Position numbers and translations under genes: made by a program. Source: Magnetospirillum sp. ME-1 (GTDB lineage: Bacteria > Pseudomonadota > Alphaproteobacteria > Rhodospirillales > Magnetospirillaceae). From it: a stretch of DNA of 64,000 nt. Each line of letters begins with the position of its first letter. Within the stretch, counting starts at the first letter, position 1. Positions 1 to 64,000 of the stretch are shown here, in pieces. The notes beneath the pieces are model-generated. The model searched no databases and was not told where the DNA came from. It saw nothing but the letters and a program-made list of their open reading frames with translations. The stretch lies in NCBI RefSeq assembly GCF_002105535.1, contig NZ_CP015848.1, forward strand, positions 3,638,926 through 3,702,925. Reading direction: 5' to 3'.

Positions 1-2832
1 GGCGTCCAGACCCCGGAGCAGACCCTGGCGCTGAAAAGCGGCTCGTGCCGCGATTCCGCCTGGCTGCTGGTGCAGATCCTGCGGCGTTTAGGGCTCGCCG
101 CCCGTTTCGTCTCGGGCTATCTGATCCAGCTGGTTCCCGACGTCAAGCCGCTGGACGGCCCGGCGGGCGCGGCCGAGGACTTCACCGACCTGCACGCCTG
201 GACCGAGGTCTACCTGCCGGGCGCCGGCTGGATCGGCCTGGACCCCACCTCGGGCCTCTTGACCGGCGAGGGCCACATTCCGCTGGCCGCCTCGCCCGAT
301 CCCACCAGCGCGGCGCCCATCACCGGCGCGGTGGAGATGTGCGAGGTTTCGTTCGAGCACCACATGGGCGTCACCCGCGTGCTGGAGACACCCCGCGTCA
401 CCAAGCCCTACACCGAGGAGGAGTGGCAGGCGGTCCTCGCCCTGGGCGATGCGGTGGACGAGCGGCTGGCGGCCGGCGACGTGCGCCTGACCCAGGGCGG
501 CGAGCCCACCTTCGTCTCGGCCTTCGACATGGAGGGCGAGGAGTGGAGCACGTCGGCGGTGGGCCCCACCAAGCGCGCCCATGCCGACGTGCTGATCCGC
601 AAGCTGCGCGACCGCTTCGCGCCGGGCGCCCTGATCACCTACGGCCAGGGCAAGTGGTATCCGGGCGAAAGCCTGCCGCGCTGGGCCTTCTCGCTGATCT
701 GGCGCGACGACGGCGAGGCGGTGTGGCGCAATCCGAAGCTGATCGCCCTGGAATCCGAGGACAACGCCCCCACCCATGAGCAGGCCCGCGACTTTGCCCA
801 GGCGCTGTGCCGCCATCTCAACGTCGATCCCGATTACGCCCTGCCGGCCTGGGAGGACCCCGCCTATTACCTGCTGCGGGAAAACGCCCTGCCCATCAAC
901 GTGGACCCCATCGATTCCAAGCTGGAGAACCCCGAGGAGCGCGCCCGGCTGGCCGGGGTGTTCAAGCGGGGCCTGGGCACGCCCACCGGCTATGTCCTGC
1001 CGCTGCAGCCCTGGCAGGCCAGGGATACCTTCCGCTGGATCACCGGGCCGTGGCCGACGCGGGACGGCAAGCTGCTGACCATCCCCGGCGACTCTCCCCT
1101 GGGATTCCGCCTGCCGCTGGAATCCCTGCCGTGGATTCCCGCCGATGCCTACCCCTATCACTCCGAGCGCGACCCCTTCGAGCCGCGCGGCCCCCTGGCC
1201 CCGGCCCGGCGCCAGCGGGCTCAGACCGAGCAGGTTCCGGGATCGGGCGCGGCCAAGGCCACGGTGCTGCAGCAGGTGCCGGTGGATCTGCGGCCCGTGG
1301 AGACCGCCAGGGGCCTGGTGTCCGAGAACGTGCGCACCGCCCTTTGCGTCCAGCCCCGGGACGGCCGCCTCAACGTCTTCCTGCCGCCGGTGGAAACCGC
1401 CGAGCAGTACCTCGACCTGATCGAGGCGGTGGAGATGGCCGCCGCCGAGTTCGGCACGCCGGTGCATGTGGAAGGCTATCCGCCGCCCAACGACCATCGC
1501 CTGAAGATCATCAAGGTCACCCCCGATCCCGGCGTCATCGAGGTCAACGTCCATCCGGTGGAACACTGGCGCGAACTGGTGGCCAGCACCGAGAGCCTGT
1601 ACGAGGAGGCCCACCAGGCCCGCCTGGGCACCGAGAAGTTCATGGTCGACGGCCGCCATGTGGGGACGGGGGGCGGCAACCACATGGTGCTGGGCGGCGC
1701 GACGCCGGCCGACAGCCCGTTCCTGCGCCGCCCCGACCTGCTGGGCAGCCTGATCCGCTTCTGGCAGAACCACCCCAGCCTGTCGTATCTGTTCTCCGGC
1801 CTGTTCATCGGCCCCACCAGCCAGCATCCCCGCGTGGACGAGGCCCGCGACGACACCCTGTACGAGCTGGAGATCGCGCTGGGCCAGTTGCCCGGGCGCG
1901 GCACCAGCGTGGCCCCCTGGGTGGTGGACCGGGTGCTGAGAAACGTGCTGATCGACGCTTCCGGCAACACCCATCGCACCGAGATCTGTATCGACAAGCT
2001 GTATTCCCCCGACGGCCCCACCGGGCGGCTGGGGCTGGTGGAATTCCGCGCCTTCGAGATGCCCCCCCATGCCCGCATGAGTCTGGTGAGCCAATTGCTG
2101 CTGCGCGCCCTGGTCGCCCGGTTCTGGGACGAGCCCTATACCGGGAAGCTGGTGCGGTTCGGTTCGGCGTTGCGCGACCGCTACATGCTGCCCCACTGGA
2201 TCGAGCAGGATCTGGACGAGGTGCTGGAATGGTTGGCGGCGGGCGGTATCCGTTTCGACAAGGCGTGGTTCGCCCCCCATCTGGAATTCCGCTTCCCCAT
2301 GGTCGGCGCCATCGCCCATCGCGGCGTGAGGCTTGAGTTGCGCACCGCGCTGGAGCCCTGGCACGTCATGGGCGAGGAGCCGGGGGCGGGCGGCACCGTG
2401 CGCTACGTGGATTCCTCGGTGGAACGCCTTCAGCTCAAGGTCAGCGGTCTGGTGGGCGACCGCTACGTCCTGTCCTGCCAGGGCCGGCAGGTGCCGCTCT
2501 GCTCCACCGGCACCTCGGGGGAATGGGTGGCGGGCGTGCGCTATCGCGCCTGGTGGCCGTCCTCCTGCCTGCATCCCACCATCGGGGTGCATACGCCCCT
2601 GGTGTTCGATCTGGTCGATACCTGGACGGGCGAGGCGGTGGCGGGCTGCACCTACCACGTGGCCCATCCGGGCGGACGCAACTACGACACCTTCCCGGTC
2701 AATTCCTACGAGGCCGAGGCGCGGCGCCGCGCCCGCTTCTTCGCCTTCGGCCATTCCCACGGGCCGCTCAGGGTGGACGCTGGCGCGGTGCATCCCGACT
2801 ACCCAAATACACTGGACCTGAGGCTACAATAG
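1..2832 (+). CDS. Transglutaminase / DUF2126 amidoligase fusion (5' partial)
   Basis: The frame is open from base 1, so the start lies upstream of the window. The visible N-terminal part is the end of a transglutaminase-like cysteine-protease fold: catalytic Cys at nt 46-48 (GSCRDSAWLL), then His in DLHAWTEVYLPGAGW and Asp in GLDPTSG. The remaining ~780 residues match the DUF2126 family, which Pfam describes as a putative amidoligase of glutamine-synthetase-like fold. The motif HVEGYPPPND and a late VEFRAFEMPPHARM block are typical. The two downstream genes encode a circularly permuted ATP-grasp/alpha-E protein and another transglutaminase. Published comparative genomics groups these families as a predicted peptide-synthesis or protein-modification system. 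Substrate and product are unknown. Family assignment is firm; the biochemical role is inference. Confidence 0.9.
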   Translation, partial: GVQTPEQTLALKSGSCRDSAWLLVQILRRLGLAARFVSGYLIQLVPDVKPLDGPAGAAEDFTDLHAWTEVYLPGAGWIGLDPTSGLLTGEGHIPLAASPDPTSAAPITGAVEMCEVSFEHHMGVTRVLETPRVTKPYTEEEWQAVLALGDAVDERLAAGDVRLTQGGEPTFVSAFDMEGEEWSTSAVGPTKRAHADVLIRKLRDRFAPGALITYGQGKWYPGESLPRWAFSLIWRDDGEAVWRNPKLIALESEDNAPTHEQARDFAQALCRHLNVDPDYALPAWEDPAYYLLRENALPINVDPIDSKLENPEERARLAGVFKRGLGTPTGYVLPLQPWQARDTFRWITGPWPTRDGKLLTIPGDSPLGFRLPLESLPWIPADAYPYHSERDPFEPRGPLAPARRQRAQTEQVPGSGAAKATVLQQVPVDLRPVETARGLVSENVRTALCVQPRDGRLNVFLPPVETAEQYLDLIEAVEMAAAEFGTPVHVEGYPPPNDHRLKIIKVTPDPGVIEVNVHPVEHWRELVASTESLYEEAHQARLGTEKFMVDGRHVGTGGGNHMVLGGATPADSPFLRRPDLLGSLIRFWQNHPSLSYLFSGLFIGPTSQHPRVDEARDDTLYELEIALGQLPGRGTSVAPWVVDRVLRNVLIDASGNTHRTEICIDKLYSPDGPTGRLGLVEFRAFEMPPHARMSLVSQLLLRALVARFWDEPYTGKLVRFGSALRDRYMLPHWIEQDLDEVLEWLAAGGIRFDKAWFAPHLEFRFPMVGAIAHRGVRLELRTALEPWHVMGEEPGAGGTVRYVDSSVERLQLKVSGLVGDRYVLSCQGRQVPLCSTGTSGEWVAGVRYRAWWPSSCLHPTIGVHTPLVFDLVDTWTGEAVAGCTYHVAHPGGRNYDTFPVNSYEAEARRRARFFAFGHSHGPLRVDAGAVHPDYPNTLDLRLQ

Positions 2833-2863
2833 ACGTTACCAACGCTCGACGACTGCTGTGACG

Positions 2864-2969
2864 TGTCATCCCGACGACCAACGGGAGGAGGGATCTCCGC
2901 CTGGAACAGGGGTGCCTGACTGGAAATATCGTTCCAGAAGGAGATCCCTCGCATTCGCTCGGGATGACA
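2864..2969. repeat. Family-1 palindromic repeat, copy 1
   Basis: The ends are an 11-bp perfect inverted repeat, TGTCATCCCGA at 2864 and TCGGGATGACA ending at 2969. An inner complementary pair (GGGATCTCC and GGAGATCCC) makes one long hairpin. The left arm carries the GACGACC-type inner sequence and the right arm the GAGCG-type, as in copies 2 to 4. It lies between the DUF2126 gene and the ATP-grasp gene. Its last bases GGGATGACA contain the only in-frame ATG available to the downstream gene. The other copies are at 12032, 26240, 56160 and 60480. Confidence 0.93.
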
Positions 2970-5576
2970 TCGATAATCGGGTCACGCCATAACCGGTGTG
3001 AAGCCGTCGGGACTTGGGGGGAGGGGAAAATTCCGCGTCGTCTGCGTTCCCGCGTCGAGGGTCCGCCCTGGGCCTTCAATACCGCCTACCATCCGCTGCC
3101 GGGCGCCTTCGACGAGGTGATGGCGCCGGGCGGCGCCATCCGTCCCCATTGGAAGGGCTTCATCGAGGGCATCGACCGCCTGGGCCTGGACGAGCTGGCG
3201 CGGCGCTGGGACGTGGGCCAGCGGCTGATCCGCGACAACGGCGTCACCTATAACGTCTATGGCGATCCGGCCGGGCTGGACCGGCCGTGGCGCCTTGACC
3301 CCCTGCCGCTGATCCTGTCGGCCGAGGAATGGTCGGGTCTGGCCAAGGGCATCGAGCAGCGGGCCGATCTGCTGGATTCGGTGCTGGCCGATCTCTACGG
3401 CGATCGCTCCCTGGTGGGACGCGGCGTCATTCCGCCCTCGGCGCTGCACGCCAATCCCGCCTTTCTGCGGCCCTGTCACGGCTGGATTCCGGCCGGTGGC
3501 CACTGGCTGCACCATTACGCCGCCGATCTGGTGCGCGGTCCCGACGGCGAGTGGCGGGTGCTGTCCGACCGCACCGAAAGCCCGTCGGGCGCCGGCTACG
3601 CCCTGGAGAACCGCACCATCGTCAGCCGCGTGCTGTCGGAATTCCACCGGGCGCTCCAGGTGGAACGGCTGTGGCCGTTCTTCGAAGGCCTGCGCCGGTC
3701 GCTGCAGAACCTGTCGGTGCGCCACCGCGACGACCCGCGCATGGTGCTGCTGACGCCCGGTCCCTACAACGCCACCTATTTCGAGCACGCCTTCCTGGCC
3801 CGCCAACTGGGCATCACCCTGGTGCAGGGCGAGGATCTGACGGTGCGCGACAACACCGTCTACCTGAAGGCGCTGACCGGGCTGCAGCAGGTGGACGTCA
3901 TCTTGCGGCGCACCGGGGGCACGTGGTGCGACCCGCTGGAGCTCAGAGGCGATTCCCAGTTGGGCGTCGCCGGGCTGCTGCAATCGGCCCGGCGCGGCAA
4001 TGTGGCGCTGCTGAACGCCATCGGCACCGGCCTCCTGGACGGGGCCTCGCTGCTGGGCTTCATGCCGGCCCTGGCGCGGTCCTTGCGGGACGAGCATCTG
4101 ATCCTGCCGTCGGTGCCCAGCTGGTGGTGCGGCGAGCCCGCCGCCCTGGATTACGTGCTGAAGAACCTGGAGCGCCTGGTGATCCGCCCGGCCTTCGGGC
4201 GGCGCGACCAGCCGGTGATCGGCGCCGCCCTGTCGGGCGCCCAGGCCGCCGAGCTGCGCGCCGCCATCGCCGCCCGGCCCTGGGATTGGGTGGGCCAGGA
4301 GGTCAAGACCACCTCGACCCTGCCGGTGTGGTCCGATGGTGGGCTTTACCCCCGCCATTGCGTGCTGCGCGTCTTCGCGGTGCGCACCGAGAAGGGCTGG
4401 CAGGCCATGCCGGGCGGTCTGGCCCGGCTGTCGTCGGAGCGCGACCTGCTGGCGTCGCGCTTGCAGACCGGCGGCGGCGGCAGCAAGGACGTGTGGATCG
4501 CCGCACCGCCCCAGCGTCTTTCGGTCTCCGCCGTCCGCCCCCAGGCCCCGGCGGTGCGCCTGACCCGCGAGAACCGTGACCTGCCGTCGCGGGTCGCCGA
4601 CAACATGTTCTGGCTGGGCCGCTATCTCGAGCGCTGCGAGGCCACCACCCGGCTGCTGCGCGCCGCCCTGGTCCGCATCGAGGACAGCCTGGCCGAAGGC
4701 GATTCCGCCCAGGCTCTGGCCATGATCCGCACCATGGCCGCCCTGGGGCTGCCGGTGCCGGAAGAGGACGGGACCGAGCCGGTGGAGGCGCTGGCCGACC
4801 GGCTGGTCGCCCATCATCTGGCCAGCGATGGATTGGGACTGGCCGGCTGCGTCGAGCGGTTGCTGCGCATCGTCGTCCATCTGCGCGACCGGCTGTCCAA
4901 CGACACCTGGCGCGCCGTGCATCTGCTTAAGGACGAGATCGGCCTGCTGGCGGCGGAGACCGGCGGCGGCGACGTGCTGGGCCGGCTCAACGCCATGGTG
5001 CTGACCATGCAGGCGGTGAGCGGCCTGGCCATGGAAAGCATGACCCGCGGGCCGCAATGGCTGTTCCTGGATTCGGGCCGCCGCGTCGAGCGCGCCGTCG
5101 CCATGGTCGAAATGGTCAGCGGCGCCCTGTCCGACGTGGAGGGCGAGGCAATGGTGCCCCTGGACCTGCTGCTGGAGACCTGGGACAGCGTGATGACCTA
5201 CCGCTCGCGCTATCTGTCCACGCCGCGTCTGGCCGGGGTTCTCGACCTGCTGCTGTGCGACGAGGCCAATCCGCGCTCGCTGGGCTTCCAGCTCGCCACC
5301 CTGGAAGGCCACATGAACCGGCTGGCCGCCATGGGCGAGCATTCCGGCTTCTACAAGCCCGAGCAGAAGCTGATGACCGTGCTGTGCGGCACCATCCGCA
5401 CCACCGACATCATGGTGGTGTCGCGCTATGACCGCGACGGCGGCTATCACGACGCGCTGCGGCTTTTGGACATGCTGCGCTCGCGGCTGTGGGAATTGTC
5501 CGAGCAGGTGTCGCGCACCTATTTCATCCATGCCCAGTGGCGGCTGCCCACCGCGCCCATGGAGGAACTGGCGTGA
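2964..5576 (+). CDS. Circularly permuted ATP-grasp / alpha-E domain protein
   Basis: This 870-residue protein fuses two domains usually found as neighbours. The circularly permuted ATP-grasp (DUF404/DUF407) covers about residues 40-500 and begins with YHPLPGAFDEV, RPHW and NGVTYNVYGDP. The alpha-E helical domain (DUF403) covers about 535-865, starting at SRVADNMFWLGRYLERCE. ATP-grasp proteins of this type are predicted to form amide or peptide bonds; alpha-E is a predicted partner. The conserved YHPLPG block begins near residue 43, so translation must start upstream of it. The only in-frame ATG is at 2964, inside a palindromic repeat, and the first ~35 residues look unlike the family. The stop overlaps the next start by 4 bp, indicating translational coupling. 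Confidence 0.88.
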   Translation: MTSIIGSRHNRCEAVGTWGEGKIPRRLRSRVEGPPWAFNTAYHPLPGAFDEVMAPGGAIRPHWKGFIEGIDRLGLDELARRWDVGQRLIRDNGVTYNVYGDPAGLDRPWRLDPLPLILSAEEWSGLAKGIEQRADLLDSVLADLYGDRSLVGRGVIPPSALHANPAFLRPCHGWIPAGGHWLHHYAADLVRGPDGEWRVLSDRTESPSGAGYALENRTIVSRVLSEFHRALQVERLWPFFEGLRRSLQNLSVRHRDDPRMVLLTPGPYNATYFEHAFLARQLGITLVQGEDLTVRDNTVYLKALTGLQQVDVILRRTGGTWCDPLELRGDSQLGVAGLLQSARRGNVALLNAIGTGLLDGASLLGFMPALARSLRDEHLILPSVPSWWCGEPAALDYVLKNLERLVIRPAFGRRDQPVIGAALSGAQAAELRAAIAARPWDWVGQEVKTTSTLPVWSDGGLYPRHCVLRVFAVRTEKGWQAMPGGLARLSSERDLLASRLQTGGGGSKDVWIAAPPQRLSVSAVRPQAPAVRLTRENRDLPSRVADNMFWLGRYLERCEATTRLLRAALVRIEDSLAEGDSAQALAMIRTMAALGLPVPEEDGTEPVEALADRLVAHHLASDGLGLAGCVERLLRIVVHLRDRLSNDTWRAVHLLKDEIGLLAAETGGGDVLGRLNAMVLTMQAVSGLAMESMTRGPQWLFLDSGRRVERAVAMVEMVSGALSDVEGEAMVPLDLLLETWDSVMTYRSRYLSTPRLAGVLDLLLCDEANPRSLGFQLATLEGHMNRLAAMGEHSGFYKPEQKLMTVLCGTIRTTDIMVVSRYDRDGGYHDALRLLDMLRSRLWELSEQVSRTYFIHAQWRLPTAPMEELA

Positions 5577-6448
5577 AGTTCAAGGTCCGCCACACCACCA
5601 CCTACAAGTACACCGAGCCGGTGCAGTTGTCCCACCACGCCGCCCATCTGCGGCCGCGCGCCGTGGACGGCCAGACCGTCGATCAGGTCAAGATCGCCAT
5701 CCGCCCGACGCCGGAGGTTCTGCACGAAGGCGGCCGGGATTACTTCGGCAATCCCATCACCTTCTTCACCATCCAGAGCCCCCATTCCACCCTGGTGATC
5801 GACGCCTCGTTCGTGGTGGAGACCGCCGGCCAGCCGCAATTGCCCCAGATCGCCGTTCCCGCCTGGGATTCGGTGCGGCTCAACACCTGGTCGGGGGCGC
5901 GCGGCATCGACGAGGGGGTGATGGATTTCGTCTTCGCCTCGCCCCAGGTGCCGCCCCTGCCCGAAGCCGAGCGCTTCGCCCTGCCCAGCTTCGCCCCCGG
6001 CCGGCCGCTGACCGAGGCGGTGATGGATTTGAACCGGCGCATCCACGCCGAGTTCACCTTCGATCCCCTTGCCACCACCGTGGGCACGCCGCTGGCCGCC
6101 GTGTTTCAGCACCGGCGCGGCGTCTGCCAGGATTTCGCCCATGTGGGCATCGCCTGCCTTCGCGCTATGGGCCTCGCCGCCCGCTATGTCAGCGGCTACA
6201 TCCGCACCAAGCCGCCGCCGGGCAAGGAAAAGCTGGTGGGCGCCGACGCCTCCCACGCCTGGCTGTCGGTCTACCAGCCCGGCTGGGGCTGGCTGGACCT
6301 GGACCCTACCAACGACATGGCGGCCGGACAGGACCATATCGTGGTAGCCTGGGGGCGCGATTACGACGACGTCACCCCGGTGCGCGGCGTGGTGCTGGGC
6401 GGCGGCGAGCATCAGGTGCTGGTGGCCGTGGATGTGCTGGAGTTCTGA
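5573..6448 (+). CDS. Transglutaminase-like cysteine peptidase/ligase
   Basis: A 291-residue protein starting at GTG 5573, overlapping the upstream stop by 4 bp (GTGA). The N-terminal ~150 residues form the beta-rich 'bacterial transglutaminase-like N-terminal' domain (KFKVRHTTTYKYTEPV). The catalytic core follows, with Cys in RRGVCQDFAHV, His in ASHAWLSVYQPGWGW and Asp in LDPTND. All three catalytic positions are present. No signal peptide is seen, so it is probably cytoplasmic. It closes the cluster with the amidoligase and ATP-grasp genes. It could hydrolyse, transfer or cyclise peptides made by the neighbours; the sequence does not say which. A longer reading from GTG 5489 would lie inside the preceding gene and is not supported by homology. 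Confidence 0.9.
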   Translation: MKFKVRHTTTYKYTEPVQLSHHAAHLRPRAVDGQTVDQVKIAIRPTPEVLHEGGRDYFGNPITFFTIQSPHSTLVIDASFVVETAGQPQLPQIAVPAWDSVRLNTWSGARGIDEGVMDFVFASPQVPPLPEAERFALPSFAPGRPLTEAVMDLNRRIHAEFTFDPLATTVGTPLAAVFQHRRGVCQDFAHVGIACLRAMGLAARYVSGYIRTKPPPGKEKLVGADASHAWLSVYQPGWGWLDLDPTNDMAAGQDHIVVAWGRDYDDVTPVRGVVLGGGEHQVLVAVDVLEF

Positions 6449-6458
6449 TCGGCCCTCT

Positions 6459-6590
6459 GATACCGGGCAATCTTTGGATCGACTCATTGGCCGGTATCCA
6501 GCCGCCATTGCGGCGGCGGCCAAGCGGGCTTAAGGCCCGCGCCCGGCGAGGGGCAATACAACCGGTCAATTCATTGGCCGGTTGGTATGA
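6459..6590. repeat. Family-2 composite hairpin repeat, copy A
   Basis: A 132-bp element bounded by GATACC and GGTATGA. Hairpin 1 pairs GATACCGGGCAAT (6459) with ATTGGCCGGTATC (ending 6498), with one mismatch. A GC-rich core holds two small hairpins (GCCGC/GCGGC and GCGGGC/GCCCGC) and the string CCCGGCGAGGG. Hairpin 3 pairs 12 bases at 6559-6570 with 6573-6584, with one G-U pair. A second copy lies inverted at 51185-51299 with the same layout, the same core strings CATTGCGG and CCGGCGAGGG, and the same termini. It fills the gap between the transglutaminase stop and the ABC importer start. Confidence 0.8.
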
Positions 6591-6602
6591 CGAGGAGTTT
6601 TC

Positions 6603-8255
6603 ATGATCGCCAGGGTTCTCATGGCCGCTTTGCTGCTGCTCGCCGCCCTTCCGGCGCGGGCCGGGGACCTGGACGGCACGCTGAAGAAGGTCGGCGAGAC
6701 CGGAACCCTGACGCTGGGCATCCGCGAATCCTCCTATCCGCTGTCCTATCTGGACGATAAGCAGACGCCCGTGGGCTACCACATCGACATCTGCCACCGG
6801 CTGGCCGAGGCGGTGAAGGCCCGGCTGTCGCTTCCCGCCCTTCGGGTGGAAACCCTGCCGGTGACCTCGCAGAACCGCATCCCCCTGGTGCAGAACGGCA
6901 CGGTGGACCTGGAATGCGGCTCGACCACCAACAACGAGGCGCGCTCGCGCCAGGTGGCCTTCGCGCCCACCACCTTCGTCACCAAGGTGCGCATGGCGGT
7001 GAAGAAGTCGTCGGGCATCACCAGCATCGCGCAACTGGCGGGCAAGCCGGTGGCCATCACCACCGGCACCACCAGCGTGCAATTGGTCCGCGCCCACAAG
7101 AAGGGCCAGGGCGTCGCGTTCAAGGAGGTGTACGGCAAGGACCACGCCGATTCCTTCCTGCTGCTGGAAAGCGATCGCGCCGTGGCCTTCATCATGGACG
7201 ACAACCTGCTGGCCGGGCTGATCGCCACCTCCAAGTCGCCCGACAGCTACGCCATCGTCGGCGAGGTGCTCAACGTCGAGCCCATCGCCATCATGCTGCG
7301 GCGCGACGATCCCCCGTTCAAGGCGCTGGTGGACGACACGGTCAAGGCCATGATGGCGTCCGGCGAGGTGGAGCGGCTTTACGCCAAGTGGTTCATGTCG
7401 CCCATTCCGCCGCGCGGCATCAACATGAACTTCCCCATGAGCGGGCAGCTGAAATCCCTGATCCGCTCGCCCGCCGACAGTCCCGCCGAGGCTTTTGCCC
7501 GCAAGGGCGCCGCCCAGGGAAGCTATCGCTGGAACTGGGGCATCTATTTCGAGCCGGTGCCGTCGGGGGACGAGACCTATCTCGCCTGGCTGGCCTGGGC
7601 CCTGGTCTGGACGCTGGCCATCTCGCTGTCCGCCTGGGCGCTGGCCCTGGTGCTGGGGGTGATCGCGGGGGCGGCGCGCACGCTTCCCGACCGCCGCGTC
7701 GCAGGCGCCGCCACCGCCTATGTGGAGCTGTTCCGCAACATCCCGCTGCTGGTGCAGATGTTCCTGTGGTTCTTCGTCATCCCGGAACTGCTGCCCGCCT
7801 CCTGGGCGCTGTGGGTCAAGCAGGAGATGCCGGCCAAGGAATTTGTCATCGCCGTGGTCTGCCTGGGCCTGTTCACCTCGTCCCGGGTGGCCGAGCAGGT
7901 GCGCGCCGGCATCGAAAGCCGCCCCAGGGGCCAGCGGCAGGCCGCCCTGGCTTTGGGCATGACCGAGGCCCAGGTGTTCCGGTACGTAACCTTGCCGGTG
8001 GCGCTCAGGGCGGTGATTCCGCCGCTCACCTCGGAATTCATGAACGTGTTCAAGAACTCGTCGGTGGCCTTTGCCATCGGCATGGCGGAACTGACCTTCG
8101 TGGCGCGCCAGATGCAGGAGGAATCCGAGCAGGGCATCGAGACCCTGGCGGCGGTGACGCTGCTGTATTTCCTCTGCGCCTTCCTGGCCAACCGGGGAAT
8201 GGCCCTGGTGGAGCGGCGCACCCGCGTGCCGGGGCTGTTGGGGGTGGCGCGCTGA
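6603..8255 (+). CDS. Glutamate/aspartate ABC importer: binding protein fused to permease
   Basis: This 550-residue protein joins two usually separate subunits. Residues 1-20 form a signal peptide ending ALPARA. Residues ~25-275 form a family-3 solute-binding domain closest in motif to Glt[29 protein letters not shown] and a [10 protein letters not shown] segment, which argue for glutamate or aspartate. Residues ~315-545 form a BPD_transp_1 permease with an [15 protein letters not shown] coupling motif. The binding domain is thus tethered to the periplasmic face of the membrane. The stop overlaps the next start (TGATG), and the permease and ATPase follow in the same operon. Ligand identity is inferred from similarity. 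Confidence 0.93.
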
Positions 8256-8911
8256 TGTTCGCCGATCTCGACGTCTCGGTCATCGCCGACAGCCTGCCCT
8301 TCATCTGGTCGGGGCTGCTGTTCTCGCTGAAACTCACCTTTGTGGCCATGAGCGGCGGCATCGTTCTCGGCACGCTGCTGGCCCTGGCGCGGCTGTCGGG
8401 GCCGGCGTGGCTGGCGGGCGCGGCCGCCGCCTATGTCAACGTCATGCGCTCCATTCCGCTGGTCCTGGTGATCCTGTGGTTCTTCCTGGCCATTCCGCTG
8501 CTCACCGGCGCGCCCATGGGGGCCGAGACCTCGGCGCTGATCACCTTCACGGTGTTCGAGGCCGCCTTCTATGCCGAGATCATGCGGGCCGGCATCAACG
8601 CCGTGCCCAAGGGCCAGACCTGGGCGGCCCAGGCCCTGGGGCTGAACCGGTTCCAGACCATGGCCTTCGTGGTGCTGCCCCAGGCGTTCCGGGCCATGAT
8701 CCCGCTGCTGCTGACCCAGACCATCGTCCTGTTCCAGGATTCGTCGCTGGTCTACGCCATCGGCGCCAAGGACCTGCTGAAGGCCGCCGAGGTGGCGGGC
8801 AAGAACTACAACCGGCCGGTGGAGATGTATCTCTTCGCCGCCGGCCTCTATTTCGTCCTCTGCTTCTCCCTGTCCCAGGTGGTGAAGCGTCTTGCCGGAG
8901 CGCGGAGATGA
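8255..8911 (+). CDS. Polar amino-acid ABC permease, GltK-like
   Basis: A 218-residue inner-membrane permease of the HisM/GltK family with about five hydrophobic segments. The cytoplasmic coupling loop reads [18 protein letters not shown], preceded by [17 protein letters not shown]. It starts at ATG 8255, sharing one base with the upstream stop; its own stop overlaps the ATPase start by 4 bp (ATGA). It would pair with the permease half of the fused upstream protein to form the translocation channel. Confidence 0.93.
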
Positions 8912-9636
8912 TCGAGATCAAGGGCGTTTCCAAATGGTACGGCCACGTCCAGGTGCTGGACGATTGCACGACCAGGGTCGCCAGGGGCGAGGTGGTGGTG
9001 GTGTGCGGCCCGTCAGGGTCGGGCAAGTCGACGCTGATCAAATGCGTCAACGGCCTGGAACCCTTCGACGGCGGCTCCATCACCGTCAGCGGCACGGCGG
9101 TCGAGGCCCCCGACACCGATCTGCCCCGCCTGCGCGCCCGGGTCGGCATGGTGTTCCAGCATTTCGAGCTGTTCCCCCACATGACCGTGATGGAGAATCT
9201 GTGTCTGGCCCCGGTCAAGGTGCTGGGGCGCTCCATGGACGAGGCCCGCGCCAAGGCGCAAGGCTTGCTCGAACGGGTCGGGCTGGCCGCCCACGCCGCC
9301 AAGCACCCGGCCCAGTTGTCCGGCGGCCAGCAGCAGCGCGTCGCCATCGCCCGCGCTTTGGCCATGGACCCCGATTGCATGCTGTTCGACGAACCCACCT
9401 CGGCGCTGGACCCCGAGATGATCGGCGAGGTGCTGGACGTCATGGTGGAACTGGCGCGTGACGGCATGACCATGATGGTGGTCACCCACGAAATGGGCTT
9501 CGCCCGCAATGTGGCCGACCGGGTGGTGTTCATGGACCACGGCCGCATCGTCGAGGACGCCCCCAAGGACTCCTTCTTCGCCGCGCCGGAAGCCGAACGC
9601 GCCCGGCAATTCCTGGCCCGCATCCTGCGGCACTGA
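8908..9636 (+). CDS. Amino-acid ABC transporter ATPase, GltL/GlnQ-like
   Basis: A 242-residue cytoplasmic ATPase. Walker A is GPSGSGKST (about residues 32-40), the Q-loop [10 protein letters not shown], the signature [15 protein letters not shown], Walker [14 protein letters not shown], and the H-loop VTHEMGFA. Length and motifs are typical of polar amino-acid importers. It overlaps the permease by 4 bp and is the last gene of the three-gene operon; a strong hairpin terminator follows. Confidence 0.95.
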
Positions 9637-9643
9637 AAAAGGT

Positions 9644-9678
9644 AAAGGCCAGTCGGTCCCATGGACTGACTGGCCTTT
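9644..9678. terminator. Bidirectional hairpin terminator
   Basis: A 16-bp stem (9644-9659 with 9663-9678, one G-U pair) closes on a 3-base loop. It is flanked by an A-run on the left and begins and ends in AAA/TTT, so it can act for both the ABC operon and the convergent tRNA gene. Confidence 0.75.
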
Positions 9679-9680
9679 AT

Positions 9681-9757
9681 TGGTCGGAGTGAGAGGATTC
9701 GAACCTCCGGCCCCTGCCTCCCGAAGACAGTGCTCTACCAGGCTGAGCTACACTCCG
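9681..9757 (-). tRNA. tRNA-Pro (anticodon CGG)
   Basis: Read on the minus strand, the 77-nt cloverleaf has acceptor stem CGGAGTG/CACTCCG, a D-arm GCTCAGCCTGGTAGAGC, anticodon stem CTGTC/GGCAG around loop TTCGGGA (anticodon CGG), a TTCGAAT T-loop, discriminator A and an encoded CCA. The C1-G72 pair and A73 are standard for bacterial tRNA-Pro. The prolyl-tRNA synthetase gene lies 750 bp away. Confidence 0.97.
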
Positions 9758-9840
9758 GTCGCCTGCGAGGCGCTTCTTATAGCGCCAACGTCAGGGCGGC
9801 GCAAAGGGAATTTGCGCCGCCCCGAGAGGCCGGAAAACAA

Positions 9841-10311
9841 TCAGATTTCGCGGCCGATCAGGGAGTCGGCGGAGAAGCGGCCGCCGCCCCGGATGGCGAA
9901 GGCCAGGGTGACCACGCCCCACAGCAGCGGGTATTCGAAGCCGCCGGCCGTCCAGAAGAAGCCGTTGCCCAGGTGGATTCCAAAGGCCGCCACCAGCAAC
10001 AGGCCGGTGGCCAGGGCGGCGACGGCGCGGGTGGCCAGGCCGGCGGCCAGCATCAGCCCGCCGGCGAATTCGATCAATCCGGCCACCAGGGCGAGACCGG
10101 CCGGCAGGCCCAGCTTGGTGGCGAAGAACTGGCCGGTGGCCTCCAGGCCGTAGCCGCCGAACCAGCCGAACAGCTTCTGGGCGCCGTGGGGCACCAGCAG
10201 CAGGCCGGCGGCGACGCGCACCATGGGCTCGGCCAGGGGCGACAGGGCCTGGGTGAGGGGGGCGATGGCGGGAACCAGGGGCTGGGCGGCGGTGTGGGAG
10301 AAGGTGGACAT
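9841..10311 (-). CDS. DoxX family membrane protein
   Basis: A 156-residue protein with four predicted membrane helices. It shows DoxX-family hallmarks: RVAAGLLLVPHGAQKLFGWF near residue 32, LGLPAGLALVAGLIEFAGG, and a late NGFFWTAGGFEYPLLW. DoxX-type proteins are small inner-membrane proteins often linked to quinone or redox chemistry; no specific role can be read here. It is divergent from proS. A 24-bp perfect dyad in the shared upstream region is a candidate operator. Confidence 0.88.
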   Translation of the reverse strand: MSTFSHTAAQPLVPAIAPLTQALSPLAEPMVRVAAGLLLVPHGAQKLFGWFGGYGLEATGQFFATKLGLPAGLALVAGLIEFAGGLMLAAGLATRAVAALATGLLLVAAFGIHLGNGFFWTAGGFEYPLLWGVVTLAFAIRGGGRFSADSLIGREI

Positions 10312-10390
10312 GGAAGACCTCGTCAGTGATGGGCTTGTTCTGGGAGCGACTCTAGTCCCGGGATCTTTGATTCAACAATTCCCTCTTTTG

Positions 10391-10414
10391 TCACATAACT
10401 GTTTCGTTATGTGA
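10391..10414. promoter_or_regulatory. 9-bp inverted repeat, candidate operator
   Basis: TCACATAAC and GTTATGTGA, separated by 6 bases, form a perfect dyad in an AT-rich patch between the divergent doxX and proS starts. Half-site length and spacing suit a dimeric HTH regulator. It lies 77 bp upstream of the doxX start and 91 bp upstream of the proS start. Which gene it serves is not shown. Confidence 0.45.
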
Positions 10415-10504
10415 AACGCAGGGGCGGGAGGCCGGTTCCGGCTGGAAAAAGCCGCCCGGATGGGCTATCGGGAAGCACGCTCACAGTTCCGGTGGATCAA
10501 ACCC

Positions 10505-12007
10505 ATGTCCAAGGCCAAGAAGACCGCTGTCACTCCCACCCGCGAGGAGAACTTCCCCGAATGGTACCAGCAGGTCATCAAGGCCTCGGACATGGCGGAA
10601 AACTCGCCGGTCCGGGGCTGCATGGTGATCAAGCCCTGGGGCTACGGGCTGTGGGAATCCATCCAGCGCGACCTTGATCGCCGCATCAAGGAAACCGGGC
10701 ACGAGAACTGCTATTTCCCGCTGTTCATCCCGCTGTCCTTCCTGGAAAAGGAAGCCGCCCACGTGGAGGGCTTCGCCAAGGAGATGGCGGTGGTCACCCA
10801 CCACCGGCTGGTGGCCGAGGACGGCAAGCTGGTGCCGTCGGGCAAGCTGGAGGAGCCGCTGGTGGTGCGTCCCACCTCCGAGACCATCATCGGCGACGCC
10901 TTTTCGCGCTGGATCCAGTCCTACCGCGACCTTCCCGTGCTGGTGAACCAGTGGGCCAACGTGGTCCGCTGGGAAATGCGGCCGCGTATCTTCCTGCGCA
11001 CCGCCGAATTCCTCTGGCAGGAGGGCCACACCGCCCACGCCACGGCCCAAGAGGCCATGGACGAAACCCTGAAGATGCTGGAAGTCTATCGCGCCATGTC
11101 GGAGGAGGTGCTGGCCATGCCGGTGATCGTCGGCGAGAAGCCGGCGCATGAACGCTTCCCCGGCGCCGACCGCACCTATTCCATCGAAGCCATGATGCAG
11201 GACGGCAAGGCGCTGCAGGCCGGCACCTCCCATTTCCTCGGCCAGCATTTCGCCAAGGCCCAGAACATCCGCTTCCAGAACGCCCAGGGCGGCGAGGATT
11301 TCTGCTACACCACCTCGTGGGGCGTCTCCACCCGCCTGATCGGCGGCGTGATCATGAGCCATGCCGACGACAACGGCCTACGCGTTCCGCCGCGCATCGC
11401 GCCCAAGCAGATCGTCTTCGTCCCCATCACCCGCGCCGATGGCGACGAGGCGCTGATCGAGGAGTTCCTGGCCCCCATCGTCAAGGAGCTGTCGGCCCAG
11501 ACCTATGCCGGCGAACGCCTCAGGGTGCATGTGGACCGCCGTCCCCTGGCTCCGCCCGAGAAGCGCTGGGAATGGGTGAAGAAGGGCGCCCCCATCATCT
11601 GCGAGGTGGGGCCGCGCGACGTGGCCGGCGGCACCATCGCCATGATCCGCCGCGACGGCGAGCTGAAGGGCCAGATCACGCCCAAGGACGAACTGGTGGG
11701 TCGCGCCGTCTCCATTCTGGAGGATATCCAGAACACCCTGTTCACCCAGGCCGCCACGGCGCTCAAGGATCGCACGGTGACGGTGAAGACCCTGGACGAG
11801 TTCCTGTCCGTCTTCGCCGACGACACCACTTTCGGTCGCAAGTTCGTGCGCGCCAAGTGGTGCGGCGATGCCGATACCTTGCCCAAGCTGGACGAATACA
11901 GCGTCACCGTGCGCAACGTGCCCTTCGACCAGGACGGCTCGCCCGGCACCTGTGTGCTGAGCGGCCGCCCGGCGACGCAAGAGGTGATCTTCGCCAAGTC
12001 CTACTGA
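10505..12007 (+). CDS. proS: Prolyl-tRNA synthetase, archaeal/eukaryotic type
   Basis: A 500-residue class II aminoacyl-tRNA synthetase that charges tRNA-Pro with proline. It opens with ENFPEWYQQVIKASDMAE and VRGCMVIKPWGYGLWE, and carries RPTSETIIGDAFSRW, the motif 2 region WEMRPRIFLRTAEFLWQEGH and a C-terminus ending in KSY. These mark the archaeal/eukaryote-like ProRS. The INS editing domain of the long bacterial form is absent. Start ATG 10505 gives the family's N-terminus; an in-frame upstream start at 10460 is less likely. A tRNA-Pro gene lies close by. Many alphaproteobacteria use a short bacterial-type ProRS instead, so this is either a replacement or a second copy. Confidence 0.94.
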   Translation: MSKAKKTAVTPTREENFPEWYQQVIKASDMAENSPVRGCMVIKPWGYGLWESIQRDLDRRIKETGHENCYFPLFIPLSFLEKEAAHVEGFAKEMAVVTHHRLVAEDGKLVPSGKLEEPLVVRPTSETIIGDAFSRWIQSYRDLPVLVNQWANVVRWEMRPRIFLRTAEFLWQEGHTAHATAQEAMDETLKMLEVYRAMSEEVLAMPVIVGEKPAHERFPGADRTYSIEAMMQDGKALQAGTSHFLGQHFAKAQNIRFQNAQGGEDFCYTTSWGVSTRLIGGVIMSHADDNGLRVPPRIAPKQIVFVPITRADGDEALIEEFLAPIVKELSAQTYAGERLRVHVDRRPLAPPEKRWEWVKKGAPIICEVGPRDVAGGTIAMIRRDGELKGQITPKDELVGRAVSILEDIQNTLFTQAATALKDRTVTVKTLDEFLSVFADDTTFGRKFVRAKWCGDADTLPKLDEYSVTVRNVPFDQDGSPGTCVLSGRPATQEVIFAKSY

Positions 12008-12031
12008 TGCCGGCCGCCATTTGAACCGATC

Positions 12032-12125
12032 TGTCATCCTGACGACCGCAGGGAGGAAGGATCTTTCAGCGGCAAGCTTCTGCCGCCATCGGGTGAAAGA
12101 TCCCTCGGCTGCGCTCGGGATGACA
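12032..12125. repeat. Family-1 palindromic repeat, copy 2
   Basis: A 94-bp hairpin just after proS. Ends are TGTCATCCTGA and TCGGGATGACA, with inner arms GGATCTTTCA and TGAAAGATCC. An outer inverted pair (GAACCGA at 12023, TCGGTTC at 12133) lengthens the stem beyond the usual element. Confidence 0.92.
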
Positions 12126-12161
12126 GGATCAGTCGGTTCGTTCGAGGAACCGTATAATGAC

Positions 12162-12188
12162 AGGCCCGGTCACAAGGCCGGGCCTTTT
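12162..12188 (+). terminator. Rho-independent terminator downstream of proS
   Basis: AGGCCCGG and CCGGGCCT form an 8-bp perfect stem around an 8-base loop, followed at once by TTTT. It would end transcripts coming through proS and the repeat. Confidence 0.8.
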
Positions 12189-12346
12189 CCAGGGGAGCAA
12201 ATACACTCATAAGACGTAGCAAGCGCATACACTAAATATATATTGCATGTATGCACGTGTCATCGTGGTCGTATAAGATGATCTCGTGATCCGAAGTGCA
12301 ATGTCGCCTCCTTTTCCGGGCGGCCCAACGCGTGGAGGTGCCGCAC
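12189..12346 (+). promoter_or_regulatory. AT-rich upstream region of the patatin gene
   Basis: This gap holds the most AT-rich bases in its neighbourhood (AAATATATATTG near 12234) and a TATAAG at about 12271. It is probably the promoter region of the patatin gene. No well-spaced -35/-10 pair could be assigned. Confidence 0.3.
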
Positions 12347-13312
12347 ATGCATGTGCGCCCGTCCGATTCCCTGTCAGATCTGCCGCCGCCGCTGCGCCCC
12401 GAACTGGGGCTGGCCCTGCAAGGCGGCGGAGCCTATGGCGCCTTCACCTGGGGGGTGCTCGACCGTCTGCTGGAGGAAAAGAGTTTCCGGCCGACGGCCA
12501 TCAGCGGCGCCAGCGCCGGCGCCATCAACGCCGCCGTGATGGTTTCCGGCCTGATCACCGGCGGCCGCGCCAAGGCCAAGGCGGGGCTGGAGGCGCTGTG
12601 GCGCGGCGTGGGCGGCATGGCGCTGTTCCGCATGCTGGGCACGCCGGGGGTGAGTCTGCAACTGGACCTGATGACCCGTCTGCTGTCGCCCTATCAGTTC
12701 AATCCGCTCAACATCAATCCGCTGCGCGATCTGCTCGGCCGCCTGATCGATTTCGACGCCCTGGCCTGCAGGGGGCGGCGCGTCGCCCTGTTCTTTTCCG
12801 CCACCAACGTGCGCACGGGGGCGCCGCGCATCTTCCGCGAGAGCGAATTGTCGGTGGACGTGCTGATGGCCTCGTCCTGCCTGCCCTATCTGCATCATGC
12901 GGTGGAGATCGACGGCGAGAGCTATTGGGATGGCGGCTTTTCCGCCAATCCGCCCATCCTGCCCATGGTCCTCGACAGCCGGTGCAGCACGCTGCTGCTG
13001 GTCAAGCTGATGCCCGAGACCGAGGATGGCGTGCCGACCCAGGCCCAGCTCATCTTCGCCCGCATGCGCCGCCTGATGTTCAACGCCGCGCTGGAGCGTG
13101 ACCTGGAGGCCCTGGACAACATCCAGACCCGCCTGCGCCGCACCAACATGCGGCTGCCGAAGGATCTGGTGCGGCTGCAGGCCCTTGACGTGCGCAGCAT
13201 CGCCATGCCGGCCGACCTGCTCGGTCAGGAGGGGGGGAGGGGCGGCTCCGCCATGATCGAGCAGATGCGTGCCGCCGGCCGGGACGCGGCCGAGGTCATG
13301 CTGAAAGCGTAG
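12347..13312 (+). CDS. Patatin-like phospholipase/esterase
   Basis: A 321-residue serine lipid acyl hydrolase. The oxyanion-hole motif is LALQGGGAYGAF, the nucleophile elbow ISGASAGAINA (Ser of G-A-S-A-G) and the catalytic Asp is in DGGFSANPP, giving the Ser-Asp dyad of the family. No signal peptide is evident. Start ATG 12347 has GGAGG 8 bases upstream; an earlier in-frame ATG at 12296 lacks this. The gene converges on the glycosyltransferase with 1 bp between stops. Natural substrate unknown. Confidence 0.92.
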   Translation: MHVRPSDSLSDLPPPLRPELGLALQGGGAYGAFTWGVLDRLLEEKSFRPTAISGASAGAINAAVMVSGLITGGRAKAKAGLEALWRGVGGMALFRMLGTPGVSLQLDLMTRLLSPYQFNPLNINPLRDLLGRLIDFDALACRGRRVALFFSATNVRTGAPRIFRESELSVDVLMASSCLPYLHHAVEIDGESYWDGGFSANPPILPMVLDSRCSTLLLVKLMPETEDGVPTQAQLIFARMRRLMFNAALERDLEALDNIQTRLRRTNMRLPKDLVRLQALDVRSIAMPADLLGQEGGRGGSAMIEQMRAAGRDAAEVMLKA

Positions 13313-13313
13313 A

Positions 13314-14267
13314 TCAGCGGCCCGGCCGCAATCCCAGGCCGGCGTAGTAATCGGCCAGGGCCTTGCGGGTGGCGGCCAGGTTGAAGCCGTCAGCCACCTT
13401 TTGGCCTTCCGCCCGCATGGACTCGATCCAGGGCTCGTGGTTCTCGATGCCCTTGACCAGTGTGTGCAAGGCGTCGGCCACCGCCTCGTGCTCGTCGGCG
13501 CCGAACCAGAAGCCATTCTCGGGCCGGGCGTAATCCAGCCCGCCATAGCCGTGATAGCCGGCGATCAGGCAGCCCGAGGCCATGGCCTCGATGGGAATCA
13601 GCCCCAGCCCCTCGAAATGGCTGAGCGACAGCAGAATGTCCGACGCCCCCAGGGTCTCGGCCAACTGCTCCTCGGTGAAGTTCTCGATCACCACGAAGGG
13701 AACGTGGCGGGTGTCGGGATACTTGGCCTTGAACATGAAGCCGATCATCGAGGCATGGCGCGGCATCTTGCGCGGGATGGCGGCGATCTGCAGGGTCTTG
13801 GCGCGCGGCCGGAACAGGTCGCGGTCGATGTCGTAGGGGATCAGCGGCACGTCTTGCAGGCCCAGCACGCTTTCGAGCATCCGCTTGATGGGGCGGCACG
13901 AGCAGAAAACGTCCCTAAAGCCCAATTGGGCATAGGTGCTCTTGGGGATCAGGTCGTTGAAGACGTAGTACTGGTTCTGGCAGAACAGCAGCTTGACGCA
14001 CGGGCGTCTGGTATGGAGCAGCGGCCCGAATTCGGGGAAGGCGATCACTTCGGGAAACACCAGAACGTCGTCGGGACGAAGCGTCTCCTCGGAAAAGCCA
14101 TCGACCAGCCGGGCCCGCGAGCGGAACCAGAACGGATGGCCCCGGGGCTGCCATACCCAGGCGTCGTAGCCCATCTCCACCAGCAGTTCCACATGTCGGT
14201 AGGCCGTCTTCACCCCTCCGGTGATGACGTCGCTGGGAAAGGGGCAAAGATAGATGATGCGGCCCAC
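13314..14267 (-). CDS. GT4-type glycosyltransferase
   Basis: A 317-residue protein with a GT-B style layout. The N-terminus is IIYLCPFPSDVITGGVKTAYRH, with a Gly-rich turn. The C-terminal donor-binding half carries ASDILLSLSHFEGLGLIPIEAMASG, the E-x7-E type motif of group-1 glycosyltransferases. It probably moves a sugar from a nucleotide donor to a polysaccharide or lipid acceptor; substrates cannot be told. It starts 4 bp after the STAS gene on the same strand, so the two are likely co-transcribed. Confidence 0.82.
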   Translation of the reverse strand: MGRIIYLCPFPSDVITGGVKTAYRHVELLVEMGYDAWVWQPRGHPFWFRSRARLVDGFSEETLRPDDVLVFPEVIAFPEFGPLLHTRRPCVKLLFCQNQYYVFNDLIPKSTYAQLGFRDVFCSCRPIKRMLESVLGLQDVPLIPYDIDRDLFRPRAKTLQIAAIPRKMPRHASMIGFMFKAKYPDTRHVPFVVIENFTEEQLAETLGASDILLSLSHFEGLGLIPIEAMASGCLIAGYHGYGGLDYARPENGFWFGADEHEAVADALHTLVKGIENHEPWIESMRAEGQKVADGFNLAATRKALADYYAGLGLRPGR

Positions 14268-14271
14268 GGTT

Positions 14272-14574
14272 CTATTCGACCGTAAAGTACTTGTGCAGCT
14301 TGGCCACCTTCATCAGGGTTTCCACCTGGCCGGTGGCGCCCTTCAGCACCACCTCGCGGTGCTGCTGGGCGGCGGCGTCGCGCACGATCAGCAGCATGCC
14401 CAGCGCCGAGGAATCCATGAAATCCACCCGCGACAGGTCGAACCGCACCTTGGCGCTTCCCGCGCTGTTGATATGGCCCAGGATGTCGCGGAACGCCTTG
14501 TGATCCTTGTGGGTCATCCGGCCGCTGACCTTGACGGTCAGACCACCATCGCGGGAATCGAAATCATGCTCCAT
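14272..14574 (-). CDS. STAS-domain protein (anti-sigma antagonist type)
   Basis: A 100-residue single STAS domain. The segment VDFMDSSALGMLL contains the serine that is phosphorylated in SpoIIAA/RsbV-type antagonists. In a partner switch, a HATPase kinase phosphorylates this serine and a PP2C phosphatase removes the phosphate. Both activities are predicted in the divergently encoded protein at 14655. The glycosyltransferase follows 4 bp downstream. Confidence 0.88.
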   Translation of the reverse strand: MEHDFDSRDGGLTVKVSGRMTHKDHKAFRDILGHINSAGSAKVRFDLSRVDFMDSSALGMLLIVRDAAAQQHREVVLKGATGQVETLMKVAKLHKYFTVE

Positions 14575-14654
14575 AATGCCCCCGTCACGTCGAAGCCCCT
14601 GCGGGCATTCCCATACCTTAGATTTGCCTTAAATTTGCGCCGGAGCAAGAAACA

Positions 14655-16550
14655 ATGACCATCGTTGCCGTCATGGAGGGCATCTCCCCGCTTACGGAGG
14701 CGCAGATCCGGCAGTTGGGCTGGCCGCTGGTCGATGCTCCGGGCCAGGGGGGAACTCCGGGCGAGGGCAGCCGTGGCGGCGAGCGGGCGGTGATGGTGCG
14801 CGAGACGTTTACGCCCGAAGCCATCGGCCAATGCCTGGCCGCGCCCTGGGTCGGGGGGATCGAGTCCTCGGGGTCCGGCGCCTATCCGGCGGGACCGTGT
14901 TTCCGCCGCCATCTGGCCGAGGGCGGGCTGGGCCTGTCGCTGCGCAGCGACACCGCCTATGGCGCCGATATCGCCATTCCCTTCGCCGCCGCCCTGGCGG
15001 CCAGATTGCTGGCGCCCGGCACCGACAGCTTCGACCTGGGCTTCATCGTCCAGGAGATGGTGTCCAACGCGCTGCTGCACGGCAACCTGATGGTGGGGGG
15101 TATTGATATGGAGGGGGGCGGCGGGCTCGACGGCTTCGGCGAGCGTATCGACGCGGCCCTGGCCGATCCCGAGCGGGCCGCCCGCCGGGTGCAGGTTTCC
15201 GCCTCGGTGGTCGGCGACCGTCTGGAGCTGGCGGTGGAGGATGACGGGCCGGGCTTCGACCATCCCGACCATCATGCCAATCCCCGGCGGCCCCACGGGC
15301 TGGCCCTGCTGGAAGGCATGGTCTCGGACCTGCGCACCGAGGAAGGGGGGCGGCGGACCATCGCCACCCTGATCATTCCCACCCGCCAGTTGCGCCCCGA
15401 GCCGCTGGGCCTCGAGGACGTGCGGGTCCTGGTGGTGGACGACAACCTGATGAACCGGGTGCTGATGGAGACCCTGCTGATGCGCATGGGGGTCGGGGGG
15501 GTGGAATCCGCTGAATCCGGGGAAAAGGGCCTGGCCGCCATCGAGCGCGAGAAGCCCGACCTCGTTCTGCTCGACGTCATGATGCCCGGCATGGACGGCT
15601 TCGAGATGTGCCGCCGCCTGCGCCGCCTGTACCCCCTGACCGAACTGCCGGTGATCTTCGTCACCGCGCTCGACGGTCCCGCCGACCGCAACACCTGCTT
15701 CTCGGTGGGCGGCAGCGACATGGTGGCCAAGCCCATCGACGCCAACGAGGTGGCTGCCCGGGTGGGTGTCCATCTGCGCCTGGGCCAGGCCATGGATCGC
15801 CTGACCGCCTATCAGGAACGGGTGCACGAGGAACTGCGCGCGGCGCGCGGCGCCCAGGCCGCCCTGATGCCCACCTCGGCGGAATTGTCGGCCATCCGCA
15901 TCCGTCTGGGGCTGGTGGTGGACGGACGCATCGAAAGCTCGTCCGAACTGGGGGGCGATTTCTGGACGGTGCTGCCCGCCGGCCCCAACCAGCTGTTCCT
16001 GCTGGTGGCGGATTTCACCGGGCACGGACCGGTGGCGGCGTTCAACGTCTTTCGCCTGCATCTGCTGCTGTCGCGTCTGCCGCGCCGTATGCCGTCACCC
16101 TCGGCGCTGCTGGAATACCTCAACCTGGAACTGAAGGCGGTGTTGCGCCCCGGCCAGTTCGCCGCCGCCTTTGCCGCCCTGATCGATACGGAAACCGGCA
16201 CCATGACCTATGCCGGCGCGGCCTCGCCGCCGCCGGCTCTGGTGGTGGGCGGCGAGGTCCGCTTCCTTGAGCCCGACGGGCCGCCGCTGGGAGCCTTCGC
16301 CGACGCCGAATACGAGGAAAGCCGGGTCGATCTGCCCCGTGGCGCGGCACTGCTGGCCTATTCCGACGCCCTGGTGGAAAGCCTGGGAAGCGATGGCGGG
16401 CTGGCCTGCGATCAGGAATCCCTGCGCGCCTGGCTTCTCGGCGCCCAGGACGGCCATTCGCTGGCCGACGAGGTGCTGGCCCGCTTCCGGGAAAAGGTGC
16501 CGGGCGAGCCGCCGGACGACCTGACCCTGGTCAGCATCCGGCGGCCGTGA
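14655..16550 (+). CDS. HATPase - response regulator - PP2C phosphatase hybrid
   Basis: A 631-residue regulator with three modules. An RsbW-like HATPase covers about residues 105-250 (N-box EMVSNALLHGN, G-box VEDDGPGF). A receiver domain covers about 255-375, with acidic pocket VLVVDDN and phospho-acceptor Asp307 in LLDVMMPG. A SpoIIE/RsbU-type PP2C domain runs from about 415 to the end (ELGGDFW, LLVADFTGHGP). It thus joins a predicted STAS kinase and STAS phosphatase under receiver control. The divergent STAS gene 80 bp away is the obvious partner. The kinase and phosphatase directions are inferred from family knowledge. Confidence 0.9.
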   Translation: MTIVAVMEGISPLTEAQIRQLGWPLVDAPGQGGTPGEGSRGGERAVMVRETFTPEAIGQCLAAPWVGGIESSGSGAYPAGPCFRRHLAEGGLGLSLRSDTAYGADIAIPFAAALAARLLAPGTDSFDLGFIVQEMVSNALLHGNLMVGGIDMEGGGGLDGFGERIDAALADPERAARRVQVSASVVGDRLELAVEDDGPGFDHPDHHANPRRPHGLALLEGMVSDLRTEEGGRRTIATLIIPTRQLRPEPLGLEDVRVLVVDDNLMNRVLMETLLMRMGVGGVESAESGEKGLAAIEREKPDLVLLDVMMPGMDGFEMCRRLRRLYPLTELPVIFVTALDGPADRNTCFSVGGSDMVAKPIDANEVAARVGVHLRLGQAMDRLTAYQERVHEELRAARGAQAALMPTSAELSAIRIRLGLVVDGRIESSSELGGDFWTVLPAGPNQLFLLVADFTGHGPVAAFNVFRLHLLLSRLPRRMPSPSALLEYLNLELKAVLRPGQFAAAFAALIDTETGTMTYAGAASPPPALVVGGEVRFLEPDGPPLGAFADAEYEESRVDLPRGAALLAYSDALVESLGSDGGLACDQESLRAWLLGAQDGHSLADEVLARFREKVPGEPPDDLTLVSIRRP

Positions 16551-16557
16551 GCGGCGT

Positions 16558-17886
16558 TTAGCTGAAGGCGGCGGCCAGTTCGTCCAGCAGGTTCTGGACT
16601 TCCTGCGACGGGCCTTCGATGGCGGCCACGGAATCGACGGCGCCGTCGAAATCGTTGTCGCGGAAGCGGCGCGCCGCCTCGATGCCCAGTTGGTGGACCC
16701 GCTCGTGCGGGGCTTCCAGGGCGCGGAAGGCGGGATGGTTCCTGATCTTCTCGTCGGTGACCGAGTAGTACCACTTGCCCAGGCGGCAGCTCTTGTGATT
16801 GGCCAGCTCGTCGGGGTTCAGCGTGGTCTTCTCGGCCAGCATCTCGGCCAGGCGGCGGCGCCAGATCATGTGGTCGGACTTGGCCAGGTGGATGACCGCG
16901 TTGCGCATTTCCACCAGGTTCATCTCGTTCAGCATCTCGGCCAGATTGCCGCTGGCCTTGGACGAGATGTCGATCACGGTGTTGATGGCCTTGGTGTCGT
17001 CCACCGAGCGGGCGGCGGCGGCTTCCAGGTTGTCGGCGATTTCCTGGGCGGCCTCGCGCTGCTGCGCCAGATGCTGGGAGATTTCCTGCATCAAAGTGGT
17101 GACGTCGCGGATCTCGTGGCTGACGGTGCGCATCTTCTCCACCGAGCCCAGCACCACCTGCTCGCCTTCGCGCACCGTTTCGGCGCCCTTGCCCATGCCG
17201 TTCAGGATGGCGGCGGTTTCCTCGCTCAGCATGTTGATGCGGCCGCGGATCTCCTGGGTGGCCTGGCCGACCTGATTGGCCAAGTTCTTGACCTCGGTGG
17301 CGACCACGGCGAAGCCCTTGCCGAATTCGCCGGCACGGGCGGCCTCGATGGTGGCGTTGAGCGCCAGGATGTTGGTCTGGCGCGCGATCTGTTCGATCTG
17401 CTTGACGCTGGCGCCGATGGACGACGACGCCTCGGTCAGGCGCGATACGCGGGACGCGGCGTCGTTCACCGTGGTGACGATGCTCTGCATGGTGCTGACC
17501 ACCGCCTCGGTGCTCCGCGCGCCTTCGTCCGAGACGTCCTGCACCGAGCGGGCGTTGGCGGCCGCCAGTTCCGAGGTCCGCGCGATGGCCTGCACCGTGG
17601 ACACCAGCTCCTCGGTGGACGCCGAGATGGTGGACATGCGCCGGCTCATCTCGCGGATGGAGCGCAGCGTGTGCACCGCCTGGGTCACCGTGCCGTTCAG
17701 GTGGATGGACATGCCCACCGACTGGACCAGCAGCGACCGCGAGCGGTCCTCCAGCTTGCCCGCCAGGGCCCGCAGCTTTTCGGCCAGCGGGCCGCCGGCA
17801 TCCGGCAGCGAGCGATAGCCGCCCTCGATCAGGCGATCGACCATGGCCTCGAACCCGGCCAGGGAAATATCCTGAGAATCCGCCAC
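16558..17886 (-). CDS. Soluble methyl-accepting chemotaxis protein with CZB domain
   Basis: A 442-residue receptor with no membrane segment. The signalling hairpin tip is [20 protein letters not shown] with [15 protein letters not shown]. The C-terminal ~100 residues form a chemoreceptor zinc-binding (CZB) domain, with conserved His and Cys in [20 protein letters not shown] and [12 protein letters not shown] domains bind zinc and can sense metal or hypochlorous-acid chemistry. Start is GTG 17886, preceded by a strong AAGGGGGG site; reading further upstream would overlap yajQ on the other strand. It would couple to CheA/CheW in a cytoplasmic array. Confidence 0.93.
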
Positions 17887-17950
17887 CTTGCACCCCCCTT
17901 GGAAATTCCCGCCAAGAGTATAGGGGTTTGTACCGCACTGCAAGATGATG

Positions 17951-17977
17951 GGGGCGCGGGGTTGAAACCCCGCCCCC
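17951..17977. other. GC-rich hairpin in the MCP/yajQ divergent region
   Basis: GGGG-(C)-GCGGGGTT and AACCCCGCCCCC pair almost fully around a 2-base loop, 45 bp before yajQ. There is no T-run, so it may act as an untranslated-leader structure rather than a simple terminator. Confidence 0.4.
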
Positions 17978-18021
17978 TGTTCCGTATCCTCGCGCCAACC
18001 CAGAAAAGCCGAGGTTTCGCC

Positions 18022-18507
18022 ATGCCCTCCTTCGACGTCGTTTCCAAGACCGACCTTGCCGAGGTCGACAACGCCCTGGCGGGCATCACCCGCGAAGTGG
18101 CCCAGCGCTTCGATTTCAAGGGCTCGAAATGCTCGGTGGAGCGCAAGGACCAGATGATTACCGTCCTGGCCGATGACGATTCCAAGCTGAAGACCATGCA
18201 CGAGCTGCTCAGCGTCCACTTCACCCGGCGCAAGGTCGATCCCAAGGCGCTGGACTACAAGAACGTGGAAAAGGCCTCGGGCAATACCGTCCGTCAGGAG
18301 GTCCGCATCAAGGACGGCATCGAGGCGGTGCTGGCCAAGCGCCTGGTCAAGGAGATCAAGGACGCCAAGCTGAAGGTGCAGGTCGCCATCCAGGGCGACG
18401 AATTGCGCGTCAGCGGCAAGAAGCGCGACGACCTGCAGGAGGCCATCGCCCTGCTGCGCAAGCTGGAGGTGGATCAGCCTCTCCAGTACATCAATTTCCG
18501 GGACTGA
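18022..18507 (+). CDS. yajQ: YajQ family nucleotide/c-di-GMP-binding protein
   Basis: A 161-residue cytoplasmic protein matching the YajQ (DUF520) family along its whole length. It starts [18 protein letters not shown], has RFDFKGSK and ends in the typical [10 protein letters not shown]. Family members bind nucleotides; some bind cyclic di-GMP and act as transcriptional co-regulators. The presence of GGDEF-EAL and HD-GYP genes in the window makes a c-di-GMP role plausible but unproven here. Confidence 0.96.
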
Positions 18508-18509
18508 GC

Positions 18510-18530
18510 CTCCCAGCCATGCGCTGGGAG
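18510..18530. other. Hairpin after yajQ
   Basis: CTCCCAGC and GCTGGGAG form an 8-bp perfect stem with a 5-base loop immediately after the yajQ stop. No T-tract follows, so it is at best a weak terminator or 3'-end stabiliser. Confidence 0.45.
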
Positions 18531-18659
18531 CGGGACGCCATGACGGCGATGTCACGGCGGCGTAAATGACTCCGTAAGGAAAATCGGGCTATGCTGCACT
18601 GCGTCATCAAGGAGTGACCCAGTGTCGCCATCCCCGATGACCAGAGTATGGAGCATATT

Positions 18660-18872
18660 ATGAAACCGTCATTCGGCCTTCGCTTCGTCCACTCCAGCCT
18701 GATCTGCGAGGATGCGCTCGCCGTGGGCGAGAAGAAGCAGGCTCTGTGCGAGATCATTCGCGTCGCCGACGATATCGTCTGGTACGCGGTGCTGGGCCGC
18801 AACGGCGGCACCGTCAGCCGCGAATGGATCGAAGCCGCGCGCTTCCCCGACATCTGCGCCCAGGCGGCGTAG
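18660..18872 (+). CDS. Small conserved-looking protein of unknown function
   Basis: A 70-residue protein, MKPSFGLRFVHSSLICEDAL to the end PDICAQAA. ATG 18660 is preferred because GGAG lies 6 bases upstream; ATG 18648 is an alternative. Codon use matches real genes of the region. No known domain is recognised. The next gene starts 20 bp on, so the two may be co-transcribed. Confidence 0.6.
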   Translation: MKPSFGLRFVHSSLICEDALAVGEKKQALCEIIRVADDIVWYAVLGRNGGTVSREWIEAARFPDICAQAA

Positions 18873-18892
18873 ACCGTTCCGGCGGCCCGGCC

Positions 18893-19366
18893 GTGAACGT
18901 CTTCTTCCTCGACCGGGATCCCGTGGCGGCGGCGCGGCTGCATTCCGACCAGCATGTGGTCAAGATGGTGCTGGAGACGGCCCAGATCCTGTGCGCCGTG
19001 CTGCACCGCCACGGCATCGAGGCTCCCTACCGCCCCACCCATGCCCGGCACCCTTGCGTGCTGTGGACCGGCGACAGCCTCGGCCATTGGGCCTGGGTGC
19101 GGGAACTGGGGCTGGCGCTGGGCGCCGAATACACCCATCGCCGCGGCCGGGTCCATGCCTCGGCCGCAATCATCGCCGCCCTGCCGCCTCTGCCCCCCAT
19201 TCCCGATAACGGCTGGACCGATCCGCCCCAGGCCATGCCGGAAGCCTATCGCGGCGACGATCCGGTGGCGGCCTACCGGGCCTATTACCGGGGCGAGAAG
19301 GCGGTGTTTCCCGGCAAGGGACCAGCCACCTGGACCAACCGGGAACGGCCGGACTTCATGAGCTAG
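18893..19366 (+). CDS. Uncharacterised protein of the HxDxHVVKM type
   Basis: A 157-residue protein starting at GTG 18893. It shows a block LHSDQHVVKMVLETAQIL, followed by APYRPTHARHPCVLW and a GAEYTHRRGRVHAS segment. Regularly placed His and Asp residues suggest an enzyme or metal site. I recall similar small proteins in phages and bacteria, all without assigned function. No membrane segment or signal peptide is seen. Its 3' end overlaps the convergent glutathione peroxidase gene by 11 bp. Function unknown. Confidence 0.72.
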   Translation: MNVFFLDRDPVAAARLHSDQHVVKMVLETAQILCAVLHRHGIEAPYRPTHARHPCVLWTGDSLGHWAWVRELGLALGAEYTHRRGRVHASAAIIAALPPLPPIPDNGWTDPPQAMPEAYRGDDPVAAYRAYYRGEKAVFPGKGPATWTNRERPDFMS

Positions 19367-19949
19367 GCTCGGCCAGCGCCTTGTCGATGGCGGCGCGCAG
19401 CCGGGCGGCATCGGGGGCGGTGGTGCTGGCGAACCAGTCCACCAGACGCCCGTCGCGGCCCACCAGGATCTTGTGGAAGTTCCAGCGCGGCACGCCCAGC
19501 GGCCCGGTGCGTTCCGCCGCCCAGCGGTAGAACGGGTGGGCGTTCGCGCCGGTCACCGCCTGTTTTTCCAGCAGGGGGAAGTCGACGCCGTAATTGATCT
19601 CGCAGAAGCTGGCCACCTGGGCGTTGGATCCGGGCTCCTGCGATCCGAAATCGTTGGACGGCACCCCCAGGACCACCAGCCCCCGGCCGCGATAGTCCCG
19701 CCACAGGGCCTCGAGCCCCTGGTATTGCGGCGTGAAACCGCATTGGGACGCGGTGTTGACCACCAGCACCACCTTGCCCTTCAGGGACTGGGCCTCCACC
19801 TGCCCGCCGGAAATGGCCGGCAGGGAAAGGGCGGCCCAGTCGAGGCGGTCTTGCGCCGCCCCGGCCATTGCCGCCCCGGTCAGGCCGAGGGCCGCGATCA
19901 TGGAAGCCATGATGGAACCAAGCGGGTTGGCGGGAATGAAACGATGCAT
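19356..19949 (-). CDS. Glutathione peroxidase, exported form
   Basis: A 197-residue thiol peroxidase. Residues 1-31 look like a signal peptide (hydrophobic run ending TGAAMAGAAQ), so the enzyme is probably periplasmic. The catalytic Cys is in VNTASQCGFTPQY, followed by GVPSNDFGSQEPG and the conserved Trp motif PRWNFHKILVGRDG. It reduces peroxides with thiol donors. Start ATG 19949 has GGAGG 5 bases upstream; a longer frame to 20120 has no support. Confidence 0.92.
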   Translation of the reverse strand: MHRFIPANPLGSIMASMIAALGLTGAAMAGAAQDRLDWAALSLPAISGGQVEAQSLKGKVVLVVNTASQCGFTPQYQGLEALWRDYRGRGLVVLGVPSNDFGSQEPGSNAQVASFCEINYGVDFPLLEKQAVTGANAHPFYRWAAERTGPLGVPRWNFHKILVGRDGRLVDWFASTTAPDAARLRAAIDKALAEPSS

Positions 19950-20095
19950 ACTGGCCTCCGTTGTGTTCCATGAAAGTGGGGAGGTCGCGCCATGGGTCAA
20001 GGACCCCATGGGAATTGCCACTATGGACGGAACTGGTCGGACCACGTAATCTTGAGATAACCCAGCCGAAAGGCATAGGGGGGGAGTTCGGCTCG

Positions 20096-22282
20096 ATGCT
20101 TCGACTGGATGTCGGCACATTAGGGTTCACGGCGGCCATGACCTCCATGGCGGCCGGCCTGGTGTTCGCCGGCTATGGACTGGCCCGCTACCGTGACCGC
20201 CGCTGGGGCGCGTTCAGCGCGTCGGCCTCCTGTTATGGGGTCGGGCTGCTGCTGCTCATTCATCTCGAAGCCTTGCCGCCCGCCGTTTCGGTTCTGGGCG
20301 GCAACCTGCTGCTGGCCCTGGCGGCGGTGGCGCTCCATGCCTGTTGCGTCCAACTGGCGGAGCGGCCGGTCCGCCCCCTGGCCTATCTGGCCTTCGTCCT
20401 GGCCTATATGGCGGGAGAATCCTATTTCCTGTTCGGCGAGGACAGCATCGGCGGGCGTATCGCCTTCGCGTCGCTGATGCGGATGCCATTGTTCCTGCAC
20501 GCGGCCCTGACGGTTCACAGCCGTCGCCGGACCGAGCCGGGGCGGCTGGGGCTGGCCCTGCTCCAGGCGGTGTTGACCGGCTGGGCCGTTCTTCTGCTGG
20601 TGCGCGGACTGGTGGTGGCGGGCGGCGACCCGATCCATGAATTCGTCGCGATCAAGGGCTTCCTCGCCGTCTACTACATCCTGGCGGGATTGGCCTATGT
20701 CGTGATCCTCATCGCGCTGATGCTGGTCGACAGCGAGCGCCTGACAAGCCTGCTGGGCCGGGAGGTGTCGCGGCAGGCCGACGCGCTGGAAACCCAGATC
20801 GCCCGCCAGTTGGCGGCCCAGGCCGATTTGCGCCGCTCCGAGGCCGATCTGCGGGCCATCCTCGACAACATGCCCGACATCTTCTACCGCACCGACAACC
20901 AGGGGCGGCTGCTGATGGTCTCGCGCTCGGTGGAAACCCTGCTGGGTTATCCGGTGGGCGAGGTGCTGGGCCACGATGCCGCCTTCTACCACGGCGCTCC
21001 CGACAGCCGGGCCAATCTGATCGCCGCCCTGGAGGCCGGTGGCGGCTCGGTCCTCGATTACGAGCTGCGCATGCGCCACAAGGACGGAAGGGTGGTCTGG
21101 GCCTCGACCTCGTCGCGCTTCTACTACGATGCCGACGGCCGGCGGGCGGGAACCGAAGGCGTGGTCCGCCTGATCGAGGAGCGCAAGCGGACCGAGATCT
21201 GCATCCGCGAGAATCAGGCGCTGATCCAGGCCATGCTGGACGCCTCGTCCGACGCCATCATGCTGTTTCGGCCCGACGGCACCCTGCTGGCGGTCAACGA
21301 GGTGATGGCCGAGCGCTTCGGCCGCCGGGCCGCCGAGCTGACCGGATCGTGCCTGTGGGACATGTTCCCGCCCGACGTGGCCAAGGCCCGCGCGGCCGCC
21401 GTGGGCCGGGTGGTGGAAACCGGCGAGGCCATCCATTACCTGGACCGGCGCGGCGAACTCTACCTGGACAATTCCATCTATCCGGTGCCCGGTCCCGAAG
21501 GCAAACCCGACAAGGTCGCCGTCTATTCCCGCGACATCACCGCCCAGACCCTGGCCGAGGCCAAGGTGACGACCTATCTGACGGAACTGGAGCGTTCCAA
21601 CGCCGAACTGGAGCAATTCGCCTATGTGGCCAGCCACGATCTGCGCGAGCCCTTGCGGATGATTTCCAGCTACCTCTCCCTGCTGGAGCGGCGGTTCGGC
21701 TCGCGGCTGGAGGGCGACGGGCTGGAATTCCTGGCCTTCGCCCGCGACGGCGCCAAGCGCATGGACAAGCTGGTGCTCGACCTGCTGGAATTCTCGCGCA
21801 TCGAGCGCAAGGGCGCGCCCATCGTCGCCATGGAGGTCGAGCCGGCGCTGCGCCAGTCGCTCCGCCATCTCGAGCTTGCCATCGCCGAAAGCGGCACCGA
21901 GGTGACCACCCCCAACGATGGCGATGCCCCCTGGGTGAGGGGCGATCCCGATCAGATCATCCGCCTGTTCCAGAATCTGGTCGGCAACGCCGTCAAATAC
22001 CGCTCGCCCGACCGCAAGCCGCGTATCGCGGTCACCTGGCGGCGCGAGGGGGCGGAGTGGGAATTCACCGTCGCCGACAACGGCATCGGCATCGAATCCC
22101 AGTACTTCGAACGGATATTCCGCATCTTCCAGCGGCTGCACACCGCCGAGCGCTACGAAGGCACCGGCATCGGCCTGGCCATCTGCAAGAAGATCGTCGA
22201 GCGCCACGGGGGGCGCATCTGGGTGGATTCGGTTCCCGGCGAGGGAACCGCCTTCCACTTCACCCTGCCGGCGGCGGGCTGA
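20096..22282 (+). CDS. Membrane PAS sensor histidine kinase
   Basis: A 728-residue kinase. Residues 1-225 hold about seven membrane helices with no large periplasmic loop. A coiled segment, two PAS domains (about 255-375 and 380-490), HisKA (about 500-570) and HATPase (about 610-727) follow. Phospho-acceptor His514 is in YVASHDLREPLRM; the N-box is NLVGNAVKYRS and the G-boxes VADNGIGIES and GTGIGLAIC. Start ATG 20096 has GGGGGAG upstream. No response regulator lies next to it. The catalytic end closely resembles the kinase at 48218. The signal sensed is unknown. Confidence 0.9.
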   Translation: MLRLDVGTLGFTAAMTSMAAGLVFAGYGLARYRDRRWGAFSASASCYGVGLLLLIHLEALPPAVSVLGGNLLLALAAVALHACCVQLAERPVRPLAYLAFVLAYMAGESYFLFGEDSIGGRIAFASLMRMPLFLHAALTVHSRRRTEPGRLGLALLQAVLTGWAVLLLVRGLVVAGGDPIHEFVAIKGFLAVYYILAGLAYVVILIALMLVDSERLTSLLGREVSRQADALETQIARQLAAQADLRRSEADLRAILDNMPDIFYRTDNQGRLLMVSRSVETLLGYPVGEVLGHDAAFYHGAPDSRANLIAALEAGGGSVLDYELRMRHKDGRVVWASTSSRFYYDADGRRAGTEGVVRLIEERKRTEICIRENQALIQAMLDASSDAIMLFRPDGTLLAVNEVMAERFGRRAAELTGSCLWDMFPPDVAKARAAAVGRVVETGEAIHYLDRRGELYLDNSIYPVPGPEGKPDKVAVYSRDITAQTLAEAKVTTYLTELERSNAELEQFAYVASHDLREPLRMISSYLSLLERRFGSRLEGDGLEFLAFARDGAKRMDKLVLDLLEFSRIERKGAPIVAMEVEPALRQSLRHLELAIAESGTEVTTPNDGDAPWVRGDPDQIIRLFQNLVGNAVKYRSPDRKPRIAVTWRREGAEWEFTVADNGIGIESQYFERIFRIFQRLHTAERYEGTGIGLAICKKIVERHGGRIWVDSVPGEGTAFHFTLPAAG

Positions 22283-22286
22283 GGCC

Positions 22287-25286
22287 TCACCCCAGATAGA
22301 GGGAGATGTCCACCTCGTCGATCTGTTCCGGCTTCAGGTAGCGTTCGGCATAGCGCCGATACACGCCCGAGGTCAGGAACAGGTCGAACAGTTCGGGGTC
22401 GATGTGCTTGTCCTTCTTGAAGAAGCTCAGGATCTTGACGCATTCCGACAGGGTCTTGGCCTTCTTGTACGGGCGGTCCGAGGCGGTCAGGGCCTCGAAG
22501 ATGTCGGCGATGGCGGTGATGCGGGCGGGAACGGACAGGTCCTCGGCCGCCAGCTTCTTGGGGTAGCCGGTGCCGATCAGCGTCTCGTGATGGGCGCCGG
22601 CATATTCCACCACCCGCGACAGGTGCTTGGGGAAGGGCAGGCGCTTCAACATGATGATGGTCTGGATGATGTGTTCGTTGATCTTGAAGCGCTCTTCCTC
22701 GGACAGGGTGCCGCGTCCCACCGACAGGTTGTAGACCTCGCCGAAATTGTAGAGGTTCTCGGGAATCTTGGTCTTGAAGCCGTAGGCCGGGTCGAACAGC
22801 GCCGAATCCTTGGGCCGCGGGATGACGTGCTGCGGCTTGTCGGCCAGCAGCGGCTCGATGGCGGGCAGCGGCTCCGGGTCGCCCACATAGCGGCGCAGTT
22901 CCTCGTGCGCCAGGCCCAGGCGGTCGTCGAAATGGCGCAGCCAGGTCCTGGTGGCGATGGATTTCAGCCGCTCGACCTTTTCCGGGGCCATGAACTCGCC
23001 GCCCAGGTTGCACTCGGCGATGAAGGCGAAATCGTCCATCAGGGAGGCCTTGGCAGCCTCGAAGACCATCTCCGCCTCGTCGGCGGGCGTGCCGGCGACG
23101 ATGCTTTCCAGCATGCGGACGCGCTCGTCCCTGAGCAGAACCTCGAAGCGGGTGCGCACCTCGTGGATGCGGTTGTGGATGGTCTCCAGCTTGGTGGCCT
23201 TGTCCACCACGTATTCCGGGGTGGTGACCTTGCCGCAATCGTGCAGCCAGGCGCCGATCTTGAACTCGCGCCATTCATCGGGCGTGGTGAAGGCGAAGTC
23301 GGCCAGCGATCCCTCGGTGACCTGGCAGGCCTCTTCCGCCAGCATCAGCGACAGTTCGGGGACGCGCTCGCAATGGCCGCCGGTATAGGGGCTCTTGGCG
23401 TCGATGGCACCGGCGATGATCTGGATCATGGCGTCCATCAGCCGTTCCTGCTGGTCCAGCAGGTCGCGGTTGTACAGCGCGGTGGCGGCCTGGGCGGCCA
23501 GGGCCTCGACGAAGCGCTGGATCTCGGGCGAGAACGGCACGATCTCGCCGCTGCCATGGGGGCGCGAGTTGATCAGCTGCACCGCGCCGATGATGTCGCC
23601 GCCCCGGGGCTTCAAGGGCACGGTCATGAACGAGACCGACTTGTAATTGGCGCGCTCGTCGAAGGCCTTGGTGCCGGAGAAGTCGAACTCGGTGTCGTCG
23701 TAGGCGTCGGGGATGTTGACGGTGGTCTGGGCATGCACCGCGTGGCTGACCACGTTGTTGTGGTTCTCCTTGCCGTCCTTGTACATGGGGACGGGGGGCA
23801 GTGACGGCGGCTCTTCGTGGGCGCCGCCCATGCGGATGTTCAAGGTGTCGTTGCGGATGATCTGGAAGCGCAGGTTGTTGTCGGCGTCGCGGATGTACAG
23901 CGTGCCGCCATCAGCGTTGGTCAGCTCCTTGGCGCCCATCAGGATCATTTCCATCAAGACGCCGTGGTCGCGCTCCGCCGACATGGCGATGCCGAGGTCC
24001 ACCACCCGCTCCAGCCGCTTCTGGGCGGCGGCAAGGTCGGTGGTGCGGCCCCGGATGGTCTCCTTCATCAGCCCGAAGGCCTCGGACAGGTCGTGGAACT
24101 CGCGGATCAGCGAGGCGCGCGGGGCGGCGCCCGAGAAGTCGAACTCGCGTACCCGCGACGCCTCGGCCACCAGATGGCGGACCGAACGGGCGATGCGCCG
24201 GGCGAACAGCATGGCGAGCGGCACCACCACCAGCAGCACCAGCCCGGCGGCGTTGAGAATGCGCACCTGCATGTCGCGGATGGGGCCGGTGAAGTCGTCG
24301 AAGGGCGCCGCGACGCCGATGCCGATGGCCTGGCCGCTGGCATGGCGCCACTCGGTCATCTGGGCCAGGACCTCGCCCTGGGGGAAGGGGCGCAATTGGG
24401 CCTCGCCCGGCGGCAGGTCGCCCAGGACGCGGAGCAGGGGGGCCGGCACCGAGGAGAGCTCGGCCAGGGCGGCCGGCTCCTTGTCGCTTCCCGCCAGCAA
24501 TTGCGGCGCGGCGGCCAGAATCCGGCGCTTGAGGTCGAGCAGCACCACGCCGCCATGGGCCGAGACGTTCTGCTGGGCGGCGAAATCCGACAGGCCCTTG
24601 AGCGCGATATCGACGCCGAACACCGTTCCCTCGGCGGCGGCCATGCGCGACGCGGTCAGTCCCGGCGCCTGCAGCGAGTTGAAGACGTAGGGTTCGGACA
24701 GCACGCTGCCCGCGCTGGTGAGCGCCGCCTTGTACCAGGGACGCAGGCGGGGGTCGTAGGTGGGATCGTCCTTGGACGCCGCCCCCAGATTCCGGGCGGC
24801 GGCATCGAGGAATGTCCAGGTTTCGCGGCGCTTGCCGTCCGCGCCGGCGGTGATGGTGCGGATGACGAAATGGGTGCCGGCCGGGGCCTGGCCGGCGGCG
24901 GCGCGGATGCGCTCGTCGTCGCGCGCCGCGATCACCTGCAGGAAGGCGCCGTCGATCTGCGCCACATAGGCGGCGTAGAGATTGGTATTCTGCTCCAGCA
25001 GGCGCAGCATGAAGGGAATCGACGGGTGGTCGTTGCCGATGGGCTGGCCGAAGGCCGGCAGGGCGGCGCCCAGTCCCGCCAGGTCCAAAAGGTCGCCGAT
25101 CTGGCCGTCCACCCGATCGGCCACCTTGGCGGTGATCTCCCCGAACAGGCGCCGGGCGCCCTCGCGGGCGGCGTTGGTGCTGGAAAAATAGATGCTGCCT
25201 GCCGTGGTCACGGTCAGACACACCACCACGAAGGCGATGATCAGCACGATGCTGAATTGCAGCCCCAGGCGGACCCGGCCAGCCAT
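22287..25286 (-). CDS. Cache-HAMP-GAF-HD-GYP cyclic di-GMP phosphodiesterase
   Basis: A 999-residue protein. It has an N-terminal membrane helix (FSIVLIIAFVVVCLTV), a periplasmic dCache-type sensor to about 310, a second helix near 340, HAMP, a GAF domain (about 430-600) and an HD-GYP domain to the end. HD-GYP motifs present are GAWLHDCGK, HHETLIGTGYPKK and ADIFEALTASDRPYK. Between the HD half and the GYP half lie about 165 extra residues, far more than in standard HD-GYP domains. The family hydrolyses cyclic di-GMP; activity here is inferred. A GGGGGAG site precedes the start. Confidence 0.9.
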   Translation of the reverse strand: MAGRVRLGLQFSIVLIIAFVVVCLTVTTAGSIYFSSTNAAREGARRLFGEITAKVADRVDGQIGDLLDLAGLGAALPAFGQPIGNDHPSIPFMLRLLEQNTNLYAAYVAQIDGAFLQVIAARDDERIRAAAGQAPAGTHFVIRTITAGADGKRRETWTFLDAAARNLGAASKDDPTYDPRLRPWYKAALTSAGSVLSEPYVFNSLQAPGLTASRMAAAEGTVFGVDIALKGLSDFAAQQNVSAHGGVVLLDLKRRILAAAPQLLAGSDKEPAALAELSSVPAPLLRVLGDLPPGEAQLRPFPQGEVLAQMTEWRHASGQAIGIGVAAPFDDFTGPIRDMQVRILNAAGLVLLVVVPLAMLFARRIARSVRHLVAEASRVREFDFSGAAPRASLIREFHDLSEAFGLMKETIRGRTTDLAAAQKRLERVVDLGIAMSAERDHGVLMEMILMGAKELTNADGGTLYIRDADNNLRFQIIRNDTLNIRMGGAHEEPPSLPPVPMYKDGKENHNNVVSHAVHAQTTVNIPDAYDDTEFDFSGTKAFDERANYKSVSFMTVPLKPRGGDIIGAVQLINSRPHGSGEIVPFSPEIQRFVEALAAQAATALYNRDLLDQQERLMDAMIQIIAGAIDAKSPYTGGHCERVPELSLMLAEEACQVTEGSLADFAFTTPDEWREFKIGAWLHDCGKVTTPEYVVDKATKLETIHNRIHEVRTRFEVLLRDERVRMLESIVAGTPADEAEMVFEAAKASLMDDFAFIAECNLGGEFMAPEKVERLKSIATRTWLRHFDDRLGLAHEELRRYVGDPEPLPAIEPLLADKPQHVIPRPKDSALFDPAYGFKTKIPENLYNFGEVYNLSVGRGTLSEEERFKINEHIIQTIIMLKRLPFPKHLSRVVEYAGAHHETLIGTGYPKKLAAEDLSVPARITAIADIFEALTASDRPYKKAKTLSECVKILSFFKKDKHIDPELFDLFLTSGVYRRYAERYLKPEQIDEVDISLYLG

Positions 25287-25440
25287 GACACTCCCCCCTA
25301 TCGACCGAGCCCCCTCGACGGTGCGCAGTTTGCACTGAATCCAAAATAAGAAAAGAGGGTAATCACCCTATCGCTCCGCGGTTTCCGCGACACAGGAATG
25401 ACGAGTCATATCGGGTGCAAGGGGGGCTGGAAAAAGGGGG

Positions 25441-26226
25441 TCAGGAAACTCCGCGTTCGCGCTTGTTGACCCGGGCCATGGACAGGCCCAGGCACAGTCC
25501 CGCCCAGGCCAGGGTCACCGCCAGGGACACCAGATAGGAGCTGTCGGTGAACAGTCGTTCCGGCCCGCCGTAGAAGGGGGCGCGGATGATCACCAAAGCG
25601 TGGCTGACCGGATTGGCCAGCATCACCATTTTCATCCAGCCCGGCACGTTGCCGATGGGGAACAGGGCGCCCGACAGCATCCACAGGGGCATCAGGAACA
25701 CCATCATCACCGCGTGGAAGGCCGAGGTGGACTTCATGCCCCAGGCCAGCAGGAAGCCCAGCGCGGAAAAGCCGATGCCGGTGAGCAGGAAGCCCATCAG
25801 CAGCAGGACCAGCGCGCCCGCCCCCAGATGCAGCCCCAGGAAGGGCGCGGCGATGGTGAAGATCAAAGTCTGGATCATGGCGATGGAGGTGGCCCCCAGC
25901 ACCTTGCCCAGCACGATGGCCAGCCGCGACACGGGCGCCACCAGCACGCCCTGGAGGAAACCGGCGTCGCGGTCCTCGATGATGGTGATGGACGAGAAGA
26001 TGGATGCGAACAGCATCATCATCAGCATCACGCCGGGGTAGAAATATTCGAGATAGGTGACGTTCTCCATGCCCGCCGGGCGGAACGAGCCGCCGAAGCC
26101 GGCCCCCAGGAACAGCCAGAACAGCAGCGGCTGGGCCACGGTGCCGACCACGCGCTGAGGCTGGCGGATGAAGCGGGTGAACTCGCGCCTGGCCAGCGAG
26201 AAGGCGACGGGGGCCATGCCGGTCAT
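25441..26226 (-). CDS. ABC-2 type exporter permease
   Basis: A 261-residue membrane protein of the ABC-2 family with six predicted helices. The segments EYFYPGVMLMMMLFASIFSS and GFLQGVLVAPVSR are typical of the NodJ/DrrB-like branch. It works with the ATPase encoded upstream on the same strand. The two genes are now separated by a 105-bp palindromic repeat flanked by direct repeats; without it they would overlap by ATGA. The start is ATG 26226, with GGGAG 7 bases upstream. Confidence 0.9.
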   Translation of the reverse strand: MTGMAPVAFSLARREFTRFIRQPQRVVGTVAQPLLFWLFLGAGFGGSFRPAGMENVTYLEYFYPGVMLMMMLFASIFSSITIIEDRDAGFLQGVLVAPVSRLAIVLGKVLGATSIAMIQTLIFTIAAPFLGLHLGAGALVLLLMGFLLTGIGFSALGFLLAWGMKSTSAFHAVMMVFLMPLWMLSGALFPIGNVPGWMKMVMLANPVSHALVIIRAPFYGGPERLFTDSSYLVSLAVTLAWAGLCLGLSMARVNKRERGVS

Positions 26227-26231
26227 GATGC
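26223..26231. repeat. Left 9-bp direct repeat flanking repeat copy 3
   Basis: TCATGATGC on the plus strand, spanning the permease start codon. It is identical to 26351-26359 on the other side of the palindromic element, consistent with a target-site duplication. Confidence 0.7.
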
Positions 26232-26239
26232 GGCTCCCT

Positions 26240-26344
26240 TGTCATCCTGACGACCATCGGGAGGAAGGATCTCATTCTGGAACGGCCATGCCGCGCCGGC
26301 ACCAATGGTCCAGGCGGAGATCCCTCTCTTCGCTCGGGATGACA
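26240..26344. repeat. Family-1 palindromic repeat, copy 3, inside an operon
   Basis: A 105-bp hairpin with ends TGTCATCCTGA and TCGGGATGACA and inner GGATCTC/GAGATCC arms. It sits between the two ABC exporter genes. Direct repeats TCATGATGC lie 8 bp outside its left end and 6 bp outside its right end. Confidence 0.93.
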
Positions 26345-26350
26345 GGGACA

Positions 26351-26359
26351 TCATGATGC
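26351..26359. repeat. Right 9-bp direct repeat flanking repeat copy 3
   Basis: TCATGATGC on the plus strand, including the stop codon of the ATPase gene. It is the same 9 bases as at 26223-26231. Confidence 0.7.
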
Positions 26360-27325
26360 CGCCTTCCTGAGTTCGAGCGCCAAAGCGTGGTCGGGAACCG
26401 CCTTGCTGGTGACGTGGACGAAGACGTCGTCCAGGCCGGGCTGCTTGATGGCGATGGAGGCGATGTCGGCGCGGTATTTGTCCAGGATGCGTTCGAGCAG
26501 CGGCAGGCTCTCGCCGTTCTCGGTCTCCTCCAGGCGGACCTCGTCGCCGATGCAGCGCACCGCCAGGCCCATGTCGACCCGCAGGCGTTCGGCCAGGACT
26601 TCCGCGTTCTTCGCCTGGACCACCACCATCTCGGTGCCGATCATGGCTTTCAAGGCGGCCGGCGTGTCGTGGGCCAGCAGCTTGCCTTCGCGCATGATGG
26701 CGACGCGGTCCACGTCGTCGGCCTCGGAAAACACGTGGCTGGTCATCAGCACGGTCATGCCGCGCTCCTTCTGCAGGCGGTGCAGCGCGCCCAGGAAGTT
26801 GCGCCGGCTCATGGGGTCCAGTCCGGTGGTGGGCTCGTCGAGCAGCAGCACCTTGGGGTCGGTCATCAGTACCTTGGCCAGCTCCACCTGCCGCGCCAGT
26901 CCGCCCGACAGGGTGTCGACCTTCTGGTCCAGGCGGCCATCGAGATCGGTCCAGTCCAGGGCGCGGTCGCGGCGCCGCGTGAAGTCCGCGCCGGCGAGGC
27001 CATAGAGGTCGGCGTGAATCTTCAGGTTCTCGCCCACCGACAGGTGCTTGTCCACCGCCGGGCTCTGGAACACCACCCCCATGATCTCGCGCACCCGGGC
27101 GGGATGGGCGAACAGGTCGAAGCCGCCCACCGTGACCTTGCCGGAACCCGGCAGGGTCATGCCGCACAGGATGCGGAACAAGGTGGACTTGCCGCTGCCG
27201 TTGGGGCCGGACAGGATGGCGAACTCACCCTCCCGCACATCCAGGGTGAGGTCCGCGATGGCCTTCCGGGGCGGCATCTTGCGCGTGCCCGGATAGGTGT
27301 GGCTGAGATTGTCGATGGTGATCAT
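26351..27325 (-). CDS. ABC exporter ATPase
   Basis: A 324-residue ATPase of the drug/polysaccharide exporter type. Walker A is SGPNGSGKSTL, the signature LSGGLARQVELAKVL, Walker B LLLDEPTTGLDP, and the H-loop MTSHVFSEADDVD. A ~100-residue C-terminal extension follows, as in DrrA/NodI-like proteins. ATG 27325 gives the family-like start MITIDNLSHTYPG; an in-frame ATG at 27343 is possible. The last codons contain AGGAAGG seven bases before an ATG-like position, the probable ancestral ribosome site of the permease gene. Confidence 0.92.
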   Translation of the reverse strand: MITIDNLSHTYPGTRKMPPRKAIADLTLDVREGEFAILSGPNGSGKSTLFRILCGMTLPGSGKVTVGGFDLFAHPARVREIMGVVFQSPAVDKHLSVGENLKIHADLYGLAGADFTRRRDRALDWTDLDGRLDQKVDTLSGGLARQVELAKVLMTDPKVLLLDEPTTGLDPMSRRNFLGALHRLQKERGMTVLMTSHVFSEADDVDRVAIMREGKLLAHDTPAALKAMIGTEMVVVQAKNAEVLAERLRVDMGLAVRCIGDEVRLEETENGESLPLLERILDKYRADIASIAIKQPGLDDVFVHVTSKAVPDHALALELRKAAS

Positions 27326-27383
27326 GGCCGGGCACTGTTCCATAGCCCGGCGGGTGGGTAAAGGCCCGCCTTATTAAAAAACA

Positions 27384-28781
27384 TCAATGCTGCCCCGCTT
27401 TGACCCCACGCACGAACGCCACGAACCGCGGAGCCCAGGGATTGGCGCCGACGGATCGCATGTGGGCATAGGTGGCGAGCGTGTTGGCGATTATCAAGCC
27501 GTCCTGCTTTTCTGCGATGCCGGTACCGCGAATCACCTGATAGGCGAAGCGGGGATTGCCTTCCATGTTCTCCAGGCGGGAATGGTGGAATTCGTGGGCG
27601 GGCAACACGCCGGGGCCGTCCTCCAGCCGGGGCCAGGGGAAGTCCGCCGTCTCGCGCAGGCGGACATAGCCCCGGCCCTGGGGGGCCTTGTGCATCACCG
27701 CGTCGGCGGGGATCAGCCCGACCATCTCCCTTTTCTCGCCCTTCCAGACGATGGCGCGCGACAGATACATCAGCCCGCCGCATTCGGCGTAGATGGGCAG
27801 CCCGGCCAGTCCCTTCGCGCGGATTTCGGCCCGCAGCGAGGCGTTGGCCTCCAGCGCCTGGGCTTGCGTCTCGGGAAAGCCGCCGCCGATGAACAGACCG
27901 TCCAGGCCGGGCGGCAGGTGCGGGTCCCGGGTGGCGTCGAAGGGCACCAGCTCGGCCCCGGCGGCTTCCAGCGCCTCCATGTCGTCGCGGTAATAGAAGC
28001 CGAAGGCGGCGTCCCGGGCGATGCCGATGCGCAAGGAGGCGGCCGACCGGGGGGGCGAGGCGCGCTCCGTCACGTCCACCGGCGGTGCCGCTTGGGCCAA
28101 TGCGATCAGGGCATCCAGATCCACCTGGGACGATACGGCCTTGGCCAGGCGGGCGATGGCGGCGGCGGCGGCCTCGGCCTCGTTGGCGGGGACCAGCCCC
28201 AGATGCCGCTCCATGATCTCCATGTCGGGGCCGCGATGGACGGCGCCGAGGACGGGAATGCGGGTGTAGTGGGCCACCACGTCGCGCAGCTTCTTTTCAT
28301 GGCGGGGGCCGCTGACCTTGTTGAGGATGACGCCGGCGATCTTCAGCGTGGGGTCGAAGGCCTGGTAGCCGATCAGGAGCGGCGCCACCCCCCGCGTCAT
28401 GCCCTGGCAATCCACCACGAGGACCACGGGGGCCTCCAGCCACTGGGCCAGCATGGCCGAGGAATTGGCCCCTTCCAGGTCGACCCCGTCGTAAAGGCCC
28501 TTGTTGCCCTCGATCAGGCTGATGTCGGCCCCCTTGGAATCACGCTCGAATGTCTGGCGGATCAGGGCGGGCGGCTGGGTGTGGAAGTCCAGGTTGCGGC
28601 AGGCCCGCCCGGTGGCGGCCCCCAGCCACAGGGGGTCGATGTAGTCGGGGCCTTTCTTGAACGGCTGGACGGCCAGTCCGCGTGCCGTCAAGGCGGCGGC
28701 CAGACCCACCGTCACCGTGGTTTTTCCAGAGGATTTGTGGGCCGCCGAGATCAGCAGCCGGGGGGCGGGACGTGTGCTCAA
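27384..28781 (-). CDS. cobB: Cobyrinate a,c-diamide synthase
   Basis: A 465-residue CobB/CbiA enzyme that amidates the a and c side chains of the corrin ring using ATP and glutamine. The N-terminal P-loop is AHKSSGKTTVTVG, followed by KKGPDYIDP and IEGNKGLYDGVD. The C-terminal class I glutaminase domain has its nucleophile Cys in IYAECGGLMYLS. The start is TTG 28781, overlapping the upstream stop (TTGA); no ATG precedes the P-loop. It forms an operon with the TrpD2-like gene. BluB at 49823 serves the same vitamin pathway. Confidence 0.92.
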   Translation of the reverse strand: MSTRPAPRLLISAAHKSSGKTTVTVGLAAALTARGLAVQPFKKGPDYIDPLWLGAATGRACRNLDFHTQPPALIRQTFERDSKGADISLIEGNKGLYDGVDLEGANSSAMLAQWLEAPVVLVVDCQGMTRGVAPLLIGYQAFDPTLKIAGVILNKVSGPRHEKKLRDVVAHYTRIPVLGAVHRGPDMEIMERHLGLVPANEAEAAAAAIARLAKAVSSQVDLDALIALAQAAPPVDVTERASPPRSAASLRIGIARDAAFGFYYRDDMEALEAAGAELVPFDATRDPHLPPGLDGLFIGGGFPETQAQALEANASLRAEIRAKGLAGLPIYAECGGLMYLSRAIVWKGEKREMVGLIPADAVMHKAPQGRGYVRLRETADFPWPRLEDGPGVLPAHEFHHSRLENMEGNPRFAYQVIRGTGIAEKQDGLIIANTLATYAHMRSVGANPWAPRFVAFVRGVKAGQH

Positions 28782-29779
28782 GCCGCCCCCGGCACCTTGG
28801 CCCTGGTCCGCTCGCGCCAGATCACCTGGGCCATGCCCTCGGCCTCGTCGACGGATTCCGCGCGGCCCATGGCGCGCAAGGCGATGGCCATGGTGCCGGC
28901 GATGGCGGCGGTCGCCGTCTCGTTGCTCTCGGCGCCGCTCCACAAGCCGCCGAGGCGGGCGAGGTCCAGGTGCTCCTCGTGGGGGCGGGCGCCATCGACC
29001 AAGGCGGGCCAGTCCTCGGTGAACGGCAGGCCGTCCACCAGGGACAGCACTTCGCAGGCCTTTTCCGGCCGGCGTTCCACCTCGCCGCCCTCGCCCTTGA
29101 ACACCGCCATGCGGGCCTCGCCCAGCAGGCGCGAGGCCTCCTGATGCACCGGGGCGTAGGCCGGGTGCGACACGGAAGAAAGCGCGCACGAGGCCCGCAA
29201 GGGATTGGCCAGCCGCGCCACGGTGTGGATGGGCGAGCGCAGGCCCAGCTTGTGGCGCAGTTCCATGATGGCGTGCAGCGGCGGCGACAGGTGCTCCAGC
29301 GTCATATAGGCGAAGTTGCCCCGCTCGAGGCGCGCCGCCGCGTCGGCCATGGAGGTGCTTTGCGCCAGCCCCAGGGCGGCCAGGGCCTCGGACGTCCACA
29401 CCCGCCCGGCGGTGTGGCCCTCCGAGCCGTGCATGAACACCCGGATGCCGTGACCGGCCAGGCCCAGGGCCGCCAGCAGGTAATAGGGCAACTGGCGGGT
29501 CTTGCCGGCATAGGAGGACCAGTCCAGGTCCACCTTGGGCGTATCCTTGGGCGGCGCGATGGTGGCGCGGATGGCGGCGGCCAGCCCGGCGGCCTCTTCC
29601 GGCGTCTCGGTCTTGACCCTGAGCAGGCAGAGGAAGGCCCCCAGTTGCACCGGCTCCACCTCGCCCTTCAGCACCATGGCGAAGGCGTCGCGCGCCTCCT
29701 CGAAGGTCAGCGGACGCGACAGGCGCGGCCCCTTGCCGAGGATGCGGACGTATTGGGCAAAGGGATGTTCCTGGCTCAC
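28778..29779 (-). CDS. TrpD2/YbiB-like glycosyltransferase-family protein
   Basis: A 333-residue protein of the anthranilate phosphoribosyltransferase superfamily, of the TrpD2/YbiB branch rather than true TrpD. It has an N-terminal helical domain (LTFEEARDAFAMVLKGEVEP, GAFLCLLRVKTETPEE) and a C-terminal core (GHGIRVFMHGSEGHTAGR). YbiB-type proteins have been reported to bind nucleic acid; no biosynthetic role is settled. Start GTG 29779 follows GAGGAAG by 8 bases. Its stop overlaps the cobB start by 4 bp, so the two are translationally coupled. Confidence 0.85.
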   Translation of the reverse strand: MSQEHPFAQYVRILGKGPRLSRPLTFEEARDAFAMVLKGEVEPVQLGAFLCLLRVKTETPEEAAGLAAAIRATIAPPKDTPKVDLDWSSYAGKTRQLPYYLLAALGLAGHGIRVFMHGSEGHTAGRVWTSEALAALGLAQSTSMADAAARLERGNFAYMTLEHLSPPLHAIMELRHKLGLRSPIHTVARLANPLRASCALSSVSHPAYAPVHQEASRLLGEARMAVFKGEGGEVERRPEKACEVLSLVDGLPFTEDWPALVDGARPHEEHLDLARLGGLWSGAESNETATAAIAGTMAIALRAMGRAESVDEAEGMAQVIWRERTRAKVPGAA

Positions 29780-29868
29780 GGGCGATTCTTCCTCGGCTGG
29801 CGTTGACGGGCAATGATAGTCCAATATGCCCCGATGTTGGAAAGCTCCTTATTTCAGGTAAGCGTAAT

Positions 29869-30552
29869 ATGCCTTTGACCATTCAGGCCGCCTTCAACCG
29901 TGCCGCCCGCTCCTATGACGGCTTGCGCCGCCAGCTGATCCCCTGTTTCGACGATTTCTACGGTGCCGCCGTCGATCTGGTGGCGGAATTCGCCCCGCCG
30001 GATGCGCGCATTCTCGATCTGGGGGCGGGGACCGGGCTGTTGTCCGCCCTGGTGGCCGAACGCCTGCCCGCTGTCCGGCTGGTGCTGACCGATCTGGCCG
30101 AGGGCATGCTGGCCCAGGCGAAGGAGCGCTTCACCGGGCGCGAGCCGAAGGTGGACTTGCGGGTGATGAACCATCTCGACCTGGCGGAAGAGGGCGTCTA
30201 CGACGTGGTGATGTCGGCGCTGTCCATCCACCACCTGGAGGACGAGGGCAAGCGGGCGGTCTACGCCGCCATGGCCCGGGCGGTGCGGCCCGGCGGGCTG
30301 GTGCTCAACGCCGACCAGGTGGCCGGCGATACCGCCGCCATGGAGACGCGCTACTGGAACCACTGGCACGCGTCCATCCGCCGCGCCGGGGTTTCCGAGG
30401 CGGACATCGCCGCCGCCATCGAGCGCCAGACCCTTGACCGCCGCGCGCCGCTGGAACCGCAACTGGACTGGCTGGCCCAAGCCGGTCTGGCCGAGGTGGA
30501 GTGCCGCTACAAGAATGTGAGCTTCGCGGTGATGGCGGGGATCAGGCGATAG
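29869..30552 (+). CDS. Class I SAM-dependent methyltransferase
   Basis: A 227-residue cytoplasmic enzyme with motif I ILDLGAGTGLLSALVAE, a motif II Asp in LTDLAEGM, and a motif IV-like MSALSIHHLEDEGK. Acceptor unknown. It is divergent from the TrpD2-like gene. The start ATG 29869 is chosen because the conserved AAFNRAARSYD block follows at once. The 3' end overlaps the convergent small gene by 11 bp. Confidence 0.87.
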   Translation: MPLTIQAAFNRAARSYDGLRRQLIPCFDDFYGAAVDLVAEFAPPDARILDLGAGTGLLSALVAERLPAVRLVLTDLAEGMLAQAKERFTGREPKVDLRVMNHLDLAEEGVYDVVMSALSIHHLEDEGKRAVYAAMARAVRPGGLVLNADQVAGDTAAMETRYWNHWHASIRRAGVSEADIAAAIERQTLDRRAPLEPQLDWLAQAGLAEVECRYKNVSFAVMAGIRR

Positions 30553-30898
30553 CGGCGATGGCGCGGCGGATATTGCCGATGCATGCCTGAATCCGGGTAA
30601 CCCCGCCCGAGGCGGACAGGCGGTCGGCGGCCTTCATGCCTCGCCAGGTCCGGGTGGCGTCGGCGAGGACCTGGCCCATATCGGTGTCGCGGCCGGCCGT
30701 CTGGCGAAGCAGGCTCTGGCAATCGGAGATGCAGATGATCAGGTCGGGCTGAATATGGGGCTCGGACGGGGCGATGGGGAAGATCTTCAGGTAGTCGGCG
30801 ACCGCCAGGTCGATCCTGCGGCCGGTTTCGAGGACCTTGCCCAGAAGGGCAAGGACCGCGCCTTCGAACAGGACCTGCTGATCGGCTTGGTCGGCCAT
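30542..30898 (-). CDS. Hypothetical protein, about 118 residues
   Basis: Starts at ATG 30898 (MADQADQQVLFEGAVLALLG); a TTG at 30931 could add 11 residues. Mostly helical by eye, with no membrane segment and no recognised domain. Cys residues occur in DLIICISDCQSLL and RIQACIGNIR. It is convergent with the methyltransferase, overlapping by 11 bp. Function not recognised. Confidence 0.55.
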   Translation of the reverse strand: MADQADQQVLFEGAVLALLGKVLETGRRIDLAVADYLKIFPIAPSEPHIQPDLIICISDCQSLLRQTAGRDTDMGQVLADATRTWRGMKAADRLSASGGVTRIQACIGNIRRAIAAIA

Positions 30899-30977
30899 GG
30901 CCTCCGTTTCAGCCCCAAAGATATCAGGCAATGTCGCGATCCCTAAACCCGTACAACCGGCGCCTGTTCAGCGCGGA

Positions 30978-31289
30978 TCAGTTCCGCCCGACTTCCGGCA
31001 GAAGAAGGCCGAGGAAAATGGCGCGCGCAACGGCATGCGCCCGTGTCGCGGCGCCAAGTTTCTTCATGGCATTCAAGATATGGAAGTTGACACCGCCAAT
31101 GGATATTCCGAGATGGCGCGCAATCTCCTTGCTGCTCTTTCCAGAAGCAATGAGTTGTAAGACGTCACGTTCCCGCTCTGTCAGATTACTTTCGCCGCTG
31201 GAACCGTCCACTTCTGCACCATATAGTGTCAAAACTTCCAAGAATGCAGAATACTTGTGCCCTAATGGGGCGATCAAGCCAGATATCAA
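30978..31289 (-). CDS. LuxR-type HTH regulator lacking a sensory domain
   Basis: About 100 residues, nearly all a GerE/LuxR DNA-binding domain: LTERERDVLQLIASGKSSKEIARHLGIS in two stretches, then VNFHILNAMKKLGAATRAHAVARA. That last form is typical of autoinducer-binding LuxR proteins, yet no autoinducer domain is encoded upstream in this frame. There is no good ATG; the frame opens at TTG 31289 just after a stop. Base composition here is AT-richer than the neighbours. It may be a truncated or decaying gene, or a short HTH-only regulator. The true start is uncertain. Confidence 0.6.
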   Translation of the reverse strand: MISGLIAPLGHKYSAFLEVLTLYGAEVDGSSGESNLTERERDVLQLIASGKSSKEIARHLGISIGGVNFHILNAMKKLGAATRAHAVARAIFLGLLLPEVGRN

Positions 31290-31338
31290 GACCTAGCAAT
31301 TCAACTAGGGCTAGACCGGGAGGATGAAGGAGGGATTT

Positions 31339-31389
31339 ATGTGTGGACAAATTCTCGCATATGACAAACGTCAAGGTTGCCCTAAGTAA
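31339..31389 (+). CDS. Possible 16-residue small ORF with strong ribosome site
   Basis: ATG 31339 is preceded by AAGGAGGG with 4 bases between and opens a 16-codon frame beginning MCGQILAYDKR. It is divergent from the LuxR fragment. It could be a leader peptide or small protein, or the remains of a longer gene; nothing shows it is expressed. The rest of 31390-31553 holds one GC hairpin (GCCCCC/GGGGGC near 31454) and no gene. Confidence 0.3.
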   Translation: MCGQILAYDKRQGCPK

Positions 31390-31553
31390 TCACTGAGCAT
31401 TGTTGTGCGGGTTAAATCGGGGTGGTCGGAGATTTCCAGGCTTTCACTCGTTGCCCCCGGGCCGGAGGGGGCTTAGTTCTGGAGTTCGTCGAATTGTAAT
31501 TGTAAGCCGATGGTCGGCATCAGATACGTGTGGGGATGTGGGGCTCGCCGGGA

Positions 31554-33818
<2,265 letters not shown>

Positions 33819-33914
33819 CTGTGCTGGGTCACCGGCAAACTTAAACAAGTTGTGACAATGCTACCTCACTAGGTGGGGCGCGTCACCCGGTATGACCATA
33901 GCAAGGCGTCAGAA

Positions 33915-36317
33915 TCAGCCCTGGGCTTGCTCGAGCCAGCCGGCCAACTGATCGGCGGGCATGGGCTTGGCGTAGCGGAATCCCTGGACCTTGATGCAGC
34001 CGGCATCCTTGAGGTGCTGCTCCTCGCCCTCGGTTTCGACGCCCTCGGCGACGATGGACATGTCCAGCGCGTCGGCCAAACCCAGGATTGCCGAGACGAT
34101 GGCGGCATTTTCGCTCTGGTTATTGACGTCGCGCACGAAGGAGCGGTCGACCTTGATGGTCGAAAGCGGCAGCCGCTTCAGGTAGGACAGGCTGGAATAG
34201 CCAGTGCCGAAATCGTCCACCGAGACCTGGATGCCGATTTCGCGCAGGCGGGTCAACTGCTCGATGGCGCGCTCGGGCTCGGCCATGACCGTGCTCTCGG
34301 TCAGCTCGATCTCGAGCTGGGAGGGCTGGACCCCGTACTGGGCCATCAGGTCCGAGATGCACTCCACCAGGGCGTGGTTGAGGAACTGGCGGCCCGAGAC
34401 GTTGACCGCCACCTTGATGCCGGAGAGCCCTTCGTCGCGCCAGGCGGCGATCTGGCGGCAGGATTCTTCCAGGACCCACCAGCCGATCATGGAGATCAGG
34501 TTGCTTTCCTCGGCCACCGGAATGAACAGGGCGGGCGAAACCTGGCCGCGATCGGGGCTGTTCCAGCGGATCAGCGCCTCGACGCCGCTGGTCTGGCCGG
34601 TCTGCAGGTCCACCTGCGGCTGGTAGAACAGCTGGAACTCGCCCCGGACCAGGGCGCGGCGCAGCGCTTCCTCCAGCTTCAGGCGGTCCAGCGCCTCGTC
34701 GTTCATGTCGGAATCGTAGAAGCAGAAGGTGTTGCGGCCCTTCTGCTTGGCCCGGTACATGGCGGTGTCGGCGTCCTTCATCAGGGCGTTGAAGTTGTCG
34801 CCGTCCTCGGGGTAGAGCGCGATGCCGATGCTGGCGCCCACATGGACCTTGTGCCCGGCCAGTTCCACCGGCTCGTCCAGGGCGGCGGAGATCTTTTCAG
34901 CCACCTCGGCCAGCTCGCTGCTGCTCTGGAAATGGGTCAGCACCACCACGAATTCGTCGCCGCCCAGGCGCGCCACCGTGTCCGAACGCCTGAGCGTATG
35001 GCGCAGACGGTCGGCCACCACCTTCAGCAACTGGTCGCCGGCCACGTGGCCCAAGCTGTCGTTGACGATCTTGAAGCGGTCGAGGTCGAGGAACATCAGG
35101 CCGATGCGGCGGCCCTCGCGCTTGGCCACCTCGATGGCGTGGTGGACGCGGTCCTCCAGCAGCAGGCGGTTGGGCAGGCCGGTCAGGGTGTCGTGGGTCG
35201 CCTGGTGGACCAGCAGCTGCTCGGCCTGCTTGCGCTGGGTGATGTTCTCCTTGACCGCCATGTAATGGGTCACGGCGCCGTCGTCGTCGCGGATGGGCGA
35301 GATGGTGGCGTATTCCCAGAACAGGCTGCCGTCCTTGGCCCGGTTGCACAGCTCGCCCTGCCAGGTGGTGCCGGTCGACAGGCAATGCCACATGTCGCGA
35401 TAGAGCGACGCCACCGTATCGCCCGATTTCAGCAGGCGGGGATTGCGGCCCAGCACCTCGTCCTCGGAATAGCCGGACACCAGCACGAAGGCCCGGTTGA
35501 CGTATTCGATGGCCCCATGGGAATCGGTGATCATTACCGAAACCGGCGCCTGCTCCAGGGCGGTTTCCAGCTTGCGCAGCTGCTGCCGGCGCTGGTGGCT
35601 CTGCGTCACATCGCGCGAGAACATGGCCACCCGGTCGAAGCGGCCGGCGGCGTTGGCCACCGGATGCATGTGAACGTCGAACAGGCGGGCGCCGATGGCG
35701 TAGTGGCTTTCGACGCTGTCGCCGCGGGCCAGGACGCCTTCGATGGCGTGGCGGATGGGCCCGGCGACGGATTCGGGCAGGTGGTCCCAGACCGGCTGGC
35801 CCGGAAGGTCCTCGCCGTTCTTCTCGAAAATGGCGGAGGCTGCTGCGTTGAGGGCCAGGATGGTGCCCTGGGCGTTGAGCAGCACGATGCCGTCGGTGGA
35901 GGAATCCAGCATGGCGCGGATCAGCGCCCTTCCATCCAGGATGGCCTGTTCCGCCTGCTTGCGCTTGCTGACGTCGTAGATCCAGGCCAGGTTCACCGCC
36001 TCGCCTTCCAGAGTGGCGGGCCGGATGGTCAGCACGGACCAAAAGGACGAGCCGTCGGCACGGAAGAACTTCACGTCGGCATCGACGATCTCGCCCGCGT
36101 CCTTCAGCTGGCGCACAACCTCGTGCCGCTGGGCGTCGTCGGCGAACAGGCGCCGGGCCGGATGGCCGATGCACGCCTCGCGCGCCATTCCGGTGATCTC
36201 GCAAAAGCGGCGGTTGGCGAACACCACCTTGCCGTCTCTGCGCCGGGACACGGAGACTCCAACCGGGCTCTCATCCAGAATGCCCAGGAAATCAGTGATT
36301 TCGGTCGGAAGGGACAT
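33915..36317 (-). CDS. PAS-GGDEF-EAL protein
   Basis: An 800-residue cytoplasmic protein with three PAS domains (about 1-125, 130-245 and 255-375), a GGDEF domain (about 380-540) with intact active site RLGGDEFVVV, and an EAL domain (about 560-795). Catalytic motifs of the EAL domain are present: GVEALIRW, NVSGRQF, DDFGTGYSS and AEGVET. Both cyclic di-GMP synthesis and breakdown are therefore possible. No membrane helix is seen. The third PAS domain closely resembles one in the histidine kinase at 37269, sharing GxNPRLLKSG and SISPIR-type strings. Confidence 0.94.
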   Translation of the reverse strand: MSLPTEITDFLGILDESPVGVSVSRRRDGKVVFANRRFCEITGMAREACIGHPARRLFADDAQRHEVVRQLKDAGEIVDADVKFFRADGSSFWSVLTIRPATLEGEAVNLAWIYDVSKRKQAEQAILDGRALIRAMLDSSTDGIVLLNAQGTILALNAAASAIFEKNGEDLPGQPVWDHLPESVAGPIRHAIEGVLARGDSVESHYAIGARLFDVHMHPVANAAGRFDRVAMFSRDVTQSHQRRQQLRKLETALEQAPVSVMITDSHGAIEYVNRAFVLVSGYSEDEVLGRNPRLLKSGDTVASLYRDMWHCLSTGTTWQGELCNRAKDGSLFWEYATISPIRDDDGAVTHYMAVKENITQRKQAEQLLVHQATHDTLTGLPNRLLLEDRVHHAIEVAKREGRRIGLMFLDLDRFKIVNDSLGHVAGDQLLKVVADRLRHTLRRSDTVARLGGDEFVVVLTHFQSSSELAEVAEKISAALDEPVELAGHKVHVGASIGIALYPEDGDNFNALMKDADTAMYRAKQKGRNTFCFYDSDMNDEALDRLKLEEALRRALVRGEFQLFYQPQVDLQTGQTSGVEALIRWNSPDRGQVSPALFIPVAEESNLISMIGWWVLEESCRQIAAWRDEGLSGIKVAVNVSGRQFLNHALVECISDLMAQYGVQPSQLEIELTESTVMAEPERAIEQLTRLREIGIQVSVDDFGTGYSSLSYLKRLPLSTIKVDRSFVRDVNNQSENAAIVSAILGLADALDMSIVAEGVETEGEEQHLKDAGCIKVQGFRYAKPMPADQLAGWLEQAQG

Positions 36318-36472
36318 GGGGTGCGAAATCTCGGGAGGGATAGGGTTGCGTCAAATCTAACCGCAAAATGACGAAGTGTCACGACGGGGATAGGGTGTTT
36401 GCCCCACATCCCTTGAAAGCCTCCGCCGCTTCCGCCACCTTCAGAGTCGGACGCCCGAAGACGGAGGCGCGC

Positions 36473-37297
36473 ATGCGGCGGATCATCCTGGGCCTGGCCC
36501 TTCTTCTGCTGGCGGACGGTCCGGGGCGGGCGGCGGACCTGGCTCTGTTCGACGCCCACATCCATTTCAGCCACGACGCCCGCGCCGCCCTTTCCGCCGA
36601 CGAGGCCGTCGCCCGCCTGCGCCGCGCCGGGGTGACGGGGGCGCTGGTGTCCAGTTCCGACGATGCCGGCACCCAGGCTCTGCTGGCGGCGGCGCCCGAT
36701 CTGGTGGTGCCGGCGCTCCGGCCCTACCGCAAGCGCGGCGAGCTGACCTCGTGGCTGAGGGATCCCGGCAACATCGCCTATGTGGAGGGCCTGCTGGCCC
36801 GTAACCGCTATGTGGCCATCGGCGAGTTCCATGTGGACGGGGCCGACGCCGACCTTCCCAATGTCCGGCGGGTGGTCGACCTGGCGCGGAGCCATGGGCT
36901 GTTCCTCATCGCCCATTCCGACGCCGACGCGGTGGAGCGGCTGTTCCGCCACGACGCCGGCGCCCGGGTGCTGTGGGCCCATGCCGGCTTCGAGCGGCCC
37001 GAGACGGTGGCCGCCATGATGCGCCGCCACCCGTCCCTGTGGGCCGATCTGTCGTTCCGCTACGAGGTGGCCCGCGACGGCGCGGTGGCGCCCGGCTGGC
37101 TGGCGGTGTTTCGCGAATTTCCCGACCGCTTCATGGTCGGCACCGACACCTACACGCCCGAACGCTGGAAGGACGTGGAGGCCCACGCCGCCTGGGCGCG
37201 GTCCTGGCTGAAAACCCTGCCGCCCGATCTGGCCGAGGCCATGGCCCACCGTAACGCCGAGCGACTGGTCAGGACATCTCCGGCAGCGTCACGGTGA
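36473..37297 (+). CDS. Exported amidohydrolase-family protein
   Basis: A 274-residue protein with a signal peptide (IILGLALLLLADGPGRAADL). The TIM-barrel metallohydrolase starts with FDAHIHFSHDA (H-x-H metal motif); further candidate ligands are IGEFHVDG, LIAHSDAD, LWAHAGFE and MVGTDTYT. It is probably a periplasmic hydrolase; substrate unknown. Start ATG 36473 has GGAGG 6 bases upstream. Its 3' end overlaps the convergent histidine kinase gene by 29 bp, so the C-terminus ...SPAASR is read from sequence that also encodes the kinase's last residues. Confidence 0.85.
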   Translation: MRRIILGLALLLLADGPGRAADLALFDAHIHFSHDARAALSADEAVARLRRAGVTGALVSSSDDAGTQALLAAAPDLVVPALRPYRKRGELTSWLRDPGNIAYVEGLLARNRYVAIGEFHVDGADADLPNVRRVVDLARSHGLFLIAHSDADAVERLFRHDAGARVLWAHAGFERPETVAAMMRRHPSLWADLSFRYEVARDGAVAPGWLAVFREFPDRFMVGTDTYTPERWKDVEAHAAWARSWLKTLPPDLAEAMAHRNAERLVRTSPAASR

Positions 37298-39827
37298 CGG
37301 TGGTGCCCCGGCCGGGCTCCGACTGGATGGCGACGGAACCGCCCAGCAGTTCGGCGATGCGCCGGCAGATGGCCAGCCCCAGCCCGACGCCGCGGGCGGG
37401 GTCGGCGCGTAGTGGATCGACCCGCTGGAAGGGCTCGAAGATCCGCGACAGCTTGTCGGCGGGAATGCCGCAGCCGGTATCTTCGACGGTGATCCGCGTT
37501 TCCCCGGCGTCGCCGTCAAGGCGCACGCTGATGCGCCCCCCGGCCTCGGTGTACTTGATGGCGTTGCCCAGCAGGTTGATGACGATCTGGCGGACGGCGC
37601 GGGAATCGGTGACCAGTGGCACCGATTCCGCCATCTCCATCTCGAGGCCGATATCCTTGGCGATGCATTGCGGACGCAACATGCCGGCGCATTCGCGGGC
37701 GATGGCGGCCAGATCGCAGGGCGCGACCGAAATGCGGTAGCTGCCCAGTTCGATGCGGCTGATGTCGAGCACCTCGTCGATGATGGACAGCAGGTGGCGG
37801 CCGCTGTCGCCGATGGCGGCGATGAACTCGGCGTGGTAGGGCGGCATCGGCCCGGCCATCTCGCTGGTCATGATCTCGGTGTAGCCCAGCACGGCGGTGA
37901 GCGGCGTGCGCAGTTCGTGGCTCATATGCGACAGGAAGACGGTCTTGGCGCGGTTGGCGTCCTCGGCGGCCTGCAGGGCGGTGACCAGGGCGTCCTCGGC
38001 GGCCTTGCGGGCCGTGATGTCCTCCTTGACCGCCAGGAAGTGCAAGATGGCGCCGTCGGGCGAGCGGATGGGCGAGATGGAGGCCCGTTCCCAGAACAGC
38101 TCTCCGCTTTTCCTGCGGTTCTGCATCTCGCCTTCCCAGGTCCCGCCGGCGGAGATGGTCCGCCACAGCTCGGCATAGACGGAATCGGGGGTGAGGCCCG
38201 ATTTGAGCAGGCGGGGATTGAGGCCGCGCACTTCGTCCAGGGTATAGCCGCAGACCTGGACGAATTTGGGGTTCACGTAATCGATATTGCCGCGGGGATC
38301 GGTGATCACCACCGAGACCGGGCTTTGCTCCACGGCGCGCGACAGGGTGCGCAGCGCCTCTTCCGCCCGCTTCGATTCGGTGATGTCGGTATGGGTGGCG
38401 ACGAAGCCGCCACCGGGCAGGGGATTGCCGATGACCTCCAGCGCCGAGCCGTCGGTCCGCTGGCGCTGGAAGCGGTGCGGCTGGAAGCTGCGGGCCAGGG
38501 CCATGCGTTCGGCCACCTGTGCCTCGGGGTCGCCGGGGCCGTAATCGCCCCGCCTGGCGTTGAGGCGCAGGTAGTCTTCCAGGCTGGTGCCGGGAACGGT
38601 CATCTCGGGCGGCAGGCGCAGCAGTTCCGCGAAACGCCGGTTGCAGGCCACCAGACGCAGGTCGTCGTCATAGACGCTGACGCCCTGGCTGATGTTTTCC
38701 AGGATGGTTTCCAGGGTGCGGGACTTGGCGGACAGCTCGCGGCGGCTGGAATCCAGGTCGGCGGTACGCTCGCGCACCCGCGTTTCCAGTTCCCCATGGG
38801 CGGCGGCCAGGGCGCGCTGCGCCCCTTCCCAGCGGCCGGCGATGTGGTGCGCGATGGCGAAGCCGATGGACGACACCACCAGCAGCAGGGCGCCGACCAT
38901 GGCGGAGATGCGCGTCACCTCGGAGGTGATTTCGTCCACGAAGCTGGAGCGTGGCCGCGCCAGCGCCACCGTCCAGCCGGTATGCAGCCGGACGAAGGAG
39001 GCGACGACTTCCTCGTTGCCGGCCGGGGTGAAGTAGTTCCGCACCACCGCGCGGCCCGGGGCGGCGGCGCTGTCCATGAAGGCCTTGGCGGCGGTGGCCA
39101 GGGCCTGGTCGGGGGATTCCACCGTCTGGCCGCGTCCCGAGGCGGCGATCACCGTGCCCTGGCGGTCCACCAGCATGCCCATGTCGAAGGGCGGCAGGAT
39201 GGTGGACGCGAAGATCTCGGTCAGCTTCGGCAGGTGGATGACGCCTCCCAGGTGCAGGATCAGGTTGCCCTGATCGTCCAGGCGGGGCACGTCGATGGCC
39301 ACCGCCGGGACGCCGTCGGCGCCTACGAAGGCATCGGAAACCGTCGGCCGTCCCGTGCGGGCAGCCTCCTGGAAATAGCTGCGGTCGGCCAGATTGAAGC
39401 GCCTGAGCAGCCGCTGAACCGCGAAGGGGTGGCTGAGATAATGGTCGCCGTTGGGCTGGAGCACGAACAGCACGGAAAAGCGCTCGTCCTCCAGCAGGCT
39501 GTCCAGGATGCGGCGCTTGGCGGAATCCGCATCGGCGGGAATGCCGTTGAGGCCGCGGTCCACCCGCTCCAGGTCGGGCAGTTCCGCCATGACCGGCAGG
39601 CCGGCGACGAAGCGCAGATCGCTGGTCATCTCCTCGATGGAGCGGTCAAAGCCGGCGGCCAGGGCGGCGGCCACCTGGCCCCGCTCGCGTCCCCACTGGG
39701 CCACCGCCTGGCGCTCCAGCGCATGGCGCAGATAGCCCACCACCACGATGATCGAGACGAGACAGGTCGCCGCAATCGCCACCGCGATACGGACCCGCAG
39801 CCCCAGACGTCCCTCTCCCGCGCTCAT
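37269..39827 (-). CDS. Cache-PAS-PAS sensor histidine kinase
   Basis: An 852-residue membrane kinase. It has an N-terminal helix (VRIAVAIAATCLVSIIVVVGY), a periplasmic dCache sensor (about 40-300), a second helix near 315-335, a coiled coil, two PAS domains (about 375-490 and 495-610), HisKA and HATPase. Phospho-acceptor His637 is in LSHMSHELRTPL; the N-box is NLLGNAIKYTE and the G-boxes DTGCGIPADK and GLGLAIC. No receiver domain or adjacent regulator is present. ATG 39827 is preferred; the upstream frame to 39887 opens with TTG. The output partner is unknown. Confidence 0.92.
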   Translation of the reverse strand: MSAGEGRLGLRVRIAVAIAATCLVSIIVVVGYLRHALERQAVAQWGRERGQVAAALAAGFDRSIEEMTSDLRFVAGLPVMAELPDLERVDRGLNGIPADADSAKRRILDSLLEDERFSVLFVLQPNGDHYLSHPFAVQRLLRRFNLADRSYFQEAARTGRPTVSDAFVGADGVPAVAIDVPRLDDQGNLILHLGGVIHLPKLTEIFASTILPPFDMGMLVDRQGTVIAASGRGQTVESPDQALATAAKAFMDSAAAPGRAVVRNYFTPAGNEEVVASFVRLHTGWTVALARPRSSFVDEITSEVTRISAMVGALLLVVSSIGFAIAHHIAGRWEGAQRALAAAHGELETRVRERTADLDSSRRELSAKSRTLETILENISQGVSVYDDDLRLVACNRRFAELLRLPPEMTVPGTSLEDYLRLNARRGDYGPGDPEAQVAERMALARSFQPHRFQRQRTDGSALEVIGNPLPGGGFVATHTDITESKRAEEALRTLSRAVEQSPVSVVITDPRGNIDYVNPKFVQVCGYTLDEVRGLNPRLLKSGLTPDSVYAELWRTISAGGTWEGEMQNRRKSGELFWERASISPIRSPDGAILHFLAVKEDITARKAAEDALVTALQAAEDANRAKTVFLSHMSHELRTPLTAVLGYTEIMTSEMAGPMPPYHAEFIAAIGDSGRHLLSIIDEVLDISRIELGSYRISVAPCDLAAIARECAGMLRPQCIAKDIGLEMEMAESVPLVTDSRAVRQIVINLLGNAIKYTEAGGRISVRLDGDAGETRITVEDTGCGIPADKLSRIFEPFQRVDPLRADPARGVGLGLAICRRIAELLGGSVAIQSEPGRGTTVTVTLPEMS

Positions 39828-39931
39828 CCTGCCGGTTCTATCCGTTTTTGTTGATGTATTCTGGAGGCACTTTCCATGCGGGCGCAAGACAAGTGTATAG
39901 TTGTGGGGCGCGCCGACAGGTTCGTGGTGGC

Positions 39932-39960
39932 TTGCCCGCCACCGCGACCAGTCCTATAGT
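39932..39960 (+). promoter_or_regulatory. Sigma-70-type promoter of pyrB
   Basis: TTGCCC, a 17-base spacer, then TATAGT. The -10 box ends 9 bases before the pyrB ATG, so transcription would begin about 2-4 bases before the start codon, giving a leaderless or nearly leaderless mRNA. A second TATAGT occurs at 39896 without a good -35 box. Confidence 0.55.
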
Positions 39961-39969
39961 TCGCGGACC

Positions 39970-40922
<953 letters not shown>

Positions 40923-40923
<1 letters not shown>

Positions 40924-42233
40924 TGGCCGCCCGCAATTCCTCTGGCCTGGTGGCCTATGTCAACGCCCGCCTGCTTGATCCCGCCAGCGGCCTGGATACC
41001 AGGGGCGCCCTGCTGACCAACGGCGAGACCATCGCCGACGTGGGGCCCGGCCTGTTCCAGGGCGGCGTGCCGTCCGGCATGGAGGTGGTGGATTGCCATG
41101 GCCTGTGCCTGGCCCCCGGCCTGGTGGACATGCGCGTCCAGCTGCGCGAGCCGGGCGAGGAGCATAAGGAAAGCCTGAAATCGGCGGGCGAGGCGGCGGT
41201 GGCCGGCGGCGTCACCTCCATGGTCTGCCTGCCCAACACCGATCCGGTGATCGACGACGTGGCCTCGGTGGAGTTCGTGGCGCGCCGCGCCCGCAAGATC
41301 GGGCTGGCCAAGGTCTATCCCTACGCCGCCGCCACCAAGAACCTGGAAGGCAAGGAACTGGCCGAGATGGGCATGCTGGCCGAGGCCGGCGCCCTGGCCT
41401 TCACCGACGGCGTGCTGGCCGTGCGCGATGCCCAGGTGATGCGCCGGGCGCTATCCTACGCCGCCACTTTCGGCCTGATGATCGTCCAGCACCCGGAAGA
41501 GCCGTCGCTGGCCAAGGGCGGCATGATGAACGACGGCGAACTGGCCACCCGCATGGGCCTCGCCGGCATTTCGCCGGCGGCCGAGATCATCATGCTGGAG
41601 CGCGACATGCGCCTGGTGGAGGTCACCGGCGGCCGCTACCACGCCGCCCATGTCAGCACCGGCGAGGGCGTCGAGATCATCCGCAAGGCCAAGGCCAAGG
41701 GATTGGCCGTCACCTGCGACACCGCCCCGCCCTATTTCGCCCTCAACGAGCTGGCGGTGAAGGATTACCGCACCTTCGCCAAGCTGTCGCCGCCGCTGCG
41801 CGCCGAAGCCGACCGTCTGGCCATCGTCGAGGGCTTGAGGGACGGCACCATCGATGCCGTCGCTTCCGACCATTCGCCCCAGGACCAGGATTCCAAGCGG
41901 GTGCCCTTCGCCATCGCCGAGTTCGGCGGCGTGGGGCTGGAAACCCTGCTGCCGGTGACGCTGGACCTCGTCCACAACGGCCATATGAGCCTGATCCAGG
42001 CACTGAAGCTGGTGACCTGCGCGCCGTCCGCCATCCTGGGCCTGCCCGCCGGGCGGCTGAAGGTGGGGGCGGCGGCCGATCTGGTGCTGTTCGACCCTGA
42101 TCGCGGCTGGAAGGTCGAGGCCAAGAAGTTCCATTCCAAGTCCAAGAACTCCCCCTTCGACGACCGCCCGGTGCAGGGCAGGGTGATGCGCACCATCGTC
42201 GACGGCCGCACGGTGTTCAAGCACGATGCTTGA
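40923..42233 (+). CDS. Dihydroorotase-like protein, probably inactive (PyrC')
   Basis: A 436-residue protein of the class I dihydroorotase family. The first metal-binding motif, normally D-x-H-x-H-x-R, reads D69-M-R-V-Q-L-R75: both histidines are replaced, by Arg71 and Gln73. Other metal-site positions remain: His190 (IVQHPEE), His243 (AAHVSTG) and Asp316 (ASDHSP). This matches the pseudo-dihydroorotases paired with pyrB in Pseudomonas and many alphaproteobacteria, which are structural partners of aspartate carbamoyltransferase. An active dihydroorotase is then expected elsewhere in the genome. It overlaps pyrB by 1 bp and plsY by 8 bp. Confidence 0.9.
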
Positions 42234-42831
42234 GCTGGTCGCCGCGGCCATCGGTGGCTACCTGCTGGGCTCCATCCCCTTCGGTCTGGTGCTGACCCGG
42301 CTGGCCGGCCTGGGCGACATCCGCCAGATCGGCTCGGGCAATATCGGCGCCACCAACGTGCTGCGCACCGGCCGCAAGGGCCTCGCGCTCGCCACTCTGC
42401 TGCTGGACGGCGGCAAGGGGGCCATCGCCGTGGGGCTGGTCTGGGGCCTGCTGGGCCGGGATCTGGTGCCGGTGGCGGGCTTCGCCGCCGTGCTGGGCCA
42501 CAATTTCCCCGTCTGGCTGGGCTTCAAGGGCGGCAAGGGCGTCGCCACCACCATCGGCACCATGCTGGCCGCCGCCTGGCCGGTGGGGCTGGCCTGCATC
42601 GCCACCTGGCTGGTGAGCGCCGCCATCTTCCGCATCTCGTCCCTGTCGGCGCTGATCGCCCTGGCGGCCTCGCCCGGCTTCGCCCTCTATCTCGCCGGAC
42701 CCGAATACGCCCTGATGGCCGCCGGTCTGGCGGTGATGGGCTTTTACCGCCACAAGGCCAACATCATCCGCCTGATCCGGGGCGAGGAACCCCGAATCGG
42801 GGGCAAGAAGAAGGACGCGGGCCAGGGATAA
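42226..42831 (+). CDS. plsY: Acyl-phosphate:glycerol-3-phosphate acyltransferase
   Basis: A 201-residue inner-membrane enzyme that acylates glycerol-3-phosphate from acyl-phosphate, starting phospholipid synthesis. The family motifs are all present: GSIPFGLVL, GSGNIGATNVLRTGRK and GHNFPVWLGFKGGKGVAT, with about five membrane helices. The C-terminus is basic (GGKKKDAGQG). It overlaps pyrC' by 8 bp, so it belongs to the pyr operon. Confidence 0.96.
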   Translation: MLELVAAAIGGYLLGSIPFGLVLTRLAGLGDIRQIGSGNIGATNVLRTGRKGLALATLLLDGGKGAIAVGLVWGLLGRDLVPVAGFAAVLGHNFPVWLGFKGGKGVATTIGTMLAAAWPVGLACIATWLVSAAIFRISSLSALIALAASPGFALYLAGPEYALMAAGLAVMGFYRHKANIIRLIRGEEPRIGGKKKDAGQG

Positions 42832-42834
42832 GCC

Positions 42835-43734
42835 CTACCGCATCGCCGCGTCGAGAAAGCCGAACATCCGCGCCGCCGAATCCTCGGTGGTGCCGTGGTC
42901 GTAGCGATACATGACCGCATTGCCCCGGATATCCGTCTTGGAAAATCCGTTCAGCTGGCGGCAATCCCAGCAATGGGTGGCGTCGGGATAGAGATGCCAG
43001 TCCACCGGCGCGCCGGCGGCCCTGGCGGAGTCCAGGGCGGGCTGGCAGTCCTTGGCCGGGGTCTCGGTGTCCTCGCCGCCCATCAGCACCAGGAGCGGGG
43101 TCGCCACGTCCGGTCCGGCGATGTCGAAGGCCGGGCCGTTGCGCGGCCTGATGGTGAAGCAGCCGGGATACATGGAGACGATCGCCCGAAAGCTCTCGCC
43201 GTCGCCCAACGCACCGGCCCACGACGTCCTGGACGCCATCAGGCCGACCATGGCCCCCCATGACCAGCCGGCCAGGCCGACCCGCTTCGCATCCACATAG
43301 GGCAGGCTCCGCAGGTGGCGGGCGGCCTGGAAGGCGTCGCGCACCCCACGGGCGAAGACCACGCCGCCCTTCGGCCCCATGCAGACGGTATCCACATTGC
43401 GCGGCCCCAGGGCATCGATCAGCAGCACCACATAGCCCTTTTCCACGCCGCGCCGGGCCCAGTCCTGCATGGAGACATTGGGGCGCTTGCTCTGCTGGCC
43501 CAGGCCGCCGCACTGGTGGAACAGCACCAAAGCGGGGAAGGGGCCGGGGCCTTCGGGCTTGAAGACCGCCATGCGCGGCGTCCCATCGGCCCCGAGGGCC
43601 GAGGCCTCGGCGGGAAAGGTGAGGTCGGGGGCCTGGGCGGCCGCCCCCTGCAATTCACCCGCCGAGGGGATTTCCACGGCGCCCGCGCCGCCGCTCAGGA
43701 AAAGCAGCGCGCCGGCGAGGAGGTTTCTCATCAT
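42835..43734 (-). CDS. Exported dienelactone-hydrolase-family protein
   Basis: A 299-residue alpha/beta hydrolase with a signal peptide (LLAGALLFLSGGAGAVEI). The nucleophile elbow is LAGWSWGAMVGL (Ser of G-W-S-W-G), and a late DATHCW supplies the catalytic His. Four further Cys residues suggest disulphides, in keeping with export. Substrate unknown. It starts 6 bp after the chemoreceptor gene on the same strand. Two ATGs in a row (43734 and 43731) are both possible starts. Confidence 0.86.
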   Translation of the reverse strand: MMRNLLAGALLFLSGGAGAVEIPSAGELQGAAAQAPDLTFPAEASALGADGTPRMAVFKPEGPGPFPALVLFHQCGGLGQQSKRPNVSMQDWARRGVEKGYVVLLIDALGPRNVDTVCMGPKGGVVFARGVRDAFQAARHLRSLPYVDAKRVGLAGWSWGAMVGLMASRTSWAGALGDGESFRAIVSMYPGCFTIRPRNGPAFDIAGPDVATPLLVLMGGEDTETPAKDCQPALDSARAAGAPVDWHLYPDATHCWDCRQLNGFSKTDIRGNAVMYRYDHGTTEDSAARMFGFLDAAMR

Positions 43735-43740
43735 CCTTTA

Positions 43741-45438
43741 TTACCCTTCCGCTCCGTTGTCCTTGCGCATGGAGGCCATGAACTGATGCACCTCGCGGTC
43801 CAGGGATTGCGCCTCGGCGGTCAGCCGCCGGGCGATGCCCTGGACGGAATCGGCGCTGGTCCCCGCCGAGGCGGTGGCCGAGGCCAGCTGTCCCAGCACG
43901 GAGGAAACCTCCTGGGTGCCGGCCGAGGCTTCCTGCACGTTGCGGGCGATTTCTGCGGTGGCGGCGCCTTGCTCCTCGACGGCGGCCGCGATGGCCCCGG
44001 CGATCTCGTTGATGCGGCCGATGGTGGCGGCGATGGCGGCGATGGCGTCCACCGCCTCGCTCGTGCGGGCCTGGACCGCGCCCACCTGGGTGGAGATCTC
44101 CTCGGTGGCCTTGGCGGTCTGGGTGGCCAGATGCTTGACCTCATTGGCGACGACGGCAAAACCTTTTCCCGCCTCGCCGGCGCGGGCGGCCTCGATGGTG
44201 GCGTTCAAGGCCAGCAGGTTGGTCTGGGCGGCGATGTCGTTGATCAGGGTCACCACCTCGCCGATATGGCCGGCGGCCTCGGCCAGGCCCCGCACCAGGG
44301 CGTTGGTCCGCTCGGCCTCGGCCACCGCCTTGCCCGAGGTGTCCGAGGATTCGTGGACCTGGCGGGAAATCTCGTGGATGGAGGCGGACAATTGCTCGGC
44401 GGCGGCCGCCACGGTGGCGACGTTGCCGGACGCCTGCTCGGCGGTGGCGGCGGCGGCGTTGGCCTTGGTCCCGGCCTCGCCCACCGCGCCCGAGACGATG
44501 TTGGCGGCGCTTTCCATCTCGCCCACCGCCTGGACCACCACGTCGGTGACCCGCTTGATGGAGGATTCGATGTCGTCGGCCAGTTGCAGCCGGGCCTGTT
44601 TGCGCTGGGTGCTGGCGGCCTTGTAGCTCTCCTGCTGGGCGGCGCGGGCCTCGGCTGCGCTGGCCGCTTCGTCGCGCAGCACGGCGATGGCGGTCACCAG
44701 GGTACCGATCTCGTCGGTGCGGCTGGTCTGTTCCACCTGGGCGGAATAGTCCTGGCGGGCCAGGCGCTGGGTCACGTCGGCCAGATGCCGGATCGGCGTG
44801 GCGATGTTGCGGGCCAGCAGCCCGACCAGCCCCAGGGCGATCACCACCACGGCCAGCGCGATGGCCGAGAACTCGATGGCGGCGGCGCGGAACTCCGTAT
44901 CGATGTCGTCGATATAGACGCCGGTGCCCACCACCCAGTTCCACGGGGCGTGGGCCATGGTCACCGACACCTTGGGAACCGGAACATCCGATCCGGGGCG
45001 GGGGAACTTGTAGAATTCCACGCCCTTGCCCGCCTTGGCCCCGGAAATCAGGCCGCGGATGTAGTTCTTGCCGTCGGCATCCTTGCTGTCGATGAAGTTC
45101 TTGCCCTCGCGCTCCGGGCGGGTGGGGTGCAGCACGTTGATGCCGTCGTAATCGTAGATGAAGAAATATTCGTCGCCCTGATAGCGCAGCGGGCGCAGCG
45201 TCTCGAGGGCCTGGGCCTTGGCGGTGGCCTCGTCGAACTCACCCGCCTTGGCGCGGTCGTGAAAGGATTTGATGGTGCCCCGCGCCACTTCGGCCAGGGC
45301 CGTCACCTTGCCGATGCGGTCGTCCAGCATGGATTGCCGCAACTGGCTGAGCGCCACCGCCGACAGAATGACAAAGCCCACCAGCGCCAGTATTGCCGTG
45401 GACATCAGCTTAAGTAGAATCCCCGATCCCTTGGCCAT
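43741..45438 (-). CDS. Methyl-accepting chemotaxis protein with single Cache domain
   Basis: A 565-residue transmembrane receptor. It has a first helix at about 12-32, a periplasmic sCache_2 domain ([35 protein letters not shown]), a second helix near 190-210, HAMP, and a methyl-accepting domain with tip [19 protein letters not shown]. sCache_2 receptors often sense small carboxylates, but the ligand here is unknown. A strong GAGGAGG site precedes the start. The C-terminus NGAEG is not the CheR-docking pentapeptide. Confidence 0.93.
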
Positions 45439-45531
45439 GAAAGCCTCCTCTCCCCAATCGGCTTATGTCTGCCGTTTAGGAAAGAGTATTCCTCTTGGGA
45501 CGTCAGTTCCAGTAATGAACCGTTACGCTAC

Positions 45532-46002
45532 TCAGCCGGGATTGCGCCGGGCGATCATGTTGACCGCCCGCATACTTAGAACGATTTCACTCTTCTGGTT
45601 CAAAACCTCGATGAACGAGGTCACCACGCCCCGGTCGGGCTTGGACTTGGAGGCGACGGCGTCCTGAATGGTGACCCGCACCGACAGGGTGTCGCCGGGC
45701 CGCACCGGGCGCACCCAGCGCAGTTCGTCCACCCCGGGCGAGGCCAGGCTGGCGCATTTGGTCAGGTAATGGTCGGCGTAAAGCCGCATCATCAGGCCGC
45801 AGGTCTGCCAGCCGCTGGCGATCAGTCCGCCGAAGACGGTGTCCCTGGCGGCCACCGGGTCGGTGTGGAAGTCCTGGGGGTCGTAGCGCCTGGCAAAGGC
45901 GATGACCTCGTCCTCGTCGACCGTGATGGAGCCGAATTCGTGCACGGCGCCGGGCACGTAATCCTCGAACCAGCGGTCGGTGATGGGGGAGGCGAAGGTC
46001 AT
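45532..46002 (-). CDS. MaoC-like (R)-specific enoyl-CoA hydratase family protein
   Basis: A 156-residue hot-dog-fold protein. The hydratase motif is present: ARRYDPQDFHTDP (catalytic Asp and His) followed by FGGLIASGWQTCGLMMRL. Members hydrate enoyl-CoA or act in related acyl-CoA chemistry. It follows the DAHP synthase gene by 9 bp on the same strand, so it is probably co-transcribed, though no metabolic link is obvious. Confidence 0.92.
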   Translation of the reverse strand: MTFASPITDRWFEDYVPGAVHEFGSITVDEDEVIAFARRYDPQDFHTDPVAARDTVFGGLIASGWQTCGLMMRLYADHYLTKCASLASPGVDELRWVRPVRPGDTLSVRVTIQDAVASKSKPDRGVVTSFIEVLNQKSEIVLSMRAVNMIARRNPG

Positions 46003-46011
46003 CGTGGTGTC

Positions 46012-47400
46012 TCAGCCCTTGCGCTTGGCCTGGTTCTTGGCGCGCAGCAGGGCGCGCTCGTCCTTCAGCTGCTCGGCGATCAGGAAGGCCAGTTCCAGCG
46101 ACTGGGTGGCGTTGAGGCGGGGGTCGCAGGCGGTCTGGTAGCGGTCGCCCAGATCCTCCTCGGCCACGCCGGTCATGCCGCCCAGGCATTCGGTGACGTC
46201 CTGGCCGGTCATCTCGAAATGCACGCCGCCGGCATGGCTGCCCTCGGCCTTGTGCACGGCGAAGAAGGCGCGCACTTCGGCCAGGATGGCGTCGAACGGA
46301 CGGGTCTTGTAGCCGCCCGCCGCCTTGATGGTGTTGGCGTGCATGGGATCGCACGACCACACCACCTTGCGGCCTTCGCGCTCGACCGCGCGGATCAGGC
46401 CGGGCAGGACCTGTTCCACCTTCTCGGCGCCCATGCGGGTGATCACGGTGATGCGGCCCGATTCGTTCTCGGGATTGAGGCGGTCGATCAGGCGCAGCAG
46501 GTCGTCGGCGCTCATGCCGGGGCCGGCCTTGAAGCCCAGCGGGTTCTGGACGCCCCTGAGGAATTCCACGTGGCCGGCGTCCAGCTGGCGGGTGCGCTCG
46601 CCGATCCACAGCATGTGGGCGGAACAGTCGTACCAGTCGCCGGTGGTGGAATCGATGCGGGTCAGCGCCTGCTCGTAGGGCATCAGCAGGGCTTCGTGGC
46701 TGGTGAAGAAATCGGTTTCGCGCAGTTGGGGCGTGGTCTCGCTGGTCATGCCGCAGGCCTCCATGAAGGCCAGGGTCTCGTCCAGGCGGTCGCACAGGTC
46801 CTGGTAGCGGGCGGCCTGCAGCGTGCCGGCGACGCAGCCCAGCGTCCACTGGTGCACCTTGTGCAGGTCGGCATAGCCGCCCTGGGCGAAGGCGCGCAGC
46901 AGGTTCAGGGTGGCGGCCGACTGGTTGTAGGCGCGGATCATGCGCTCGGGGTCGGGGACGCGGGCTTCGGCGGTGAACTCGCTGCCGTTGACGTTGTCGC
47001 CGCGATAGCTGGGCAGGGTCACGCCGTCGATGGTCTCGGTATCGGCCGAGCGGGGCTTGGCGAACTGGCCGGCCATGCGGCCCACCTTGACCACCGGCAT
47101 GGCGGCGCCATAGGTCAGCACCACCGCCATCTGCAGCAGAACCCGGAAGGTGTCGCGGATGTTGTTGGCGTGGAATTCGGCGAAGCTTTCGGCGCAATCG
47201 CCGCCCTGCAGCAGGAAGGCCTTGCCGTCGGCCACGTCGGCCAGCGACGCCTTCAGGCGCCGCGCCTCGCCCGCGAAGACCAGCGGCGGAAAGTTGCGCA
47301 AGCGCTCCTCGACCTCGGCCAGCTTGTCGGCGTCGGGATAGGTGGGGACCTGGTGGATCGGCTTCGCGCGCCAGCTTTCCGGCGACCAATTCTCGGACAT
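46012..47400 (-). CDS. 3-deoxy-7-phosphoheptulonate synthase, class II
   Basis: A 462-residue enzyme condensing phosphoenolpyruvate and erythrose-4-phosphate, the entry step to aromatic amino acids. It is the plant/mycobacterial (class II) type, not the AroFGH type. It has [19 protein letters not shown] at the start, [39 protein letters not shown] and [15 protein letters not shown], which carry the metal and substrate residues. The start has CAGGAG upstream. Confidence 0.96.
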
Positions 47401-47524
47401 GGGACTTCAATCTCCTGGCGTTCCGCGCCTTGCGAAACTGAAAAAGCCGTTCTCTATACGACGCTAGCGGCTATATTTCCAGCCCGGACGACGGGATACG
47501 GCCATGAAAAATCCGAGGATCGAA

Positions 47525-48145
47525 ATGAGCGGCGCCGCCACCCACTGGCAGAATGTCTGGACCACCAAGCAGCCGGAAGAGGTCTCCTGGCACCAGGATG
47601 ACCCGGCCCCCTCCCTGGCCATGATCCGGGCGGCCGGCTTGCGCAAGGACGCGGCCATCATCGATGTGGGCGGCGGCGCCTCGGTGCTGGTGGACCGTCT
47701 GCTGGACTTGGGCTACGTGCACGTGGCGGTGCTCGACATCGCCGAGGCGGCGTTGCGGATCGCGGCGGAGCGCCTGGGGCCCATGGGCGACGACGTCACC
47801 TGGATCGAATCCGGCGTGCTGGACTGGCGGCCGGTGCCCGGCCTGTTCGACCTGTGGCATGACCGCGCGGTGCTGCATTTCCTCGACCAGCCGGCCGATC
47901 AGGCCCGCTATGTGGAGGTGATGAAGCGGGCGCTGGGCCCCGAGGCTACGGTGATCCTCGCCACCTTTGCCCCCGACGGGCCGCAAATGTGTTCGGGCCT
48001 GCCGGTGTGCCGCCACGATTGCGCCAGCCTGTCGGCGCTGCTGGGGCCGGACTTCCGGCTGGTGGAGGAGATGCGCCAGGACCACCTGACGCCGGGCGGC
48101 AAGGTGCAGAAATTCCAGTGGTGCCGGTTCGTCAGGGTTTCGTAA
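47525..48145 (+). CDS. Class I SAM-dependent methyltransferase
   Basis: A 206-residue enzyme with motif I IIDVGGGASVLVDRLLDLG and acidic AVLDIAEAAL, then LWHDRAVLHFL. The segment THWQNVWTTKQPEEVSWHQ is typical of a family near thiopurine/tellurite-type methyltransferases. ATG 47525 is preferred because GAGGA lies 6 bases upstream and homologous sequence starts there; ATG 47504 would add seven residues. Acceptor unknown. Confidence 0.85.
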   Translation: MSGAATHWQNVWTTKQPEEVSWHQDDPAPSLAMIRAAGLRKDAAIIDVGGGASVLVDRLLDLGYVHVAVLDIAEAALRIAAERLGPMGDDVTWIESGVLDWRPVPGLFDLWHDRAVLHFLDQPADQARYVEVMKRALGPEATVILATFAPDGPQMCSGLPVCRHDCASLSALLGPDFRLVEEMRQDHLTPGGKVQKFQWCRFVRVS

Positions 48146-48217
48146 GGCGGCCGGACTTCTCGTCCCGCGCGACATGCCCTATGGTAGGGCGACGGTGGGC
48201 GTTCCGGGGGCCAGGCA

Positions 48218-49822
48218 ATGCGGGGGAAGGGCGGAGGGCAGGGGCTTTCCCAGAGGGTCTGGCAGACCGGCCTGCTGTTCGTCGCCTTCGTGCTGTCCTT
48301 CGCCGTCTACGTCTATTGGGAAAAGCAGATCGACCGCGCCAACGAGCAGCGTCAGCTGTCCTTTCGCCTGGCCGACCAGCTGCGCCAGTCCTCCGACGAT
48401 CTGACCCGGATGGTGCGGAGCTATGTCGCCACCGGCGACGAGGCGTTCAAGCACTCGTTCCAGGATATTCTCGACATCCGCGACGGACTGAAGCGGCGGC
48501 CGGAAAACTACGACAATTTCTACTGGCACCTGGAGCCGGGCCTGCCCGGCTTCACCCGTCCCGAGGAGGGGAAGGGGGTTGCGCTTCTGGACCTCATGCG
48601 CCGGGCAGGCTTCACCGACGAGGAGTTCCAGCGCCTGAGCGCCGCCAAGTCCCGCTCCGACGCCCTGACCGCACGGGAATTCGAGGCCATGCGGCTGGTG
48701 GAAGCCGAGCCGGAGGCCCGCCTGCGGGCCGTGCGGATGCTCCATGACCAGGACTATCACCGGGCCAAGGACGCGATCATGGCTCCCATCCGGGAGTTCA
48801 ATGATCTGGTGGAGCGGCGGACGCTGGCCGCGGTTCAGCGCGCCGAGACCATCGCCTTCGTCCTGCGTCTGGTGTTCATGGCCTTCACCGTGGCGGTGGG
48901 GGCCCTGCTGTGGCTCACCTACGCCGAGGCCCGCGCCATCCTGGGCGGTTCGGTGCCCGAGGTCCATGAGAGGATCACCCGGATCGGCCAGGGCGATTTC
49001 ACGGTCCCGGACGGCCGCGCCCCTGGCGATGGCGGCAGCGTGCTGGCCGGGCTGGACCGCATGGCGGTGAAGCTCGGCGCCCTGGAGGCCGAACGCGCCC
49101 GAACCACGGCGGAACTGGAGGACAAGAACAAGGCGCTGGAGCGATCGAACGCCGATCTGGAGCAGTTCGCCTATGTGGCGTCCCACGACCTGCAGACGCC
49201 CTTGCGCAACATCGTCAGCTATACCCAGCTGATGGAGCGCCGCTACAAGGGGCGGCTGGATGCCGACGCCGACGATTTCATCGCCTTCATCGTCGCCAAC
49301 ACCAAGAAGATGAACCAGCTGATTCTCGATCTGCTGGATTACTCGCGGGCGTCGCGCCAGACCGTCGTCCTGGAGCGCTGTTCGGCCGCCGAGGCCATGG
49401 CCCAGGCGCTGGACAACCTGCGCCAGGACATGGACATGGCCGATGTCGAGGTCCGAGTCGGCTCTCTGCCCGAGGTGATCACGCTGCAATCCCACCTCGT
49501 CAGCCTGTTCCAGAACCTGGTGGGCAACGGCATCAAGTACCGTTCCACCGAACGCGCGCCACGGATCTCGGTCGCCGCCGAGCCCATGGCCGACGGCTTC
49601 TGGCACTTTGCCGTCGCCGATAACGGCATCGGCATCGAGTCCCAATACCACGACAAGGTGTTCGAGCTGTTTCAGCGCCTCGATCCCACGGCCGTGACCG
49701 AGGGAACCGGGATCGGATTGACGCTGTGCCGGCGCATCGTCGAGCGGTCCGGCGGCAAGATCTGGCTGGACTCGGAGCCGGGGCGCGGCACCACCATCCA
49801 TTTCACCCTGCAGGGCGCCTGA
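48218..49822 (+). CDS. Membrane sensor histidine kinase
   Basis: A 534-residue kinase. It has an N-terminal helix (VWQTGLLFVAFVLSFAVYVYW), a helical periplasmic sensor (about 40-215), a second helix (about 210-235), a HAMP-like linker, HisKA and HATPase. Phospho-acceptor His323 is in YVASHDLQTPLRN; the ATP site has NLVGNGIKYRS, VADNGIGIES and GTGIGLTLC. The catalytic half is closely like the kinase at 20096. No regulator lies adjacent. Its stop is immediately followed by the convergent bluB stop. Confidence 0.92.
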   Translation: MRGKGGGQGLSQRVWQTGLLFVAFVLSFAVYVYWEKQIDRANEQRQLSFRLADQLRQSSDDLTRMVRSYVATGDEAFKHSFQDILDIRDGLKRRPENYDNFYWHLEPGLPGFTRPEEGKGVALLDLMRRAGFTDEEFQRLSAAKSRSDALTAREFEAMRLVEAEPEARLRAVRMLHDQDYHRAKDAIMAPIREFNDLVERRTLAAVQRAETIAFVLRLVFMAFTVAVGALLWLTYAEARAILGGSVPEVHERITRIGQGDFTVPDGRAPGDGGSVLAGLDRMAVKLGALEAERARTTAELEDKNKALERSNADLEQFAYVASHDLQTPLRNIVSYTQLMERRYKGRLDADADDFIAFIVANTKKMNQLILDLLDYSRASRQTVVLERCSAAEAMAQALDNLRQDMDMADVEVRVGSLPEVITLQSHLVSLFQNLVGNGIKYRSTERAPRISVAAEPMADGFWHFAVADNGIGIESQYHDKVFELFQRLDPTAVTEGTGIGLTLCRRIVERSGGKIWLDSEPGRGTTIHFTLQGA

Positions 49823-51184
<1,362 letters not shown>

Positions 51185-51186
<2 letters not shown>

Positions 51187-51299
51187 TACGGAAGCCGAAT
51201 GATTCATTCGGTTTCAAAAGCCCTCGCCGGGCGGGCGCATCCGCGCCCGCAATGGGCGCAGGATGCCAAGTCCGAATTGATCATTCGGACTTGGTATGA
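51185..51299. repeat. Family-2 composite hairpin repeat, copy B
   Basis: A 115-bp element bounded by GATAC and GGTATGA, inverted relative to copy A at 6459. Left hairpin GAAGCCGAATGA/TCATTCGGTTTC (51191-51215, one G-U pair). The core contains CCCTCGCCGGGCGGGC and CCGCAATGGGC, the complements of copy A's core strings. Right hairpin CCAAGTCCGAAT/ATTCGGACTTGG (51266-51294, perfect). Hairpin sequences differ from copy A but pairing is kept. Confidence 0.8.
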
Positions 51300-51305
51300 G
51301 GCGGA

Positions 51306-52316
51306 TCAGCGGCAGTAGCGCCGGTCTTCCGACTGCACCATGTCGCCCAGGTCGAGATTGATGCGGAAGGCGCGGCAGGGCCGGTCGTCGCGGGGAAGCT
51401 GGCGCACGCTGCCGCCCAGATTGCCGTGACGCCATTGCACCGGCCGGTCGGGATTGTCCCAGGCCACCTCGATGGCGTTTTTCACCGCCCATTCGGCCCT
51501 GACCGGGATGAAGTCGGGAAAGGAGAAGGCGGCCCGCCGGTCCTGAACGTTTCTTTCCTGGCCCCTGGGCAGGCTGGGGCCCGATCCGACCCGGTCGGAG
51601 ATCAGGGCGAGAACCACGGTGGCGGCCAGGGCGGCGGCAATGGCCGCGCCGCCGCGCCGCACCAGGCGGTTCCGCCTTTGGCCGACCGGCTGTGCCAGGG
51701 CCGAAAGGGCCGCCACCAGTTCGCGGCGCAGGTCGTCGGCCATTTCCGGCGCGGCGGGGCTGTCCCCCATGGCCCGTCCCACCCACTCGCCCAGGCGGCC
51801 GAGATCGGCGTTGATCAGCACCCGGCGCTCGGCCGAGGCCAGGTCGATGCCCGGCGTGTGGGCGGGCGGCGTGTCGGGCAGGACGTGCAGCAACCCGCGC
51901 CCGAACTGGCCGGGCTGGCGACGATGGCCCGACGGCAGCATGGTCAGCAGGCGGCGTTCGAGAATTTCGGCGGCGCGGGCCAGGGCGTCGGCACGGAATT
52001 CACCGATGAAATAGCCGTCGCCGCCGCGATGGGTCCAGGCCACGCCCTCTCCCGGCGGGGCCAGGACGTCCAGAATCCCCGCCGTGACGGCCATGTGAAC
52101 AAGCCCCTGGGGACCAAGCACCACGAGATCGGGGCACGGCTGGCCGGCGTGGGAGGCGCAGGTGAACACCGTGTGATCGTCCGGCAGCTGGTCGCGCAAC
52201 GCCGTCCAGACCCGCTGCCAGGCGTCCTGGCGGCGTCCGCTGAATGGGGCATCGACTCCTGGAACCATGATGGCCATGGCGGCACGCGTCTCCACTGGTG
52301 CGGGCGGAGAATGCAT
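51306..52316 (-). CDS. Uncharacterised membrane-anchored protein with NERD-like N-terminus
   Basis: About 336 residues from ATG 52316; ATG 52277 is another possible start. Residues ~20-135 read like a NERD-type nuclease-related fold (DAWQRVWTALRDQLPDD, then CPDLVVLGPQGLVHMAVTAG). The Glu-x-Lys expected in active members is replaced (MAVT), so nuclease activity is doubtful. One membrane helix lies near 225-243 (AAIAAALAATVVLALI). The C-terminal part is probably periplasmic and ends RYCR. The NERD comparison is by eye and tentative; function unknown. Confidence 0.68.
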   Translation of the reverse strand: MHSPPAPVETRAAMAIMVPGVDAPFSGRRQDAWQRVWTALRDQLPDDHTVFTCASHAGQPCPDLVVLGPQGLVHMAVTAGILDVLAPPGEGVAWTHRGGDGYFIGEFRADALARAAEILERRLLTMLPSGHRRQPGQFGRGLLHVLPDTPPAHTPGIDLASAERRVLINADLGRLGEWVGRAMGDSPAAPEMADDLRRELVAALSALAQPVGQRRNRLVRRGGAAIAAALAATVVLALISDRVGSGPSLPRGQERNVQDRRAAFSFPDFIPVRAEWAVKNAIEVAWDNPDRPVQWRHGNLGGSVRQLPRDDRPCRAFRINLDLGDMVQSEDRRYCR

Positions 52317-52373
52317 AAACAATCATCGGAGGAAAAGATGTTATTTTGCAACCCCTGAAGGGCGGCTCCATGG

Positions 52374-53189
52374 TTACGCCATGGGACGTTCAAGCTGCAG
52401 GATGAAGCGGCAAAGCGCGTCATGGGCTTTCTCGCCCCATATGGCCTTGATTTCCGCGGGGTCGGCGTGGGCGCGGGCCCCCAGATCGGCGAACAGGGCG
52501 CGCATCAGGGCGGCGAAGGCGCTCTCGCCCAGCCGCCAGTGCTCGTCGCGGGCACCGGCCTTGGCCGGGCCGAGGCGGGTGTTGACCAGATCCATGAACC
52601 AGGCGCGGCGCTTCTTGAAATCGGCGAAGGATTGGGCCACCACCATCAGCACGTCGTCGATCAGCCGGATCGCGTCGGGATCGGCATGGACGGCCCGCCA
52701 GTCGTGCTGTCCCGTGGCGGTGGCGTGGCGTTCCACCAGCGCCGCCGAGCGGCGGCGGCATTCCTCGAACAGGGTGGGGCCGATGATCTTGTCCATGGCC
52801 ATGTGAAAGCCGGGGATCATCCGGCGCGACAGGATGCCTTCGCCGCCCTCGTCGCCGCTTCGGGGCGGGAACAGATGGGCGAAGCGGCGCATCAGGATGC
52901 GTTCGAACGGCTGGTCGCGCTCGCCTTCCCAGCGCAGGGCCTCGCGCTCGCGGGTGCAGTCGTCCCAGGCCCGCTGGTAGAAGGCCTTGAACCGGGATTG
53001 CTCGGACTCGATGAAATGCTGGGCCACGGCGCGGATCTGGAGCGCGGTCAGGCTGCCGCCCGCCTTGGCCGCCTCCACCTCGAGCCGCGTGGCGAAGTGG
53101 CCGATCATGGTCGAGCCCACACTCCGGCAGCATTGCGGGCCGGCGGCGGCGGGCGGGGGCGGGGGCGTCGGCGGCGTGCGGGTGACCAT
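52374..53189 (-). CDS. Hypothetical protein, 271 residues
   Basis: Starts at ATG 53189 with a Pro-rich stretch (TPPTPPPPPAAAGP); ATG 53108 would omit it. The rest is charged and helical (FIESEQSRFKAFYQRAWDD, HWRLGESAFAALMRALFADL), with no membrane helix or known motif. The open frame continues further upstream, but that part is antisense to the DUF3095 gene and is not counted. It is divergent from that gene by 100 bp. Function not recognised. Confidence 0.62.
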   Translation of the reverse strand: MVTRTPPTPPPPPAAAGPQCCRSVGSTMIGHFATRLEVEAAKAGGSLTALQIRAVAQHFIESEQSRFKAFYQRAWDDCTREREALRWEGERDQPFERILMRRFAHLFPPRSGDEGGEGILSRRMIPGFHMAMDKIIGPTLFEECRRRSAALVERHATATGQHDWRAVHADPDAIRLIDDVLMVVAQSFADFKKRRAWFMDLVNTRLGPAKAGARDEHWRLGESAFAALMRALFADLGARAHADPAEIKAIWGEKAHDALCRFILQLERPMA

Positions 53190-53288
53190 GGATGAACCAT
53201 AGCGCGGCGGCCTCCGACAGTGAACCCGCTCTCGCACTTCGGCCGCCAAGGTGGTCAAATGGCGGCTCGATGTCGGGAGCGCCGTGCC

Positions 53289-54434
53289 ATGTTCGAGATG
53301 CTCAAATCCATGACCAGCGTGACCAACGTCTTCGAGGCCGACTATTACCGGACGGCGCCGCCCGACTGGCTGGCGGTGTCCACCGACGTCCAGGGGTCGA
53401 CCGAGGCGGTGGAGAAGGGGCGGCAGAAGACGGTGAACTTCGTCGGTGCCTCGGCCATCGCGGCGCTGCGCAATCTCTGCGCCCCCGCCGACCTGCCGTT
53501 CCAGTTCGGCGGCGACGGCGCCATGGCCCTGGTGCCGCCCAATCATGCCGGCAAGGCCTTGGTTGAGCTGGCCCGCGCCCGCGGCTTCGCGATGCGCGAA
53601 TTCGGCCTGTCGCTCCGGGTGGGGGCGGCGCCGGTGGCGGCCATCACCCGGGCGGGCGGCACGGTGCTGGTGGGGCGCTACGAGCCCTCGCCCGGCAATC
53701 CCTTCGGCATGTTCGCCGGCGGCGGCATGGACATGCTGGAACTGGCGGTCAAGGAGCGCGGCGACCCCGATCTCGCCCGTCTGTGCCGGGTTCCCGATGA
53801 GCTGGACGACGGCGAGCCCCCGGACCTCACCGGCCTGTCCTGCCGCTGGGAGCCCCTGGTCTCGCAGCGCGGCGCGGTGATCGCCCTGCTGGTGGTGGGC
53901 GACAAGGACCATTGCCGCCTGTACCGCGATCTGTGCCGTCTGTCCGACAGCGTCGAGAGCGGTCTGCGGGTCGCCTCGCCGGAAAACCTCAATCCCGGCT
54001 GGCCGGGCGAGGGAACCATGATCGAGGCCCGCCTGGGCCGAGGCCGGGGCGGCGTGTGGCGCCGCTGGCTGGAGGTGGCGGGCCAGACCTTGCTGGTCAA
54101 GCTGATGTATGTGTTCGGCGTTTCGCTGGGCGGTTTCGACCCGGTGCGCTACCGCGAGGAGGCCGCCACCAACACCGCCTTCGTCAAGCATGACGACACC
54201 CTGGCGGTGGTGTTCGACTGCCCGTCGGACAGGGTCGCGGATCTGCGGTCCTATCTGGAGGAGCGCGAGGCGGCGGGGGACCTGCGCTTCGGCTTCCATG
54301 TTTCCGATCGGGCGCTGATGACCTGCCTGGTGGGCAACGCCGCCGAGGGGCGCCACGTCCACTTCATGGACGGCGGCGACGGCGGCTACACCGTGGCGGC
54401 GAAACGGTTGAAGGCGGCGGCAGCGGTGCGTTGA
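53289..54434 (+). CDS. DUF3095 family, nucleotidyl-cyclase-like protein
   Basis: A 381-residue cytoplasmic protein of the DUF3095 family. The N-terminal half resembles a class III cyclase fold: WLAVSTDVQGSTEAV and FQFGGDGAMALV place two Asp residues as in the metal site. The C-terminal half (HFMDGGDGGYTVAAKRLK at the end) is family-specific. No product has been assigned to the family to my knowledge. Start ATG 53289 has GGGAG about 9 bases upstream. A cAMP or other cyclic-nucleotide role is inference only. Confidence 0.85.
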   Translation: MFEMLKSMTSVTNVFEADYYRTAPPDWLAVSTDVQGSTEAVEKGRQKTVNFVGASAIAALRNLCAPADLPFQFGGDGAMALVPPNHAGKALVELARARGFAMREFGLSLRVGAAPVAAITRAGGTVLVGRYEPSPGNPFGMFAGGGMDMLELAVKERGDPDLARLCRVPDELDDGEPPDLTGLSCRWEPLVSQRGAVIALLVVGDKDHCRLYRDLCRLSDSVESGLRVASPENLNPGWPGEGTMIEARLGRGRGGVWRRWLEVAGQTLLVKLMYVFGVSLGGFDPVRYREEAATNTAFVKHDDTLAVVFDCPSDRVADLRSYLEEREAAGDLRFGFHVSDRALMTCLVGNAAEGRHVHFMDGGDGGYTVAAKRLKAAAAVR

Positions 54435-54493
54435 CAGGGCCGAATCCGCTCCCTAGTGTGCCTAGATATTGTTCACCTGGGCCGCATCGCCTC

Positions 54494-56149
54494 ATGTCCG
54501 ATACCTTGTCCATTGCCCTTGCCCAGATCAATCCCGTGGTCGGCGACATCGCCGGCAATCTGGACCTGATCCGCGCCGCCCGCGCCAAGGGCGCCGAACT
54601 GGGGGCCGATCTGGTCGTGTTCGGCGAGTTGACCATCTGCGGCTATCCGCCCGAGGATCTGGTGCTGAAGGGCGCCTTTCTCGATGCCTGCGAGGCGGCG
54701 GTGAACGCGCTGGCCGCCGAGACCGCCACCGGCCCGGCCGTGCTGATCGGCGCGCCCTGGCGGGTCAAGGACAAGCTTCATAACGCCGCCCTGCTGCTCG
54801 ACCACGGGCGCATCGCCGCCACCCGGCTGAAGCACCACCTGCCCAATTACGGGGTGTTCGACGAGATCCGGGTGTTCCAGCCCGGCCCGGCTCCCGGCCC
54901 GGTATCGTTCCGGGGCGTGCGCCTGGGCATCATGATCTGCGAGGACATGTGGTATCAGGACGTGGCGGAAACCCTGGGCGAGAGCGGCGCCGAAATCCTG
55001 GTGGTGCCCAACGGCTCGCCCTTCGAGATGGACAAGCCCACCAAACGCCTGGATCACGCGCGCGGACGGGTGGAGGAAACCGGCCTGCCCCTGGTCTACG
55101 TCAATCAGGTGGGCGGCCAGGACGAACTGGTGTTCGACGGCGCCTCCTTCGTCTTGAACGGCGACGGCAAGGCCGCCGCCTCCCTGGCCCCCTGGCAGAG
55201 CGAGGTGGCGCTCACCAATTGGACGCGCGAGCCCAGCGGCTGGCGCTGCGAAGGCCCCAAGGCCCCGCCCGCCTCGCGCCTGGAGGGCGTCTATCAGGCG
55301 CTGGTCACCGGCCTGCGCGATTACGTGGGCAAGAATCGCTTTCCCGGCGTGGTGCTGGGCCTGTCGGGCGGCATCGACAGCGCCATCTGCGCGGCCATCG
55401 CCGCCGACGCGCTGGGCCCCGACAAGGTGTGGTGCGTGATGATGCCCTCGCCCTATACCTCGGCCGAAAGCCTGGAGGATGCCGCCGAATGCGCCCGTCT
55501 GCTGGGCGTGCGCCTGGATACCGTCACTATCGGCCCGGCCATGGCCGCCTTCGACCAGATGCTGGCGCCGCTGTTCGTGGGCAAGGGCTCCGACATCACG
55601 GAAGAGAACCTGCAGTCGCGCTCGCGCGGCCTCACCCTGATGGGCATTTCCAACAAGTTCGGCCCCATGGTGCTGTCCACCGGCAACAAGAGCGAGATGT
55701 CTTGCGGCTACGCCACCCTTTACGGCGACATGTGCGGCGGCTACGCGGTGTTGAAGGACGTCTACAAGACCACGGTGTTCGCGCTGTCGTCCTGGCGCAA
55801 CCTTCACCGCCCGCCGGGCTGCCTGGGACCGCAAGGCCGCGTCATGCCCGACCGGGTGATCACCAAGCCGCCCTCGGCCGAGCTCAAGCCCGACCAGAAG
55901 GACCAGGACACCCTGCCGCCCTATGACGAGCTGGATGCCATGCTGGAAGCCATGATCGAGGAGGAGAAGAGCGTCGCCGAGATCACCGCCGCCGGCTTCG
56001 ACGAGGCGGTGGTCAAGCGGGTCTGGCGCATGCTCGACCGCGCCGAGTACAAGCGCCGCCAGGCGCCCCCCGGCGTCAAGATCTCGTCGCGCTCGTTCGG
56101 TCGTGACCGCCGCTATCCCATCACCAACGCCTTCACGTCGCTGATATGA
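54494..56149 (+). CDS. nadE: NAD+ synthetase, glutamine-hydrolysing
   Basis: A 551-residue two-domain enzyme making NAD from deamido-NAD, ATP and glutamine. The N-terminal nitrilase-type glutaminase covers about residues 1-265, with Glu in [15 protein letters not shown], Lys in [15 protein letters not shown] and nucleophile Cys in [11 protein letters not shown]. The synthetase domain has the PP-loop [12 protein letters not shown], then [19 protein letters not shown]. Start ATG 54494 gives the family start. A family-1 repeat follows 10 bp after the stop. Confidence 0.96.
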
Positions 56150-56159
56150 GTTTCCTTCC

Positions 56160-56265
56160 TGTCATCCCGAGCGCAGTCGAGGGATCTCCGTCTGTCGTTT
56201 TGGTGCCGGCTCTGAAAAGCCTGACCAGGATGAGATCCCTCCTCCCGATGGTCGTCGGGATGACA
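56160..56265. repeat. Family-1 palindromic repeat, copy 4 (inverted)
   Basis: A 106-bp hairpin with ends TGTCATCCCGA and TCGGGATGACA. The GAGCG-type arm is on the left and the GACGACC-type arm on the right, opposite to copies 1-3. It fills the gap between nadE and gltX. Confidence 0.93.
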
Positions 56266-56282
56266 GCCGAGAGAGTGGCCCG

Positions 56283-57614
56283 ATGACTGTGATCGTCCGT
56301 TTCGCGCCCAGCCCCACGGGGTTGCTGCATGTGGGCAATGCCCGCGTCGCCCTGCTCAACCTGCTGTGCGCGCGCGCCGGCGGCGGCCGGTTCATCCTGC
56401 GGCTCGACGATACCGATCTGGAGCGCTCCAGGCCCGAATTCGCCGAGGCCATTCAGGACGATCTCAAGTGGCTGGGCCTGGACTGGGACCTTTTGGCCCG
56501 CCAGTCGGCAAGGCTGGGCGCTTACGCCGCCGCCGCCGAGCGGCTCAAGGCCGCCGGGCGGCTTTACGCCTGCTACGAGACGCCGGACGAGCTGGAATTG
56601 CGGCGCAAGGTGCAACTGGGCCGCGGCCTGCCCCCCGTCTACGACCGCGCCGCGCTGAAACTCACCCCCGACGAGGTCGCCCGCTTCGAGGCGGAAGGGC
56701 GCAAGCCCCACTGGCGCTTCAAGCTGGAGCACGAGGAGGTGCGCTGGGACGATTGCGTGCGCGGCCCCAGCCATTACCACGGCGCCAATTTGTCCGACCC
56801 GGTGCTGATCCGGGGCGACGGTTCCTTCCTCTACACCCTGCCCAGCGTGGTGGACGACATCGAGTTCGGCATCACCCACGTGATCCGGGGCGAGGACCAC
56901 GTCACCAACACCGCGCCGCAGATCCAGCTGTTCCAGGCCCTGGGGGCAAAGCCGCCCGCCTTCGCCCATCTGCCGCTGCTGACGGGAGCGAGCGGCGAGG
57001 GGCTGTCCAAGCGGCTGGGGTCGGGTTCGCTCAAGGATCTGCGCGCCACCGGCATCCATCCCATGGCGCTCAATTCCCTGCTGGCCAAGCTGGGCACCTC
57101 GGATGCCATCGAGATCCGCCATTCCCTGGCCGATCTGGCCGCCGAGTTCGCCTGGAACAAGTTCGGACGCGGTACGCCCAAATTCGATTCCGCCGAGCTG
57201 GAGCGCCTGGACGCGCGCCTGATGCACACCGCATCCTTCGCCGAGGTGCGGGACAAGCTGGGAATCGATGGCGCCGACGAGGAATTCTGGCTGGCGGTGC
57301 GGCCCAACCTCAACCATCTGGCCGACGCGGCCGAGTGGTGGGCCATCTGCCGCCAGGCCCTGGCCCCGGTGATCGAGGATGCGGATTTCACCAACGCCGC
57401 CGCCGGATTGCTGCCGCCCGAGCCCTGGGACCAGTCCACCTGGGGCGCCTGGACGGAAAGCGTGAAGCAGGCCACGGGCCGCAAGGGCAAGGCCCTGTTC
57501 CACCCCTTGCGTCTGGCGCTCACCGGGCGCGAGAATGGGCCGGAGCTGAAGACCCTGTTGCCGCTGATCGGGCGCGGGCGCGCCGTTTCCCGCCTGTCGG
57601 GGCAGGCGGCTTGA
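56283..57614 (+). CDS. gltX: Glutamyl-tRNA synthetase
   Basis: A 443-residue class I synthetase. The HIGH-type motif is in [20 protein letters not shown] and the KMSKS-type motif reads GLSKRLGS. The sequence [21 protein letters not shown] is typical. At 443 residues it is slightly short for GluRS. Many alphaproteobacteria carry two GluRS genes, one of which may charge tRNA-Gln for later amidation, so which of the two this is cannot be told. cysS follows 64 bp downstream on the same strand. Confidence 0.94.
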
Positions 57615-57678
57615 TGTTCGTCACGGGCTTGGGCCGTGTTTCACGGCAATATCCATATTCGCCATAGGAGTTTTGTCG

Positions 57679-59058
<1,380 letters not shown>

Positions 59059-59062
59059 TCCC

Positions 59063-60490
59063 ATGAGCAGAGTGCCGCTCACCGGCTGGAAGTTGGGGTA
59101 TCACGCCCTGACCTTCGTACTGGTGGTGGGCCTGCTGATGGCGCCGGCGCTGTGGAACGGCTATCCGCTGATCTATTTCGACAGCGAGGATTACGTCGAG
59201 ATGGCGTTCTCGCTGCAGCCGATCATCTGGCGGATCATGACCTACGGCGTGTTCTGCACCATCGCCAAGGCGTTCGGCACGCTGTGGGCTGTGCCGCTCG
59301 CCCACGCCATCCTCACCACCTGGGTGCTGCACGAAGCGGTGATGGGCTTCATCGGCCGCTGGCGCCACATGGTGTTCTTAGGGGTCGGGCTGGCGCTCGC
59401 GCTGTTCACCGGCCTGCCCTGGGTGTCGTCCCAGGTGCTGGCCGACGTCTTCGCCGGGGTGGCCATCCTGGGCGTCGCCACGCTGGCCTTCGGCGAGGGG
59501 CTGCAGACCTGGCGGCGCTTCTGCCTGATGGTGATCACCGCCATTTCCATCTGCGTCCACATGAGCCACGTGGCGGTGGCCGCCGGGCTACTGCTGGTGC
59601 TGGTCGTGGTCTGGCTGGGTTCGCGCTTCATGCTGCGCATGCCGCGCCCGCGCATGTTCTGCCCCGTGGCGGCCATCGTCGGCGGCATCCTGCTGGTGCC
59701 GCTGACCCACCAGCTTCTCATGGGCCGGTTCGTCTTCTCGGAATCGGGCCAGGTGCTGCAGCTGGCCCTGTTCATCCAGAACGGCATGGCCAAGAGGTAT
59801 CTGGACGAGGTCTGCCCCCAGGGGGCCGATCTGGAGATGTGCGAGCACAAGGACGAGCTGCCGCGTACCGCCGACGAGTTCCTGTGGGGGCCGTCGCCGT
59901 TCAACGAGATGGGCGGCTGGACCGCCATGCACGACGAGGCCAGCCAGATCGTCTCGGGCGCCATCCGGACCTTTCCCGCCGAGGTTCTCCAGGCGGCATG
60001 GGCCAATACCTGGGAACAGCTGAACTCCATCGAAAGCGGCGAGGATCTGGTGCCCATGACGTGGCACTTCGTGCGGACCCAGTTGCGGCGCTATCCCGAC
60101 GAGTTCAAGCAGTTCCGCTTCGCCCGGCAGCAGCGGCGTCCCCCCATCGACTTCTTCGCCATGAATTCCTTCCAGATTCCCATCAACTGGGGGGCGGAGC
60201 TGCTCACTCCGATCCTGCTGGCGGTGGCCTGGAAGCGGCGCGACCGCACCACCACCGGGCTGGCGATCATCGTGGTGGCGGCCATCATCGGCAACGCCAT
60301 CGTCTGCGGCGCGCTGTCCAATCCCCATGACCGCTACCAGAACCGGGTGGTGTGGCTGGCCCTGTTCACGGCCATCATCGGCGCGGTCCGCCTGGACCAG
60401 CGCTTCGCCGGCCAGCGCCGGATCGCCATCCGCATGGAGAACGAGGCGCTGGCGGTCGAGGCGGCCCGGGGCAAGAATGTGTCATCCTGA
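59063..60490 (+). CDS. Polytopic membrane protein, GT-C glycosyltransferase-like
   Basis: A 475-residue protein with about ten membrane helices. After helix 1 comes WNGYPLIYFDSEDYVEMAF, an acidic first-loop motif like that of GT-C glycosyltransferases that use lipid-linked sugars. A large loop (about 235-345) carries CPQGADLEMCEHKDELP. It could move a sugar across or at the membrane; this is inference. It starts 4 bp after cysS. Its last codons and stop (VSS, TGA) are the first bases of a family-1 repeat, so the natural C-terminus may have been altered. Confidence 0.75.
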   Translation: MSRVPLTGWKLGYHALTFVLVVGLLMAPALWNGYPLIYFDSEDYVEMAFSLQPIIWRIMTYGVFCTIAKAFGTLWAVPLAHAILTTWVLHEAVMGFIGRWRHMVFLGVGLALALFTGLPWVSSQVLADVFAGVAILGVATLAFGEGLQTWRRFCLMVITAISICVHMSHVAVAAGLLLVLVVVWLGSRFMLRMPRPRMFCPVAAIVGGILLVPLTHQLLMGRFVFSESGQVLQLALFIQNGMAKRYLDEVCPQGADLEMCEHKDELPRTADEFLWGPSPFNEMGGWTAMHDEASQIVSGAIRTFPAEVLQAAWANTWEQLNSIESGEDLVPMTWHFVRTQLRRYPDEFKQFRFARQQRRPPIDFFAMNSFQIPINWGAELLTPILLAVAWKRRDRTTTGLAIIVVAAIIGNAIVCGALSNPHDRYQNRVVWLALFTAIIGAVRLDQRFAGQRRIAIRMENEALAVEAARGKNVSS

Positions 60491-60567
60491 GCGGAGCGAA
60501 GGATCTTTCAGCCCGAAACGTCTGTCCTCTGGCCTGAAAGACCCTTCGGCTTCACCTCAGGGTGACA
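60480..60567. repeat. Family-1 palindromic repeat, copy 5
   Basis: An 88-bp hairpin with ends TGTCATCCTGA and TCAGGGTGACA. Both arms are of the GAGCG/GAAGGATCTTTCAG type, unlike copies 1-4. It supplies the stop codon of the gene on its left and ends one base before the stop of the convergent gene on its right, so it could end transcription from both sides. Confidence 0.9.
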
Positions 60568-60568
60568 A

Positions 60569-63220
60569 TCAGGCCAGCTCCAGCACCATCTCGACCACGT
60601 CGGGATCTTCCGCCGCCTGTTTCAGGAACCCGGCCTTGGCGGCCAGGCGGATCATGGCGTCGTTCTCGATCATGATCTGGGCATAGATGGCCTTGGTGCC
60701 CCGGCCACGCTGATAGCGGACGATCTTGTCCATCAGCATGGAGCCCAGGCCGGTGCCCTTCATGTCCGAGCGCACCAGCACCGCCAGCTCGGCGCGGCGG
60801 TTGTCGGGATCGGTGACGGTGCGCACCACGCCCAGGGTCTCGGGGATGCCGTCCTTGTTGGTGCGGGTGGCGATGAAGGCCATCTCGCGCTCGTAATCGA
60901 TCTGGGTGAGTCGCGCCATCTGGTGATGGTGGATCTGGCGCACCTGGCCGAAGAAGCGCAGGCGCAGGTCCTGGGGCGTCATGCGGCCCATCATCTCGGA
61001 ATGGGCGACGGTGTCCTCGGGCCGGATGGGGCGAAGCGTGACGGACGACCCGTCGTGCAGGCGGGCCGTCTCCTCCAGCTCGGCCGGATAGGGCAGGATG
61101 GAGAAGTGCCGAAGGTCGGTGTCCTCCCAGGGGGCCACCCGGATGCGGGCGTCCACCGCCAGGGCGCCGTTCTCGTCGGCGAACAGCGGGTTGATGTCGC
61201 AGGCGACGATCTCGGGATTGTCGGCCAGCATGCGCGACACCCGCACCAGCACCTCGGCCACCGCGTCGAGATCGACGGCGGGGCGGCGCCCGTGGGCCTG
61301 GAGCAGCCGCGACACCCTGGTCCGGCCGATCATGCCGCGGGCGAGCGGCAGGTTGACGGGGGGCAGGCCGACGGTGTGGTCGCGGACCACCTCCACCGCC
61401 CGGCCGCCCTCGCCGAACACCAGGACGGGGCCGAACAGCGGGTCGCAGGCCACGCCGACGATCAGCTGGCGGGCGTTGGGGCGAAACGCCATGCGCTGGA
61501 TGGTGAAGCCGTCGACGCGGATTTCGGGGCGGGTTTCCGCCACGCGGCGCATGATGCCCTCGGCCGCCGAGCGCACGGCCGCCGCGTCTTCCAGGTTCAA
61601 TGCCACGCCGCCCACGTCCCACTTGCGGGCCACGTCGGGGGACGCGATGGTCAGCGCCACGGGATAGCCCACCTGATCGGCGGCTTCGACCGCGCCGTCG
61701 ATGGTGGCGGCCAGGCGGGTGTCCTGGGTGGCGATGCCGTAGGCCGACAGCAGGGCCTTGGCGTCGGGCTCGGTGAGGTTGCCGTCCGCGTCGGCCAGGC
61801 CGCGCGCCACGATCAGCCGCGCCGTGCCCTTGGCGGCGGCGAAGCCTTCGATCAGCGATGGCGGCGTTTCCAGCAGCATGTCCTGGTTGCGCTGGTAATT
61901 GACCAGATGGCGGAAGGCGCGCACCGCCCGGCCCGGGGTGTCGTAGGTGGGCAGCGCCGCCTCGCCGAACAGCTTGCGGGCGGGCGCCGCCGCCTCCTCG
62001 CCGACCCAGGAGGTCAGCACCGCGCCGCCATGGCGCTTCTGGGTGTCGATCACCGCCTGGGCGGCCTCCAGCCCGTCGGCCATGGCGTTGGGGGCGTGGA
62101 TCACCAGGGTGGCGTCCACCTCCTCGGCCTCGATCAGCACCCGGGCCATGTCGGCGTAGCGTTTGCCGTTGGCGTCGACGCCCAGGTCCACCGGATTGCC
62201 CCCCTTCCAGTTGCGGGGCATCAGGGCGGTGAGCTTGCGCAGCGTTTCCTCGGACAGCTGGGCCATCTGGCCGCCGCCGGGGCCGCCCATCTCGGCCAGC
62301 GCCATCATGGCGGTGCCGCCGCCGTTGGACAGCACGGCCAGACGCTGGCCCTTCATGGGCTTGGCCCGCGCCAGGGTCTCCACCGCGCCGAACAGCTCGT
62401 CGATGTCGTGCACGCGCAGCGCGCCGGCCCGGCGGATGGCGGCGTCGAAGGAATCCTCGGGGCGGGCCAGGGATTCGGCCAGGAACGGCCCGATGGGGTG
62501 GTCGTCGGCCTCCGGCACGGCGCGGACCAGCAGCACCGGCTTGTTGCGGGCGGCGGCGCGGGCGGCGGGGATGAAGTTGCGCCGGGCGCCGATGGATTCG
62601 ATGTAAAGCAGGATGGCCCGCGTCTGGTCGTCGTTGGCCAGATAATCCATGACGTCGGCGAAGTCGATGTCCAGGGCGTCGCCCAGGCTGATGAAGTGGG
62701 AGAAGCCGATGCCGCGCGGCCGGGCCCAGTCCAGCACGGCGGTGGACAGCGCGCCGGACTGCGACACGAAGGCCACCTTGCCCGGCAGGGCGGGCACATG
62801 GGAGAAGCTGGCGTCCAGGCGGATGCGCGGCACCAGCACCCCCAGCGCGCCGCCGCCCAGGATGCGCAACCCCCAGGGGCGCGCCGCTTGCAGCACCGCA
62901 TCCTTGTCCACGTCGCCGGCGATGATGATGGCCGCCCGGGTTCCCCGCCGCCCCAGGTCGTCCAGCAGCTTGGGCACCGTCTCGCCCGGGGTGCACAGCA
63001 CCGCCAGGTCGGGGGTCAGCGGCATGGAGGCCACGTCGCGGTAGGCCAGCACGCCGGCCACCGCCCGGTGGGAGGGGTGGACCGGCATGATCGGGCCCTT
63101 GAAGCCCGCCGCCAGCAGATTGCGCATCACCACGGCGCCCGCCGAGCGCGGACGGTCCGAGGCCCCGATCACCGCCACCGAGGTGGGCTCGAACAGGAAG
63201 GAAAGGTTGTGAATGCTCAT
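60569..63220 (-). CDS. Pat/YfiQ-type protein lysine acetyltransferase
   Basis: An 883-residue protein with a CoA-binding and ligase-like region related to ADP-forming acyl-CoA synthetase (about 1-700: FLFEPTSVAVIGASDRPRSAG, VSQSGALSTAVLDWA, ATP-grasp near 490-690) and a C-terminal GNAT domain (about 725-880, acetyl-CoA loop MKGTGLGSML). The usual SHT catalytic-His segment of the synthetase is missing; RPEDSFDAAIRRAGA stands there. This agrees with Pat/YfiQ proteins, whose ligase part is regulatory and whose GNAT domain acetylates acetyl-CoA synthetase and others. Length matches the family. The start at ATG 63220 lacks a clear ribosome site. Confidence 0.88.
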   Translation of the reverse strand: MSIHNLSFLFEPTSVAVIGASDRPRSAGAVVMRNLLAAGFKGPIMPVHPSHRAVAGVLAYRDVASMPLTPDLAVLCTPGETVPKLLDDLGRRGTRAAIIIAGDVDKDAVLQAARPWGLRILGGGALGVLVPRIRLDASFSHVPALPGKVAFVSQSGALSTAVLDWARPRGIGFSHFISLGDALDIDFADVMDYLANDDQTRAILLYIESIGARRNFIPAARAAARNKPVLLVRAVPEADDHPIGPFLAESLARPEDSFDAAIRRAGALRVHDIDELFGAVETLARAKPMKGQRLAVLSNGGGTAMMALAEMGGPGGGQMAQLSEETLRKLTALMPRNWKGGNPVDLGVDANGKRYADMARVLIEAEEVDATLVIHAPNAMADGLEAAQAVIDTQKRHGGAVLTSWVGEEAAAPARKLFGEAALPTYDTPGRAVRAFRHLVNYQRNQDMLLETPPSLIEGFAAAKGTARLIVARGLADADGNLTEPDAKALLSAYGIATQDTRLAATIDGAVEAADQVGYPVALTIASPDVARKWDVGGVALNLEDAAAVRSAAEGIMRRVAETRPEIRVDGFTIQRMAFRPNARQLIVGVACDPLFGPVLVFGEGGRAVEVVRDHTVGLPPVNLPLARGMIGRTRVSRLLQAHGRRPAVDLDAVAEVLVRVSRMLADNPEIVACDINPLFADENGALAVDARIRVAPWEDTDLRHFSILPYPAELEETARLHDGSSVTLRPIRPEDTVAHSEMMGRMTPQDLRLRFFGQVRQIHHHQMARLTQIDYEREMAFIATRTNKDGIPETLGVVRTVTDPDNRRAELAVLVRSDMKGTGLGSMLMDKIVRYQRGRGTKAIYAQIMIENDAMIRLAAKAGFLKQAAEDPDVVEMVLELA

Positions 63221-63354
63221 AGCTGACGAGTTTCTGCCGCAGGCGCGAAAAAGCAAGGAAGAAGTGGGGCTTTTAGCCATCTTCCCGGCGGAGCGCGCTT
63301 GGTCTATGGTGCGCGGCGCGAAGGGGTTCGCCGTCGATTCGGGATTGTGTCCAG

Positions 63355-64000
63355 ATGTTCAGAATGGCTGTCGCCGCCTTGGTCGTTTCGCTCGCCTGCG
63401 CCGCCCCCGTCCTGGCGGCCGACGAGGGGTCCGCACCCACGCCGCTGGTCCAGACGCTGCCGCCCGCCCCCCTGGCTCCGGCCGAGGAGACTCCCGGCTT
63501 CCAGGCGGTGCGCCCGCTGCCCGGCGCCGAGGCTCCGGCCCCCGTCGCGGCCCCCGCACCGGCCGCACCGCCGCCGCCCGTCGCCGTGACGGCGCCTCCG
63601 CCGCCTCCGCCCGCGCCGCCCGCCATTCCGGCCCAGGCCGAGAACGGCCCGCTTCCCCTGCTGCTCCAGGCGGGGATCGCGGCGCTGATGATCGCCGTCG
63701 GCGCCCTGGTGGCCGGGTTGGTGGGCATCATTACCGCCAATGCCGGCCGCCGCCGGGACGAGGCCGTCCGCCGCAAATCCGCCGCCGCCACCCTGGTCAT
63801 CGAGCTGGAGGCCCGCATCCAGGCCTTCGAGGCGGTGCCGGTGCCGCCCAATGCCGAGGCCGGCGTGTCCTTCGTCTCCGCCGTCGTCGCCCTGGCCGAT
63901 CTGGATTACGGCTGGCGGGCGGTTCAGGCCTCGCTTTATCTGTTGCCCGAACGCCTGGCAGGGCATCTGGCGGTGCATTACGCCGCCGTCCACCATGTGG
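63355..64000 (+). CDS. Exported Pro/Ala-rich membrane protein (3' partial)
   Basis: The frame from ATG 63355 stays open to the window end (215 codons). Residues 1-21 form a signal peptide (MAVAALVVSLACAAPVLAADE). A Pro/Ala-rich stretch follows at about residues 25-100, then a membrane helix near 103-127 (LLLQAGIAALMIAVGALVAG), a basic turn (NAGRRRDEAVRRK) and a cytoplasmic part. ATG 63364 is an alternative start. It is divergent from the Pat gene. No family recognised; the C-terminus is missing. Confidence 0.72.
   Translation, partial: MFRMAVAALVVSLACAAPVLAADEGSAPTPLVQTLPPAPLAPAEETPGFQAVRPLPGAEAPAPVAAPAPAAPPPPVAVTAPPPPPPAPPAIPAQAENGPLPLLLQAGIAALMIAVGALVAGLVGIITANAGRRRDEAVRRKSAAATLVIELEARIQAFEAVPVPPNAEAGVSFVSAVVALADLDYGWRAVQASLYLLPERLAGHLAVHYAAVHHV

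Follow-up and report, generated by a model that had tools for sequence, protein, structure and literature searches.

The window, a 64-kb stretch of DNA, belongs to a genome of 4.55 Mb in a single contig (G000). On its minus strand lie two genes of an ABC exporter, first the ATPase (ORF at 26351–27343; Pfam ABC_tran, 1.4e-30; TGA stop at 26351–26353) and then an ABC-2 type permease (ORF at 25441–26226; Pfam ABC2_membrane, 1.8e-29; ATG start at 26226). On that strand the ATPase ends ...GCA TCA TGA and the permease starts ATG ACC, with a gap of 124 nt between the genes. Within the gap stands a TGTC-tagged inverted REP dimer of 105 nt with the ends TGTCATCC...GGATGACA (26240–26344; locus L001). 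This is copy 3 in the window; further copies lie at 2864–2969 and 56160–56265 and, as a shorter subtype with the inner part GGATCTTTCA, at 12032–12125 (94 nt) and 60480–60567 (88 nt).

The dimer is bordered by filler on both sides, which in turn is bordered by a direct repeat, TCATGATGC (coding strand, GCATCATGA). One copy of the direct repeat lies at the permease start (26223–26231) and the other at the ATPase end (26351–26359), where it includes the ATPase stop codon. The filler on the permease side, GGCTCCCT (8 nt, 26232–26239), carries on its coding strand a Shine-Dalgarno (SD)-like AGGGAG (26234–26239), 7 nt before the permease ATG. The filler on the ATPase side reads GGGACA in the letters of the window (6 nt, 26345–26350). 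The original prediction, that the same 9 bp stand on both sides of the repeat, was verified letter by letter. It had further proposed that taking out one direct repeat and the element would restore a 4-bp ATGA overlap behind AGGAAGG, and this holds to the base: removal of the 128-nt insert in silico fuses the ATPase and permease genes into an ATGA overlap, with AGGAAGG, the ribosome-binding-like site of the empty state (plus-strand positions 26362–26368, read on the minus strand), upstream and within the coding end of the ATPase.

Four of the nine repeated bases, the ATGA, are forced whenever an ATGA overlap is split with both genes preserved. The five informative extra bases would match by chance about once in 1000 by simple arithmetic, and against the cross-paired flanks of the 105 repeat copies described below the 9-bp repeat has P = 0.0024. 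It is the empty site, and not the 9-bp repeat alone, that makes the case for an insertion at this junction.

The junction without the repeat

We compared the junction across 17 genomes of the genus, G000 and 16 relatives, and matched the permease in all 17. An ATGA overlap joins the two genes in 11 of the 16 relatives, and a single GCATCATGA stands at the junction in the five nearest (G010, G007, G013, G006, and G001). The predicted empty site was thereby found, and the overlap kept in relatives that lack the insert upholds the proposal that this copy now parts two formerly overlapping genes. Three relatives (G002, G003, and G009) have a spacer of 11–12 nt behind a TAA stop, and two (G004 and G015) have 97 and 136 nt, respectively, of different sequence.

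In a gene tree built from the ATPase and permease, G000 pairs with the empty G010 (support 100/100), so the insertion is derived and took place on the G000 lineage. The element entered an ATGA overlap, which left 9 bp of the junction doubled. One could suppose instead that the junction carried the element ancestrally and that the relatives lost it. Nine sites filled in both G000 and G006 are without the element in G010, so losses or allele exchange do occur; the TGTC-tagged family is found at the ABC junction in none of the 16 relatives, however, and 11 of them have the clean ATGA overlap, which makes an ancestral element hardly credible.

The insert in G015 matches at least 42 places in G015 and at least 41 in G004, the G004 junction included, so it is another dispersed repeat, unlike the G000 family. 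The G004 and G015 inserts are both flanked by ATGAGCG. Both are separate from the G000 insert. G015 pairs with the empty G012 in the two-gene tree (support 96/96), and on that tree the G004 and G015 inserts also appear separate from each other, the forks between them being moderately supported (83/87 to 86/97). The same ABC junction is thus split in three lineages by two different repeat families.

The repeat family

G000 contains 63 copies with exact ends (0 with a reversed-pattern control), and at least 72 copies were listed in this genome in all, one of the two scans behind this list having scored 40 of its 156 candidates. Exact-ended copies are present in 9 of the 17 genus genomes (G006, 40; G008, 16; G013, 16; G007, 13; G001, 10; G004, 4; G011, 2; and G010, 1, besides G000) and absent from 8. 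Among 150 genomes drawn from the larger order, 13 gave a match. Nine of the matching genomes belong to other genera, and among those nine G154 alone showed internal likeness by eye. The dispersed copies, together with the empty sites in relatives, bear out the earlier suggestion that the elements have moved.

For detailed analysis, we used 105 copies, 64 from G000 and 41 from G006, picked by an end pattern that tolerates one mismatch; those with two or more mismatches at either end (for example, L021 and L027) are excluded. The arms are tagged TGTC in 203 of 210 cases and CGTC in 5, an end pattern that favors TGTC having been used for the selection. Of the 210 arms, 203 were readable and 7 were not; among the readable ones 198 have a contiguous outer stem of 5 bp, the stem-loop is 21–30 nt long, and the tails read CTC (176), CCC (14), or CTT (11 of 203). 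Two arm types are combined in 65 of the 105 copies, paired copies alone having been collected. With the G006 copy L171 as query, homology among copies covers both arms and the spacer, typically positions 32–137 of that query. According to a rough gene picker, co-directional genes flank 70 of the 105 copies, convergent genes 23, and divergent genes 12; direct reading of junctions contradicted the picker at L016, L059, L061, L171, L173, and one L160 copy, giving at least six erroneous orientations, all of which lower the co-directional count.

At L160 (G006:C1:858051-863485), four repeat copies (at 1001, 1942, 3280, and 4331) occupy gene junctions of an aromatic-catabolism cluster encoding an HpaI aldolase, a CHMI isomerase, a LigB dioxygenase, an aldehyde dehydrogenase, and one product without a Pfam match. 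The aligned junctions of this cluster in G007 have no such dimer, and two of them carry other palindromes.

Other insertion sites

Direct repeats were defined as the longest stretch shared between the 50-base flanks of a copy. Both flanks could be aligned to a relative for 29 of a first 43 G000 copies and 13 of another 20, and for 23 of the 41 from G006. In the search for these sites in relatives, the best 40 candidates per genome were scored and joined flanks favor empty sites, so filled sites are under-seen; in one such search 16 of the 41 G006 copies were queried. The reading frame was taken directly from the junction letters for the downstream gene of L001, L059, L061, L171, and in part L016, and for the upstream gene of L170 and L173.

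Four further split gene overlaps gave direct repeats that can be set against an empty site: 22 bp at L171 (empty in G010 and G013), 17 bp at L016 (empty in G010), 11 bp at L174 (empty in G001), and 6 bp at L170 (empty in G007). L016 is also filled in G006 (L184, element 92% identical), where ATGA alone is visible on both sides. By eye, ATGA alone is doubled at L008 and L061, and about 4 bp at L158, which lies at a GTGA overlap. The shared stretch of 16 bp at L026 is seemingly a doubled gene end. At two GTGA overlaps, L158 and L004/L173, the downstream start reads by eye GTG when the site is empty and ATG when it is filled.

Coding sequence was lost at two sites. At L007 (1501–1606), the upstream gene has lost its old C terminus and now ends in the element-coded ACHPERERGISA; the downstream gene there retains an ATG behind a GAGAGAG stretch. 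At L059 (1501–1605), as read by eye, the N terminus of the downstream gene is replaced, a signal-peptide-like start having been removed, and the element end GGATGACA may supply a new ATG. Where aligned sites lie outside overlaps, most show a plain exchange of the spacer in which a duplication is unreadable.

The original prediction of a clean insertion with target duplication did not carry over as a fixed length to other sites, where the doubled stretch ranges from about 4 to 22 bp and coding sequence is lost at L007 and L059. By its own terms it would be refuted if other recent insertions lacked a duplication of 9 bp. Taken literally, that is the case: no further verified site shows this length, although several show duplications of other lengths. 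The amount of target doubled varies by site, with loss of coding sequence at two sites. The spread of about 4–22 bp, together with the losses, is not explained by a fixed stagger. Some of the short direct repeats could be remnants of longer ones, left by old insertions that are eroding. At gene overlaps, both genes would stay readable only after events that duplicate the common ATGA or more, or that bring in a new start or stop, so selection would pick out duplications at these places.

We considered whether the direct repeats might be no more than the forced ATGA plus chance, the element having been inserted without any duplication. This would account for L008 and L061, where nothing clear is seen beyond ATGA, and for four of the nine bases at the ABC junction. 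Across the 105 copies, direct repeats with a score of at least 9 were observed five times against 0.66 expected from cross-pairing, and those with a score of at least 11 four times against 0.03 expected. The repeats of 22, 17, and 11 bp therefore exceed both chance and the forced bases, and the five extra bases at the ABC junction argue in the same direction, making this explanation very improbable. A within-copy inverted control was also in excess (3 of 105 at a score of at least 11), indicating that the flanks are not random, which counts against a simple reading of these counts.

In the five clearest overlap cases, 3–24 nt stand between the direct repeat and the element. When L171 with its flanks was compared with the rest of G006, 33 of the 39 other matches began within one base of TGTC, and 33 of 39 ended within two bases of GACA; homology extended past the element leftward in 6 of 39 and rightward in some, by up to about 19 nt. 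Because homology mostly stops near TGTC...GACA, most of the 24 and 3 nt that border L171 are filler and not family sequence. Past the first two or so positions, the bases adjoining the element also differ among copies. We considered donor flank carried along with the element as the source of the L171 bases and found it unsupported, since homology mostly ends near the element borders, in 33 of 39 matches on either side. The bases between the doubled sequence and the element are absent from the old site in the relatives compared.

Candidate movers

No parental insertion sequence with the same ends was seen in G000, and a composite transposon was rejected for this genome, as the closest pair among the at least 72 listed copies is 3 kb apart. 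Five ORFs near copies were scanned; two encode components of an RND efflux pump, and the other three gave no Pfam match. The nearest copy to L001 among those compared is 88% identical, and comparison of the adjoining bases by eye gave nothing firm as to its donor.

Bacterial MITEs make target duplications, and the exact 9-bp repeat with its exact empty site at the ABC junction is what would be left by a MITE moved by a DDE transposase with a fixed 9-bp stagger. The other direct repeats, however, measure 22, 17, 11, 6, and about 4 bp. Adjacent to the element, the sequence is variable past about two positions and at L171 is mostly not of the family, and no composite element occurs among the listed G000 copies, none of which lies closer than 3 kb to another. 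We regard movement by a DDE transposase as quite improbable.

The original prediction had suggested a search for a transposase, for example of the REP-associated Y1 type. A search for the Y1 domain (PF01797, E ≤ 0.001), positive in 5 of 14 control genomes, gave no match in G000 or G006, the most copy-rich genomes of the genus. It matched four of the 17 genus genomes, G013, G001, G004, and G014, which have 16, 10, 4, and 0 copies of the repeat, respectively. Two inverted palindromes of about 105 nt in high copy are what one would see of a REPIN mobilized in trans by such a tyrosine transposase; nevertheless, the lack of a PF01797 match in G000 and G006, the copy numbers where it is matched, and the statement that known IS200/IS605 members make no larger target duplications (in the passages of PMC2817692 that treat them) render this explanation improbable.

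Capture by Ku-dependent nonhomologous end joining was likewise rejected. Ku (PF02735) was found in none of the 17 genus genomes searched; among 14 control genomes the same search was positive in one, Bacillus subtilis.

Turnover among relatives

The junction in G010 could be aligned for 36 of the 64 G000 copies, and the element or an exact end was found in none of the 36 by a search that favored empty sites. Nine of these 36 sites are filled in G006, which lies farther than G010 from G000 in the ABC gene tree. The nine shared pairs are 89–98% identical, except for L048/L177 (80%). This points to loss of the family from G010 or, alternatively, to an exchange of alleles. Exact-ended copies number 63 in G000 but 1 in G010, its sister at the ABC locus. 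Putative remnants of deleted copies were seen in G013 (the L010 and L142 sites), G001 (the L142 site), and G007 (the L144 site).

G010 has a spacer of at least 40 nt at 11 of the 36 sites, and in 10 of these 11 spacers an inverted repeat of 9 bp or longer is present. At L082, L087, L089, L193, and L201, G010 has other palindromes, such as CGTCATGGCCGGGCTTGACCCGGCCATCCA, where G000 has the TGTC-tagged dimer; CGTCATGGCCGGGCTTGACCCGGCCATCCA agrees much better with CGTC REPs as described in the literature.

That the same spacer often carries different palindromes in different genomes could point to two separate steps, a local duplication that opens the overlap and a REP dimer that later enters or replaces the spacer without duplication. 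The filler standing between the repeat and the element would be expected from such a history. On the other side, a duplication without a repeat was seen at the ABC junction in 0 of 16 relatives, and no intermediate was seen in the one or two relatives compared at each of L171, L174, and L170. We consider a two-step origin unlikely.

Translation across the junction

SD-like sites were scored against a threshold of −7.0, reached by the best 10% of 300 random stretches, whose median was −3.3. Six of nine filled junctions reached this score (L001, L009, L016, L061, L171, and L148), and L008 (−6.5), L007 (−4.8), and L158 (−3.1) did not. Four of nine empty counterparts also reached it (L001, L016, L171, and L158), with −9.5 at the empty L171 site. 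A gain of an SD-like site on insertion is clear at L061 and L008 only, whose empty sites score −3.2 and 0, respectively.

The RNA of the ABC junction insert has a predicted fold of −56.6 kcal/mol (z −2.75), equaled by 2 of 200 shuffles, and the predicted hairpin pairs the SD-like site in one filler with the TCCC of the other. After the insertion, the permease would no longer restart from the ATPase stop and would start from the new SD-like AGGGAG. With that site paired in the predicted hairpin, the ratio of ATPase to permease has probably changed, and we infer that translation of the permease is altered.

Discussion

We propose, with a probability of about 0.6, that a TGTC-tagged, REPIN-like REP dimer was inserted at the exporter junction by an imprecise process, either integration or a repair-type capture at a staggered break, with addition of filler. 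The variable duplications, the filler, and the empty sites are read directly from the genomes compared, and from them we infer the capture step. The dimer would have been captured together with filler, imprecisely, at a staggered break, rather than moved by a cut-and-paste reaction with a fixed stagger.

More tentatively, and with the odds against it, imprecise capture of this kind, free of a transposase and independent of Ku, may spread REP dimers throughout the genus, placing a palindrome with filler into staggered breaks and doubling a variable length of target each time. Gene overlaps would record these events, since those that duplicate sequence or supply a frame would alone persist there; junctions would be split again by different palindrome families, and operon coupling would be undone and rebuilt by REP traffic.

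The footprint of variable duplication plus filler constrains the mechanism of insertion. It also points to a route by which overlapping, presumably coupled operon genes can part and gain a ribosome-binding-like site of their own, a route of gene separation that is shown by the one ABC exporter junction split in three lineages.

We found no report of a TGTC-tagged dimer family or of its insertion in the open-license literature searched, in which the 2013 survey was the only work on CGTC repeats found from 2013 on. The bacterial MITEs Correia and RUP (PMC2817692, in the passages on these families) share with the present element the character of a short, nonautonomous, inverted-repeat element that inserts. 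A DDE-type MITE has a duplication of fixed length next to its terminal repeats, whereas here the duplication has no fixed length (about 4 to 22 bp) and filler of 3–24 nt stands between it and the element at both ends.

REPINs, as described in the relevant parts of Bertels and Rainey (2011; PMC3116915), also consist of an inverted REP pair that forms the dispersing unit, reach high copy number, and can decay to single REPs. Here too, the two inverted REPs form one dispersing unit. REPINs are mobilized by a RAYT (Y1) encoded in their own genome, whereas no Y1 domain was found in G000 or G006 and the insertions here have target repeats of variable length. For REPIN movement, the same paper presents three single reads in which one REPIN group was excised, along with 18 putative insertions, among which false positives are possible.

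The element is also close in form to the CGTC REPs surveyed by Di Nocera et al. (2013; PMC3733652), according to the portions of that survey that describe them. Those repeats share the unpaired CGTC/TGTC tag and a stem starting with AT. They pair mostly in opposite orientation and often as heterodimers, in which the present family may resemble them, 65 of the 105 paired copies collected here combining two arm types. They are frequent in alphaproteobacteria, and no dedicated transposase is known for them. Their families 1–4 bear the tag CGTC, often TGTC or CCTC, in agreement with the tag found here. Their stem, however, has 8–9 bp and their loop 4–5 nt, compared with an outer stem of 5 bp in a stem-loop of 21–30 nt here, and their tail is mostly CCA, compared with CTC here. 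The present family resembles CGTC REP dimers but departs from two of their described features. The survey left open whether CGTC-type REPs are still being formed and what moves them, and the terms “duplicat,” “target site,” and “empty” are absent from its main text. Unlike that main text, the present comparison provides empty-site evidence for insertion, with matched empty sites in relatives, one of them exact to the base, for CGTC-like REP insertions.
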